Part shown: positions 1-47,696 of the stretch, piece by piece | Layout of the letters: each line of letters begins with the position of its first letter | How positions within the stretch are numbered: position 1 is the first letter of the stretch | NCBI RefSeq assembly: GCF_001652265.1 | Contig: NZ_LWBS01000424.1 | Span: forward strand, 1-47,696 | DNA length: 47,696 bases | From: Rhizobium leguminosarum | GTDB taxonomy: Bacteria; Pseudomonadota; Alphaproteobacteria; Rhizobiales; Rhizobiaceae | Direction: 5' to 3' | Translations under genes and position numbers: made by a program | The notes under the pieces: generated by a model | What the model was told of the DNA's origin: nothing | Seen by the model: only the letters and a program-made list of their open reading frames with translations | Databases searched by the model: none

Positions 1-90
1 TTTCGTGTCCACCGTCTTGGCAGGCTCGGCCGCAAAAGCAGACCCGGCTAAAGCAGTTAAAGCCCCTATCGCGATCAATATCGTTCTCAT
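1..90 (-). CDS. Exported protein, N-terminal fragment
   Basis: The minus strand opens with ATG at 90-88 behind a GGGAGAAAAATC ribosome site. It encodes about 30 residues: a basic start (MRT), a hydrophobic core (ILIAIGALTALAG) and a typical signal peptidase site (SAFA-AE). The protein is exported to the periplasm or beyond. The window ends before any functional domain, so the mature function cannot be read. Confidence 0.6.
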   Translation of the reverse strand, partial: MRTILIAIGALTALAGSAFAAEPAKTVDTK

Positions 91-379
91 GATTTTTCTC
101 CCATTCGGCAGTGCCGGCGGAATGCCAACAGTACCCGATCTAACTGACAAAAACGCCCAACTATGAAAGCAGTTCCGCCACGGGGGCACGAACACGACAG
201 GCCAGCAATGGTTATAACGTCCGCGAAGGGCCGATGACGGTTATTAGCGGCAAAGTCTTCGCGTCATTAAATTGCATTACATGATTGAACTGAAGGGATA
301 GAGTGAGTTGTCGGCAACCACTGAACCGGGCGTTGCTGCTTGAGAGCGAAGCGCTCTCGCCCCAACAAGGGGATTCCTC

Positions 380-667
380 ATGTCCCTTCCAAGACTTGAG
401 CACAACGGGATATTCTCACCCTACGATCTGGGTGGGTTGCGAGCCGAAATAGATGCATGGTGCGAAAGAGACGCAAGTGATTACACCCAGATTGCACGGT
501 CCTGCGATAACGGCACGATAGTCACGAACAGACCGGTACTGCCGCAGCACATGCTTCTCTCGTTCCGCACAACCAGCACCACCTTAGCCAGACGGGCCAA
601 ACGCAAAGGCGGTGCTTTCACGGTTCGGGAGCGTGTGCAAGGCAGACCTGCAACCATCGAGCAATGA
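380..667 (+). CDS. Hypothetical protein, doubtful
   Basis: This is an open frame of 95 codons starting at ATG 380, with an AAGGGG ribosome site seven bases upstream. I recognise no family. The first half (LGGLRAEIDAWCERDAS) could be real protein, while the arginine-rich end reads like out-of-frame sequence. It lies just upstream of a decayed insertion sequence and could be a truncated gene or chance. The flanks 91-379 and 668-777 show no other gene. Confidence 0.25.
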   Translation: MSLPRLEHNGIFSPYDLGGLRAEIDAWCERDASDYTQIARSCDNGTIVTNRPVLPQHMLLSFRTTSTTLARRAKRKGGAFTVRERVQGRPATIEQ

Positions 668-777
668 GGTCAGCATCTGACTGCTTTCCACCCATTGCGG
701 TCCTTCCGGATCGTGGGATGTGGGGCGGCTTCGGGCCAAACGGGGGAGTGGCATTTCCACTTGCGTCGTCTTCGACG

Positions 778-1581
778 CATTGATTCAATGGTTGCGCAAG
801 GAGGCGCTGCCATGAGTGATTTGATGCTGTTGTCCGAGGCGCAGATGCGCCGCATTAAGCCATACTTTCCATTGTCGCACGGTATTCCGCGAGTGGACGA
901 CCGCCGGATCATCAGTGGTATTGTCTTCGTTATTCGGAACGGTTGCGCTGGCGCGACGCGCGTAAAGAATATGGTCCCCACAAGACGATTTATAATCGCT
1001 TCATCCAATGGAGCAGGCTTGGTGTGTTCAGTCGAATCTTAGCCGAACTCGCAGCCAAACGCGGCAAGCCGGAACAATTGATGATCGATGCTACCCATTT
1101 GAAAGCACATCGGACGGCAGCTAGCCTGCTAAAAAAGGGATCTTCCTAAACGTATCGGGCGGACCAAAGGTGGTTTGAATTCGAAACTACACGCGGTTTG
1201 CGATGGCCAGGGCCGACCTTTGGTCATGTTGCTAAGCGAAGGCCAAATGAGCGATTACAGAGGGACCGCTCTTCTGCTCAAAGCCTTGCCCAAGGCCAAA
1301 GCGATGCTTGCAGACAAGGGATACGACGCCTCTGGTTTCGAAAGGCGCCGGCTGATCGCAGAATCACCGCCTGCATTCCGTCAAAGGCCAACAGAAAGGT
1401 CCCAATCCCGCATGATGTTGTGCTCTACAAGCAACGTCACAAGATCGAAAACATGTTCGGAAAACTCAAAGACCGGCGTCGTATTCACACTCGATACGAC
1501 CGCTGCGCCCACACCTTTTTCTCAAGCATATGCATAGCAGCGGCCGTCATCTTCTGGCTCTGATTAGTGAGTCCTGACCCT
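778..1581 (+). mobile_element. Decayed IS5-family element (IS427-like)
   Basis: The element surrounds a broken IS5-type transposase. The right end, read inward on the minus strand from about 1581, begins GGGTCAGGACTCACTAATCA and looks intact. From about 778 the left side keeps the sub-terminal ATTGATTCAATGG, but the bases outside it no longer match the right end. The left terminal repeat therefore seems lost. With a frameshifted transposase and one missing end, the element should be immobile on its own. Assignment to the IS427 group is from recall of that family. Confidence 0.65.
812..1563 (+). pseudogene. IS5-family transposase, frameshifted
   Basis: The transposase can be followed over its whole length in several frames. 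It starts at ATG 812 (MSDLMLLSEAQMRRI, VDDRRIISG). It shifts near 940 into a frame with RWRDARKEYGPHKT, MIDATHLKAH and RTAASLLKKG. It shifts again near 1145 into GGLNSKLHAVCDGQGRP and LADKGYD. A last shift near 1365 leads to ACIPSKANRK, RHKIENMFGKLKD and the end FFSSICIAAAVIFWL at 1563. Pieces of the DDE region are present (MIDATHLKAH; LADKGYD; the KIENMFG helix). At least three frameshifts make it non-functional. Confidence 0.8.
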
Positions 1582-1779
1582 AGTTGATACCGTGCAATCC
1601 TAAATCTCTTAAAGCTGCAGCAATCGGCTCATCGCACGGTATAGCCGCGTTATTTAGCATGAAGAGATTGCGCGTCACGCGTGTTATAGTCTCTTTGTCC
1701 AGCTGAGCCTTCCGGCCGGTTGGCATTGTTGCCGAGTGATGACTTGCTCCGCGAGTCTCCGGCCCATGAGGGCCTCTCC

Positions 1780-2832
1780 ATGCAAAAGATTCCCACAGTG
1801 CATTTCGAAGCGGCGAGCACTCTTGCCGTAGTGGTATCATCCAATGAACCGCTGCTTTTCCTGTCCGACGACCAGAAGGTCATCGCGGCCAGCGCATCCT
1901 TCTGCCGGGCCTTCGACATCGACCCAAAGACGGTTTGCGGCCAAAGCCTCAGCGACATTGGAAATGGTGAATGGGCGATGCCCAAGCTTGCGTCACTGCT
2001 GACGGCCACCGCCTCGGGAAGTGCCATCATCGAGGCTTACGAAATCGATTTTCAACGGCCAAACCAGAAGACACGGCACTTGGTCGTCAATGCACGGACG
2101 CTCGATGACGGCGACATCGATCATATTCGCCTGCTTCTGGCCATCACCGACGTAACCGATGTGCGCGCCGAGGCTCGGCTGAAAGATGATCTCATTCGCG
2201 ATAATGCCATCCTGCTGCAGGAGGTCCAGCACAGGGTCGCCAACAGCCTCCAGATCATTGCCAGCGTCCTCATGCAGAGCGCCCGCAGGGTCCAGTCGGA
2301 GGAAGCGCGCGGGCACCTCCACAACGCCCATCACCGGGTCATGTCGATCGCGGCCCTGCAACGGCAACTCTCGACGTCCCATGGCGGCAAGGTTGAGCTC
2401 CGTACCTATTTCACTCAGCTTTGCCAAAGCCTCGGCGCGTCGATGATCGCTAACCCTGACAGGCTTTCGATCCAGGTGACGGTTGACGACAGCGCCGTGG
2501 AAGCGGACGTTTCCGTTCGCCTGGGGCTTGTTGTGACCGAGCTTGCAATCAACGCCCTCAAGCACGCCTTTCCCGATGAGCGAACGGGCGCAATCGTCAT
2601 CGACTATCACTCATCCGGCAAGGACTGGACCCTCTCCGTTACCGACAACGGCATCGGCATGCCTGCGGGTCGCGATGCACCAAAGGCGGGACTGGGCACC
2701 GGCATTGTGGAAGCGCTGGCAAAGAGCCTGAATGGCGACATTCAGTTGAGCGATGCGGGACCCGGCGCCGCCGTTACAATCCGCCACCGGGAAAGCGCCG
2801 GTTTGCGAACCGACATTTCTACGGCCGCGTAG
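1780..2832 (+). CDS. PAS-HisKA_2 sensor histidine kinase
   Basis: A soluble sensor kinase of about 350 residues. Residues 20-130 look like a PAS fold. A HisKA_2 dimerisation domain follows, with the phospho-acceptor His at about 151 in LQEVQHRVANSLQ. The ATPase domain shows the N box (ELAINALKHAF), G1 (DNGIGMP) and a glycine-rich lid (GLGTGIVEAL). No membrane segment is seen, so the signal is probably cytoplasmic. I chose ATG 1780; a TTG at 1720 would add 20 unconvincing residues. The single-domain response regulator 73 bp downstream is the likely partner. HisKA_2 kinases with PAS or LOV sensors act in alphaproteobacterial stress and light signalling; the signal here is unknown. Confidence 0.85.
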   Translation: MQKIPTVHFEAASTLAVVVSSNEPLLFLSDDQKVIAASASFCRAFDIDPKTVCGQSLSDIGNGEWAMPKLASLLTATASGSAIIEAYEIDFQRPNQKTRHLVVNARTLDDGDIDHIRLLLAITDVTDVRAEARLKDDLIRDNAILLQEVQHRVANSLQIIASVLMQSARRVQSEEARGHLHNAHHRVMSIAALQRQLSTSHGGKVELRTYFTQLCQSLGASMIANPDRLSIQVTVDDSAVEADVSVRLGLVVTELAINALKHAFPDERTGAIVIDYHSSGKDWTLSVTDNGIGMPAGRDAPKAGLGTGIVEALAKSLNGDIQLSDAGPGAAVTIRHRESAGLRTDISTAA

Positions 2833-2905
2833 GAACCGATTGGCTTCCCAAGCGCTACACTACCGGAGCCCGCGAGGTTCACACTCCAATTTGACCGAGT
2901 GAGTG

Positions 2906-3286
2906 ATGAAAAATGGCAAGGCGGTCGTCCTGGTCGTCGAAGACAGCGCGATCATTCGGATGAGTGCCGTCGATCTGGTATTCTCTGCGGGCTACGAAGC
3001 GCTTGAGGCCTGCGATGCGGACGAGGCAATTCGCATCCTTGAGGCGCGAAACGACATCGATCTGGTTTTCACCGATGTTCAGATGCCCGGAACGATGGAC
3101 GGCATCAAGCTATCCCATTACATCAGGGATCGGTGGCCGCCGGTCAGGCTGATCGTTGCGTCCGGCGCAGCAATCCTCGAACAGAGCGATCTGCCCACGG
3201 GAAGCAGGGCCTTCTCGAAACCCTATGACAACCATGCAATTACCGATGCAATGGCTCATCTGCTGTCGATCGGGAAACACGACTGA
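2906..3286 (+). CDS. Single-domain response regulator
   Basis: A receiver domain of 126 residues with no output domain. It has the acidic pair at residues 12-13 (VVEDS), the phosphorylated Asp at about 57 (FTDVQMPG), a switch Ser at about 86 (IVASGAA) and the conserved Lys at about 105 (FSKPY). The start can be GTG 2903 or ATG 2906; I use ATG. It follows the HisKA_2 kinase gene on the same strand and is probably its phosphate acceptor. Receivers of this type work as phosphate sinks or act by protein-protein contact, as in alphaproteobacterial general stress pathways. Confidence 0.85.
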   Translation: MKNGKAVVLVVEDSAIIRMSAVDLVFSAGYEALEACDADEAIRILEARNDIDLVFTDVQMPGTMDGIKLSHYIRDRWPPVRLIVASGAAILEQSDLPTGSRAFSKPYDNHAITDAMAHLLSIGKHD

Positions 3287-3299
3287 GCTGGTAAGTTAA

Positions 3300-3375
3300 G
3301 TGTTTTTCGACAAGCTTCCAGGATGATCATGACGTCGTCGACCGCCATCTTCTCGTTGAAGCGCTGAGGATCTGA
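3300..3375 (-). pseudogene. Remnant of an EutQ-like cupin gene
   Basis: Read on the minus strand, this stretch gives DPQRFNEKMAVDDVMIILE. It parallels the segment APDQSLTETIEVDDVMIVLEG of the cupin gene at 5056-5405. The bases GATCATGACGTCGTCGAC are shared by the two sites. Only about 20 codons survive, just upstream of the C39-like gene. It is a fragment of a second cupin copy or of a small rearrangement. Confidence 0.5.
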
Positions 3376-3378
3376 ACA

Positions 3379-3783
3379 TTGAGACAGCCCGCAGCCGATA
3401 AGGTCCGTTTCAAATTTGTTACGCAATGTCCACGGGATGATGGCTGCGGCGTTTTCGTCTTGCAGATGCTGACGGGCAACCCCTACGACCAGATTGCCGG
3501 CATGATCGATTGGGGCGTTCAGACCAATCATTACACAACGTGGAAAGAACTGCGCGGCGTCCTGACCGAGTTGGGCTGGCAGACTGGCGGACTCCGCAAG
3601 GCAGAGAGCTGGGGCGATGTTTGCGGGGTGGCGGTCGTCCATGTCGAAGGAGACCACTTCATCCTCTATGACGCCGATAACGGCGTCTTCTATGATCCGG
3701 GGCAACCCGATGGCCCCGATCTGCATAGCCGCCTCGTCCCTGTGAACTACCTTGCAGTGCAATCGCCAGAGAACGGTGCGTAA
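3379..3783 (+). CDS. C39-like cysteine peptidase-fold protein
   Basis: A protein of 134 residues resembling the papain-like C39 fold. Near the N-terminus it has Gln16 and Cys23 (TQCPRDDGCGVFVLQM), fitting the oxyanion Gln and nucleophile Cys of that fold. It has His93 in EGDHFILYD and Asp106 in VFYDP, fitting the His/Asp of the triad. There is no signal peptide or transporter domain, so it may be a small cytoplasmic peptidase or an inactive relative. The start is TTG 3379 with GAGGA ten bases upstream. It is separated from the kinase/regulator pair by a cupin remnant. Confidence 0.55.
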   Translation: MRQPAADKVRFKFVTQCPRDDGCGVFVLQMLTGNPYDQIAGMIDWGVQTNHYTTWKELRGVLTELGWQTGGLRKAESWGDVCGVAVVHVEGDHFILYDADNGVFYDPGQPDGPDLHSRLVPVNYLAVQSPENGA

Positions 3784-3797
3784 AAATGCAAAAGCAC

Positions 3798-4071
3798 GTC
3801 CCCAACCTCCGTTATCCCAGGCCCTGAGCCACGGCCATCCGGTTAATAAATGCGGACGAGGTGCATGGCGTTGATTCTACTCGGCTTCAGACGTTTCACG
3901 GCGTTTGAGACACGAACAGGAGGTTTAATATCAGGCGACATCCCGGCTCAGGAGATTGCCGACACCGGCCCCTCATCCGCCTGCCGGCACCTTCTCCCCG
4001 CATGCGGGGAGAAGGGGATATGCCGCACCGGCTCCCTCAACCTCCACGCTGCGTTTGGCACTCACTCGCCG
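3798..4071. repeat. Dispersed rhizobial intergenic repeat, copy 1
   Basis: About 275 bp that recur, diverged, at 15355-15632. Shared blocks are GTCCCCAACCTCCGT at the left end, GCGTTTGAGACACG, CCCCTCATCCGCCTGCCGGC and ATGCCGCACCGGCT. This copy has a perfect 24-base palindrome at 3991-4014 around CCCCGCATGCGGGG. It resembles the mosaic, palindrome-centred elements (RIME type) of rhizobial genomes; that name is from recall. The 3784-4248 gap holds no gene that I can support. Confidence 0.7.
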
Positions 4072-4248
4072 TGACCACCGTGCCAGGCTCGCGGATACGG
4101 AAAGGCGCAGCCGCCGAGCAGCGTATTCACCCAAAATATGCAGATGAACCGAACCATGTTTGTCTCCAGCCGGCTTGATGCGAGGCTGATCCGGGGGTAA
4201 TCCAGAACCCAGCCACCCTCTCCTTCGACACCAATCTGAAACGACCCC

Positions 4249-5040
4249 ATGGCGCACTCCCTCAACACAGCCCCATCGCCCGCCGACGGCCCCAACCAGC
4301 CAAAACTTGATACGGACGACATCTGGCAGGCCCGCGTCGATCTGGCGGCCTGCTTCCGGATGGCGGCAAGGCTCGGCATGGAGGAAGGGATCTGCAACCA
4401 CTTCTCGGCCGTCGTTCCCGGCTATGACGACCTGTTCATCGTCAACCCTTATGGCTACGCTTTCGCCGAACTGACGGCCTCGATGTTGTTGATCTGCGAC
4501 TTTCACGGCAACGTCGTGTCGGGCAGCGGGCAGCCCGAGGCCACCGCTTTTTACATCCACGCCAGGATTCATAAAAACGTTCCCCGCGCCAAGGCGGCGT
4601 TCCACACCCATATGCCTTATGCCACCGCCCTTTCGATGACGGAGGGCGATCCCCTCATCTTTGCCGGGCAGACCGCCTTGAAATTCTATGGACGCACGGC
4701 CGTCGACCGCAACTATAACGGCCTGGCGCTCGATGCGCGCGAGGGCGATCGGATCGCGGCTGCGATCGGTGATGCCGACATCGTCTTCATGAAGCACCAC
4801 GGCGTGATGGTCTGCGCACCCAATATTGCCGAGGCCTGGGACGACCTCTATTATCTCGAGCGCGCCTGCGAAGTGCAGACGCTCGCCCTGCCGACCGGAC
4901 GCCAGGTCCTTGCCGTCGCGCCTGAGATTGCGGAGGCGGCGTACCGGCAAATGCGCGAAGGAGACCCGGAGTCGGCCCGGCTCCATCTGGAGTCGGTGAA
5001 GCGCGCGCTCGATCGCAGCGAGCCGGAATACAGGCGCTGA
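4249..5040 (+). CDS. Class II aldolase/adducin family protein
   Basis: A protein of 263 residues spanning a class II aldolase domain. It contains metal-ligand motifs: the paired His of FHTHMPYATAL near residue 120 and the HHGVMV motif near residue 184, plus an N-terminal EEGICNHFS segment. Members are Zn-dependent aldolases, epimerases or decarboxylases of sugar phosphates and related acids; the substrate here is not readable. It starts at ATG 4249 with no strong ribosome site. It converges on a decayed cupin gene 15 bp away, so it probably has its own promoter. Confidence 0.8.
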   Translation: MAHSLNTAPSPADGPNQPKLDTDDIWQARVDLAACFRMAARLGMEEGICNHFSAVVPGYDDLFIVNPYGYAFAELTASMLLICDFHGNVVSGSGQPEATAFYIHARIHKNVPRAKAAFHTHMPYATALSMTEGDPLIFAGQTALKFYGRTAVDRNYNGLALDAREGDRIAAAIGDADIVFMKHHGVMVCAPNIAEAWDDLYYLERACEVQTLALPTGRQVLAVAPEIAEAAYRQMREGDPESARLHLESVKRALDRSEPEYRR

Positions 5041-5055
5041 GCCGCGGACCCCAGC

Positions 5056-5405
5056 TTACGCGTGCGCCGGGCGCCAATGCGGATAGGTGACATAGGCGGT
5101 GAGCGCGCCTCGTCATGCGAGCGGAGGGTCACCGCTTCACCCTTGGGCATGTAGACGATCTCGCCTGGCCCGGCGGTGACTGTTCCCAAGTCCGTCGAGA
5201 CCGTTAGCCGCCCTTCCAGAACGATCATGACGTCGTCGACTTCAATCGTCTCGGTGAGGCTCTGGTCGGGCGCGTAGCGTCCATAGCCGATGGTGATCGG
5301 CCCTCCCTGCCGCTCGTCGACCAGATTGCCGACGAAGATGTCCGCCTGCTGCCCGGGGGAACGCTCCAACGCCACATCGGTAATCGTGAACTTACGGACT
5401 TTCAT
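5056..5405 (-). pseudogene. EutQ-like cupin gene with a one-base deletion
   Basis: The minus strand encodes a single-domain cupin from ATG 5405 (MKVRKFTITDVALER), with the barrel segment TIEVDDVMIVLEG and the turn GPGEIVYMPKGE. Near 5108 the frame breaks after HDEA. Restoring one base gives GALTAYVTYPHWRPAHA and a stop at 5056-5058, a sensible end. Without it the frame runs into the aldolase gene. It was last in an operon with the SnoaL-like and VOC genes. A sequencing error at one base would also explain it. Confidence 0.6.
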
Positions 5406-5741
5406 CGTCTTCCTCCATCGCCGCGTGCAGAGGTAGCGCGGAAATCCAGCGCGCCAAGAGCGCTCGTCTATCAATGGCGAACACGCCCGTGTTCTGCCCG
5501 CAACCGTGGCGACATTGCCGAGCAGATGGACGTGATGCGTCGTCTTGGTCATCGTGTCATGGCTCAGGACACCGGATTCGATCGCCGAAAGAATAGCCTG
5601 TGCAGGGATGGGGCCACGCTCAGGCGTCACCAGCACCCAGTCCTGCGTGATGCAGGCGGCGATCTGGATGGGATTGTTGGAAACCATCGCCGCGTTGAAG
5701 GCGCGCTCAGCCTCCTCGAGCGCTTCAAGGGCTGCGTGCAC
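5402..5741 (-). pseudogene. SnoaL-like (NTF2-fold) gene, frameshifted
   Basis: The minus-strand frame starts at GTG 5741, directly after the stop of the VOC gene. It encodes an NTF2-fold start: EEAERAFNAAM, ITQDWVLVTPERGP, then HHVHLLGNVATVAG. After about residue 80 the frame turns improbable and runs straight into the cupin frame. Shifted frames give QNTGVF and an end whose TGA overlaps the cupin ATG (ATGA). The gene therefore seems to have lost its frame in the last third. Intact relatives are small polyketide-cyclase-like or stress proteins. Confidence 0.5.
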
Positions 5742-6191
5742 TCACGCCGACATGTCCTCGTTCCAGCGGCGTTGCATCTCCTCAGGCGTGACCTGCTCGA
5801 TGGTTTGCGACAACATCCAGCGATGACCGAAGGGATCAAGCACCTGCGCCACCCGCTCGCCAAAACTCTGGTCGGTCGCCGGGCGCAACATCGTCGCCCC
5901 GGCCGATAGCGCCTGCGCCAGTGCTGCGTCGGTCGACACCGTATCCATGTGGAAGGTCACCGGCGAGCCTCCGACGGCATCGGGAGACAAGGCGCCGAAG
6001 TCCGGATATTCGTCTGCCAACATCATCAGCGTCTCTCCGAAACGCAGTTCGGCATGGCCGATCCGCCCGTCCGAAGGATCGGTCATGCGGAAGACTTCCG
6101 TGGCGCCGAAAGCCTCCTTGTAGAAGTCGATGGCCCGTGCCGCATCCTTGACGATGAAATAGGCGCTCACTTTTCGGGCAAAACTCGGCAT
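5742..6191 (-). CDS. VOC family (glyoxalase-like) protein
   Basis: A protein of 149 residues of the vicinal oxygen chelate superfamily. It carries YFIVKDAARAIDFYKEAFGA near the N-terminus, GHAELRFGETLMMLADE in the middle and LDPFGHRWMLSQ near the C-terminus. This layout is that of PhnB-like/bleomycin-resistance-like proteins. The reaction is unknown. The start at 6191 has a strong AGGAGG site. It is the first gene of a leftward operon whose next two genes are broken, and it faces a TetR regulator across a 51-bp gap. Confidence 0.85.
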   Translation of the reverse strand: MPSFARKVSAYFIVKDAARAIDFYKEAFGATEVFRMTDPSDGRIGHAELRFGETLMMLADEYPDFGALSPDAVGGSPVTFHMDTVSTDAALAQALSAGATMLRPATDQSFGERVAQVLDPFGHRWMLSQTIEQVTPEEMQRRWNEDMSA

Positions 6192-6225
6192 GGATGATCC
6201 TCCTTGACTGGTTCCTTTATTAACG

Positions 6226-6238
6226 TTACGTATCGTAA
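6226..6238. promoter_or_regulatory. Candidate TetR operator TTACG-N3-CGTAA
   Basis: A 5-bp inverted repeat with a 3-base spacer in the 51-bp gap between the VOC operon and the divergent tetR gene, four bases before the tetR start codon. It is well placed to repress both. Binding by the neighbouring regulator is inferred. Confidence 0.45.
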
Positions 6239-6242
6239 AGAT

Positions 6243-6845
6243 ATGAGTCAAGAGAGTAATGCAACACCTAGGAAACGAGGGCGGCCGCCAAGCGCTGCCG
6301 CGCAGAGGCGCGCCTTGGAGGCCGCCCATGAAATCCTGATGGCCGAAGGTTTTGGCCGCATGACGATCGAAGCCGTGGCGGCGCGGTCCGGTGTCGGCAA
6401 GCCGACGATCTATCGCTCCTGGGCCAACGCGCAGGAACTGGCGATGGCCGCTCTGCTGGTCAACCGGCTACCGGAAGCGGAGGTTGGAGGGGGCACGGCG
6501 CAGGCGGCTCTCAGCGCGCAGATGAGCGGACTGGTGACTGCCTTTGCAAGCACGCGCGGGCGGCAGATCACGATGGCACTTGCCGCCGCCGACCCGGAAA
6601 GCGAATTCACCAAGGCCTTCCGCAATCAGGTGATCCTGTCGAGCCGCAACGCGGGTCGTGGCATCCTGGAGGAGGCTCTGGCTCGGGGAGAGATCGTTCC
6701 GCCGCTTGATATGGAGGCGCTGCTCGACATGATCTACGGACCGGTCTTCTTCCGGCTGCTGGTCGGCCATCGCCCGGTCTCGCCGGAGTTCGGCGATGCG
6801 ATCGTCAGGACCGCGTTGCGGGCCGTTGCACCGTCGGGCGTGTGA
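6243..6845 (+). CDS. TetR/AcrR family regulator
   Basis: A repressor of about 200 residues. After a basic leader (RKRGRPPS) comes the TetR helix-turn-helix: ILMAEGFGRMTIEAVAARSGV followed by GKPTIYRSW. The C-terminal part is a ligand-binding domain of the type with LDMIYGPVFFRLL near the end. I use ATG 6243; a TTG at 6204 would place the leader across the VOC ribosome site. It is divergent from the VOC/SnoaL/cupin operon, which is probably its target. Confidence 0.85.
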   Translation: MSQESNATPRKRGRPPSAAAQRRALEAAHEILMAEGFGRMTIEAVAARSGVGKPTIYRSWANAQELAMAALLVNRLPEAEVGGGTAQAALSAQMSGLVTAFASTRGRQITMALAAADPESEFTKAFRNQVILSSRNAGRGILEEALARGEIVPPLDMEALLDMIYGPVFFRLLVGHRPVSPEFGDAIVRTALRAVAPSGV

Positions 6846-7087
6846 GACCCTCCCGTCGCGATGGGCGAAGCCGACATCCCGCCTGCCTGCTCATTGCCGC
6901 GCATGAAGGTGAGAACGCCGTTCTCGGTGTCGCCTAGGACCGGGTCGATCCGGCGGTGCCGAAATTCGAGACGATGCCGCCGATGTGATGCCGGTTCGCG
7001 GCCGCTCGAAACTCAGAAGAGCGGCTGCTGCGCGCGGGCGATTTCGAGCGCCCGCTCAACTGGTGATGCAGGCGATGCCCGCAGAAT

Positions 7088-7495
7088 TCAATTTCCGGCA
7101 AGACGCTCGATCGGCTCGGCGAGGTCGAGCCAATGCGGGCGATTGTCCCACCAATGAACATGATCCGGCGCAGGAAAGGACGGATCGGCGAATGTGCCGC
7201 CGGCGATGATGACGGTGCCGGGAAAATATGTTCCGGATTTCGAAAACCCACCCCCGCCACAGATCCGGCAAAAGGCTTTCATCACATCCGGCGTGGTTTC
7301 GCCTTGCGGATACCAGACGGAATATTCTCCGGAAACGATCCGGACATTTTCCTCGGGGAACCAGACATTGTGCGCAAGCGCACTGCCGGATGCACGCTGA
7401 CAACGCGTGCACGTACAGACGTGGTTGTGCACAGGATCGCCATCGACCTCCAGGGACAGGGCGCCACAAGTACACTTCGCATGAAAGATGGGCAT
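7088..7495 (-). CDS. GFA domain protein (Zn-binding)
   Basis: A protein of 135 residues with the cysteine layout of the GFA fold: KCTCGAL near residue 8, CTCTRCQRASG near residue 30 and CRICGG near residue 78. The family is named after glutathione-dependent formaldehyde-activating enzyme; most members are uncharacterised zinc proteins, and true Gfa binds glutathione. No formaldehyde gene is nearby, so the substrate is open. It stands alone on the minus strand, with a weak ribosome site. Confidence 0.85.
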   Translation of the reverse strand: MPIFHAKCTCGALSLEVDGDPVHNHVCTCTRCQRASGSALAHNVWFPEENVRIVSGEYSVWYPQGETTPDVMKAFCRICGGGGFSKSGTYFPGTVIIAGGTFADPSFPAPDHVHWWDNRPHWLDLAEPIERLAGN

Positions 7496-7715
7496 AGGGG
7501 CAAATTCCGTGTTGACTGACGCTAGTCGATCCTACGGCGCCGGAATCGATAAGGTCTATCATCAATTTGCCAAGGCCCTCGGATGCGACAAAACCGCCCC
7601 CCAAAAGGCAGTCGGATAGTGGCAAAGACGGATGGCAGGACGCCAATCACAGCATTGGCGTATCGAGGCCGCGAGCGGCCAGCCCCGTCCTTCGACGCCC
7701 CTGCGGGGGCGTCTC

Positions 7716-7762
7716 AGGATGAGGCTGGAGAGAGGTTGCAGCCTGGTTCAACGGGAAGCGCA
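7716..7762. repeat. Short dispersed repeat, copy 1
   Basis: This piece, beginning AGGATGAGGCTGGAGAGAGG and ending in GGTTCAACGGGAAGCGCA, recurs almost unchanged at 17415-17462. It is preceded by GACGCCCCTGCGGGGGCGTC, a 20-base palindrome at 7694-7713. It lies in the gene-free gap between the GFA and HxlR genes. Confidence 0.65.
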
Positions 7763-7783
7763 GCCCCCTCATTCAGCCAGGGA

Positions 7784-8191
7784 TCACCGCGCAAGAGCCG
7801 AGCCCGTCGGCTTCAGATCGGGATGGAGGCGGGAGAACTCCCTTACCGAGATCAGCATCGGCAAGAGGCCGCGACCGGGCTCCGTCAGACGATATTCGAC
7901 ATGCGGCGGCTGCTCGCCGAAGTTCCGCCTGGCGACAAGTCCGTCGTCCTCGAGCTCCCTCAGATGCTGAGTCAGCATTTTCTGCGAAATGTTTGGAATG
8001 TCTCGCAACAATTGCGACGTCCGCATCGTCGGCTCGGCGAAAAGGCGGAACAGGATCGGCAGCTTCCATCGTCCGCTGATCATCCGAAGCACCCTGTTCA
8101 CATGTGCGACCGAGCCATCCGGACCAAGGCAGATTTCCCGTTCATCACGGTCAATGGGCACTTTTAAGTGCGTAATTGCGTCACTCATCAT
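7784..8191 (-). CDS. HxlR family regulator
   Basis: A winged-helix regulator of 135 residues. It shows the HxlR core: VLRMISGRWKLPILFRLF, then a recognition region around IPNISQKMLTQHLRELEDDGLV and the wing HVEYRLTEPGRGL. These dimers usually control a neighbouring redox or detoxification gene. The start is ATG 8191 behind an AGGACAGG site; ATG 8188 is also possible. It is divergent from the SDR gene at 8234 with 42 bp between, so this SDR is the likely target. Confidence 0.85.
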   Translation of the reverse strand: MMSDAITHLKVPIDRDEREICLGPDGSVAHVNRVLRMISGRWKLPILFRLFAEPTMRTSQLLRDIPNISQKMLTQHLRELEDDGLVARRNFGEQPPHVEYRLTEPGRGLLPMLISVREFSRLHPDLKPTGSALAR

Positions 8192-8233
8192 CCTGTCCTC
8201 ATAACAATCAAACACTAGCACGGGAGTGACGGA

Positions 8234-9043
8234 ATGGATCTGAAACTTGAGGAACGGGTGGCGCTGATCACCGGCAGCAGCAAAGGGATTGGCGAAGGGG
8301 TGGCGCGCGGGCTTGCCCGCGAGGGCGCGATCGTCATCATCCATGGTCGCAACAAGGCCAAGGCCGAGGCGGTCGCGCACGACATTGCCGCTCAGGGCGG
8401 AAGTGCCCATGTCGTCATCGGCGACCTGACCAATGACGACGAGGTACAAGGCCTCGTCGATGAGGCGCAGCGGTTGGCCGGGCCGGTCGAGATCGTTATC
8501 AACAATGCGGGCGGCTCCGGCGAAACCGAGGACTGGAGCACGACCCGGCCCGAGACCTGGGCGGCGGGATATGACCGCAATGTCCTCGCGGCCGTTCGCG
8601 TCACCTCGCGTCTACTGCCCGGCATGCGGGCGGCGAAATGGGGAAGGATCATCAATATTTCCAGTCTCGCTGCATTGATGCCTGCCTCCAGGAGACCTGA
8701 TTATGCAGCCGCAAAGGCGGCGATGATCGCGATGACCGCCTCCCTGGCAAAGGCTGTCGCCATGGATGGAATCACCGCGAATACCGTATCCCCGGGCACG
8801 ATCCACAGCGTCAGCCTCGACGAAGCCTTCCGAAAGGTGGCGGTCGATCGCGGACTGGCGGCGCGCGCTCCCTGGGCGGAGGTCGAGCAGATGGTGCTGC
8901 CGATGTTTGCGCAGGTTCCGATGGGACGGGTTGGAACGCTCGAAGAGATTGCTGATGCCATCTGCTTCCTGGTCAGCCCGCGAGCCAGCTACATCACCGG
9001 CGCAAATTTGAGACTGGATGGCGGAATGTGGCCCGGACTCTAG
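8234..9043 (+). CDS. SDR family oxidoreductase
   Basis: A classical short-chain dehydrogenase of 269 residues. It has the nucleotide-binding TGSSKGIGEG near residue 13, NNAGG near residue 90, the catalytic Ser in IINISSLAA and the YAAAKAAM active site (Tyr and Lys) near residue 157, and a C-terminal GANLRLDGG. The arginine at HGRNKAK after the second strand favours NADP(H). The substrate is unknown. It is divergent from and probably controlled by the HxlR gene. Confidence 0.9.
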   Translation: MDLKLEERVALITGSSKGIGEGVARGLAREGAIVIIHGRNKAKAEAVAHDIAAQGGSAHVVIGDLTNDDEVQGLVDEAQRLAGPVEIVINNAGGSGETEDWSTTRPETWAAGYDRNVLAAVRVTSRLLPGMRAAKWGRIINISSLAALMPASRRPDYAAAKAAMIAMTASLAKAVAMDGITANTVSPGTIHSVSLDEAFRKVAVDRGLAARAPWAEVEQMVLPMFAQVPMGRVGTLEEIADAICFLVSPRASYITGANLRLDGGMWPGL

Positions 9044-9095
9044 CTTGTCCCGGCTGCGTGCTCCAGGCGATGCGGCAGAAAGAGGAGGAATTGCC

Positions 9096-10040
9096 TCAGG
9101 CCGTTTCGCCGAGGTGGCGCTGGACCCACTTGATCTCTTCCGATGCCGTGCGCCCGAAATGCCGCTTGAAATCGCGGCTGAACTGCGCCGGGCTTGCGTA
9201 GCCGACTGAAGCCGCCACCTCGGCGATCGTTCTCGTCTGGCGGGCGATCATCAATCTTGCCTCGTGAAGGCGCATCGCCTTGACGTATTGCATCGGACTG
9301 TTGCCGGTCAGACCCTTGAAATGGACATGGTAGGAGGGAACGCTCATGCCGACGTCTCTTGCCAGATCGGTGATCGCGATCTCCGAGCCATAGTTTTCCC
9401 GCAGCCAGGCCAGGCTCTGGATGATTTTTCCGGACCGGCCTTTCTGCTGGAGGGCGGCGATCATCGCGCCGCCTTGCGGGCCGACCAGGACCCGGTAGTG
9501 CAGTTCGCGCAAAATGCCGGCGCCAAGCACATCCGTCTCAACGCTGCAGCGTAGCGCCATCAGCAGGCGCAGCAGCACATCCTCGATATCGCCGGACATC
9601 CTGCTCGACACGAGACTTCTCGGCTCGTCGCCTGGCAGTTCGGCATGTTTTTCCACCTGCAGTGCGATCTCGGTTGCCATCTGCATATCGAACTCGACAT
9701 AGACCGCAAGCAATGGCCGCTCGGGACTGGCCGTCGACGTCATCCGGAATGGGACGGGCAGCGACACTGCCAGATAGTGCTCCTCATCATAGAGGAAGAC
9801 CTCGCCTTCGAGGATGCCCTGCTTGCTGCCCTGCAGGACAAAAACCGCGCCCGGTCTATAGAGCACCGGGATATCGTGGAGCACCGCTTCGGTGCGCAGG
9901 ATGCGGACGGAATTAAGCGCTGTCGGATTGTATCCGTGACGGGCGGCGAGACGTCCGGCCAGCGCGACCATCTCCCCTCGCCTGGATGGGCCGCGATCAC
10001 CTTGCATAGGATTTGGCAACATATTCAGAGGATCCGCCAT
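9096..10040 (-). CDS. AraC family regulator with AraC_N domain
   Basis: A regulator of 314 residues. The N-terminal two thirds match the AraC_N type (VLYRPGAVFVLQGSKQ, DEEHYLAVSLPVPF). The last 100 residues hold two helix-turn-helix units: ITDLARDVGMSVPSYHVHFK and TIAEVAASVGYASPAQFSRDF. Relatives commonly activate a divergent dehydrogenase gene. ATG 10040 is used; a shorter start at MLPNPM is possible. It faces the SDR gene at 10102. Confidence 0.85.
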   Translation of the reverse strand: MADPLNMLPNPMQGDRGPSRRGEMVALAGRLAARHGYNPTALNSVRILRTEAVLHDIPVLYRPGAVFVLQGSKQGILEGEVFLYDEEHYLAVSLPVPFRMTSTASPERPLLAVYVEFDMQMATEIALQVEKHAELPGDEPRSLVSSRMSGDIEDVLLRLLMALRCSVETDVLGAGILRELHYRVLVGPQGGAMIAALQQKGRSGKIIQSLAWLRENYGSEIAITDLARDVGMSVPSYHVHFKGLTGNSPMQYVKAMRLHEARLMIARQTRTIAEVAASVGYASPAQFSRDFKRHFGRTASEEIKWVQRHLGETA

Positions 10041-10048
10041 CGAAGCAC

Positions 10049-10077
10049 GGGATTCTTCATACTATTTGTCAAATCCC
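10049..10077. promoter_or_regulatory. Inverted repeat GGGATT-N17-AATCCC
   Basis: A 6-bp inverted repeat in the 61-bp gap between the araC-type and SDR genes. Its half sites lie about 23 bp apart centre to centre, near two helical turns, as expected for a dimeric regulator. It is a candidate binding site of the AraC-type protein. Confidence 0.35.
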
Positions 10078-10101
10078 ATCCTCAATCAAGGAATAACGCT
10101 G

Positions 10102-10929
10102 ATGTCAGGAAAGACCTTCTTCATCACCGGATCGAATTCCGGCTTCGGGCTCGCCATCGCGTCTGCGGCTCTTCAGGCGGGCCACAGGGTGATTGGCACC
10201 GTTCGCTCAGAATCCTCACGCACAGCGCTCGCCAAAACCCTCCCCGCCCTGCGGCCGGTCGTCTGCGACGTCACGCAGTTCGACCGTATCGATGATGTCG
10301 TCGGCCACGCGGAAGACGAACATGGGCCGGTCGACGTGCTGATCAACAATGCCGGCTACGGCCATGAAGGTGTGCTCGAGGAGTCGCCGATCGAAGAGAT
10401 GCGGCGTCAGTTCGACGTCAACGTCTTCGGCGCCGTCGCCGTCGCCAAGGCGTTTCTGCCGCGGTTTCGCACGCGGCGCCAAGGGTTCATCGTCAACGTC
10501 ACGTCGATGGGCGGCATGATCACCATGCCCGGCATCGCCTATTACTGCGGCAGCAAGTTTGCGCTTCAGGGCATATCGGAGGTGATGCGGGCGGAAATGG
10601 CGCCGTTCGGCGTCCATGTGACCACCCTTTGCCCCGGCTCCTTCCGGACGGACTGGGCCGGACGATCGATGGTCCGCACCGAGCGGTCGATCGCCGATTA
10701 TGATGCCCTTTTCGATCCGATCCGCGAGGCGCGACAGGCCGTCAGCGGCAAGCAGCGCGGCGATCCCGCCAAACTGGCCGCAGCGGTTTTGGAGCTCATC
10801 GAATCCGATAATCCGCCGCCGCAGCTTCTGCTCGGCAGCGACGCCCTCAAGCATGTGTCGGAGAGGATCGTTCGCCTGCAGCAGGAGATCGAGGCGTGGA
10901 AATCCGTCACCGTTTCGACCGACGGCTGA
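10102..10929 (+). CDS. SDR family oxidoreductase
   Basis: A short-chain dehydrogenase of about 275 residues starting at ATG 10102 behind AAGGA. It has ITGSNSGFGLAIA near residue 8, NNAGYGHEG near residue 83, the Ser of VNVTSMGG and the YYCGSKFAL active site (Tyr and Lys) near residue 153. The N-terminal GTVRSES loop suggests NADP(H). It belongs to the group annotated as oxidoreductases divergent from AraC_N regulators; the substrate is unknown. Confidence 0.88.
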   Translation: MSGKTFFITGSNSGFGLAIASAALQAGHRVIGTVRSESSRTALAKTLPALRPVVCDVTQFDRIDDVVGHAEDEHGPVDVLINNAGYGHEGVLEESPIEEMRRQFDVNVFGAVAVAKAFLPRFRTRRQGFIVNVTSMGGMITMPGIAYYCGSKFALQGISEVMRAEMAPFGVHVTTLCPGSFRTDWAGRSMVRTERSIADYDALFDPIREARQAVSGKQRGDPAKLAAAVLELIESDNPPPQLLLGSDALKHVSERIVRLQQEIEAWKSVTVSTDG

Positions 10930-10954
10930 CGGCGGAACATCAATCAGCCAGCTC

Positions 10955-11194
10955 TCATTGGATGATTTTCCCATCCTCGGCCGCCTCCAGCTTCCGCCTG
11001 AGCGCCCGTTCCTGTTCAAATGTCTTGTGCGGGAAGTGTTCCCAACACCACCAGCGCATTGGCACGGCCGGGGATGGGCTGTGGCCCCAGCCTCCCCATT
11101 CCTTGCAGCCTGTGCCGTCAGCAAGCCGGCGCTCGCAATAATGCTCAACGATCACATTGGCGCCGGGCGCACTCGAATGGCCTTCGATGCTCAC
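10955..11194 (-). CDS. Conserved hypothetical small protein
   Basis: A 79-residue protein with no family I can name. It contains two cysteine motifs (EHYCERR and GCKEWGGWG), a tryptophan-rich centre (MRWWCWEHFPH) and a charged C-terminal helix (FEQERALRRKLEAAEDGK). Its ATG overlaps the stop of the upstream gene by four bases (11191-11194), a sign of translational coupling. The Cys/His content could bind a metal, which is only a guess. Confidence 0.6.
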   Translation of the reverse strand: MSIEGHSSAPGANVIVEHYCERRLADGTGCKEWGGWGHSPSPAVPMRWWCWEHFPHKTFEQERALRRKLEAAEDGKIIQ

Positions 11195-11511
11195 GGGTGC
11201 GCCGTCCTGCGTTTCCCGCTCTTGATGCTCTCATAGATCATTTCGAGCCGCCTTGAGGCGACGTAGGCACTGTCTTCGTATCCAGCCGACGGCCAATCCA
11301 GTCGATGGCTGCCGTCTGTCGCCACGATCCAGAACCATCGATTATCGATCCCTCCGCCTGCCTGTGACCGGAATATCCTTCCGATCTGGGCATCGCCGTC
11401 AAAAGCGACGTAATCGTCGCCGGGTTTCTCCTTCCAGGCGTGCCGCCATTTATATTTGATTTCCCGGCCGCTGACATATTCCCACGATTTCCAGGTGATT
11501 TGTTCTGGCAT
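11191..11511 (-). CDS. Conserved hypothetical protein
   Basis: A protein of 106 residues from ATG 11511, preceded by AGGACAGGACGA. It is rich in aromatic residues (ITWKSWEYVSG, RWFWIVATDG) and ends in a basic tail. There is no signal peptide or membrane segment. It is the first gene of a two-gene unit with the small protein at 10955 and lies downstream of the SRAP gene on the same strand, with 73 bp between. I do not recognise a function. Confidence 0.6.
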   Translation of the reverse strand: MPEQITWKSWEYVSGREIKYKWRHAWKEKPGDDYVAFDGDAQIGRIFRSQAGGGIDNRWFWIVATDGSHRLDWPSAGYEDSAYVASRRLEMIYESIKSGKRRTAHP

Positions 11512-11584
11512 GCGTCGTCCTGTCCTCTCGCGAGGTCCCTTTGACCGCATGGTTGATGGATGGCTCCCGCCCGAGCCAGTGAAT

Positions 11585-12304
11585 TCAGATCAGCGTCGGT
11601 TCCGGATCGGGGTCGATCGGATCGATGATGTCAGCCGTGTCATTCTTGGGCGAACCCACATTGCGGCCGATCGGCCACATGGTCATCAGTTCCGCCGGGA
11701 ACGGCTTCATCAAATCGGCCGGATCAGGCTCCGGCGATAGCCAGCGCTCGTAATCTTCGCGGTGCAGGACGACCGGCATGCGGTCATGGATCTGCGCCAT
11801 CATCGCATTCGGCTCACAGGTGACGATTGCGAAGTTTCTGATGTCTACGCCTTCCGGGCTGCGCCAAATCTCCCAGATGCCGGCGAGCGCAAAGGGCGAG
11901 CCGTCAGCCATGGCGATCGCATAGGGCTGCTTGTTCTTGCCGGTGCCGAAGATATCCTTCCACTCGAAGAAGCCGTTGATCGGCACCAGGCAACGGCGCG
12001 ACCTGTAGGCCGAGCGGAACAGGCCGTTGGTACTGATGCCCTCGCAGCGCGCATTGATCGGCGGCGGCCGGCCACCCGGCTTCATCCATGCCGGCATCAG
12101 ACCCCAGCGAGCGCTGGCGAACACCGGCCCCATGATATCCGGCTCGCGGACCATGTCGCGAATGATGATGGGATAATCCAGCGTCGGCGCGCCGTTGTAG
12201 CGCGGAAATCGGTTCCCGAGCGCATCGATCGCGCCTCGCTCTGCGAAGGCGAAATTGCGCACCAGCTCTTCAAGCGATGTCTTGATATAGACGCGGCCGC
12301 ACAT
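11585..12304 (-). CDS. SRAP family abasic-site protein (YedK/HMCES type)
   Basis: A 239-residue SOS response-associated peptidase domain protein. The start at 12304 puts the catalytic Cys at position 2 (MCGRVYI), which in the family forms a thiazolidine crosslink with abasic sites in single-stranded DNA. Other family residues are the Asn in RYNGAPT, Asn/Arg in PINARCEGI, the Glu of GFFEWKD and the His of IHDRMPVVL. It protects replication forks from abasic lesions. A frame extending to 12316 would bury Cys2 and is rejected. A LexA-type box lies 26 bp upstream. Confidence 0.92.
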   Translation of the reverse strand: MCGRVYIKTSLEELVRNFAFAERGAIDALGNRFPRYNGAPTLDYPIIIRDMVREPDIMGPVFASARWGLMPAWMKPGGRPPPINARCEGISTNGLFRSAYRSRRCLVPINGFFEWKDIFGTGKNKQPYAIAMADGSPFALAGIWEIWRSPEGVDIRNFAIVTCEPNAMMAQIHDRMPVVLHREDYERWLSPEPDPADLMKPFPAELMTMWPIGRNVGSPKNDTADIIDPIDPDPEPTLI

Positions 12305-12329
12305 CCAGAACTCCACTCCTATATTAGAT

Positions 12330-12344
12330 GTTCTAATTATGTTC
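12330..12344. promoter_or_regulatory. SOS (LexA) box GTTC-N7-GTTC
   Basis: The 15-base sequence GTTCTAATTATGTTC fits the alphaproteobacterial LexA consensus exactly. It sits 26 bp upstream of the SRAP start codon, where it would block transcription. It indicates DNA-damage induction of the SRAP gene. Confidence 0.8.
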
Positions 12345-12466
12345 TGGGTATTCGGGGCGAGTCAAGGCCGGTCGCTACAACCGATGCCGCCATTACTTTC
12401 ACCCAAGTCAAGGTGAAGCCGGTCACCGCCTCGACGACGGCCGACGGCAAAAAAACTGCGTTCCGC

Positions 12467-12495
12467 TTGACAACCATCCTACTGGAAGGTAGATA
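12467..12495 (+). promoter_or_regulatory. Sigma-70 type promoter of the TetR gene
   Basis: TTGACA at 12467-12472 and TAGATA at 12490-12495 are separated by exactly 17 bases. The expected start of transcription, about seven bases beyond, falls on the ATG at 12502. The message would then be leaderless, in line with the lack of a ribosome site. The operator 12479-12492 lies inside the promoter. Confidence 0.6.
12479..12492. promoter_or_regulatory. TetR operator CTAC-N6-GTAG, site 1
   Basis: CTACTGGAAGGTAG lies between the -35 and -10 elements of the tetR gene. The same CTAC-N6-GTAG pattern recurs at 13141-13154 before the next gene, with a different core. Two such sites flanking one TetR gene suggest autorepression and control of the downstream gene. 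Confidence 0.6.
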
Positions 12496-12501
12496 AGCGC
12501 C

Positions 12502-13092
12502 ATGAGCAACCTTTTGACGACGTCCGACGAGATCCTGGCCTCCGCCAGAGCACTGATCATGACCGGAGGATATAACGGCTTCAGCTATGCCGATATTGCT
12601 GCCGTCGTCGGCATCCGCAAGGCCAGCATCCATCACCACTTTCCGAGCAAAACCGATCTGGTGCGGACGCTGGTCGTGCGATATCGCGAAGATGCCGAGG
12701 CGGGTATCGCGGGCCTGGAGCAAGAGGTGCGGGATCCGCTCGCGCTCCTCCAGGCCTATGCGGGCCACTGGGCCCAGTGCATCGAGGACGCCAGCCGGCC
12801 GTTTTGCGTCTGCGCCCTGCTGGCAAGCGAACTGCCGGCGCTGCCGCCGGAGGTCGCGGGCGAGGTCAAGGCTTTCTTCCGCTTTGCGTCGAGATGGCTG
12901 ACCTCGGTCATGGAGCGAGGCTTGAAGGACGGCAGTTTGAAGCTGTCGAGCGCACCGCGCGTCGAGGCTGAAGCCTTCATGGCCTCCGTCCACGGCGCCA
13001 TGCTTTCAGCCCGTGCTTACGGCACCCCCGAGATCTTCGCCACCATTCTCGCCCCCACCTTGGAGCGGCTGTCTCCGACCGCCGCTCGATAA
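12502..13092 (+). CDS. TetR family regulator
   Basis: A 196-residue repressor. The helix-turn-helix is at residues 12-55: ARALIMTGGYNGFSYADIAA, VGIRKASIHHHFPSKTDLV. The C-terminal domain contains GHWAQCIEDASRPFCVCALLA, a layout seen in regulators of small oxidoreductase or efflux genes. Cysteines in this segment might sense reactive compounds, which is conjecture. The ATG at 12502 coincides with the predicted transcription start. The target is probably the periplasmic protein gene 72 bp downstream. Confidence 0.88.
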   Translation: MSNLLTTSDEILASARALIMTGGYNGFSYADIAAVVGIRKASIHHHFPSKTDLVRTLVVRYREDAEAGIAGLEQEVRDPLALLQAYAGHWAQCIEDASRPFCVCALLASELPALPPEVAGEVKAFFRFASRWLTSVMERGLKDGSLKLSSAPRVEAEAFMASVHGAMLSARAYGTPEIFATILAPTLERLSPTAAR

Positions 13093-13140
13093 AGTTCCGG
13101 GCGGAATAAAACCCGGAGCGACAAACGACGTTCAGTGAAA

Positions 13141-13154
13141 CTACCAACTAGTAG
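13141..13154. promoter_or_regulatory. TetR operator CTAC-N6-GTAG, site 2
   Basis: CTACCAACTAGTAG matches the half sites of the tetR operator at 12479-12492 but not its core. It sits 10 bp before the ATG of the periplasmic protein gene and overlaps its AGGA ribosome site. Confidence 0.6.
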
Positions 13155-13164
13155 GAAGAATAAC

Positions 13165-13794
13165 ATGATCAAGAACATTCTCCCCGCCCTCCTCCTGGGG
13201 CTCACCGCTATCTCGTCGGCCGCCCTTCCGGCAGCGCCTGTCCACGCCGAAGACCAGAAACCCGAGCAGGTCCATGTCAGGGGCAGCATCGTCAGCTACA
13301 GCGGCTCCGCTCTCACGGTGAAGACCCGCGAGGGAGAGACCGTCGAAGTGACGCTTGCCGACGGCTGGAAACTGGCGAGCGTTGCAAATGCTGCGGTTAC
13401 CGACATCAAGCCGGGCGACTTCGTCGGCATCGCATCGCTGCCGAGCGCAGGCGGCGGCGACGGCGCGCTTGAGGTGCTGATCTTCCCGCCGGCGATGAAA
13501 GGTGCCGGTGAAGGCAGCTACGCCTGGGACCTCAAACCCGACAGCAGCATGACCAATGCAACCGTGGCCGACGCCGTCAAGGGCGTCGATGGCCGCACCG
13601 TCACCGTCTCCTATCACGGCAAGGAAAAGAAGATCTCCATTCCGGACGGCACGCCCGTCGTGACCATCGCTCCGGCCACCAAGGACGGTCTCGTTGCCGG
13701 CGCCGTCGTCTTCATCCCCGCCGAGAAGGCTGCATCAGGCCCCCTCGCCCATCAGGTGCTTGTCGGGAAAAATGGCGTGGTCCCGCCCATGTGA
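13165..13794 (+). CDS. Periplasmic protein with DUF5666-like repeats
   Basis: A 209-residue exported protein. The first 29 residues form a signal peptide cleaved after PVHA. Small beta-strand units follow, of the kind RGSIVSYSGSALTVKTREGE, with LADGWKLASV and DIKPGDFVGI. A related unit recurs later (VDGRTVTVSYHGKEKKISI). This is the layout of metal- or ligand-free beta-barrel DUF5666-type domains; no activity is known to me. It is preceded by a shared TetR operator, so it is inducible. A membrane protein gene follows 236 bp downstream. Confidence 0.75.
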   Translation: MIKNILPALLLGLTAISSAALPAAPVHAEDQKPEQVHVRGSIVSYSGSALTVKTREGETVEVTLADGWKLASVANAAVTDIKPGDFVGIASLPSAGGGDGALEVLIFPPAMKGAGEGSYAWDLKPDSSMTNATVADAVKGVDGRTVTVSYHGKEKKISIPDGTPVVTIAPATKDGLVAGAVVFIPAEKAASGPLAHQVLVGKNGVVPPM

Positions 13795-14030
13795 CCACGT
13801 CGTCGCCGGTCGGCCGGGCCGCCCCCGGTTCGACCGGCGATTTACCAGGGAATGCCGCCTGACCGGCAGGCGAGGCACCCGAACGACGGAGAACGTCGGT
13901 TCGACAGCCACCCGTCGGCGCTCGGGCAGTGCAGGCAAACCCATGAAACCCAATCTCGATGACGGACCACACCGCTCATGTCGGTGGGCCGCCCTATCAG
14001 ACCAACACCATCACATTCAGGAAAGAGATC

Positions 14031-14609
14031 ATGATGACCGATTATACAAATGCCGTCGCGCCTGGCGACAGGGAAGAGTGGCTGACGCGCTATTACTTCA
14101 CTCGCGCAGCCTTTTCTGCAATCTGGGTCGCAGCCGCCTTGACGGCCGGCCGCCAGTCGCCTGCCGTCGCGGCAGCATTGCTGATCCTCTACCCGGCCTG
14201 GGATGCCGCCGCCAACCTCATCGACGCAGCGCGGAACGGCGGCCTGGCAAACAACCGCAGCCAGGCGATCAACGTCGCCGTCAGCGCGGTGACGACGGCT
14301 GCCGTGATCGTCGCGCTGACGATGAGCATGAACTGGGTTCTCGGTGTCTTCGGCCTCTGGGCGATCTTTTCCGGCCTGCTGCAGCTTGGAACCGCTGTGC
14401 GGCGCTGGAAGACCAATGGCGGCCAGTGGGCGATGATCCTCAGCGGCGGCCAATCCGCTGTCGCAGGCGCCTTCTTCATCGCCCAGGCGCAAATGCCGGA
14501 AGCGCCGTCCATTGCCAACATCGCCGGCTATGCCGGCCTCGGCGCCTTCTATTTCCTGGTCTCGGCCATCTGGCGGAGCGTCACGCAGATGCGGCGAAAG
14601 CGGGTCTGA
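14031..14609 (+). CDS. Integral membrane protein (DUF308-like)
   Basis: A 192-residue membrane protein starting at ATG 14031 with GGAAAGAG upstream. After a short soluble leader (DREEWLTRYYFTR) it has about six hydrophobic segments, including SAIWVAAALTAG, AVSAVTTAAVIVALTMSM and AGYAGLGAFYFLVSAIW, with a basic end. It resembles DUF308-type small inner-membrane proteins. It may be cotranscribed with the exported protein gene upstream. No transport signature is visible. Confidence 0.75.
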   Translation: MMTDYTNAVAPGDREEWLTRYYFTRAAFSAIWVAAALTAGRQSPAVAAALLILYPAWDAAANLIDAARNGGLANNRSQAINVAVSAVTTAAVIVALTMSMNWVLGVFGLWAIFSGLLQLGTAVRRWKTNGGQWAMILSGGQSAVAGAFFIAQAQMPEAPSIANIAGYAGLGAFYFLVSAIWRSVTQMRRKRV

Positions 14610-14753
14610 GCCCAGCCGAGAGTGGGAGATCTCCCGGGCGGGGTCGGGCCGGCGAGCCGCGTCGGAGCGGCCCGCCCTTACCGCTTATGTCCAGTCATTT
14701 CATGAATGGTGGGTGAGGCGCGTTGTGCGCCGATTGTGATGTGAAAGCATCGA

Positions 14754-15198
14754 TCAGTCGGGACCAACGTTGTAAACTGGGAATTTATAATAGCTGCATC
14801 TGCTCATCGAAAAGAACGCCGCTCCATCACCTATTTCTTGGCGTACAAGCTCCCATTCGAAGGTGTCGTCGCCACCGAACCCGCCAAGCAACGCCATCAT
14901 GGTCAGTTCCTTTAATGGTCCTGGAGGATACACGGTGCCGTACACGATTGCCTCCTTTCCAGGGTATTTGCCTTTGATAACTCTCTTGATCTCCAAATCC
15001 ACTCGTATCATGCGCGTCGGAGCGCCTTCCGTCACCAGCAAACCGGATTCGCCAATCGACAGCGATTTCACGCGCGCCTCCACCACGATCTTCGCTTTCG
15101 CCAGCAGTTCATTCTGAGGAGGGCATGGAACCATTCCGGCTGCTGGCCTTAGACCAACAGCCAATAAAGCAAGAATTTGCTGTGAAGCTCAGTCGCAT
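14754..15198 (-). pseudogene. Exported hypothetical protein, signal peptide out of frame
   Basis: The minus-strand frame downstream of 15164 encodes about 136 residues with a hydrophobic start (ILALLAVGLRPAAGMVPCPP), then KAKIVVEARVKSLSIG and IRVDLEIKRVIKGKYPG. These read as a small exported domain with a possible Cys site. The only good ATG (15198, MRLSFTA) is one base out of frame, and a TGA closes the correct frame just upstream of the hydrophobic segment. A single-base change has probably disconnected the signal peptide. A TTG at 15164 could still start a shortened product. Confidence 0.5.
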
Positions 15199-15354
15199 AT
15201 GCGGGTTCAGGAGCGCTCTCGGCATCGATGTCTTTCCTTATGCATAGGCGTGTCTATTTCGCCTTGATTGCGCGAGGCTGAAACGGACATCCTCATTCAA
15301 TCGCATAAACCGACGCCTTATCCTGAACCTTGCGAAGCCCCTTATAAGTGGCAT

Positions 15355-15632
15355 GTCCCCAACCTCCGTCATCCCAGGCCTTGAGCCACTGCCGTCAGGC
15401 TAAAAATATGGACTAGCTGCATGGTGTTGATTCTGCCCGTTTTTAGGTGTTCGCGGCGTTTGAGACACGCCTCGGCCCGGGAGATCGCCGAAACCAGCCC
15501 CTCATCCGCCTGCCGGCACCAACCGGGGTCGAACCACGGGTCTCGACCCGTCCTTCGGACCCCCGCAGGCGGGGCGAAGGGACATGCCGCACCGGCTTCG
15601 CCCAACCTCGACGTTGCGTTTGCCACGTCCCC
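15355..15632. repeat. Dispersed rhizobial intergenic repeat, copy 2
   Basis: The diverged partner of 3798-4071, in the same orientation. The central palindrome of copy 1 is replaced here by a GGGTCGAACCACGGGTCTCG insert, and a further inverted piece follows to about 15690. The 15199-15875 gap contains only this and the shorter repeat at 15739. No gene is supported there. Confidence 0.7.
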
Positions 15633-15738
15633 TCTCCCCGTTTTTACGGGGGTCCGGAGGACGGGTCGAGACGAGTGGCTCGACCCCAGCAAGGCTAGGG
15701 TGTGGGGCAGCCATTGGCACCAACCCAACAGCAGTGGG

Positions 15739-15797
15739 TCAAGCCCGAGGAGGACGGATCGTGGGGTGGCGTCTGGAGCAGGACAGCGACGTATCCG
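15739..15797. repeat. Short dispersed repeat, partner of 17574-17624
   Basis: AAGCCCGAGGAGGACGGA, GGGGTGGCGTCTG and AGCGACGTATCC occur here in this order and recur with the same order and similar spacing at 17574-17624. It is an intergenic repeat with no coding potential that I can support. Confidence 0.6.
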
Positions 15798-15875
15798 GAC
15801 ATGATCGGCGACGGCTCTCCGTTGAAGATGCGCGGTCCACATCCGGTAGCCGATGCATCATCCGACGGAATGTCA

Positions 15876-16469
15876 TCAGCCCCGCATAGGCGCGTTGCTT
15901 CCCGCATCCACGATCGCCTGGACAACAAGCGCGATGCGTTTGTCACGCATGCCGGGCCGAATGCGGCCTGAACGTTCGAGCTCGGCAAGCCCATGCAGGG
16001 CTGCCCAGAAGGTCTCAGTCACGATCTCCACATCGGCACAGAACGGCGACACGGCTGCTGCAATGGCGTCGAAACCGGCCCGAAGTTCCGATCTCGTTTC
16101 AGCCTCGGCGAACTGCAGTTGGGTCGGCAGGATAAACATCGCCTCATAGAGTGCCGGGCGACTGAGTGCGAAGGCAAAATAGGCCATGGCGACATCCATG
16201 AGAGACTGTCGTCGCCCGTTCGCCCCGCCTGCCGCTTCCCGAAGAACGGTTGCGAGCTCCTTGAAGCCCTCGACGGCAACTGCGGCAACGATGGCGTCCC
16301 TGCTCGCGAAATGCGAATAGAGGATTGGCTGGCTGTATTCGATCTCCTTGGCCAGGCGGCGGATCGTCACGGCATCCCATCCTTCGCTCTCGGCGACGGC
16401 ACGGGCTGCCGCGACAATGCGGTCTTCGCGCCCTGCCCTTTCCCGACTTTTTCGCTCTGCGATCCCCAT
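15876..16469 (-). CDS. TetR family regulator
   Basis: A 197-residue repressor with a basic leader (ERKSRERAGREDRIV), a helix-turn-helix spanning AVAESEGWDAVTIRRLAKEI and QPILYSHFASRDAIV, and a TetR_C_33-like ligand domain (PALYEAMFILPTQLQF, VTETFWAALHGLAEL). It is divergent from the DUF4267/DoxX-like pair at 16613. Two strong palindromes in the shared region are its likely operators. Confidence 0.88.
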   Translation of the reverse strand: MGIAERKSRERAGREDRIVAAARAVAESEGWDAVTIRRLAKEIEYSQPILYSHFASRDAIVAAVAVEGFKELATVLREAAGGANGRRQSLMDVAMAYFAFALSRPALYEAMFILPTQLQFAEAETRSELRAGFDAIAAAVSPFCADVEIVTETFWAALHGLAELERSGRIRPGMRDKRIALVVQAIVDAGSNAPMRG

Positions 16470-16547
16470 TGCTCGATCTCCATGCCCCCGGCTCCATGCC
16501 CGCGCAGGGCTAGCACCCCATCAAAGATTATACCAACGCTTGACTAA

Positions 16548-16582
16548 CTAGCAATGCTAAGGCATTTATCTAGCACCGCTAG
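16548..16582. promoter_or_regulatory. Tandem TetR operators CTAGC-N3-GCTAR
   Basis: Two matching palindromes, CTAGCAATGCTAA (16548-16560) and CTAGCACCGCTAG (16570-16582), lie with centres 22 bp apart, about two helical turns. A half site CTAGCACC occurs at 16510-16517. A TTGACT at 16540-16545 could be the -35 element for the rightward genes, which would put the sites in the promoter. Confidence 0.65.
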
Positions 16583-16612
16583 TTTTTGTATCCATGATAG
16601 AAGGATTGTCTC

Positions 16613-16993
16613 ATGCTTTGGCTTGCCAACGGGGCCGGTTTGCTGCTGGCCCTCGCTATTATCGCAATCGGCACCGGCTATATTGCCAGCCCGACGAGCA
16701 TGATGCGCAGTTTCGGCCTGCCGCTTCCCGAAGATGGCCCAAAGGTCGCTTGGTGGCTCCGCCTCAAGGGTGTTCGCGATATCGTCGCGGGATTGCTCGT
16801 GCTGGCGTTCATGGTTTGGGGTGCAGAACGCGAGGTCGGCATCGTGCTTTTGATCGAAGCGATGATCCCCGCAGGCGACATGCTGCTCATTCTCGCAGCG
16901 AAAGGCTCCACGAAAAGCGCCTTCGGCATTCACGGCCTCACGGCGGTGATCATGGTCCTGGTCGCCATCCCCATGATGATCGGAGCCTACTAA
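16613..16993 (+). CDS. DUF4267 family membrane protein
   Basis: A 126-residue protein with four predicted membrane helices. It starts with a hydrophobic segment (GLLLALAIIAIGTGYIA), has the family-like PTSMMRSFGLPLP and WWLRLKGVRDIVAGLLVLA, and ends with a last helix to AIPMMIGAY. The function of DUF4267 is not known. It starts at ATG 16613 and abuts the next gene with a one-base gap, so the two form an operon under the divergent TetR. Confidence 0.85.
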   Translation: MLWLANGAGLLLALAIIAIGTGYIASPTSMMRSFGLPLPEDGPKVAWWLRLKGVRDIVAGLLVLAFMVWGAEREVGIVLLIEAMIPAGDMLLILAAKGSTKSAFGIHGLTAVIMVLVAIPMMIGAY

Positions 16994-16994
16994 G

Positions 16995-17315
16995 ATGGTT
17001 CACGTTCTTTCAATCTGGTTCTTGGTTGTCGCCTTCTCAAGCGCAGGTCTCGGCAACGCGATCGGCACGTCCGGGGCGCGAAGCGATTTCGCCCGGTGGG
17101 GTTATCCGCGCTGGTGGGGTATCGTGACGGGGGGACTGGAGATATCGAGCGCCGTCCTGATCGCACTTCCCGTCAGCCGCATTGTCGGCGTGGCGCTTGG
17201 GGCGGTCATCATCGCGGCTGCGGTTTTCACGGTTCTACGCCACCGCGACTATGCGCACCTTGCGCCGCTCAGTGTCTTTGTCGCCCTGATTGCTGTTGCC
17301 GCGATCTCATCTTGA
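16995..17315 (+). CDS. DoxX-like family membrane protein
   Basis: A 106-residue membrane protein of the DoxX-like type with four hydrophobic segments. It shows the family-like RSDFARWGYPRWWGIVTGGLEI in the first loop and second helix, then VGVALGAVIIAAAVFTVLRHRD. DoxX-like proteins are linked to quinone or sulfur redox in some organisms; here the role is unknown. It is coexpressed with the DUF4267 gene. Confidence 0.85.
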   Translation: MVHVLSIWFLVVAFSSAGLGNAIGTSGARSDFARWGYPRWWGIVTGGLEISSAVLIALPVSRIVGVALGAVIIAAAVFTVLRHRDYAHLAPLSVFVALIAVAAISS

Positions 17316-17414
17316 CTACTGCCGGCAAGGCGCTTGTCCGCAAGGGCTGACAGGCGGCTCGGCCCATGGCCAGCCCCGCCGCGCAGCCCCTTTATACAGC
17401 AACGGCAACGTACA

Positions 17415-17624
17415 AGGATGAGGCTGGAGAGAGGTTGCGGCCCTGGTTCAACGGGAAGCGCAACGGCGCGGCACACCAACCAGCCCTCATCCTCCGTCAT
17501 CCCAGGCCCTGAGCCTGGGATCCATGCCGGCTGCTGATCGAGGAGGCCAGAGTGGATCCTCGGGTGAAGCCCGAGGAGGACGGAGGGCGGGGTGGCGTCT
17601 GCAGGGGGAATAGCGACGTATCCC
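17415..17624. repeat. Composite of dispersed repeats
   Basis: 17415-17462 repeats 7716-7762, and 17574-17624 repeats 15739-15797. Between them, CCTCCGTCATCCCAGGCC at about 17490 also occurs in the repeat at 15360. So three families are stitched together in the 392-bp gap between the DoxX-like and LysR genes. This is a mosaic structure without a gene. Confidence 0.6.
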
Positions 17625-17707
17625 AACATAATCGGGCGCCATCAACACCGATTTTTGCCCGCAATTTCGCCCAGGAAAGGCCTCGCCGAGGTCTCGAACA
17701 CGCGTTT

Positions 17708-18640
17708 TCAGTTTCCAGTCATCGCTTCTGCCACCGCAGCGTCGGAGATATCCTTTGCAACCTCGGCGATCAATGATCTCAACCACCGATGAGCCGGATC
17801 GTTTCGGTAGCGGACATGCCATGCCAGCTCCACCGGAAAACTGCCGAGATCGACCGGTGCTGGCAGGACTTTGAGACGCGGGTCGCGGGCAAGGCGATGG
17901 CAGATCAGCCGGGGCAGAGTCGCGCAGTAGTCGGTGACGGCCACCATTTCCGGGACCGCCAGGAAATGGGTGACGGAGACCGAGACGTCGCGCCTGAGAC
18001 CGGCCTGCTGCAGCATCTGGAACAGGCCGACGCGCATCCGGCCGGGCGGAAGCACGTTGACATGCCGCATCCGCTGATACTGTTCCTCGGAGATGTTTTC
18101 GGCGATCTCGGGATGATCTTTGCGCACGACACAGGCCAATCCATCATCCATGAGATGCTGCACGACCATGTTATCAGGCGGCTCGACGATCCGGCCGATC
18201 ACCATTTCGGTCGCCCCTGACATCGCGCCGGTCTCGGCCAGATCATTGCCGAAGGGCGTCAGGCGCAGCCTGATCCCGGGAGCGCATTCGCGCAGCCGCG
18301 CCACGATCCCCGGCATCAAGACGAATTCGACGTAACTGTTCGGGGCGATGGTGAACTGCCGTGTCGCTCGCGCCGGGTCGAACGCCTGCTGACCGAGAAT
18401 GACGTCATCGAGGCTCGCCAAGGCCCCGCGGATCACTGGAGCAAGTGCCTGCGCCATTTCAGTCGGCTTCATGCCGTAGCGCTCGCGGATAAAGAGCGGA
18501 TCGCGCAGCGTCTCGCGAAGGCGGTTCAAGGCGTTGGAGACGGCTGGCTGCGTCATGCCCAGTTGCTCGGCTGCGCGCGTGACATTGCGCTCTTCCATAA
18601 GCGCCACGAAGACAGGCAGGAGGTTGAGGTCATACTTCAT
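17708..18640 (-). CDS. LysR family regulator
   Basis: A regulator of about 310 residues starting at MKYDLNLLPVF (18640); an upstream GTG at 18658 would add six residues. The winged helix shows ERNVTRAAEQLGMTQPAVSN and LNRLRETLRDPLFIR. The effector domain follows (FTIAPNSYVEFVLMP). The beginning resembles the NodD/NahR-like group that starts with a DLNLL motif, which responds to aromatic ligands; that similarity is only in the DNA-binding part. It is divergent from the DJ-1/PfpI gene. Confidence 0.88.
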   Translation of the reverse strand: MKYDLNLLPVFVALMEERNVTRAAEQLGMTQPAVSNALNRLRETLRDPLFIRERYGMKPTEMAQALAPVIRGALASLDDVILGQQAFDPARATRQFTIAPNSYVEFVLMPGIVARLRECAPGIRLRLTPFGNDLAETGAMSGATEMVIGRIVEPPDNMVVQHLMDDGLACVVRKDHPEIAENISEEQYQRMRHVNVLPPGRMRVGLFQMLQQAGLRRDVSVSVTHFLAVPEMVAVTDYCATLPRLICHRLARDPRLKVLPAPVDLGSFPVELAWHVRYRNDPAHRWLRSLIAEVAKDISDAAVAEAMTGN

Positions 18641-18664
18641 CCAGATATATTGCTGCACGCATAA

Positions 18665-18689
18665 CTGAAATCAAAGAAATAAATTTCAG
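18665..18689. promoter_or_regulatory. LysR box CTGAAAT-N11-ATTTCAG
   Basis: A perfect 7-bp inverted repeat with an 11-base spacer, containing the T-N11-A core of LysR recognition sites. It lies in the shared region just upstream of the lysR-type start and 68 bp before the DJ-1/PfpI gene. Confidence 0.7.
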
Positions 18690-18757
18690 GAATGAGAACG
18701 GCCGAGGCATGATCCCCTCATCGAAAGCAACAACATCTGTCTCGAAAGGATCTCCAG

Positions 18758-19450
18758 ATGAAAATCCTCATGGTTCTCACCTCGCACGACCAACTGGGCA
18801 ACACCGGCCGGAAGACCGGCTTCTGGCTCGAAGAGTTCGCCGCCCCCTATTATGCCTTCCTCGAGGCCGGCGCCGACATCACCGTCGCATCGCCGAGGGG
18901 CGGACAGCCGCCGCTCGACCCGAAGAGCGACGAACCGGACTTCCAGACCGACCAGACCCGCCGCTTTCATGCCGACCCGGATGCCCAGGCCGTGCTCGCC
19001 TCGAGCGTAAAGCTCGCTTCGGTCTCCCATGACGATTACGACGCCGTCTTTTATCCGGGCGGCCATGGCCCGCTGTGGGATCTGGCGGAAAACAAGAATT
19101 CGATCGCCCTCATCCAATCGCTTTATCAGGCCGGCAAGCCCGTCGCCTTTGTCTGCCACGCCCCGGGTGTGCTGCGCCACGTCAAGGCTTTGGACGGCAC
19201 GCCGCTGGTCCAGGGCAGACAAGTCACCGGCTTCAAGAATTCCGAGGAAGATGGCGTCGGTCTGACCCAGGTGGTGCCGTTCCTCGTCGAGGACATGTTG
19301 AAGGAGAATGGCGGCATCTACTCCAGCGGCGATGACTGGTCGTCCTATGCCGTCCAGGACGGCCTGCTGATCACCGGGCAGAACCCCGGTTCATCGGTGC
19401 AGACTGCCGGTATCCTGCTTTCCGCCCTGGCGGCGGCAAAGGCCGCCTGA
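18758..19450 (+). CDS. DJ-1/PfpI family protein (class I GATase-like)
   Basis: A 230-residue protein of the DJ-1/PfpI superfamily, closest in layout to the Hsp31/glyoxalase III-like group. It has the Glu of FWLEEFAAPYY (about residue 25), the strand DAVFYPGGHGPLWDL and the nucleophile elbow FVCHAPG with Cys133-His134. A late segment reads GLLITGQNPGSS. Members act on glyoxals or are stress chaperones. It is divergent from the LysR gene and presumably under its control. Confidence 0.9.
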   Translation: MKILMVLTSHDQLGNTGRKTGFWLEEFAAPYYAFLEAGADITVASPRGGQPPLDPKSDEPDFQTDQTRRFHADPDAQAVLASSVKLASVSHDDYDAVFYPGGHGPLWDLAENKNSIALIQSLYQAGKPVAFVCHAPGVLRHVKALDGTPLVQGRQVTGFKNSEEDGVGLTQVVPFLVEDMLKENGGIYSSGDDWSSYAVQDGLLITGQNPGSSVQTAGILLSALAAAKAA

Positions 19451-19500
19451 TCAACATGTCTGGTGGTGAAGCCCGAGGGTGCCGGTGCTTCCGCGGCGAT

Positions 19501-19571
19501 TCGAAAAAAGCCCCGCCGAGGCGGGGCAAGTTCATGGAACGCACAGGAGGAACACCCGTGCTTTCCTACCG
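19501..19571 (-). ncRNA. Candidate small RNA with anti-Shine-Dalgarno loop
   Basis: On the minus strand a possible short RNA ends in a strong intrinsic terminator: stem GCCCCGCC/GGCGGGGC (19527-19510) followed by TTTTTT. Upstream lie a hairpin GTTC-CAT-GAAC and an imperfect one GCAC...GTGC whose loop holds TTCCTCC, complementary to ribosome binding sites. Alphaproteobacterial small RNAs with CCUCC loops are known (the alpha-r14/NfeR1 type). The 5' end and promoter are not identified. Confidence 0.4.
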
Positions 19572-19574
19572 ATC

Positions 19575-19609
19575 TAACGAAAAAGGGACCGGCCAGGTTC
19601 CCGGTGCCC
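19575..19609 (-). terminator. Minus-strand intrinsic terminator
   Basis: The minus strand reads GGGCACCGG, a loop, CCGGTCCC and then TTTTT: a hairpin of seven pairs with two small internal irregularities (19609-19585). No minus-strand gene feeds it, so it may end another short RNA transcribed from about 19660. Confidence 0.45.
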
Positions 19610-19644
19610 TCCATAAGATCTTCCGCTAGCTAGTCGCACCACTC

Positions 19645-19920
19645 GATGCTCGCCGCAGATCAAAAATGAGCCCCGCCGAAACGAGGCAGAGGCAATTGGG
19701 AAAGGATGGATCGCACAGGGCGAAAGAAGAGATGGCGGACGGCCCCCGCATGGGGCCACCTGTGCGATCCTTTTGCCTAACAGCAGATAGTCGGAAAAAG
19801 TTGCTGCGCGGTTCCGTACCGTTGGGTGGATAGATCTCTAATATGTTCGGTTAGCGGAGCTTAACCGAGCCAGAAAAAGAAAACCCCGCAAGAGCGGGAT
19901 CAGGAAGAGGGGTGGTTTTT
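19645..19920 (-). repeat. Duplicated small-RNA block, copy 1
   Basis: This block, read on the minus strand from 19920 to 19645, matches 41688-41950 on the plus strand along its whole length. Shared pieces in order are CCTGATCC, GCGGGGTTTT, CGGAA, GGATCG.ACAGGTGGCCCCA, GTCCGCCATC, CCTTTCC, CGGGGCTC, TTTTTGATC and GCGGCGAGCA. The spacing from the first terminator to the second hairpin is about 100 bases in both copies. The variable positions lie mostly in loops. Confidence 0.8.
19662..19770 (-). ncRNA. Structured small RNA, copy 1 (covarying stem)
   Basis: A minus-strand RNA. GGATCGCACAGG (19770-19759) pairs over 12 bp with CCTGTGCGATCC (19719-19708). The enclosed part holds a GGCCCC/GGGGCC hairpin and the unpaired GTCCGCCATC. 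A linker with CCTTTCC leads to a terminator stem GCCTCG/CGGGGC and a TTTTT tract. The partner at 41830-41932 has GGATCGTACAGG/CCTGTACGATCC: one C-G pair became T-A on both arms. No open frame fits. The 5' end may lie further upstream, since similarity continues there. Confidence 0.7.
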
Positions 19921-19945
19921 AGGAACAACGCGTCGTGGCGTTGGA
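19874..19945 (-). ncRNA. Short terminator RNA upstream of the structured RNA, copy 1
   Basis: The minus strand gives a hairpin CAACGC-CACGAC-GCGTTG (19943-19926), an open C/U-rich stretch (CCACCCCTCTTCCTGAT) and an intrinsic terminator CCCGC-TCTT-GCGGG (19898-19885) with a T-rich tail to 19874. The last 45 bases match 41690-41731 on the plus strand. The open pyrimidine stretch is a plausible mRNA-pairing seed. Confidence 0.55.
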
Positions 19946-19950
19946 TTGAC

Positions 19951-20465
19951 TACTTCCGCATAACCTCAGAGTCTTTGCAATAAATATTACTTTATAGGAA
20001 TTCTTCGTCCACAGATTTGATATTTCAACTACAGGCTACATTGTTCGATTTCGCACTAAAATAGAAATTTACTTCAACTTTGAGTCTTATTTTGTATCAT
20101 TGGGGCGGGCCGCTCAGCGATCACTTGCTATACCCCAAGCATTGCGTCTCCTGTACGTTGGGCGGCCCCTCTGGATCTGACGATCAGCCGCACCAATCGT
20201 TCTGCTGCTTTGAGCTCCACTTCCTGGCGAATCCTTTCCGAAGCAACGTCTTTGCTGCACTTCGCAGGGTCGCCAGAAGCGGAGTGGCAGCCGGTTGGTT
20301 GAATGGGTTTCAAGGCGACTTCAAAACGTCCCGAAATTCCGCATCCGGGAGGTCACTTGCACATATTCGCTCGCCGGCGGAGCGCAGGCAAAAAGGTCAT
20401 TGGAGTGGAGATGTCGCCCGCTGGATAGAAGCCGGCGCTCGCGAAGGCGCGAAAATCGGGCAAGA
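19951..20465. other. AT-rich intergenic region, no gene seen
   Basis: 19970-20100 is clearly AT-rich compared with its surroundings and could hold the promoter of the minus-strand RNAs. The rest has open frames on both strands that read like chance sequence. A minus-strand stretch at 20140-20260 (KCSKDVASERIRQEVELKAAERLV) looks protein-like, but I cannot assign it. Confidence 0.4.
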
Positions 20466-21404
20466 CTATCGCGAGCTTTCCAGGCGGTGATCGCCGCGCA
20501 GAAGGTTCAGCCAGGCCCCCGACACTTTCTCCGCGCCTGTGCCCCCGATATGGCAATCGTCGTAGCGGTCCTCTCCATCGAGCAACGCGTCATAATTTAC
20601 GCCCTCTCGAATACCGTGGCCGCTTTTTGACAGGGCCAGTTGCGCCCGTACGATCGCATTGTCTGGAATGTGCTCCTTGAAGCCGCCGTTGCTCGGTTCG
20701 AGGCATTTCGATGCGATCGAAATGTAAACGGGTGCTTCGACGCCGTGCTGACGCAATGTGTCGACCATCGACATGAAATGTTCCTGATAGGCCTCCGCAG
20801 TGGTGCCCATGACGAGGTCCTTCTCTCCTTGCACCCAGAGGACGCCCGTTATCCGATAACCGGAATCCTGAAGCTGTTTCATTGTGTCGACCAGCACAGG
20901 ATTGAGGTCACCGCCTGTCGCCCATCGTGCGACCTCAGATCCGGAATATGCGAGAGGTGCGAGGATGACGCTGTCATTTTGTCCCGATGCGATCAAATTG
21001 TTCGCAAGAAGCGTCCAGTACTCTCCCTTGGTATCGGTCGATCCAAGTAGCGGCGACGCCGCGATGAAGCACCGCTTGGCAAAGGCGTTTACAACGCGGG
21101 CGCCATAATTTGACGTGTGCCGTTGCCCACCGTCGTTGGCCGCGTTCGATTGGCCAAGAATGAGTAAGACAGCCGTTCGGTCAGTCTGAGGCGGGCAGGT
21201 CACAGGCGTTTTTGACTCATCCCCGATGAGTCGTCCCTTGTCGTCGAAAGTATAACGGCTTGGCGCCGCCGGCTTCTCTGCGCCAACCATTTTCCTCAGC
21301 GCGGAAAGTTGTGGCCAAGGAAAGATCTCATGTCTCGCGCTCATGCCGCCGAGAAAGTACATGGCGATCAAGGCGGCCAGGCCGGCTGCCATTGTTTTGC
21401 GCAT
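20466..21404 (-). CDS. SASA-type carbohydrate esterase, membrane-anchored
   Basis: A 312-residue exported SGNH hydrolase. The first 25 residues hold a hydrophobic segment (AAGLAALIAMYFLGG) that is either a signal peptide or an anchor. The SASA domain shows the block I nucleophile Ser in LILGQSNAAND, GVLWVQGEKD in the centre, and the catalytic Asp/His pair in RYDDCHIGGTGAEKV. Family members remove O-acetyl groups from sialic acid, xylan or other glycans. A role in trimming rhizobial surface polysaccharide is plausible but inferred. It lies alone next to the small-RNA block. Confidence 0.85.
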   Translation of the reverse strand: MRKTMAAGLAALIAMYFLGGMSARHEIFPWPQLSALRKMVGAEKPAAPSRYTFDDKGRLIGDESKTPVTCPPQTDRTAVLLILGQSNAANDGGQRHTSNYGARVVNAFAKRCFIAASPLLGSTDTKGEYWTLLANNLIASGQNDSVILAPLAYSGSEVARWATGGDLNPVLVDTMKQLQDSGYRITGVLWVQGEKDLVMGTTAEAYQEHFMSMVDTLRQHGVEAPVYISIASKCLEPSNGGFKEHIPDNAIVRAQLALSKSGHGIREGVNYDALLDGEDRYDDCHIGGTGAEKVSGAWLNLLRGDHRLESSR

Positions 21405-21876
21405 GTCATTGCCTTTTAATCATCATCCGATGACATGGAGCCTAGCGGAGCGCTCAAAGCCGCTTCAGCCATGAAGGTTCCTTTACGCCAGCCACATCTG
21501 CTTGCTTCCGGCGAGCCCCAATCGACGACGACTTCGCGTGGAGGCGCCGGGAACCTGCTCTAAGCTAGAGACCGGACCAGTGATTACAATCATCCGGTTG
21601 GGTGAGAGATCGTGCCTGCCATGCAGCATGCAGCTCCATGGAGAAAACTGCCGTTGCCCGTCCATGGAAAGGCGATCACAGATTGGGGCGGCGAGGACAC
21701 CGTGGGAGCGGAAGAACGGTTACGAGGCATTTCCACTGATGTTGCGCAAACTGCCAAACGATTTTGCGGCGCGACACCTGACGCATCTTTCGCAATCGGC
21801 CGCACCGTTTTGTGCCCCGCAAAGACAGGGCGCCCTCATCAAGAGGCCACCCTGTTGTTTGTGGTTCCGGCGGTGC
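21405..21876. other. Intergenic region, no gene seen
   Basis: 472 bp between the esterase and the DUF1857 gene. Several frames are open in both directions, but none has a ribosome site together with convincing protein composition. I see no repeat or clear terminator. Confidence 0.4.
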
Positions 21877-22350
21877 TCAGAGCTTTCCCTCTGCCCGTAG
21901 TTCGCGGGTCCGCTTCAGTGTCGATAGAAGGGCGGCCTTGTAGCCCGTTTCGCCGTCGAATTGCGCTTGCTCCGCCTGCTCTTCCGGGCCGTTCGGCCGT
22001 TTGCCGCGCAGGCCGAGATAGCAGTAGAAGCGCAGCTGCAGCTGACCGTCTTCACCCTCGAACAGCTCGTTGACGATCGCTCCCTCGCGTGGCCCGGTCG
22101 CCTGGAAGAAGGTGACCTTGCTTTGCGGCTCCAGGGTGATGATCTCGCGCAGATCCAGCCCGGCAATCGTCGCCTCGCGCACGAAGTGGGTCGGGCCTTC
22201 CTCCACGACATCGCAGCGGGTGCAGAGACCGGCGGGAAGAAAGAGCCGGGCGTCGCGTGCCTTGCGTTCGAGACCTTGCCAGGCCTCAGCGCGTGTCAAA
22301 GGGGGTTCGCCTTCCGGGTTCACCGGAACTGTGGCTGTGGAATAAATCAT
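21877..22350 (-). CDS. DUF1857 (SRPBCC fold) protein
   Basis: A 157-residue protein matching DUF1857/AtaL-like members of the SRPBCC superfamily. It begins with the typical strand YSTATVPVNPEGEPPLTRAEAWQGLERKARDA, with CDVVEEGPTHFVREATIAG and VTFFQATGPREGAIVNELFE in the barrel. Such proteins bind hydrophobic ligands; some act as aromatase/cyclases. It follows the NmrA-like gene by 37 bp on the same strand, with a good AAGGAG site, so it is the second gene of an operon controlled by the divergent LysR. Confidence 0.85.
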   Translation of the reverse strand: MIYSTATVPVNPEGEPPLTRAEAWQGLERKARDARLFLPAGLCTRCDVVEEGPTHFVREATIAGLDLREIITLEPQSKVTFFQATGPREGAIVNELFEGEDGQLQLRFYCYLGLRGKRPNGPEEQAEQAQFDGETGYKAALLSTLKRTRELRAEGKL

Positions 22351-22387
22351 GGTGATACTCCTTTTTGGTTAGATCGCTGTTGCTGCC

Positions 22388-23257
22388 TCAGGAGGAGGCA
22401 GCGGTTTCCAAGGCGAAGGCGCGATAGAAGCGCAGCGGCCGGCCGAGCAGCTTTGTCAGGCGCTCGACGTCGCCCGTCTCAGGCAGCATTCCGTCAGTCA
22501 GGAAGCGCTCGCCCATCAGGCGCATGTCGTAGGCCATCCAGGCGGGCATGAACTGCTTGAGGTTCTGCTCGAAGCCCTCGGTATTGTCGCCGCCGTGAGC
22601 GATCGGGCGGGCGAGCACGTCAGACCAGATGGCGGCGATATCGGTTCCGGTCAGTGTCTCCGGACCGACGAGGTTGATCCGGTTAAGCGCCAGCGGCTCT
22701 GCAGACTGTTCGCGGCGCAGCAGCTCAAGGGCGGCGATCTCGGCGATATCACGAACGTCGATCATGGCGAGACCCTTGGCGCCGATCGGCATCGGGTAGG
22801 CGCCGTAGCCGGTGATGACGTCCTTGACCGTCAGATCGTTCTGGATGAAGTAGGCCGGGCGCAGGATCGTCGCCTTGAAACCCATCTGCTCGATCATTCG
22901 CTCGACACCGAACTTGCCGGCGAAATGCGGCACGTTCACGTAGAGGTCGGCGTGGATCACCGAGAGATAGACGATCCGCTCGATGCCGGCCGATCGGGCG
23001 ACGTTCAGCGCAATCAAGGCCTGGGTAAATTCGTCCGGCACCACGGCGCTGAGCAGGAACAGCGTCGACACGCCTGACATGGCGTTGCGCAGCGAGTCGA
23101 CGTCGAGGAACTCGCCCTGCACGACGCTGACGCCAGCCGGGAAGTCCGCTTTCGACGGGTCGCGGACAAGAGCGCGGACATCGGCGCCGTGCTTGACGAG
23201 GTGTTCGACGACTTGGCGGCCAACATTGCCTGTGGCGCCGGTAACGAGAATGGTCAT
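22388..23257 (-). CDS. NmrA-like NAD(P)-binding protein
   Basis: A 289-residue atypical SDR of the NmrA/TMR type. It has the dinucleotide motif TGATGNVGRQV (residues 6-16), ALVRDPSKADFP after the second strand, LFLLSAVVPDEF, and ILRPAYFIQND in the centre. Members include redox sensors and quinone or isoflavone-type reductases. The start at 23257 has GGAGAAAG upstream. It forms an operon with DUF1857 and is divergent from a LysR gene. Confidence 0.88.
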   Translation of the reverse strand: MTILVTGATGNVGRQVVEHLVKHGADVRALVRDPSKADFPAGVSVVQGEFLDVDSLRNAMSGVSTLFLLSAVVPDEFTQALIALNVARSAGIERIVYLSVIHADLYVNVPHFAGKFGVERMIEQMGFKATILRPAYFIQNDLTVKDVITGYGAYPMPIGAKGLAMIDVRDIAEIAALELLRREQSAEPLALNRINLVGPETLTGTDIAAIWSDVLARPIAHGGDNTEGFEQNLKQFMPAWMAYDMRLMGERFLTDGMLPETGDVERLTKLLGRPLRFYRAFALETAASS

Positions 23258-23319
23258 GGTCTTTCTCCGTGTTGGGTTGCTTGACACCTCGAATATGTGT
23301 GGTTCACTGGCAGTCCGAT

Positions 23320-23345
23320 AGACGGCGATTTTAGACAGACCGTCT
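23320..23345. promoter_or_regulatory. Inverted repeat AGACGG-N14-CCGTCT
   Basis: A 6-bp inverted repeat in the 104-bp region between the divergent NmrA-like and LysR genes, 16 bp before the lysR ATG. A direct AGAC element lies within. It is a candidate autoregulatory LysR site, though it lacks an exact T-N11-A spacing. Confidence 0.4.
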
Positions 23346-23361
23346 CACTGGTGGAACGGAC

Positions 23362-24252
23362 ATGGATCTTCTTGCGCTTGCCGATTTCAATCTTGTTGCC
23401 CGCCATGGCGGCTTCGGCAAAGCGGCACGGGCGACCGGCCGGCCGAAGGCGACATTGTCGCGCCGTGTCGCCGAGCTGGAAAGCGATCTCGATCTGCGGC
23501 TGTTTGAACGGGGTGCGCGTAATCTGAAGCTCACCGAAGAAGGACGGGCGCTGTTCGAGCGGACGGGGGCGCTGCTCGCCGAACTGGACGAGACGGCGTC
23601 GGCGATTGCCTCGGGCGGTCAGAAACCCAAGGGAAGATTGCGGATCAGCGCACCCTTGCATTTCTCCCAGACCGCAATGGGCAGGATCGCCGCCGGCTTT
23701 GCCCTCCAATATCCGGAGGTGAGGCTCGAGGTGACGAGTGAGGACCGGCCCGTCGATATGATCGAGGAAGGCTATGATCTGGTCATCCGGGTCAATCCAG
23801 ATCCCGACGAAAGCCTGGTCGGACGGGCGTTTCTGCGTGACCGGCTGGTGGTGGTGGCAAGCCCCGATCTTCCCCGCCCAACCGGCGGACGCGCCGCTCC
23901 CGGCGTTGCGCGCGGGGTAGGCGAAGCGCAAACATGGCAGGTGAAGACATCAGGCGGCCGGTCGACGATCAAGATCGAACCCGTGCTCACCTTGTCGACG
24001 CTGATCACGATCCGGGATGCGGTGCGCGCCGGCGTCGGTGCAGGACGTCTTCCCATCTCGCTGGTGAGCCACGACCTGGCCGACGGCACATTGGTCAATT
24101 GGGGGGATATCGACGGCCCCGAAATCGCTCTTTGGACGCTCTACCCCTCTCGGCGGCTGCTCAGCGCGCGCGCGTCGGCGTTCCTGGATTTTCTAAAGCA
24201 GGCCTTCCCCAACGGGACGGCGGACGAACTGGCCGCCTATATCGGCAGATGA
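23362..24252 (+). CDS. LysR family regulator
   Basis: A 296-residue regulator. The winged helix reads DFNLVARHGGFGKAARATGR, KATLSRRVAELESDLDLRLF and RGARNLKLTEEGRALFERTG. The effector domain starts at GRLRISAPLHFSQTAMGRI. It belongs to the CrgA/AaeR-like group that often sits opposite NmrA-type or quinone reductase genes. The middle (RPTGGRAAPGVARGVGE) is compressed compared with relatives as I recall them, but the frame stays open. Confidence 0.88.
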   Translation: MDLLALADFNLVARHGGFGKAARATGRPKATLSRRVAELESDLDLRLFERGARNLKLTEEGRALFERTGALLAELDETASAIASGGQKPKGRLRISAPLHFSQTAMGRIAAGFALQYPEVRLEVTSEDRPVDMIEEGYDLVIRVNPDPDESLVGRAFLRDRLVVVASPDLPRPTGGRAAPGVARGVGEAQTWQVKTSGGRSTIKIEPVLTLSTLITIRDAVRAGVGAGRLPISLVSHDLADGTLVNWGDIDGPEIALWTLYPSRRLLSARASAFLDFLKQAFPNGTADELAAYIGR

Positions 24253-24503
24253 TGACCGCGCTTTGCCAGCGCCACTGACGAGCTCCGCGTCGCATGATTC
24301 ATGGAGCGCGCAACGGCTCATATGAGACGACGGAGGGTGGAAGCGTGCTTTCGCCGGGAGCCTGTCGCCGAAGAAAGGCTTTCCTGCATAATTCCTCGAA
24401 TTAAAGCCGATTTCAGAGTATAATTCGCCAGTTTACCTAGAGGACTGAAACGTCCTTGCGCGCCGACTTCGACGCGCGGTGCTGTAGAAGGAAAGATGAG
24501 CCA

Positions 24504-25088
24504 ATGAAAAGGTTAGCAATCGTTACCCTGTCGCTGGTGACGGCGCTGACGAGCGTCCCGCCGGCCATGGCGTTTCCCACCATTTCCATACCGAAGATCG
24601 GCGCAGAGGCGCAGCCGGTCCAGTACCGACATCACGGCGGCGGCCACGGCCATGGAGGCTATGGAGGCTACGGAGGCTACGGAGGCTACTACAGGCATGG
24701 ACACCACGGTAGTAACAACGGCTGGGCCTGGGGACTCGGCGGGCTCGCGGCCGGCGCAATCATCGGCGGAATGCTGGCGCAGCCGTATTACGGCCAGGGC
24801 TACTACGGTGGGGGCTACTACGGTGGGGGCTCCTACAATCAAGGCTACTACAATCAGGGCTACTACGGCCAGGGCTACTACGGATCGCCTTATTACGGTC
24901 CGCCGCGCTACTACGGCTCGACCATTTACCGTCCACGCTACTACGCGCCGCGCTATTACCGCCAAGTCTATAGTGGCGGCAACGGACATGTAAGCTGGTG
25001 CTATGCGCGCTACCGGTCTTACAGGGCTTACGACAACAGCTTCCAGCCCTATTACGGTCCGCGGCGGGCGTGCATCTCGCCCTACTAG
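24504..25088 (+). CDS. BA14K family protein, Gly-Tyr rich, exported
   Basis: A 194-residue protein with a signal peptide ([18 protein letters not shown], cleavage after AMA). A His/Gly/Tyr-rich low-complexity segment of [12 protein letters not shown] type follows, then a hydrophobic helix ([18 protein letters not shown]), many YYG units, and a C-terminal BA14K-like motif ([19 protein letters not shown], ending RRACISPY). BA14K proteins are surface or periplasmic proteins of Rhizobiales with lectin-like properties described in Brucella. The DNA has short 9-bp tandem units (GGAGGCTAC) at 24655-24690. Confidence 0.88.
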
Positions 25089-25125
25089 TACCTCTGCACA
25101 GAGGATTTGACGGGTTGATTTTGGT

Positions 25126-25338
25126 TCATTGCAGGATTGGCAAGTTTTCTGGGGCGACCAGGATTTCGATGCTTCGGGCGACGCCGGTTTGGCGTCGGAT
25201 CAGGCCGGCGCGTTCGAGCGTCAGAACCATCTGATGAACCGAGGGCGGGGTGACCTGGAAATGGCGCTGTTGAAATATTTTTAGAACGACGCGAACCGAA
25301 ACTGCATTCCCAGCCCTCTTACCTTTCGAGCGTGCCAT
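25126..25338 (-). CDS. LexA-type winged-helix protein, N-terminus altered
   Basis: A 70-residue protein whose last 45 residues match a small LexA_DNA_bind-like family: RHFQVTPPSVHQMVLTLERA, GLIRRQTGVARSIEILV. In the relatives I recall, about 30 residues of helix come before this. Here the first 24 residues (MARSKGKRAGNAVSVRVV) differ, so an internal deletion or rearrangement is likely. The recognition helix is intact. It is divergent from the DUF2892 gene with only 27 bp between. Confidence 0.5.
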   Translation of the reverse strand: MARSKGKRAGNAVSVRVVLKIFQQRHFQVTPPSVHQMVLTLERAGLIRRQTGVARSIEILVAPENLPILQ

Positions 25339-25365
25339 TGCGCATGCAACTTTGGAGGGTTTACT

Positions 25366-25596
25366 GTGCTTTATGTCAAGAATGTACCTGGATGGGAACG
25401 CGCGGTTCGCGTCGTTGCCGGTTTGGCTATGATCGCCTGCGGCTTGCTGGGCTTAAGTGGGCTAATGATCGGCTATGCGATTGCTGGCGTCGGCGTCAGC
25501 ACACTGCTCACCGGCTTCATCGGTTTTTGTCCTATGTGTGCCATGGCGGGCCGCCGCTTGGATGCCGCGAACCGCCGCTTGGACACTGCGAAGTAG
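25366..25596 (+). CDS. DUF2892 (YgaP-type) membrane protein
   Basis: A 76-residue inner-membrane protein. It starts at GTG 25366 behind TTTGGAGGG. It opens with NVPGWERAVRVVAGLAMIACG, the family signature, has a second helix to TLLTGFIGF, and a CPMC pair at the membrane edge. A short amphipathic tail repeats RRLDAAN and RRLDTAK. In YgaP this module anchors a rhodanese; alone its role is unknown. It is first in a three-gene unit with an ECF sigma factor and a second similar protein. Confidence 0.85.
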   Translation: MLYVKNVPGWERAVRVVAGLAMIACGLLGLSGLMIGYAIAGVGVSTLLTGFIGFCPMCAMAGRRLDAANRRLDTAK

Positions 25597-25605
25597 GACA
25601 CCCGC

Positions 25606-26142
25606 ATGTACACGCCGAAGTATGACCTGGCTCTGGTTGACGACGCGCGCAATGGCGACAAGCAAGCCATCTTGGCTTTGCTGGACCTCGCACAGCCAGA
25701 CATTCGGCGCTATGCGCGGCGCAGCTGCAGCGCTTCCGACGACGTTGACGACGTGGTGCAGGAGACATTGTGGCTACTGTACCGTCGCGTCGGAACGCTG
25801 CGCGCACTGGGCTCGATATCGGGCTGGCTGCTGGCCGTGGTACGCCGCGAATGTTTGCGCATGGCAATGCGCGCGCTGGGAAAGCCGGACAATCTGGACG
25901 ACGCGTTGCTGAATCCGGCCGACGTGGACCGCCTGGCACATTTGTCGCAGGACGAACTCCGGCTTGACCTTTCACGCGCGATCCAATCCCTGCCCGAACA
26001 CTACCGCGAGGTGATCATACTGCGCGATATCGAAGAGATGACGATCGACGAGGTCGCCGCTTCACTGAACCTCACCCGCGAGAGCATCAAGGGTCGACTG
26101 CACCGGAGCCGGGCCCTGCTACGTGAATACCTCCTGGATTGA
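25606..26142 (+). CDS. ECF sigma factor
   Basis: A 178-residue sigma-70 family protein of the ECF type. Region 2 reads IRRYARRSCSASDDVDDVVQETLWLLYRR and SGWLLAVVRREC. Region 4 reads LPEHYREVIILRDIEEMTIDEVAASLNLTRESIKGRLHRSRALLREYL. There is no C-terminal extension. No anti-sigma gene is adjacent; the two flanking membrane proteins with CPxC motifs occupy that position. It starts nine bases after the first DUF2892 gene. Confidence 0.88.
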   Translation: MYTPKYDLALVDDARNGDKQAILALLDLAQPDIRRYARRSCSASDDVDDVVQETLWLLYRRVGTLRALGSISGWLLAVVRRECLRMAMRALGKPDNLDDALLNPADVDRLAHLSQDELRLDLSRAIQSLPEHYREVIILRDIEEMTIDEVAASLNLTRESIKGRLHRSRALLREYLLD

Positions 26143-26175
26143 TTGAACCACTATGGATTGGAGAGATTAATTTCA

Positions 26176-26436
26176 ATGAACCCCATGAACCTGTCATCTA
26201 CCGCTTCGCCCAAGACAATGTTCGCCAGCAACGGTCTTGTCGAACATCTGGTCCGCGGTATTGTCGGCATCGGCGCTTTGAGTTACGCGATATCGATCTC
26301 TGTGCCACATCCATTTTATTCGCTGGCCCTGGCTGGCGTGTCGATGGTGGCTTTTCGCGGCTGCCCCATCTGCTGGACGATCGGTCTCGTCGAGACAAGC
26401 TACCGTAAGTTCAAACGCCACCATGCGACACCGTGA
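26176..26436 (+). CDS. DUF2892-like membrane protein with CPIC motif
   Basis: An 86-residue protein starting at ATG 26176 behind GGAGAG; a TTG at 26143 is also possible. It has two hydrophobic helices: LVRGIVGIGALSYAISISV and PFYSLALAGVSMVAF, then GCPICWTIGLVE. The Cys pair matches in place the CPMC of the protein at 25366. It overlaps no gene and ends the ECF unit. The pair of Cys motifs around the sigma gene suggests a thiol or metal signal, as inference. Confidence 0.65.
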   Translation: MNPMNLSSTASPKTMFASNGLVEHLVRGIVGIGALSYAISISVPHPFYSLALAGVSMVAFRGCPICWTIGLVETSYRKFKRHHATP

Positions 26437-26542
26437 ATGACCATCAGTAACGATCGCAGCGTATTGAATGTCATGATTGACGATCCAACTGACAAGAAAA
26501 TTCCCGTGAACAAAACATTTGTCGTCATCGGCGTGTTCAACG

Positions 26543-26590
26543 GCGGAGCAAAAGCAGGCCAGTGTGGCGGAGTAAAAGCAGGCCAGTTGC
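26543..26590. repeat. Two 24-bp tandem units, possible IS21-type end
   Basis: Two direct units, GCGGAGCAAAAGCAGGCCAG and GCGGAGTAAAAGCAGGCCAG plus four bases each, follow one another. IS21-family elements have multiple repeats of this kind at their ends, and the wording resembles such ends as I recall them. No istA/istB remains, so this would be a solo end. The 26437-26781 gap has no gene. Confidence 0.4.
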
Positions 26591-26610
26591 ATGGCTGTGG
26601 TGCTGAGCTA

Positions 26611-26636
26611 GAAATGGCCCCGATCGGGGCCATTTC
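26611..26636. repeat. Perfect 26-base palindrome
   Basis: A perfect inverted repeat centred on GGCCCCGATCGGGGCC and flanked by GAAAT/ATTTC. No T-run follows, so it is not a classical terminator. It lies between the IS21-like units and a dispersed repeat, and after the ECF unit. Confidence 0.7.
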
Positions 26637-26637
26637 A

Positions 26638-26715
26638 GATTCGCTCTTCGCGCTTTAGGTCTTTGTTTTTATGCACGTCCTTGTCGCAAAACCGCTGCAC
26701 ATTTTTGCGCGACAT
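26638..26715. repeat. Dispersed palindromic repeat, copy 1 of 3
   Basis: Contains CTCTTCGCGCTTTAGG, CTTTGTTTTTATGCA, GCAAAACCGCTGCACA and TTTTGCGCGACATGCTCTAG. It recurs at 39117-39212 and, more diverged, at 45690-45787. The arms GCACGTCCTTGTCGC and GCGCGACATGC can form an imperfect hairpin. It is a rhizobial-style small extragenic repeat. Confidence 0.7.
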
Positions 26716-26781
26716 GCTCTAGCAGTTTGATTCAGAACAGGATTCAGGTTTGAGGCCGACCCGGCCTCAAACCATCCTGCT

Positions 26782-27528
26782 TTAGCGAAAACCGCCGCTG
26801 GCAACCAGTCGCTCGCCGGTCAGCCAGCGGGCATCGTCGGAAGCGAGGAAGACGGCAATGTCGGCGATATCGTCCGGCTGGCCGATGCGGCCGAGCGGCG
26901 TCTGGGCAACCATGGTCTGCTGCAAATCCGAGCCGATGACGCCGGCCGAGTGGGTGCCCTCAGTCTCGACCATGCCCGGCAGAATGGCGTTGACGCGGAT
27001 CCTGCGCGGGCCAAGCTCCTTGGCAAGCACGCTGTTGATGCCCTCCACGGCTCCCTTGGTGCCGGTGTAGACGGCCGAGGCCGGCAGCCCCAGGCTGGTG
27101 ACCACCGACGAGATGTTGATGACGCTGCCGCCCTCGCCGAGATGCTTGGCCGCCGCCTGGGTGGTCAGGAGAACGCCGAGAACATTGACGTCGAACATGC
27201 GGCGATAGTGCTCCTCGGTCACCTCGCCGATCGGGGCGAATTCATAGACGCCGGAGTTGTTGACCAGCACGTCGAGCTTGCCGAATTCCTTGATCGCGGC
27301 ATCGACCACGCCCTGCGCCTGTTCTGCCTTTGAAACATCGCCTTGCACCGCGATGGCCTTGCCGCCGGCCGCACCGATCGCCTGAACGACGGCGTCGGCT
27401 CCCGCCTTGCTCGACGCGTAATTGACCACCACTTGCGCACCCTCTGCTGCGAACGCCTTGGCAATCGCAGCGCCAATGCCTTTGGAGGCACCCGTGACGA
27501 CAGCGACCTTTCCTGTGAGCTTAGCCAT
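26782..27528 (-). CDS. SDR family oxidoreductase (FabG-like)
   Basis: A 248-residue classical SDR. It has TGASKGIGAAIAKAF at residues 12-26, NNSGVYEF near 91, the Ser of INISSVVTS and the YTGTKGAVEG active site (Tyr and Lys) near 151. A C-terminal glycine motif (GERLVASGG) closes it. The NYASSKAG loop after strand two fits NADP(H). It is FabG-like but stands apart from fatty acid genes and faces an ArsR gene, so it is more likely an inducible ketoreductase. Confidence 0.9.
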   Translation of the reverse strand: MAKLTGKVAVVTGASKGIGAAIAKAFAAEGAQVVVNYASSKAGADAVVQAIGAAGGKAIAVQGDVSKAEQAQGVVDAAIKEFGKLDVLVNNSGVYEFAPIGEVTEEHYRRMFDVNVLGVLLTTQAAAKHLGEGGSVINISSVVTSLGLPASAVYTGTKGAVEGINSVLAKELGPRRIRVNAILPGMVETEGTHSAGVIGSDLQQTMVAQTPLGRIGQPDDIADIAVFLASDDARWLTGERLVASGGFR

Positions 27529-27580
27529 TTCTCGTTCCTTCAGATCTGGATAGCCGCCGGGATTGGCAGGCTTGTTCCAT

Positions 27581-27599
27581 AGTTCGGAAATTCGGAACT
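27581..27599. promoter_or_regulatory. ArsR operator candidate AGTTCGGAAATTCGGAACT
   Basis: A 19-base site in the 107-bp region between the SDR and ArsR genes. AGTTC and GAACT form inverted arms, and TTCGGAA occurs twice as a direct repeat inside. It lies 52 bp before the SDR start and 36 bp before the arsR-type start. Confidence 0.55.
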
Positions 27600-27635
27600 G
27601 TTGATCTCAATGTCAAGGGACGCTATATAAAATTC

Positions 27636-27980
27636 ATGAGACCGCTCTTTCACCCAGCCCTGGAGGACATCAAGCCCGAGGCGATCCTCTATGCGCTGTC
27701 CGATCCGGAGCGCGTTGCCATTTATGCAAAGCTTGCCGGCGCCAGAGGTGGCGGGACGTGCTCTGCGCTTGCCGATCTCGGCGACCGCGTCATCCCAAAG
27801 TCGTCGCTGTCCAACCATTTCAAGGTGCTGCGCGAGTCCGGGCTGATCATGAGCGAGCGCCAGGGTGTGGAGATGCGCAATCAAACGCGCTGCACCGAGT
27901 TGGACGAACGCTTCCCGGGCCTGATCAAGGCCATTCTGACGGCTTACGGCCAGCTTCCCGGGCAGCCGAAGACGGACTGA
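27636..27980 (+). CDS. ArsR family winged-helix regulator
   Basis: A 114-residue regulator with an ArsR fold: ILYALSDPERVAIYAKLAGA, a recognition region KSSLSNHFKVLRESGLIMSERQG, and the wing EMRNQTRC. The metal-type CxC motif of arsenic sensors is absent from the recognition helix; single Cys residues occur at GTCSALAD and TRCTEL. It is divergent from the SDR gene, its likely target, with a shared operator. Confidence 0.85.
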   Translation: MRPLFHPALEDIKPEAILYALSDPERVAIYAKLAGARGGGTCSALADLGDRVIPKSSLSNHFKVLRESGLIMSERQGVEMRNQTRCTELDERFPGLIKAILTAYGQLPGQPKTD

Positions 27981-28122
27981 TCGCCCCTAGCGCAGCATAG
28001 CCCGCAATGGCCGCTGCCGACGGAGGTTTGCCTAGGTGCTTGCAGGCGACACGAATGGATCGCATGGATCCAGTCTTCCTCTCCATCTGCCTGTGACTAG
28101 TTTCCTGATGAGACGCTTCACA

Positions 28123-28572
28123 CTAATTCTTGATCACATTGATGTTGACGGTGACGTCCTTGATGGTCCCCTCCCCGTACGACACCCTCACCTTGTACAT
28201 GTCACGTCCAGAATAGCCGCTGTTGGAAGTATAGTATTCCGACACGCCGAGAGATTTCCTGGAATTGCATTTATTGCGGATGCCATCTCTGTAATTGGAA
28301 TAAATATTCTCTTTGACGAATTCAACCGAGCCATGCGCCGGGGCTTCTACCAACTTTATATTGGCGATTGTTGCAGCCGTGCAGTCTTCATTCAAATTGT
28401 AGGACTGGCCCATCTTTGTCCGCTCTCCACTCAGAGCCCGACTGTGATCCGCAGAAATAGCGACACCGTCTTTATTGGTGACGCATCCAGACAGACCGAA
28501 AATGATGGAAAGGACAGAAATCGAAATAGAGTTTTCTTTCAAAAATCGCGAAGACTGCATTTTGTTTTTCAT
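28123..28572 (-). CDS. Lipoprotein, unknown function
   Basis: A 149-residue exported lipoprotein. The start is basic (MKNKMQSSRFLKEN), followed by ISISVLSIIFGLSGC with the lipobox LSGC. The mature part is a small beta domain: IANIKLVEAPAHGSVEFV and GRDMYKVRVSYGEGTIKDVTVNINV. The pattern (PAHGSVEF, YTSNSGYSGRDMYKVRV) resembles cadherin-like tandem beta domains. The coding GC is much lower than that of its neighbours, a sign of transfer. I assign no function. Confidence 0.7.
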   Translation of the reverse strand: MKNKMQSSRFLKENSISISVLSIIFGLSGCVTNKDGVAISADHSRALSGERTKMGQSYNLNEDCTAATIANIKLVEAPAHGSVEFVKENIYSNYRDGIRNKCNSRKSLGVSEYYTSNSGYSGRDMYKVRVSYGEGTIKDVTVNINVIKN

Positions 28573-28706
28573 CTCTTGGTTTTATTAATAGCGCCATTCA
28601 CCTTATCCAAACAGCAGCCTATTGCAATCGTAGGTGCCTGCGGCCGCCACCGCCTTGCCTTCTCACCGCGGAAGCAGCCTCCAGCAAAGCCGATGGTACA
28701 GCGCCC

Positions 28707-29690
28707 ATGCTCGATTTTAATCCGCTCTATTCGACCCCGCAGGTTGCGGCTATCGAACAGTTCATCGATCAGCATTATCCGCTCGCAGGGCCGGTTTCCT
28801 GCCGGATGCTCCAACGCGCCTTGAATGATGTGTATCTTGCCCTCGGAAGCAACGGCGAGCGGTATGTGTTCCGGCTTTCCCATCGCCGCGCCCGCGGTCC
28901 AGCCGACGTCAGGACCGAAACGGCGTTCCTGACGCATCTCTCGCAATCTGGCGTTCCGGTCGCTGCACCCGTCCCGACACGCGAGGGCACATTGTTCGCT
29001 GAGGGACAGGCGCCGGAGGGCGTGCGCCAGGCGGTGCTCTTCCGGGCGATCGAGGGCCGCAAGCCGGATGCGGCTGATGCAGGCGATGCACGGGCCAACG
29101 GCAAGACCCTTGCTCTGCTGCACAACGCAGCCGAGACATTCCAGCCGGACGGAGCGCTCTATCGGCTCGACCTCGAACACTTGCTGCACCGGCCGCTTGC
29201 CCGCATATGCGACAGCGGCGTCGTGGAAGACGCCGAGGTCCGCAACGATCTTGAAGCCATCGCGGCGCGGACCGCACAGGCGATCGAAGCCTTCGCCAAT
29301 TTGACGTAGACCTATTGCCATGGTGATTGTCACGGGTTCAACGCACGGATCAACGACGCCGGCGAAGCCGTATTTTTCGACTTCGATGACGGCGGTCCGG
29401 GATACCTCGCCTATGATTTGTCGGTGTTTTTGTGGGCGCAAACATCCTTCGGCCGGAGGTCGACCGCCATGTGGGACGCCTTCGTCGATGCCTATCGGGC
29501 GATCCGGCAGATCACGCCTGATGACTTCGAAGCCGCCCATCGCTTCGTGATCGTCCGCCACATCTGGCTGATGGGCGAATACGCCAGCCGGGCCTAGGAA
29601 TGGGGAAGCGAGGCTGTCGGCTGGATAGCCCGGGAGGCAAATTTTCTCAGGCGGTGGGAGACCGAGCGATGTGTCGACCGGCTGCTCTGA
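28707..29690 (+). pseudogene. APH/homoserine-kinase-II-like phosphotransferase with two in-frame TAG codons
   Basis: One frame from ATG 28707 to TGA 29688-29690 encodes a phosphotransferase of 327 codons interrupted only by TAG at codon 201 (29307) and codon 297 (29595). The N-lobe shows NDVYLALGSNGERYVFRLS. The catalytic loop CHGDCHGFN and the metal-binding FFDFDDGG lie after the first TAG, so the truncated product would be inactive. The sequence between and after the stops still reads as family protein (IVRHIWLMGEYASRA, EWGSEAVGWIAREANF). A remnant of a second copy is at 38542. Confidence 0.8.
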
Positions 29691-29832
29691 ATTCAGCTCT
29701 GCTCGGCAGCCGGAGGACGGGCAGCGCGTCGGCGCAGTCGGCGATCGCTTCGACCTTCGCCCACTCCTGGTGCAGGTACATTGCATTGACGCGACGATCC
29801 GCGTGCCAACACGAGCCGTGAGAGCGCCAGGC

Positions 29833-30750
29833 CTAAGATTCGCGTCGCGATGCGGCCCGCGTCACAGCCGCGTCCTCCATGACGTAGGTCGCATATCGAT
29901 GGTCGCGGATCAGTGTTATCTTTTGGTCCCTCCATTCAAGCAGCATGAAGTAAGCAGGAGCAGCGGACGGCGCAGCCGAGACCAGCAATATTTCCCTGCC
30001 CTCCAGACAAGCCGGTTCGATCCAAACCCGCGGATAGTCCGCATAATAGGAAAAGAATCGGCCAACATTCGCCGCACCGGAGACCTGCGGCCGTCGTGCC
30101 TGACGAAGCCGAACATCCTCGGCAAGCAGGCTGCGCAGGGCCGTCCAATCCCTCGCGTTGAACAGCGCTGCGAAATTCAGAACCTCGGCACTTGGGGGCA
30201 GCGGAACTTCGGACTCCGACTCGGAGATGGATCGCAATCCTGCCCGACCACGTGAGAGATGGGCTTTGACAGCATCGATACTCAGGCCCAATAGCGCGGC
30301 GATGTCTGCGATCGGCTCTCCCAGCACATCCTTGAGGATCACCGCGCTACGCTGCGGCACCGGCAATTTGGCAAAGTGAGCCAAGGCGATCCGCACCGTG
30401 TCCTGCCTTATCAGTGCATCCTCTGGATCAACGGCACTGTCATCCGTTAGATCAAAGGCCGTCTCCAGCGGCTCCGACCGGCGGGTACTTCGCTGGCGCA
30501 GCGCATCAATGGCGCGATTGTGAACAATGCGAAACAGCCAAGGTCGCAGCGGCGTGCCGGACGAGATCGAGCCGACCATTGCGAATGCACTGACCAACGC
30601 GTCCTGGATCACGTCCTCGCCGTCGATCACCGAGCCGACCAATCGGGCGGCATAGCGATGCAGTTCCGGGCGAACTGCATCCGCCTCCTTGGCCAGCGCC
30701 GCGTAGAGTGCGTTCTTCGCTTCTGCTTCGAGGGCAGCTTCATCCATCAT
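29833..30750 (-). CDS. ECF sigma factor with C-terminal SnoaL-like domain
   Basis: A 305-residue sigma factor. Region 2 reads RYAARLVGSVIDGEDVIQDAL and LRPWLFRIVHNRAIDALRQ. Region 4 reads PVPQRSAVILKDVLGEPIADIAALLGLSIDAVKAHLSRGRAGL. About 110 residues of NTF2/SnoaL type follow (NFAALFNARDWTALRSLLAEDVRL). This is the layout of ECF41/ECF56-type factors, in which the extra domain replaces an anti-sigma factor; the WLPEP motif of ECF41 is not seen. Its start overlaps the upstream SDR gene by 11 bp, so the two are coupled. Confidence 0.88.
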   Translation of the reverse strand: MMDEAALEAEAKNALYAALAKEADAVRPELHRYAARLVGSVIDGEDVIQDALVSAFAMVGSISSGTPLRPWLFRIVHNRAIDALRQRSTRRSEPLETAFDLTDDSAVDPEDALIRQDTVRIALAHFAKLPVPQRSAVILKDVLGEPIADIAALLGLSIDAVKAHLSRGRAGLRSISESESEVPLPPSAEVLNFAALFNARDWTALRSLLAEDVRLRQARRPQVSGAANVGRFFSYYADYPRVWIEPACLEGREILLVSAAPSAAPAYFMLLEWRDQKITLIRDHRYATYVMEDAAVTRAASRRES

Positions 30751-31489
30751 TGATGACCGTCACGCCTGTATCTCCACGCACGGCGTAGATCATAGCCTCT
30801 TCCAGCGCCGTGTTGCCGATCAGTTCGGCTACCGTATCGCCAAAGCCGCGCGGTGTCATGTCCGGCCAGGCAGCGGCCTGTTCGGCGAATGTCCGGCCCG
30901 CCGCCGCAGCATAGCCGGAGATTCCGGCGTTGCCCACGCCGGTTCCTGCAAACATCTGCCGGGGAACAATGACCCGGAAACGCAGGCCCAGGCCGAGCTG
31001 GGTCGACAAGCCCTCGGCATATTTTGCAATGAACCACTGCGCCCGTTTTGCTCCTGCATAGCCTCCCGATAGCGGCGAGCCTTGCACCGCGGCTCCGCTG
31101 GAAACGAGAACGACCAGCCCGCCCGGCGCCATCGGCAACGTCAAAGCGGCCTGGACCCAATGCAGGGCGGCCTTCACATCGACGTTCCAGTTGGTCGTGA
31201 ACGCCTCCCAGCCAACACGGTCGATCCGTTCCATGGGCGGTTCCGCGCCGGCGTTCATGATGACGACATCAGGACGTGTCTCCGACATGATCCTCTTTGC
31301 GGCGTCGGCACTTGTCGCGTCAGCAGACACAGTCGTGACGGCCAGTTGCTCTCCTAGCGCTTGCAACGTCTTCGCGTCGCGAGCCACGACGGTCACTTTA
31401 GCGGCGCGCGCTACAAACGCCTCGACCATTCCGAAGCCCAACCCGCGGCTACCACCGACGACAACGATCCGTTTTCCATCCAAATCCAT
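30740..31489 (-). CDS. SDR family oxidoreductase
   Basis: A 249-residue SDR with GGSRGLGFGMVEAF at residues 12-25, MNAGAEPP near 79, the Ser of LVSSGAAV and YAGAKRAQW (Tyr and Lys) near 144. VARDAK after strand two suggests NADP(H). It ends inside the downstream ECF gene (11-bp overlap). ECF factors with SnoaL-like domains are commonly encoded beside an oxidoreductase, epimerase or decarboxylase gene that they control, so this SDR is a likely regulon member. Confidence 0.88.
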   Translation of the reverse strand: MDLDGKRIVVVGGSRGLGFGMVEAFVARAAKVTVVARDAKTLQALGEQLAVTTVSADATSADAAKRIMSETRPDVVIMNAGAEPPMERIDRVGWEAFTTNWNVDVKAALHWVQAALTLPMAPGGLVVLVSSGAAVQGSPLSGGYAGAKRAQWFIAKYAEGLSTQLGLGLRFRVIVPRQMFAGTGVGNAGISGYAAAAGRTFAEQAAAWPDMTPRGFGDTVAELIGNTALEEAMIYAVRGDTGVTVINDG

Positions 31490-31587
31490 GTTCTTTTCCT
31501 CATTCGATCCAAACCGCGCAAAGGCAGTCGCTACAAGGACGTTCGAACGAGCTGAAAAGAGTCATTATTTTCGCGCTTGTCATTAAG

Positions 31588-32400
31588 TTAGCTGTGTCGC
31601 CAAACCTTTACCGCTGAGATCAGCAGGATTGCGGCCAGGGCTGGCAGGAGGAAGGCGTTTGGCACTATGCCAAGCAACAAGCCGCCGACAAAGGTGCCGA
31701 CGATCGAGCCCCCCGCCATGACCAGCAGGAAGATCTTGTTGCGGCCAAGGACCGAAAAGCTCTGATCGCGGCTGTAGCGGGTGAACCCGACCAGCATGGT
31801 GGGCAGGCTTACGGCGAGGGAGAGGCTTCCGGCCAGTTTGATATCCGCCCCGAAAAGCAGGACCAGCGTCGGGATCAATAGCTCTCCGCCCGCCACGCCG
31901 AGCAGGGATGCCACAATCCCGATGATGAAGCCCGCCACCACGCCTGCGATCATCTGGACAACGCCCGTTAGAAGCGCCTGGCCGACTGTCGCGTCGTGGC
32001 CAACGACCAGGACGACGGCGATCGCGCCCAGCATGGCGGCAATCACCTTGTAGAGGGTTTCCGACTTCAGGCGGGTTGCCCATCCCGCGCCAAACCATGC
32101 GCCGAGCAGGCTTCCAGCGAGCAGGTTGACGACGATCGGCCAGTTCTCGGCGATCGTGCTGAAAGGCACTGTCGCAGCACGGAACGGCAGCGCGGTGGCA
32201 ACAACGACCAGGCCCATGGCCTTGTTGAGGATGACCGCCTCAAGAGCCGCGAAATTGAACAAGCCGATCAGGAGAGGTAGCCGGAATTCCGCTCCTCCAA
32301 GACCAATCAACCCACCGAGGGCACCGATAATTCCCCCGCCTGCAAAGGCCACGGGGAGATTTTGAGACTTGGGTGGCGAGGCGGGCAAATCCTGAGACAT
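31588..32400 (-). CDS. TauE/SafE family membrane transporter
   Basis: A 270-residue inner-membrane protein with about eight helices arranged as two similar halves. The family motifs are GGGIIGALGGLIGLGGAEFRLP in the first half and GIVASLLGVAGGELLIPTLVLLFG in the second. Members export sulfite, sulfoacetate or related organosulfur anions, but the substrate here is unknown. It is preceded by an inverted repeat (32401-32424) and lies between the ECF/SDR pair and an HxlR gene; it may be monocistronic. Confidence 0.88.
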   Translation of the reverse strand: MSQDLPASPPKSQNLPVAFAGGGIIGALGGLIGLGGAEFRLPLLIGLFNFAALEAVILNKAMGLVVVATALPFRAATVPFSTIAENWPIVVNLLAGSLLGAWFGAGWATRLKSETLYKVIAAMLGAIAVVLVVGHDATVGQALLTGVVQMIAGVVAGFIIGIVASLLGVAGGELLIPTLVLLFGADIKLAGSLSLAVSLPTMLVGFTRYSRDQSFSVLGRNKIFLLVMAGGSIVGTFVGGLLLGIVPNAFLLPALAAILLISAVKVWRHS

Positions 32401-32424
32401 CGATATAGTCCGTTGAAGATATCG
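32401..32424. promoter_or_regulatory. Inverted repeat CGATAT-N12-ATATCG
   Basis: A 6-bp inverted repeat immediately before the ATG of the TauE gene. Its position would interfere with translation or transcription initiation. No regulator can be assigned. Confidence 0.3.
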
Positions 32425-32522
32425 CTATCCCTAACGGAGACAATCGAATTCACCAAGATAAGGCTGGATTGCAAAGGCGGCTTAGGGTCCCGCTGACGAG
32501 GAGTGTCGCAAGAGCAGACCGT

Positions 32523-32566
32523 CAGGCCAGCACCTGCGAGCGCAGCCAGTCCCCGAATGGACAACC
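32523..32566 (-). pseudogene. Remnant of a LysR gene 3' end
   Basis: The minus strand reads FGDWLRSQVLA and a stop. It parallels the C-terminus QDWLRSQVQG of the LysR gene at 36163. The shared DNA contains GACTGGCTGCGCTCGCAGGT. Only the last dozen codons survive. Confidence 0.5.
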
Positions 32567-32582
32567 TCCTGAAAGCTCACAT

Positions 32583-32957
32583 CTAGTGGTCATATTGCCG
32601 GCGCGCCTCCTCGATTACATGCCGATTTGAATCTGCCCAGGTCACCAAGGCCATGACTGGGGCGAGAAGCGACCTGCCGACTTCGGTCAGCTCGTAATCC
32701 ACGCGCGGAGGGATCGTCGGAAAGAGAGTTCGACTGATCAAACCGTCCCGTTCCAATTGACGAAGCGTAATCGTGAGCATCCGCTGCGAGATCCCGTTGA
32801 TCTGCCGTCGCAAGGCATTGAAGCGGACCGGCCCATCCTTCAGGGCTACGAAGATGTAAAGACTCCATTTATCGGCAATGCGATCGAGGATCTCTCGAAC
32901 GGCACGGCAGTCGGCGTCTTCGCTTGGGGTAGGAAACTCTATGTCACTGAATGTCAT
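32583..32957 (-). CDS. HxlR family regulator
   Basis: A 124-residue winged-helix regulator: [20 protein letters not shown], the recognition region [22 protein letters not shown], and the wing [13 protein letters not shown]. It has the N-terminal Cys at residue 17 (DADCRAV), the position at which some HxlR proteins sense quinones or aldehydes. It is divergent from the azoreductase gene with 87 bp between, an arrangement like YodB/AzoR1 of Bacillus. A TCAAAT/ATTTGA inverted repeat (32980-33016) lies in that region. Confidence 0.88.
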
Positions 32958-33044
32958 GAATGTGCCTTCTTGCGAACAGTCAAATAGTTACCTTAATAGT
33001 GTTGGTCACAATTTGATACTACTCTATTCTCCCAGGAGCCACCA

Positions 33045-33662
33045 ATGACCAACATCCTCCTCGTTACCTCTAGCCCACGCGGTCCTCAGAGCCTTTCCAC
33101 CCGGTTTGCCCGTGACATCGCTGAAAGCCTCAATGCCCGTTCTGCCGGCACAATTGTCAAACGTGATCTTGGGGCGGCACCTCTGCCGCATATCACAGCA
33201 GCCTATATCGACGGCCGCATTGCGCCGCCCGAGACACGTACATCCGAACAGATCGAAGCCGTCAATCTCGCTCAAAGCCTCGTTGATGAGGTTCAGGCTG
33301 CCGAGGTGATTGTCATTGGCTCGGGCATGATCAACTTCGGCCCGCCGACGCAGCTCAAGGCTTGGTTTGACTACATTACCTGGCCTGGCGTTACCTTTCG
33401 CTACGACGCAACCGGTCTGATGGGGTTGCTGCCAGCCAAGAAAGTCTATCTCGTGACGGCAACTGGCGGCGTCTTTTCAGAAGGCAAGAATGCCCCGTTC
33501 GACTTCCAGACCACCTATCTCGCCCATCTTCTCGGTTTTATCGGACTGACGGATATCGAAGTGGTTCGCGTGGAAGGAACACTCGTAAGCCCGGACGCAG
33601 CCAAGGCTGCGATCGCCTCCACCGAAGCACAGATCCGGGCTGCACTGGAGCGTGCCGCCTGA
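33045..33662 (+). CDS. azoR: FMN-dependent NADH-azoreductase
   Basis: A 205-residue flavodoxin-fold enzyme. The N-terminal [15 protein letters not shown] binds the FMN phosphate. [20 protein letters not shown] and [10 protein letters not shown] are typical AzoR loops around the isoalloxazine. The enzyme reduces azo compounds and quinones by two electrons with NADH and protects against thiol stress. It has a CAGGAG site. The divergent HxlR regulator at 32583 probably represses it until quinones are present. Confidence 0.92.
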
Positions 33663-34096
33663 TCCACAAACCCATCAGTCAGCTACCCAAGAAATCGGCC
33701 ACTGGACTGGTGCGAGCGGGTATGGCGATGGAAAGGACGGCAGGGCTGCCTTGTGGCTGCTGCCCTCTCCCCGGCTCCCGGTCAAACGACGCTGTCAGAC
33801 GCTGGAACCGACTACGACCCTGATCTATTCGGCTCAGGAGCGGAGAAAGACAGCACAGCGGGCGGTGCGTCGGCGCAGTCGGCGATCCCTTCGACCTTCG
33901 CCCACCTGGTGCAGGTCAAGGGACGCCCGTGAAGGTCTATTTATGGGAACTTGTCGGCGATATCCGCGGGAAATTCAATGGACATATTTCGATCGCGGCC
34001 CGTCACACCCAATGGTGCCTTCAGTGTTTTAATGACCGCTTTTGGCGCATTTCGGCCGAAGGCGTTCGTCTCCTCTCGGCCCAAGGCTGCCGATGC
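33663..34096. other. Intergenic region with repeat pieces
   Basis: No gene is supported. The bases CGTCGGCGCAGTCGGCGATC at about 33869 are also found at 29727, followed in both by CTTCGACCTTCGCCCAC. ATGACCGCTTTTGGCGC at 34032-34048 is one of three such motifs (see 35138 and 36100). These are pieces of dispersed sequence. Confidence 0.5.
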
Positions 34097-34912
34097 TCAC
34101 CCCGCTCTTACGGTCCACGCACCCACTTCAGCCCGACCGATCAGCGAACCACCCGTGCCGATCTCGACCATGATGCGGCTCACGAGATCGGCATGACCAA
34201 TTTCCTCTTTCGTGGCCACCCCAAACTGCTCCATCGACGGTATAAGCGTTGCCACCAGATCGGTCACCAGGTGCACAACGTCGATGGCCGCAGGCCCCGA
34301 TGCAATGACAGACTCGAGCCTCAGTGAAGGAGGGGGAAGGCCTGCGGCCTCGAAGAGGGGTGCTAGTCCAGTGCCGAGCCTTGTTCTTGCTCCGGCCGCC
34401 TCGATCGTGCGGCTGATCCAGTTGCAGACGAGTTCATAGGTCGGCACCAACGGAGAGGATCGCGCGCCGCCCCAGTCCAACTCGTGGAAGACGATGATGC
34501 CGCCGGGCTTCACATGCAATGCGATCTTTTCGAGCGCCGTGTGCGGGTCGGGGATGAATTGCAGAACATAGCGGCCAACCACGGCATCAAACGGCGCTTC
34601 GAAAGCCATCTCAGCGGGATCGCCTTGGCGGAATTCGATCTGCTTCAGGCCCGCCGACTTCGTTCGCGCTTCGGCAGCTTTAACGGCAACTGCGGATATA
34701 TCGGTGCCGAGCACTTCACCGCCGGGGCCGACAATGTCGGCAACGAGGATGGCGACGTCACCCGCGCCGCTGCCGACGTCAAGTACGCGCATCCCAGCCT
34801 TGAGGCCTGCGGCTTCGAAAAACCGACGCGTTATGGGGTCGATCAGCTTTGCCTGCGCCGTCAATCGCCGCATCTCGGCATCTGTGTGTCCCAGAGCATA
34901 GTCTTGCGCCAT
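34097..34912 (-). CDS. Class I SAM-dependent methyltransferase
   Basis: A 271-residue methyltransferase starting at ATG 34912 behind AAGGG. Motif I is VLDVGSGAGDVAIL (near residue 40), followed by the acidic loop GTDISAVAV, then FRQGDPAEMAF, VVGRYVLQFIPDP and LHVKPGGIIVFHELDW. The C-terminal half contributes an acceptor site of unknown specificity. The layout fits UbiE/Methyltransf_25-type enzymes on small molecules. It stands alone, with no regulator adjacent. Confidence 0.88.
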   Translation of the reverse strand: MAQDYALGHTDAEMRRLTAQAKLIDPITRRFFEAAGLKAGMRVLDVGSGAGDVAILVADIVGPGGEVLGTDISAVAVKAAEARTKSAGLKQIEFRQGDPAEMAFEAPFDAVVGRYVLQFIPDPHTALEKIALHVKPGGIIVFHELDWGGARSSPLVPTYELVCNWISRTIEAAGARTRLGTGLAPLFEAAGLPPPSLRLESVIASGPAAIDVVHLVTDLVATLIPSMEQFGVATKEEIGHADLVSRIMVEIGTGGSLIGRAEVGAWTVRAG

Positions 34913-35229
34913 TATCTTTCCCTTCAAATGCGTCGAAACGTTTTTCAGTGAAATCAAGATAAGGTTCAGGTCACCTGCTAGGCGGGCCACCGGGGTCGCC
35001 GAAGACATGTCGGCACGAAACCAGAAGTTTCACAATAGTCGAGGCTTACGTTTTCGGTGATATGCCGTCTAACATGAATGATTGAAGGTTGGTCCGCGCG
35101 AGGATGGCCCTTCCGGCCGCGACACTGATTTCGGGCAATGACCGGTGTTGGCGCGAAGCAGAAGCTCGCAACCGCTGCACTCGGCCCAAAGGGGCCGAAA
35201 TGAGTCGCGTCCGCTTTATCCAATGTTCC
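34913..35229. other. Intergenic region with dispersed motif
   Basis: No gene is seen in these 317 bp. ATGACCGGTGTTGGCGC at 35138-35154 matches motifs at 36100-36116 and 34032-34048. The copies at 35138 and 36100 flank the PhzF-like gene in the same orientation. Confidence 0.5.
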
Positions 35230-36015
35230 TCATATCTCGGCTTGCCCTTCCAGGTAGAAGACACAATGACCTACAAGGCTAACCCGGTCCCCGACGAGTT
35301 GGCAATCGATCTCACCGCCGCGACGGGAAGCCTGATAAGCATGAAAGGTCGTCTTCTTGAGCCTAGCGGCCCAATATGGTGCCAGCGTGCAGTGGGCTGC
35401 GCCCGTGACGGGGTCTTCAGGAATACCTTTGGCGGGCGCAAAGTAACGGCTAACGAAATCATATCCGTCGTCACCCGGGGCCGTGACAATTATACCTGGG
35501 CGGTCAAGGCCCGCTATTGCCACGAAGTCGGGCGCGAGGTCGCGGACTGTTTTGGCACGATCGAGAACTGCAAGATAATTGTATTGGTTGACGTGGACCT
35601 CCATGGGAGCCACGCCCAACGCTTTAGCAATTCCAGGCGGAGGGGGCACATTGTCCGATGGCCGGGAAGGAAAATCCATCACGTAGCCATCGCTCGATCG
35701 TGTCACGGGAAGGGGGCCGCTCGCCGTTTGGAAGACCACCTCGTCGAGGCCAAGGGCCAGACGTTCCATGATTACCGCCGCCGTGGCAAGTGTCGCGTGG
35801 CCACACAGTGGGACCTCGACCGTCGGCGTAAACCAGCGCAGGTGATACTGACCCAATTGCAAAACCAGGAATGCGGTTTCGGCCAAGTTGTTTTCTGCAG
35901 CAATCGCCTGCATCGTCGCATCGTCGGGGAAACTCGGAAGAACCATCACCGCAGCGGGGTTTCCCGCAAAGCGTTGACTGGTAAACGCATCGACTTGAAA
36001 AAAGGGTACGCGCAC
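35230..36015 (-). CDS. PhzF family epimerase/isomerase-like protein
   Basis: A 261-residue PhzF-type protein. The start GTG 36015 (VRVPFFQVDAFTSQRFAGNPAAV) lies ten bases after GAGGAG; a frame to 36117 would add unlikely residues. The active-site Glu is in AAENNLAETAF near residue 46. Other family blocks are LRWFTPTVEVPLCGHATLA and SRYFAPAKGIPEDPVTGAAHC. Members isomerise small acids such as the phenazine precursor, but most have no known substrate. No phenazine genes are nearby. Confidence 0.9.
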   Translation of the reverse strand: MRVPFFQVDAFTSQRFAGNPAAVMVLPSFPDDATMQAIAAENNLAETAFLVLQLGQYHLRWFTPTVEVPLCGHATLATAAVIMERLALGLDEVVFQTASGPLPVTRSSDGYVMDFPSRPSDNVPPPPGIAKALGVAPMEVHVNQYNYLAVLDRAKTVRDLAPDFVAIAGLDRPGIIVTAPGDDGYDFVSRYFAPAKGIPEDPVTGAAHCTLAPYWAARLKKTTFHAYQASRRGGEIDCQLVGDRVSLVGHCVFYLEGQAEI

Positions 36016-36162
36016 CTGCTGGATACTCCTCGACTGACTTTCGCACACGTTAAGGACCTTGCCTGCCGTCTTCGTTCCGCACAAGGCTCCCGAATGCGAT
36101 GACCGCTGTTGGCGCAAGCCTGCCGCAGTTGGTCCATTCTTTGAGGGATGGCTGTTCGACTA

Positions 36163-37050
36163 TCAGCCCTGCACCTGCGAGCGCAGCCAGTCCTGAAGCT
36201 TTTCGACCGCTTCGGACTTCCGATATCGCGGCTTCACCAGATAGAAATCTGAGCGCGCTCTGAGGGCGCCGTCGAAGACCTGTCTCAGCCTGCCCGCGTC
36301 GATGTCGGTCGAGACGAAAGCGCGGGTCGCCACGGCGATGCCCTGTCCGGCGATGGCAGCTTCGATCGCGTGCGATGTCTGTGAGAAGCTGATGCCCCGA
36401 AACAGCGTGGGATCACCGCCGCCGAGGAAGCGATCGATATATTCCGGCCAGGAATTATGGGCATCGTGAAGCAGCGTGTAGTGCGAGAGTTCTTCCGCGT
36501 TGTTGGGCTCGGCTCCCACGGCGACGAGATTTGGATTGCAGATGGCAATGATCTCCTGCTCGAACAGCAGTTCGGCGGCGAGGCCGGGACCGAAGGGAGG
36601 GCTGCCATAGCGGACGGCGAGATCGACGCCGTCGACCTGGAAGCTGGAAATGCGGTCCGTCGCCAGGATGTGGAGATCGAGATCGGGATGCCTCGAGGTG
36701 AAGTCCGGAAGACGCGGGATCAGCCATCTCGAGGCGAAGGTCGGTGTGGTGCTGACCACCAGTTTGACCGGCTGAGGCTTCAGGTTCGCCGTCGCGTTTG
36801 CGAGCAATTCGAAGGCGCGCCTGACGTCGGCGATGTAGCTTCGCCCCTCGCCTGTCAGCGCCAATGACTTCGGCAGACGCTCGAACAATGTCACCCCGAG
36901 CTCCGCTTCAAGCCCTCGCACGTGCTGGGCGACGGCTCCCTGGGTGACGCCGAGCTCTTCGGCCGCAAGCCGGAAGTTCAGATGACGCGCCGCCACGTCG
37001 AAGGCCTTGAGGCCGTTGAGAGAGGGAAGATTACCGATCAGCATGGACAT
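36163..37050 (-). CDS. LysR family regulator (GcvA-like)
   Basis: A 295-residue regulator with the GcvA/AmpR-like start: LPSLNGLKAFDVAARHLNFRLAAEE, then GVTQGAVAQHVRGLEAELGVTLFERL. The effector domain shows KLVVSTTPTFASRWLIPRL and DGVDLAVRYG, also of GcvA type. It is divergent from the SDR/PPOX pair at 37167. Its 3' end has a short relic copy at 32523. Confidence 0.88.
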   Translation of the reverse strand: MSMLIGNLPSLNGLKAFDVAARHLNFRLAAEELGVTQGAVAQHVRGLEAELGVTLFERLPKSLALTGEGRSYIADVRRAFELLANATANLKPQPVKLVVSTTPTFASRWLIPRLPDFTSRHPDLDLHILATDRISSFQVDGVDLAVRYGSPPFGPGLAAELLFEQEIIAICNPNLVAVGAEPNNAEELSHYTLLHDAHNSWPEYIDRFLGGGDPTLFRGISFSQTSHAIEAAIAGQGIAVATRAFVSTDIDAGRLRQVFDGALRARSDFYLVKPRYRKSEAVEKLQDWLRSQVQG

Positions 37051-37055
37051 TCGAT

Positions 37056-37086
37056 AGTTTTTCTACTGGGACATTTGACGAAAACT
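37056..37086. promoter_or_regulatory. Inverted repeat AGTTTT-N19-AAAACT
   Basis: A 6-bp inverted repeat just upstream of the lysR-type gene and 80 bp before the SDR gene. It is in the usual place for an autoregulatory LysR site, though the T-N11-A core is not exact. Confidence 0.35.
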
Positions 37087-37166
37087 GGTTCGCTCCCGCT
37101 TTGAGCCCATGGTATTCCATCGATTGACGCCCGGCAATGGGTGCAAACCGAGTAGGGAGAGCGACG

Positions 37167-37871
37167 ATGGCAGTAGAAAAGGTAGCGATCATTACGGCTG
37201 GCGGCAGTGGCATGGGTGCGGAAGCCGCGAGGCGGCTGGCGGCCGATGGCTTCAAGGTCGCCATCCTGTCCTCGTCAGGCAAGGGCGAGGCGCTTGCCAA
37301 AGAACTGGGCGGCATCGGCGTCACCGGCTCGAACCAGTCCAACGACGACCTCAAGCGCCTGGTCGACGCATGCATGGAAAAGTGGGGTCGGATCGACGCT
37401 CTCGTCAACAGCGCCGGTCACGGTCCGCGTGCGCCGATCACCGAGATCACCGACGACCAGTGGCATACCGGCCTCGACGTCTATCTGATGAACGTCATCC
37501 GTTCGGTTCGGCTGGTCACGCCAATCATGCAGGCGCAGAAGTCGGGCGCAATCGTCAATATCTCCACGGCCTGGGTGTCCGAACCGTCGGCGATGTTCCC
37601 GACCTCGGCCGTCTTCCGCGCCGGGCTCGCCGCCTACACCAAGATTTACGCCGATACCTATGCGGGCGACGGCATCCGTATCAACAACGTGCTGCCGGGC
37701 TGGATCGACAGCCTGCCGCCGACGGACGAGCGCCGCGACAGCGTGCCGATGAAGCGCTACGGCACCAGCGCCGAAGTGGCCGCAACGATTTCCTTCCTGG
37801 TTTCCGAAGGGGCGGGCTATATCACCGGCCAGAGCCTCAGGATCGACGGCGGCCTTACCCGGTCCGTCTGA
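37167..37871 (+). CDS. SDR-fold protein without the catalytic Tyr-Lys
   Basis: A 234-residue SDR with an N-terminal ITAGGSGMGAEAARRL dinucleotide motif, NSAGHGPRAP and VNISTAWVSEPS. At the place of the usual YxxxK it reads MFPTSAVFRAGLAAYTK, so Tyr and Lys are not in register. The C-terminus (GYITGQSLRIDGGLTRSV) is normal. I recall a clade with this exact substitution, so it is a subfamily trait and not decay. The start ATG 37167 has GGGAGAG. It is divergent from the LysR gene and followed by a PPOX flavoprotein gene. Confidence 0.85.
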   Translation: MAVEKVAIITAGGSGMGAEAARRLAADGFKVAILSSSGKGEALAKELGGIGVTGSNQSNDDLKRLVDACMEKWGRIDALVNSAGHGPRAPITEITDDQWHTGLDVYLMNVIRSVRLVTPIMQAQKSGAIVNISTAWVSEPSAMFPTSAVFRAGLAAYTKIYADTYAGDGIRINNVLPGWIDSLPPTDERRDSVPMKRYGTSAEVAATISFLVSEGAGYITGQSLRIDGGLTRSV

Positions 37872-37955
37872 CAGGATCGCAACGCCAAAGAGAACAGCAA
37901 TGTGCTTCAACTGGAACGTCAAGGCCGGCGAGATAAAGAACGCGGAGGCGACAGA

Positions 37956-38525
37956 GTGACCCTCGCAAAGGTCGATGCATCGGCCTGGGCCGAGCTGGAA
38001 GCTGCTGCCGCCGATTCGCAGTCGGCCTTCCGCTACCTGAACCTCTGTTCGGTCGACGCCGACGGCCGGCCGCAAGCCCGCATGGTGGTGCTGCGGCGCG
38101 TCGAAGTGGCGCGACGCCTCCTGGAAATCCATACGGATGTCAGAAGTGCTAAATGGCAGGAAATATCGGCCGATCCTTTGGTCACCATCCTCGGCTTCGG
38201 CCCGCAGCCGAAAGTGCAGCTTCGGCTTCAAGGATCGGCCGAACTCCATGGACCGGCCAGCGAGTGCGCGGCCGAGGCCTGGAGCCTGCTGCCGCGCTCG
38301 ACGCGCAGCACCTATATGGGCGGGCCGCCGGGTGACGACATCGGCGAACGGTCGGCAAGCGAGGGTAGGATCGCAGACGCCGATGGACAGGCCTTCTTCG
38401 GGGTGCTGATATTCCGGGCCGAGACGCTGGACTGGTTCCAGCTGCGCCACGCCGACAACCGACGCGCAGTCTTTGCCTACGATCATCTGGGCCCGCTGAC
38501 CTCCTCCCGCTGGGTCAATCCCTGA
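37956..38525 (+). CDS. PNPOx-like flavin oxidase (PPOX family)
   Basis: A 189-residue protein of the split-barrel FMN family. It starts at GTG 37956 with GGAGG upstream. SVDADGRPQARMVVLRRVE and HTDVRSAKWQEI match the FMN-binding part of PdxH-like proteins, and FRAETLDWFQLRHADNRRAVFAY is the typical end. It may be a pyridoxamine phosphate oxidase relative acting on another flavin substrate. It lies 84 bp after the SDR gene, probably in one operon under the LysR regulator. Confidence 0.82.
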   Translation: MTLAKVDASAWAELEAAAADSQSAFRYLNLCSVDADGRPQARMVVLRRVEVARRLLEIHTDVRSAKWQEISADPLVTILGFGPQPKVQLRLQGSAELHGPASECAAEAWSLLPRSTRSTYMGGPPGDDIGERSASEGRIADADGQAFFGVLIFRAETLDWFQLRHADNRRAVFAYDHLGPLTSSRWVNP

Positions 38526-38541
38526 ACGCCGGACGACCACT

Positions 38542-38590
38542 CATCGCTTTGTGATCGTTCGCCACATCCGGGGCTGATGGGCGAATACGC
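38542..38590 (+). pseudogene. Remnant of a second phosphotransferase gene
   Basis: About 49 bp match 29538-29583 in the phosphotransferase pseudogene: CATCGCTTTGTGATCGT, CGCCACATC, then CTGATGGGCGAATACGC. A small insertion or deletion (CCGGGG) breaks the frame. Nothing else of the gene remains. Confidence 0.6.
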
Positions 38591-38607
38591 ATTTCGGATG
38601 AAAGAGG

Positions 38608-39084
38608 CTATGCCTTGCCCAGATGCTTCGGCCAGAATTCCTGATGGACTTCGGCGGCTTCGTCTTCGAGCTTCGGGTCGGGGCCGACCACCGTGACGAT
38701 GCGTGCGCCGGTTTGCAACACCGCCCGGCTCGGCACGTTTAACCCGATCCCGGCGATCTCGCCAAGCCGCGTTTCGGAGCATGCAAACACCATGCGCCCG
38801 ATGCCCGACCAGTAGATCGCCCCGGAGCACATCGCGCAGGGTTCCGTGCTGGTGTAGAGCGTGCAGTCGGCGAGAAAAGCAGTGTCGTAGTGCTGCGCCG
38901 CCAGTTTAATCAGGTTCATCTCGGCGTGGTTGGTCATATCGTGGCCGGTGAAGACGCTGTTTTCGGCGCGCAGGATGACTTCGCCGTCCTTCACCAGCAC
39001 CGAGCCAAACGGTTCGTCGCCGTTTTCCACCGCGGATTTCGAGAGCGCAATCGCCTCGCGTAAAAACGGCTCGTGGTTTTCCAT
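38608..39084 (-). CDS. Nucleoside/guanine deaminase-like protein
   Basis: A 158-residue cytidine deaminase-fold enzyme. The zinc site is formed by TNHAEMNLI (His and catalytic Glu) and STEPCAMCSGAIYWSG (two Cys). The start ATG 39084 lies after GGGGGAATCC; an upstream ATG at 39102 is possible. The overall layout fits guanine deaminase-like or tRNA/nucleobase deaminases acting on small substrates. It stands alone next to a dispersed repeat. Confidence 0.88.
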   Translation of the reverse strand: MENHEPFLREAIALSKSAVENGDEPFGSVLVKDGEVILRAENSVFTGHDMTNHAEMNLIKLAAQHYDTAFLADCTLYTSTEPCAMCSGAIYWSGIGRMVFACSETRLGEIAGIGLNVPSRAVLQTGARIVTVVGPDPKLEDEAAEVHQEFWPKHLGKA

Positions 39085-39116
39085 CAGGATTCCCCCAGAC
39101 ATTAAAGCGCGTCGCG

Positions 39117-39212
39117 ATCTTTCAGATTCGCTCCTCGCGCTTTAGGCCTTTGTTTTTACGCATTTCGTTTTCGCAAAACCGCTGCACAGTTTTGCGCGAC
39201 GTGCTTTAGGTC
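39117..39212. repeat. Dispersed palindromic repeat, copy 2 of 3
   Basis: Matches 26638-26715 closely: CTCGCGCTTTAGGCCTTTGT, GCAAAACCGCTGCACAGTTT and GCGCGACGTGCTTTAG. It lies between the deaminase start and a PPOX gene end. Confidence 0.7.
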
Positions 39213-39297
39213 GGGATGATCTTGCCTTGAATTGAAGGGCTTTCCAAGGGCTGCAGATCGGATTCAAGATGCTGGCGGGGAAGCCCGCGCCGGGCAG

Positions 39298-39948
39298 CTA
39301 GTAAAGTGTCCTTCGGTAGGCTTGTTCCAGGTCTTCGTCCATCTTTCGCATTTCATCCCCGTCCTTCGGCGCCCCTGTCGTCTCATCCAGAATGATCTTT
39401 ATCAGCGAGGGCATCTCCGTGCGGTCCTGGAAATGATCCGGGCTCCACAAGCGGGACCGTCTGAACGCCTTGGCGCAATGCATGAAAACTTCGCTTACCT
39501 TGACGATGATAGCGAGTTTCGGGAGACGATCAGCGACGCTCATGCCAGTCAACAGTTGAGAATCATTGGTCAGACTTGCCCGCCCGTTGACGCGCAATGT
39601 GTCGTCGAAACCGGGGACAAGAAACAATAACCCGACATTCGGATTGGCGATGATGTTGCTTAGGGTATCAAGACGATTGTTGCCAGGTCGATCCGGGATC
39701 GCCAGGGTGCGCTCGTCAAGAACCTTGACGAACCCCGGAGGGTCGCCGCGAGGACTGACGTCGGCCTTTCCCTCCGAACTCTGCGTGCCGATGCAGAAGA
39801 ATGGCGCACGCCGGATGAATTCCTGCGCGTGCTCGCCAAGAGAATTCTGACACTTCACGATTGCCAGAGCGTGGGTCGGCTCGAACAGCGCCCGAAGCGA
39901 CTGCTCATCGGCGATGGCAAAATCTGGATTGAGTTGTAAGGCCGTCAT
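39298..39948 (-). CDS. PPOX-type FMN flavoprotein (MSMEG_1061-like)
   Basis: A 216-residue protein starting at ATG 39948 behind CGGGAGGGG. The flavin-binding barrel shows FFCIGTQSSEGKADVSPRGDPP, LAIPDRPGNNRLDTLSNI and GLLFLVPGFDDTLRVNGRA, with HCAKAFRRSRLW later. This is the signature of the pyridoxamine 5'-phosphate oxidase-related group similar to MSMEG_1061. It probably uses FMN or F420-like cofactors; the substrate is unknown. Confidence 0.85.
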   Translation of the reverse strand: MTALQLNPDFAIADEQSLRALFEPTHALAIVKCQNSLGEHAQEFIRRAPFFCIGTQSSEGKADVSPRGDPPGFVKVLDERTLAIPDRPGNNRLDTLSNIIANPNVGLLFLVPGFDDTLRVNGRASLTNDSQLLTGMSVADRLPKLAIIVKVSEVFMHCAKAFRRSRLWSPDHFQDRTEMPSLIKIILDETTGAPKDGDEMRKMDEDLEQAYRRTLY

Positions 39949-40150
39949 GTTCCCCTCCCGAAAGTGCCTCTGATCGCATGGCCGAACTGCAGGTCCGGAA
40001 TTCAGACCGCGCAACGCTCGTGACCACCCGCAAGCCATGACCTGATGTACGTACCTCAAAAGATATACACGAGTTGGTATCCGGGATCAATGAGGGATTG
40101 ATCGCCGCATCGCAAGGCAAGCCGCGCTGATATTCCGCCCGCCCCTTCAG

Positions 40151-40429
40151 TCAATGAACGGCTGCGATCACGGGAATCCCGGCTTCTTTCGCAGCGCGAA
40201 TGAGTGCGGTACGTGCTGCCATGGCTGAGATGTTCCCCTGAATTGCATCCAGACACGTTTTTACCGCAGCAATGTATTCCGCGCCATCGTCTGCAGGCCA
40301 GACGATCAAGGCATCGGCAATCTCACCCAGCGAGTGCACCATCATGCGCTTTTCTTGACCGCTCATCACAAGCATCAGAGGAGCAAAGTACTCGCTTCCG
40401 TGCCACGCCCCAATACCGGCCGTTTGCAT
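40151..40429 (-). CDS. DUF982 family protein
   Basis: A 92-residue DUF982 protein, a family almost confined to rhizobia and usually present in many plasmid copies. It has the typical start VMSGQEKRMMVHSLGEIADALI, the WPADDGAEYIAAVKTCLDAI centre and the ARTALIRAAKEAGIPVI end. The function is unknown. The start ATG 40429 has a GAGGAGACGAATAGGA leader. It belongs to a duplicated segment; the partner copy at 44.9 kb keeps only a scrap of this gene. Confidence 0.85.
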   Translation of the reverse strand: MQTAGIGAWHGSEYFAPLMLVMSGQEKRMMVHSLGEIADALIVWPADDGAEYIAAVKTCLDAIQGNISAMAARTALIRAAKEAGIPVIAAVH

Positions 40430-40790
40430 TCCTATTCGTCTCCTCTAACCGCACAAGAAGCATTCCCCATCCGCTGCGAAGTTCGGACGCCTAACATTGA
40501 TCCAGACGCTTCATCAGGGAGGCTCTGATGGGAGTTCAACAACAACAACGACCACCCCCCGAGTCCCTTCAACAAGGATGGGGAGCATCTAAGTGAGATG
40601 GCGCCGAGGGAAAGGCGGACTTAAGTCGGACCGGCGACCTCAGGACGCTGCTCATATTGGGTTTGAGGCAAGGTGAAGGTCCGCGGAGGGGCGGAACAGG
40701 AGGAGAATACGAGGTTCGACCCCGGCGTGACGTCCGACGTCTGGAACACTTCCTCCATCTTCCGGTCGACGATGACATCCCGGTATCGGC
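40430..40790 (+). repeat. Duplicated segment, copy A (BON gene missing)
   Basis: Matches 44985-45261 and 45565-45630. Shared pieces include CTCTAACCG, CATCAGGGAGG, CTTTCAACAAGGAT-like sequence, GGACTTAAGTC, GTGAAGGTCCG, GGAGGGGCGGA and GGAGGAGAATA, then ACGTCTGGAACACTTCCTCC. In copy B a BON-domain gene lies between the last two pieces. Here they are joined by a short GAGGTTCGACCCCGGCGTG. The coding part has been removed. Confidence 0.7.
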
Positions 40791-41074
40791 GATCGACGGC
40801 GCCCAGGGCCGACGCTTCGTGCTTCGTGAAGGTGTAGTCCTTTCGGGTGAGAAGCGGAACCGCCGAACCCCTCAGGCGGGTTTGAGAGCCGGTCGCTCGG
40901 CTGGTTTTCACCCCGAAAACCGCTGTCTCCTGTTAAGCCGCCCCGGCTTAACAGGTCGACGGTCCTCTTGATCGATGTTGCGGATCCTCCAATTGAAAGA
41001 GGACGACAGCTCACCTGCTTCACCGATGCTTGCAGTGCCCGCGCCCAGCTTGCAAATCGATCACGGCCTCGAGG
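40791..41074. other. Intergenic region, no gene assigned
   Basis: A minus-strand frame from 40911 reads LTRKDYTFTKHEASALGAVD and RKMEEVFQTSDV, but continues into repeat sequence. It is probably chance or a relic. An inverted repeat CTGTTAAGCC/GGCTTAACAG at 40931-40953 could be a terminator or operator. Confidence 0.35.
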
Positions 41075-41455
41075 CTATTTCCAAGAACTTCTGCCGATAT
41101 TCTCTTTTCCGTTCAACACGCTAACAGACTTCGGGCCCGTTTTATTCCAGGTCGCACATACCGCCTTGCCCGCGTCCCTCCCCCCCTTCCAGGTATGGCA
41201 GAACGTGTTGCCAGAAATGTGCCACACGCCGTCAATAGAGATTACATCTCCGGAATCGAGTTTAACCTGACCATGTGCGGTACCGTCCTTGAGTACAGAA
41301 AGCTCCCCACTGTAGCCCTCTTTTGGGCCGCCCAGCGCAATCACTTTGCCGTCTGAAAGCAGGGCCTGAAGCTCCTTTTCTATCATCGCGGTAGCAGCAA
41401 TAGCTTGCGTTCCGAGAAACATCATAGATAGTCCAGTCAGTATAGTTCTATGCAT
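41075..41455 (-). CDS. Small exported protein
   Basis: A 126-residue protein starting at ATG 41455 behind GGGGGA. It has a signal peptide (MHRTILTGLSMMFLGTQ, cleavage near AIAA). The mature domain has regularly placed Trp and Cys: ISIDGVWHISGNTFCHTWKG, KAVCATWNKTG. This fits small rhizobial exported proteins of the DUF995 type, as a weak likeness. No neighbour suggests a function. Confidence 0.65.
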   Translation of the reverse strand: MHRTILTGLSMMFLGTQAIAATAMIEKELQALLSDGKVIALGGPKEGYSGELSVLKDGTAHGQVKLDSGDVISIDGVWHISGNTFCHTWKGGRDAGKAVCATWNKTGPKSVSVLNGKENIGRSSWK

Positions 41456-41689
41456 TGGCCAATCCCCCCCATCTCCGCCAAGCACAGTTTCCATCCGACA
41501 TATATGAACTACAAGTCATCTCTTGTAATTAGCTACAACTCGCTTTGCCGGAAAAGCGAAGTCGCACGATAGTTTGGTAGTTTTCAGCAGATATCTGGGA
41601 AATGTTAGTTCATAGGTTATTGTTTTATTGAAAAATCATGATTTATGTTCGATATGGTTTTTGCATCGCAATTAATTCGCCAGCTCGGA

Positions 41690-41731
41690 AAACATCCCCT
41701 TTCCTGATCCGCGCTCCAGCGGGGTTTTTCT
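41690..41731 (+). ncRNA. Short terminator RNA, copy 2 (3' part)
   Basis: The plus strand reads ACATCCCCTTTCCTGATCCG, a stem CCGC-GCTCCA-GCGG and GGTTTTTCTTC. It matches the last 45 bases of the minus-strand RNA at 19874-19945. The 5' hairpin of that copy is not conserved. The stem sequence differs but still pairs. Confidence 0.5.
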
Positions 41732-41829
41732 TCTCTGAACTCAGCAACCGTTGCGCAAGTACAGATTAATCCAAGCATTGGTGCGGAAGCGCACCGGAAC
41801 CTTTTCGACCAATCGTTGTTTGGCCATAA

Positions 41830-41932
41830 GGATCGTACAGGTGGCCCCAATCCCGGGGCCGTCCGCCATCCCTTCCTTCCTGTACGATCCGTCCTTTCCA
41901 GATCGCCCCGTCCCGGCGGGGCTCCTTTTTTT
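41830..41932 (+). ncRNA. Structured small RNA, copy 2
   Basis: The 12-bp stem GGATCGTACAGG/CCTGTACGATCC (41830-41841 with 41879-41890) encloses hairpin GGCCCC/GGGGCC (41843-41860) and the unpaired GTCCGCCATC. Then come CCTTTCC and an intrinsic terminator, GCCCCG/CGGGGC (41905-41922) with a seven-base T tract to 41932. Just upstream, at about 41789-41804, GGTGCG-GAAG-CGCACC forms another hairpin. Compared with the copy at 19662-19770 the long stem has a compensated pair. Confidence 0.7.
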
Positions 41933-41965
41933 GATCCGCGGCGAGCAAAGCGCAACCAGCAGGAG

Positions 41966-42075
41966 CCGTCATCGACGACTATTATCTCCAAGTTCTGATA
42001 GGTCTGGCGCCCGGCAGATCGAAGTGTACGTTCAATAGCGGGAAGCATTGAAGGCGGGAATGACCACGGTCCGGA
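41966..42075 (-). pseudogene. Remnant of a family 2 glycosyltransferase
   Basis: The minus strand encodes RTVVIPAFNASRY and, after a one-base shift, IERTLRSAGRQTYQNLEIIV with VDDGS. This is the classic N-terminus of GT2 enzymes (nucleotide-binding strand, ETLRS helix, QTYxNLEIIVVDDGS). After 35 residues the sequence changes to the small-RNA block, so the rest of the gene is lost. The 41456-42116 gap otherwise holds only that block. Confidence 0.75.
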
Positions 42076-42116
42076 ATGGTGGGCGGCTGTTGCAAGCCGC
42101 CCGCAACATACTTCGG

Positions 42117-43736
42117 TTACTTCGCCATTGCGGCTCTAGCCGCCTCGATTTGCGCCTTGACGGCGTCGAGGTTGAAGCTTGCGCCTTTCTGCATCGGCGG
42201 GAATTCGATGGCCGTTTCCGCCAGCTTCCCGACTTCCTGCTGGACAAACACGAAGCGCCAGAATTGGAACATGAACCATTCGTTGAAATACCCCTGTGCG
42301 CCGTCCAGCGTTCCGTTTGCGGGCGTGCCCAGGCGTTCGAAGGGATCGAGGCGCAGGTTCGTGATTGAGGGCGCGTCGACGTGCTCCTTGGCTCCGAGCC
42401 AGCCATTCGGCTGCTCGATAAAGCGATACTTGTAGTCATCGATACGCACCGCGCCCAGCGTGCTTTCGCCAAAATAGAAGATCTCGTGGCGCTTCGACGG
42501 GCCTTTGCCAGTGAGCAGATCTAACTGGTTGTAGCCGTCGAGATGGTTCTTATAGGTCCGGTCTCCGATCTGCTTTCCCTTCAACAGTTCGTCCGTGATG
42601 TTCGGATTTCCGGCAGCGGCCACGAAAGTCGGCAGCCAGTCCAGTCCGGAGATCAGGCCATTCTCCACAGTTCCGGCAGGAATCTGGCCGGGCCAGCGAA
42701 TGAACGCCGGCACGCGGAAGCCGCCCTCGTAGATCGTACCCTTCTGCCCCCGAAAGGGTGTGTTGCCGCCGTCCGGCCACGTGAATGTCTCCGTGCCGTT
42801 GTCGGTGGTGAACAGGACGATGGTGTTGTCGTCGACGCCTAAATCCTTGAGTTTCTGCATCACCAAGCCGACGTCGTCGTCGAGTTGAGCCATGCCGGCT
42901 TCCTGGAGCGACCAGCCATTCTCCGCGGTCCGCAGCGCCTCATACTTCGGCGAAAGATGAGTGATGACGTGCATGCGCGTGGGATTGAGCCACAGGAAGA
43001 AAGGCTTGTTCTCCGCCTTGGCCTTCTCCACGAACTTCAAGGCTTGGTCGCGGATCTCGTCGTCCACCGTTTCCATCCGTTTCGGATAGAGCGTGCCGGC
43101 GTCTTCGATTCTCTGCTTGCCGACCTTCCCCCAGCGCCCGTCTACGGTCGCGTCGTCTGTTGTCGTTGCCCAGCTATGGACCATGTTGCGCGGCCCGACC
43201 TTGTCCAGCAAGTCCTGCGGGTAGTTGGGATGCGCGGGATCTTCCATCGCGTCGAGGTGATAGAGATATCCGAAGAACTCGTCGAACCCGTGAACAGTCG
43301 GCAGGAACTCGTTGAGGTCGCCAAGATGGTTCTTGCCGAACTGGCCGGTGGTATAACCCATGTCCTTGAGGGCAGTCGCCAACGTCACGGCTTCCGCCGG
43401 TAGGCCGGTCTTGGCACCTGCCTGTCCGACAGTGGTCATGCCGGTACGGATTGGAAGCTCGCCTGTGATGAAATTCGCCCGGCCCGCCGTGCAACTCGCC
43501 TCGGCGTAATAGTCGGAGAACAGCATGCCCTCGGCGGCGATCTTGTCGAGGTTCGGCGTACGGCCTGCCATCAAGCCGCGGTGATATGCGCCGATGTTCC
43601 ACATGCCAATGTCGTCGCCCATGACGACGACGATATTGGGCTTTTGCGCTTCTTGTGCCTGCGCCGGGACAAGCGCGCCCCAGAGAACGGCCGAAGCAGC
43701 CAATGCTCCGATGCCATAGATGATCTTGCGATACAT
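42117..43736 (-). CDS. Arylsulfatase, periplasmic
   Basis: A 539-residue sulfatase from ATG 43736, with a GGAGG site. A signal peptide (cleavage after PAQAQ, about residue 28) targets the periplasm. The metal site begins at VVVMGDDIGMWNIG. The formylglycine motif is SCTAGRANF with Cys82 (CxAxR). FGKNHLGDL, PTRMHVITH and LFTTDNGTE supply further ligands. It hydrolyses sulfate esters, aryl or other, and releases sulfate; it needs a formylglycine-generating enzyme not present in this window. It is probably monocistronic. Confidence 0.92.
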   Translation of the reverse strand: MYRKIIYGIGALAASAVLWGALVPAQAQEAQKPNIVVVMGDDIGMWNIGAYHRGLMAGRTPNLDKIAAEGMLFSDYYAEASCTAGRANFITGELPIRTGMTTVGQAGAKTGLPAEAVTLATALKDMGYTTGQFGKNHLGDLNEFLPTVHGFDEFFGYLYHLDAMEDPAHPNYPQDLLDKVGPRNMVHSWATTTDDATVDGRWGKVGKQRIEDAGTLYPKRMETVDDEIRDQALKFVEKAKAENKPFFLWLNPTRMHVITHLSPKYEALRTAENGWSLQEAGMAQLDDDVGLVMQKLKDLGVDDNTIVLFTTDNGTETFTWPDGGNTPFRGQKGTIYEGGFRVPAFIRWPGQIPAGTVENGLISGLDWLPTFVAAAGNPNITDELLKGKQIGDRTYKNHLDGYNQLDLLTGKGPSKRHEIFYFGESTLGAVRIDDYKYRFIEQPNGWLGAKEHVDAPSITNLRLDPFERLGTPANGTLDGAQGYFNEWFMFQFWRFVFVQQEVGKLAETAIEFPPMQKGASFNLDAVKAQIEAARAAMAK

Positions 43737-44326
43737 GTGACTCCTCCGTTGTGATTTCCGGCCGAACGATGAACCATCCGAACGCACGGCAGCAAATTCA
43801 ACGAGCGCCGCGGTCGCGTATTCACTCTGAATTCAATCGAAACAACTGGAGCAATTTCAGTATTGGACGCCCTTCAATTGGGAACGGCGCCGCCCAAGCG
43901 TGAGGTCCCTTGGTTTGCGAAAGGAGGCTCACAGCGCGCAACCTACCAAACGGCGGTCCGCCGCGATATTGTACCTTGGGGCAGCCGTGGCCGTTCCGCA
44001 ATTTTCTTGAAAGGAAACAGATATTTCTCTCGACACTCGCTGTTCGCGTGCCGATAGCAGGAAGGTTGGCGGTAGAGCAACTCGCCTGAATTCGTGACTT
44101 GTCATAAGACAAGTGGTCGACCACGAAGCAGCGCCGCCCGCGTCAGAAGCCCTCACGGAAAACGCTGCGGGCGGCAAAATCACGATATCAGACAGGGCGA
44201 ACAAAAAGTGTTCAGTCGCTCCTGCAATGCCTCTCTGGACGTTTTCTAAAGCCTTGCCATGTCTTTCGAATAGCCTGTCGACAGGCGACAGATGGCTTTT
44301 CAGCCCGAGGAAATGGAGGGAGCAGC
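43737..44326. other. Intergenic region, no gene seen
   Basis: 590 bp between the sulfatase start and the LuxR-type regulator. Open frames on both strands lack convincing composition. I see no repeat, terminator or tRNA. It should contain both divergent promoters. Confidence 0.4.
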
Positions 44327-44941
44327 TTGACAGCCATTACGATAGCGATCGTGGACGACCACCCTCTTTTTCGAGAAGGGGTGAGCCGCACTCTGTCCGA
44401 AATGGAGGATTTCGTCGTTGTCGGTGAAGGGGCAAGTGCCGATGACGCGGCCACGCTGGCGGTGTCCCAAAGGCCTGACGTCCTTCTGCTCGATGTGTCC
44501 ATGCCCGGAGGAGGGATCGAAGCGATTTCCGAGATTGCGGTGCGAAGCCCAGAGACAAAGGTCCTGATGCTGACCGCCTCGGAGGAAGTCGACCCCCTTC
44601 TCGCGGCGCTACGCCGAGGGGCAGCGGGATACGTTGTCAAGGGTATCGGATCACGCGGACTTGCAGAGGCCATTCGAACGGTCGTTGGAGGCTCGAGATT
44701 CATCTCGACGACCATGCGGGCCAAGATAGTCGAAAAAAGTCTCTTCGGCAGACCGGGTTCACTGACTCCTCGCGAAACCGAGGTGATAGAATTGGTAGCC
44801 GAAGGACATTCAAACAAGCATATCGGGCGCCGCCTGAACCTGCAGGAGAAAACGATCAAGCATCACATGACCGAAATACTGCTCAAGCTTGGCGCCAGCA
44901 ATCGGACGGAAGCAGCAATCAGATGGCGCCAAGGCGACTAG
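44327..44941 (+). CDS. NarL/FixJ-type response regulator
   Basis: A 204-residue two-domain regulator. The receiver has IVDDHPLF, the phospho-Asp in LLLDVSMPGG, the switch Thr in MLTASEE and Lys in YVVKGIG. The LuxR-type output domain starts at LTPRETEVIELVAEGHSNKHIG and continues EKTIKHHMTEILLKLGASNRTEAA. The start is TTG 44327, six bases after GGAGGGAG. No kinase gene is adjacent, so its partner is elsewhere. Confidence 0.9.
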   Translation: MTAITIAIVDDHPLFREGVSRTLSEMEDFVVVGEGASADDAATLAVSQRPDVLLLDVSMPGGGIEAISEIAVRSPETKVLMLTASEEVDPLLAALRRGAAGYVVKGIGSRGLAEAIRTVVGGSRFISTTMRAKIVEKSLFGRPGSLTPRETEVIELVAEGHSNKHIGRRLNLQEKTIKHHMTEILLKLGASNRTEAAIRWRQGD

Positions 44942-45261
44942 TCTTTACCGCTTAACACAAGCATCAGAGGAGCGAAGTCCTCCCACCTCTAACCGGACGA
45001 GGAGCATTTCCGGATCCGTTGCGGACATCGGACGCTCGACAGTGGTCGATAACTTGACGCGTCATCAGGGAGGTTTTGACTGGAGCTCAGCGACATCGCT
45101 AAAACCTCCCTGATGTCCTTTCAACAAGGATCAGGAGAATTTAAGCCGGATCGTGCCTAGGGAAAGCCGGACTTAAGTCCGGCTGGCGACGTCAGGACAC
45201 GCTGCTCATATGTCATGAGAGGTAACGTGAAGGTCCGTGGAGGGGCGGATAGGAGGAGAAT
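44942..45261 (+). repeat. Duplicated segment, copy B (DUF982 gene missing)
   Basis: The first 45 bases (ACAAGCATCAGAGGAGCGAA) match the interior of the DUF982 gene at 40371-40391. The sequence then jumps to the region upstream of that gene (CTCTAACCGG). Most of the DUF982 gene is therefore absent. The rest matches 40440-40700. AGCCGGACTTAAGTCCGGCT at 45165-45184 is a perfect 20-base palindrome, degraded in copy A. Confidence 0.7.
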
Positions 45262-45534
45262 ATGAAGTTCGGCCCCGGTAACTACAATCACGAAGAGCGC
45301 TGCTCGCAAGGCCATAGTTCGGCGTCGACGATCGCGACAATCGAAGCAGCCCTTTCCGCCGATCCGGATATCGACAGCAGTGCCATCGAGATCAGGATGC
45401 TCGGCCCTGTCGTCCTGCTCGAAGGCTATATAAGCAACACCGCAGACCGCGACAAAGCCATCTCGCTTGCTGCGATGATCGTCGGCGAGGAGAACGTCCA
45501 GGACCGGATGCTGAGCCGTTTTCCAACGCAGTAG
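45262..45534 (+). CDS. BON domain protein
   Basis: A 90-residue protein starting at ATG 45262 behind AGGAGGAG. One BON domain spans most of it: STIATIEAALSADPDIDSSA, IEIRMLGPVVLLEGYISNTA and DRDKAISLAAMIVGEENVQD. There is no signal peptide, so it is cytoplasmic. BON domains bind phospholipids or glycan and are often stress-induced. In the duplicate segment at 40.7 kb this gene has been deleted. Confidence 0.85.
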   Translation: MKFGPGNYNHEERCSQGHSSASTIATIEAALSADPDIDSSAIEIRMLGPVVLLEGYISNTADRDKAISLAAMIVGEENVQDRMLSRFPTQ

Positions 45535-45689
45535 ACAGTCGAATCCTACGGCTCGGACCAACGTCTGACCAAGCCCGGCATGAGGTCCTACGTCTGGAAC
45601 ACTTCCTCCATCTTCCGGTTTGGCTCCGCCGCGGATACCCGGGATCAATGCGCCGGCGGCAGAGTTACACTGCGGACCGGCTTAGAGTA

Positions 45690-45787
45690 TTTCCGTTTTT
45701 CTTCGAATCACGAAAATACTCTATCTCTTTGTTTTCACGCAATTCCGGACGCAAAACCGCTATGCACTTTTGCTGGATTGCTCTAGC
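45690..45787. repeat. Dispersed palindromic repeat, copy 3 of 3
   Basis: A diverged relative of 26638-26715 and 39117-39212: CTTTGTTTTCACGCA, CGCAAAACCGCTATGCACTT and TTGCTCTAG. It overlaps the last nine codons of the Cj0069-like gene, so the C-terminus QSSKSA of that protein is encoded by the repeat. An inverted TTTCTTCG/CGAAAATA part lies at the left. Confidence 0.55.
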
Positions 45788-46821
45788 CGCGACGCCATCG
45801 CGCGTGCAATCTCCGCAGGGGCTTCGTCAGGAATGGCGAAGACGGAACTGACGTTGATCTCGCAGAGAACGTAGGTGTCGTTGCCTGCAGCGTCCGGTGG
45901 CCCGTAAAGGAAATCGGCGTCCCAGATAATCGGCAACGACGCTGCTTCGATCCCAAGCGTCGACATCATTTCCGGCGTCCACTCGCTTTCCATTCTTGTC
46001 CTCAAGGTCTGGAACGGTTCTGCGGATGCTGGATGCATGATCCGCGGACCGGGCTGAAGTGGTTCCCGACCCGGTCCTGACGGTGGCGTCACCAGCGCCT
46101 TGACCAACTGCTGTCCGAAGCCCACGACCCTGCCTCCAGACATGTAGCAGCGGATCATGCCCTCGGGCAGACGGGACTGAAACGGCTGATCGACGATGCA
46201 GCCGCCATCGGTGAAGTAGCTCTCGCAGCGGGAAATGAAGTCAGACAGGTCGATGGTTTCAGGGACACTGCCTGATTTCGCTTCCAGCACACTGATCAAG
46301 GTCGCATCGCCGGCGGGCGTTCCAGCGAGTTCGACCTTCCAGATACCTTGCCCGCCGTTGCCGCGGTTCTGCTTCAACACGCGCGGCCCGGCGGCCAGGA
46401 ACGTTGGAACGAACGCCTGGCGGAAGTCCGCGGCGGCGCGATAGAGACGTGTGTCGACGCCCCAGCCGATATGCCTGGTCTCGTAGAGCACTTCCTTGAC
46501 GCCCATCTTGAGGATCACGTCCGGATGCGCACTTACAAATCGCCCGGCTTCCGCCACCTGTCGCAGAAGCGGATCGAGGATCTTTCTCGTCTTTCCGTCG
46601 TCGAGCGGGTTCACCCAGACAAGCACGGCGTCGACGGCAAGGAGCTGTTCGAAGACCTCGTCGGCGAATTCTTCGTCGAAGACGGCGGGCTCCGGCGCAA
46701 GGCCCAATGCCGCGAGTTCTTCGAAGATCCGGTGGAAGCGGTTGTTCTGTGGCGTCGCCGCTCGCCGGGCTTGCCGGTCGCCGCGCCAGACGATCGCAAT
46801 CCGTGGGGGCGAGTTCTTCAT
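45760..46821 (-). CDS. Cj0069-like ATP-grasp protein
   Basis: A 353-residue protein of the Cj0069 type with an ATP-grasp-like arrangement: N-terminal IAIVWRGDRQARRAATPQNN, then DAVLVWVNPLDDGKTRKILDP, PRVLKQNRGNGGQGIWKVEL (nucleotide loop) and YVLCEINVSSVFAIPDEAP (metal-binding Glu/Asn). The product is unknown; ATP-grasp enzymes usually join carboxylates to amines or thiols. The start overlaps by four bases (ATGA) the stop of a short rhodanese-like frame. The 3' end lies in a dispersed repeat. Confidence 0.8.
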   Translation of the reverse strand: MKNSPPRIAIVWRGDRQARRAATPQNNRFHRIFEELAALGLAPEPAVFDEEFADEVFEQLLAVDAVLVWVNPLDDGKTRKILDPLLRQVAEAGRFVSAHPDVILKMGVKEVLYETRHIGWGVDTRLYRAAADFRQAFVPTFLAAGPRVLKQNRGNGGQGIWKVELAGTPAGDATLISVLEAKSGSVPETIDLSDFISRCESYFTDGGCIVDQPFQSRLPEGMIRCYMSGGRVVGFGQQLVKALVTPPSGPGREPLQPGPRIMHPASAEPFQTLRTRMESEWTPEMMSTLGIEAASLPIIWDADFLYGPPDAAGNDTYVLCEINVSSVFAIPDEAPAEIARAMASRLEQSSKSA

Positions 46822-46967
46822 GGGTGCAACTCGAACGACAGGCGATAGGTGAAGACGCCTCGACTGAGCTTGAGTTCCTGCTGGCAGCGGACGTCTATCA
46901 GCGTCTGGGCGCGGGGGCCGACGATCCGATTCAGCTTGTCAGGTGTGATTTGAAGAAATGACGGCAT
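46818..46967 (-). CDS. Truncated rhodanese-like small ORF
   Basis: A 49-codon frame from ATG 46967 with a GGAGGACG site. MPSFLQITPDKLNRIVG and TLIDVRCQQELKLS match the start of a rhodanese domain of the kind fused to or placed beside ChrB-like chromate resistance proteins. The active-site loop is missing because the frame ends at LSFELHP. Its stop overlaps the ATG of the Cj0069-like gene, so it may act as a leader that couples translation. Confidence 0.55.
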   Translation of the reverse strand: MPSFLQITPDKLNRIVGPRAQTLIDVRCQQELKLSRGVFTYRLSFELHP

Positions 46968-47466
46968 TGCGCGTCCTCCGTTGGTGCGGGTTCAAGGACG
47001 CGATTCTTCGGCCATAGCCGCGCAATGGGTTTGTCGAATCGCTCCGGTCATTCCCTCTTATTCCGTCTCGATCCATACATTCTTTAGGGCAATTCTGCCC
47101 GAAATTGCCAATTTAGAAAAAAATGTCGATTCCGCCTTAGGCGGGAGGAATGTGGTCACGCCCCTCTGGTTTTCCTAAAGTTTTCAGTAGATGCATATCG
47201 CTCTAGTTGTAGAACGAATAACTCGCGGAGCGCTAGATATTAATACTGCCACATTTTGGGCGACTCGAAATTCCGCAAATATTTCAAAACGTAACATCGA
47301 AGTGATTTGGATAATGTGGCAGCAATATGGCTATGTTTCTCAAGTACTTACCGTCGCGCTGCGGTTGCGCCCTCCAGAATGTCGTCCTATAACCCGCCGC
47401 CGTAACGCCTAATTAACCAAAAATAGTAACCAGCAAACCACAACGCTGGGGTTGAGGAACAAGATC
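46968..47466. promoter_or_regulatory. Intergenic region with inverted repeat TGCCACATT/AATGTGGCA
   Basis: About 500 bp with AT-rich tracts and no gene. A 9-bp inverted repeat (47247-47255 and 47313-47321) lies 146 bp before the beta-helix gene; its arms are 57 bases apart, so looping or two binding sites are possible. A small CCGCC-TTA-GGCGG hairpin lies near 47136. Confidence 0.4.
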
Positions 47467-47696
47467 ATGACGACATACTACGTAGCGACGACCAGCAGCG
47501 GCGGCGGTAACGGAAGTGCCTCCACTCCCTTTCGCACGATTGGCGAGGCAATGGCAGCGGACCTTAAGCCCGGCGACGAGGTTGTGGTGCGCGCCGGCGT
47601 CTATAATGAGTCGGTGAACATGTACAAGGATGGTTCCGCCGCTGGCTACATTACCTTGCGGTCGGAGGTACCGGGTGGAGCGGTGATCCACTCAGC
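47467..47696 (+). CDS. Right-handed beta-helix protein, N-terminal part
   Basis: The frame begins at ATG 47467 behind GAGGAA and runs off the window. The first 76 residues (TYYVATTSSGGGNGSASTPF, RTIGEAMAADLKPGDEVVVRAGVYNE, GYITLRSEVPGGAVI) are typical of the first coils of pectate-lyase-like or NosD-like parallel beta-helix proteins. There is no N-terminal signal peptide. Rhizobial relatives are polysaccharide-active proteins exported by type I systems, usually with C-terminal Ca-binding repeats, which would lie outside the window. Confidence 0.75.
   Translation, partial: MTTYYVATTSSGGGNGSASTPFRTIGEAMAADLKPGDEVVVRAGVYNESVNMYKDGSAAGYITLRSEVPGGAVIHS

Follow-up and report, generated by a model that had tools for sequence, protein, structure and literature searches.

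Published accounts of the alphaproteobacterial general stress response include either a single RNA arm, represented by GsrN or ReC64, or a handful of RNAs with RpoE2 motifs in S. meliloti. ReC64 of Rhizobium etli is a sigma-EcfG-dependent ncRNA of 88 nt, encoded beside phyR-tcrY; sigma-EcfG controls it directly, and its 5' end has been mapped by RACE. Among 14 ncRNAs that changed in the R. etli mutants, ReC64 was the only downregulated one with the sigma-EcfG1 motif, given for this species as GGAAC-N16-CGTT (PMC3892343). ReC64 is also upregulated under salt shock, in a report whose promoter matrices assign SigA and RpoH (PMC4167512). GsrN-like RNAs of the Rhizobiaceae were described by Tien 2018 by the same layout that we discuss below, the exposed strand being called C-rich in the cited text and G-rich in the legend (PMC5869019). 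For S. meliloti, five RNAs are tabled with RpoE2 motifs, namely SmelC601, SmelB008, SmelB126, SmelA001, and SmelA018 (PMC7143759 Table 1), of which SmelB126 has four copies.

We analysed a stretch of 47,696 nucleotides of Rhizobium leguminosarum DNA (hereafter, the window), which contains two related blocks, block A on the minus strand at 19645-19920 and block B on the plus strand at 41688-41950. Their homology at these positions, claimed in a preliminary description of the same DNA, was recovered in a search of the own genome with 73% identity (E 2.1e-31), the mean column identity being 78% when the flanks are included, and the same kind of search identified a third long hairpin-RNA copy on contig C57. 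Both blocks are intergenic. The layout of two RNAs per block, in which a C-rich terminator RNA (here named module 1) is followed by a hairpin RNA with its own terminator, is likewise as first described. Around block A there are in fact three minus-strand units in a row between 19949 and 19502, in the order module 1, long hairpin RNA, and short hairpin RNA, and around block B two units on the plus strand at 41658-41930, the C-rich terminator RNA and then a long hairpin RNA.

Module 1 of block A (19872-19949, minus strand) consists of a small 5' hairpin, AAAAACCACCCCTCTTCCTGATCC, and a terminator, and its counterpart in block B lies at 41658-41736 on the plus strand; they score 85.6 and 83.4 bits with R2, a model of module 1 made from 13 aligned copies that include both, and the edge at 19949 is the extent of the model and not a mapped start. 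The long hairpin RNAs, copy A at 19662-19772 (minus strand) and copy B at 41828-41930 (plus strand), score 100.9 and 110.5 bits with R1, a covariance model built from nine hairpin-RNA copies, again including these two, which covers the RNA only, without the promoter. They are composed of a 12-bp 5'-terminal stem, an inner hairpin, a C/U-rich strand, a linker with CCTTTCC, and a terminator. In the short hairpin RNA (19502-19568, minus strand; R1 39.7 bits, outside the model set) a stem with a UGUUCCU loop is followed by a terminator, and the inner hairpin is absent. This short RNA, the sigma-EcfG-like promoters presented below, and the likeness in layout to ReC64 and GsrN were all absent from the preliminary description.

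The blocks do not appear to encode a protein, in agreement with the earlier statement that no reading frame is shared. In block A the longest stop-free stretch per frame is 36-68 of 92 codons and no frame is open throughout, and in block B it is 34-87 of 87 codons, with one minus-strand frame fully open as part of a 143-codon ORF at 41617-42048. Among 32 long-type relatives, 87 of 300 gap runs are 3 or 6 long and the other 213 break the frame; a shared coding frame is thus unlikely, since the gap runs are mostly not multiples of three. The preliminary description also knew of no named RNA family with this layout, and Rfam 15 indeed gave no match at the gathering threshold in the window. The best scores below threshold in the region 19400-20050 were 19.3 of 50 bits and 19.2 of 41 bits, and such rejected matches (suhB, SorY, a betaproteobacterial RNA, and others) are mostly over the short RNA and its terminator.

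The hairpin RNAs are preceded by a sequence resembling the R. etli sigma-EcfG motif. In the window, GGAAC-N16-TGTT (41796-41820, plus strand) and GGAAC-N17-CGTT (19576-19601, minus strand) lie directly upstream of the block B long RNA and of the short RNA, respectively, and an off-consensus GCAAC-N17-TGTT (19779-19804, minus strand) precedes the block A long RNA. Among 92 distinct R1 matches, GGAAC-N16/17-NGTT precedes the stem in 74 (in the CGTT form in 44), distributed over 36 of the 50 matches of at least 95 nt and 38 of the 42 shorter ones, and in 63 of these 74 the distance from the end of the GTT to the first G of the stem is exactly 9 nt. Random 63-nt segments drawn from these loci contain the motif in 0.96% of cases (CGTT form, 0.42%), and shuffled upstream stretches in 0.17%. 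The 74 sites contain 69 different spacers, and over the unselected 92 rows conservation peaks at -34 to -30 and at -12 to -10 from the stem. The motif is absent in 18 of the 92 matches, including that in L010, which scores 105 bits and has a shortened spacer; four of the 18 differ by one base in GGAAC, among them the block A long RNA and its counterpart in G086, both with GCAAC, and with a -35 damaged in this way the block A long RNA may be poorly expressed. Taken together, the promoter motif, its fixed distance, and the layout make the hairpin RNAs look like sigma-EcfG small RNAs. A perfect GGAAC-N16-CGTT is also found on the minus strand at 152-176 of the window, ahead of a reading frame near the left edge that opens with the signal-peptide-like MRTILIAIGALTALAGSAFA, likely a sigma-EcfG protein gene.

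No GGAAC site is found at module 1, whose copies largely retain a TTGMAA box placed 17 nt upstream of a weak -10. R2 finds module 1 at 41 places in 26 of the 148 genomes of the genus. At 30 places with module 1, at least one EcfG-like site is present within 800 nt downstream on the same strand in 20 and none in 10, and in 18 of the 30 a hairpin stem stands, as judged by eye, at the usual distance behind such a site. This tandem link is partly built in, because 12 of the 30 places are model copies from loci that had been fetched by R1; the other 18 include 9 with an EcfG-like site and 7 with promoter plus stem, and arithmetic from the background rate predicts about 0.2 sites per place by chance, or 3-4 of 18. 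Module 1 and the hairpin RNAs are thus clearly linked in the two blocks of the window and in their kin, and moderately so elsewhere. In some genomes the stems behind module 1 are wholly different, GAGACCGCGC in G009 and G073 and GGAACGCAATGG in G087, with promoter and layout kept, and the idea that module 1 pairs with the GGATC stem was dropped, because other subtypes adjoin module 1 without that stem. Further upstream of module 1 in block A there is a conserved intergenic element of 65 bp (20104-20168, minus strand), clear in 10 of 12 aligned loci, which was not seen at block B and has neither an Rfam match nor an unusual fold. Its DNA matches occur in 3 of 41 genomes, at two places in the own genome (one partial), four in G007, and one in G009.

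The predicted folds are more stable than those of shuffled sequences, with z of -4.4 for long copy A, -5.9 for long copy B, -4.4 for the copy on contig C57, and -4.4 for the short RNA (19500-19570), none of 200 shuffles being as good in any of these cases. Module 1 also folds well in block A (19868-19945; z -3.7, 1 of 200 shuffles as good), and the block B module on its own (41660-41735) folds no better than shuffles (z 0.4). Both copies contain the 12-bp stem and the unpaired GTCCGCCATC and CCTTTCC in the form first described. The compensatory change between them, from C-G to U-A on both sides of the stem, is likewise present; three copies carry it, that of block B and the corresponding ones of G084 and G090, and G011 has a G-U form. 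This change is weak proof of the fold, however. In an alignment of all matches fitted to the model, which leans towards structure because of that fitting, 17 of 24 pairs change on both sides and none of 500 shuffles reaches that number, whereas in an unfitted MAFFT alignment of 32 long-type copies only 3 of 24 pairs do so, equalled by 133 of 500 shuffles. The covariation is thus thin evidence; in the same unfitted alignment, 92.5% of cells pair, against 34-51% with slid partners.

The sequence presented by this fold is unevenly conserved. GTCCGCCATC, which had been proposed as a binding site on account of its identity in the two copies, is variable in the family, being replaced by GTACGCCAACC, GTCCGCTTCCC, or GTCCGCTCTTCC in other copies, and the proposal stands for its first six bases, GTCCGC, with a mean column identity of 0.94, and not for the remainder of the C/U strand, with 0.53. 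The stem itself, with 0.93-0.96, is better kept than most of that strand, as would be expected if the rigid stem were the functional part and the hairpin RNAs were sponges or mimics binding another RNA or a protein, such as Hfq, an RsmA-like protein, or the module 1 RNA. Module 1 and the hairpin RNAs, besides standing often in tandem, have CCUUUCC-like and GAUCC stretches in common, which also fits such a role. However, the wholly different stems that adjoin module 1 in G009 (GAGACCGCGC) and G087 (GGAACGCAATGG) do not allow a direct pairing of stem and module 1, and we regard sponges or mimics as an improbable explanation. Module 1 has in addition a C-rich strand, ACCCC-TTCCTGATCC, which is related to the strand of the hairpin RNAs.

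The covariance-model search that had been suggested as a check was performed with R1, and found many relatives, with matches in 53 of 148 genomes of the genus Rhizobium and a maximum of five per genome at E 0.001. A model-free count of promoter plus GGATCGC gave 89 of the 148 genomes, with two matches for the reversed control, and this is an upper bound for the RNAs, since some of these sites recur nearly identical across many genomes and may lie in conserved genes. A scan of named genomes for the stem pattern found 13 stretches, 11 of them in Rhizobium (R. leguminosarum, R. ruizarguesonis, R. laguerreae, R. anhuiense, R. sophorae, and Rhizobium sp.), and the matches in a Streptomyces and in a Tannerellaceae bin were taken for chance. 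In a family sample of 199 genomes, six had an R1 match, three of them Rhizobium, and nothing convincing was found outside the genus; the matches in L098-L100 look unrelated on inspection by eye, and one of them is a tRNA followed by a terminator. The hairpin RNAs occur in several subtypes, often in tandem and with several copies per genome. In G062, G065, G073, G091, and G121 a further promoter-plus-hairpin subtype (GTTAACTCACCGGATCGC...) was observed, at most about 100 nt away from a match of the short RNA type. No description of this multicopy hairpin-RNA family was found among the literature matches listed, which come from open-licence papers without their supplements.

Part of the family is borne on plasmids. 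Plasmid records contain 43 matches to block B and 62 to block A plus the short RNA, all from Rhizobium, and among the plasmid matches listed (40 + 30) an annotated gene lies at one, a hypothetical protein, in a gene table known to be incomplete; some of the genus matches are on contigs of 4-5 Mb and are thus chromosomal. The best 12 of 170 matches of the window to plasmid records cover about 10% of it each. The plasmid matches, the presence of more than one copy in a genome, the inverted orientation of the two in the window, and the hairpins would all suit a small mobile or repeated element, of which the blocks would be parts and the hairpins the ends, with no genes involved. We find this very improbable, because the copies are diverged and of several subtypes and lengths, the nearest counterparts share their flanks (A and G086 over 3 kb, B and G084 as well as B and G090 over 1.25 kb), the promoter distance is fixed, most copies have a terminator, and even the richest genome has five matches (E 0.001). 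That the hairpin RNAs are cis elements, leaders or attenuators of the adjoining genes, is suggested by the intrinsic terminator that ends most copies and is hardly to be believed in view of the unrelated neighbours in six plasmid loci (elongation factor G, Kup, SDR, ligD, sterol desaturase, and hypothetical proteins) and of the tandem units, each with its own promoter and terminator.

In our view, the blocks are likely to be cassettes of small RNAs that act in trans within the general stress response of the Alphaproteobacteria, and the hairpin RNAs probably form a multicopy, so far unlisted group led by sigma-EcfG in Rhizobium. We infer from the DNA that these RNAs are transcribed in dependence on sigma-EcfG and that they have targets on which they act by base-pairing. 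Under stress, sigma-EcfG would be freed from NepR and transcription would start from GGAAC-N16/17-NGTT, with the RNA beginning at the GGATCG stem or 1-2 nt before it. The 5' end would then be locked in the 12-bp stem, presenting the C/U-rich single strand, and a terminator belonging to the RNA itself would mark its end. Once exposed, CCCUUCCUU, CCUUUCC, or UGUUCCU could pair with G-rich translation starts of mRNAs and in this way alter how these are translated or how stable they are, a mode of action that has been proposed for Caulobacter GsrN. By this analogy, antisense action on G-rich translation starts is most likely the best reading of the function; a 16S tail pattern had no match in the draft genome. 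Module 1, having no EcfG site and a terminator of its own, would be controlled independently, and the cassette would join this C-rich RNA, with its different control, to at least one RNA induced by stress. A more far-reaching proposal, which we consider doubtful, is that Rhizobium replicons diversify stress-RNA cassettes, composed of the upstream element, module 1 under another promoter, and between one and three sigma-EcfG hairpin RNAs. Such a cassette would work as a two-RNA switch: with sigma-EcfG active, the stress RNAs would either assume control of the module 1 targets or counteract it.

If the cassettes are what we propose, Rhizobium seems to have stress RNAs in greater number than has been reported, with several predicted sigma-EcfG-led RNAs outside the core locus, partly plasmid-borne and in tandem, in which the loops vary and the layout is constant. 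Given their location outside the core and partly on plasmids, a retuning of the core stress response by accessory replicons can be tested for, and the changing loops over a constant layout provide a natural variant series for finding what such RNAs bind.

The closest comparison is with ReC64, for which the own genome provides a reference. Contig C272 carries adjacent genes for PhyR, an HWE kinase, NepR, and an ECF sigma factor, and in the gap behind the kinase gene GGAAC-N16-CGTT is followed by an RNA that folds in a like layout, with a 5'-terminal stem of 11 bp, an inner hairpin, a C-rich strand, and further hairpins (z -3.3, 1 of 200 shuffles as good). We take this locus as the probable ReC64 counterpart because of its place and promoter. 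The window RNAs have in common with ReC64 the promoter motif, the genus, and, as judged on this ReC64-like locus, the layout of 5'-terminal stem, inner hairpin, and C-rich strand; the 5'-terminal stem with a small hairpin and an exposed C-rich strand is present in the folds of A, B, the C57 copy, and the ReC64-like RNA alike. ReC64 is encoded at the core stress locus, whereas the window RNAs lie elsewhere, are multicopy, and often stand in tandem behind module 1; in the own genome the hairpin-RNA copies are on contigs C424 and C57, and thus not adjacent to the phyR-kinase-nepR-ecfG genes on C272. Over 18 kb at the ReC64-like locus the best R1 score is 13.1 bits, located elsewhere, and a match of 9.9 bits touches only the 3' end of the RNA.

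For S. meliloti, in a neighbouring genus, the presence of several stress-sigma RNAs in one genome has already been documented, and SmelB126 resembles the window RNAs in being multicopy and in a similar promoter distance, its listed 5' end lying 8 nt after the CGTT of a GGAAC-N16-CGTT site. R1 matched no listed RNA in the four S. meliloti RNA regions searched (SmelC601 left out), and a 22.5-bit match in L150 of this species was rejected, being a GC-rich inverted repeat. SmelB008 (L148; S. meliloti pSymB 65071-65147) begins with GUCGCUUCUGUCCCCCAGCGAC and in one fold shows a 5'-terminal stem and a C-rich loop, the best fold of a slightly different stretch being another. MmgR/suhB (RF00519) is similar to the short RNA in its C/U-rich loop and terminator, but the short RNA scores 19.2 bits with that family, against a threshold of 41.

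The likeness to GsrN of Caulobacter, an RNA known for its processing and katG pairing, is one of layout, and relatives of the window RNAs were found only in Rhizobium. With the ReC64-like locus the window RNAs have no recognisable sequence in common, and it is in their manner of working, as far as promoter and layout indicate, that they probably resemble ReC64 and GsrN.
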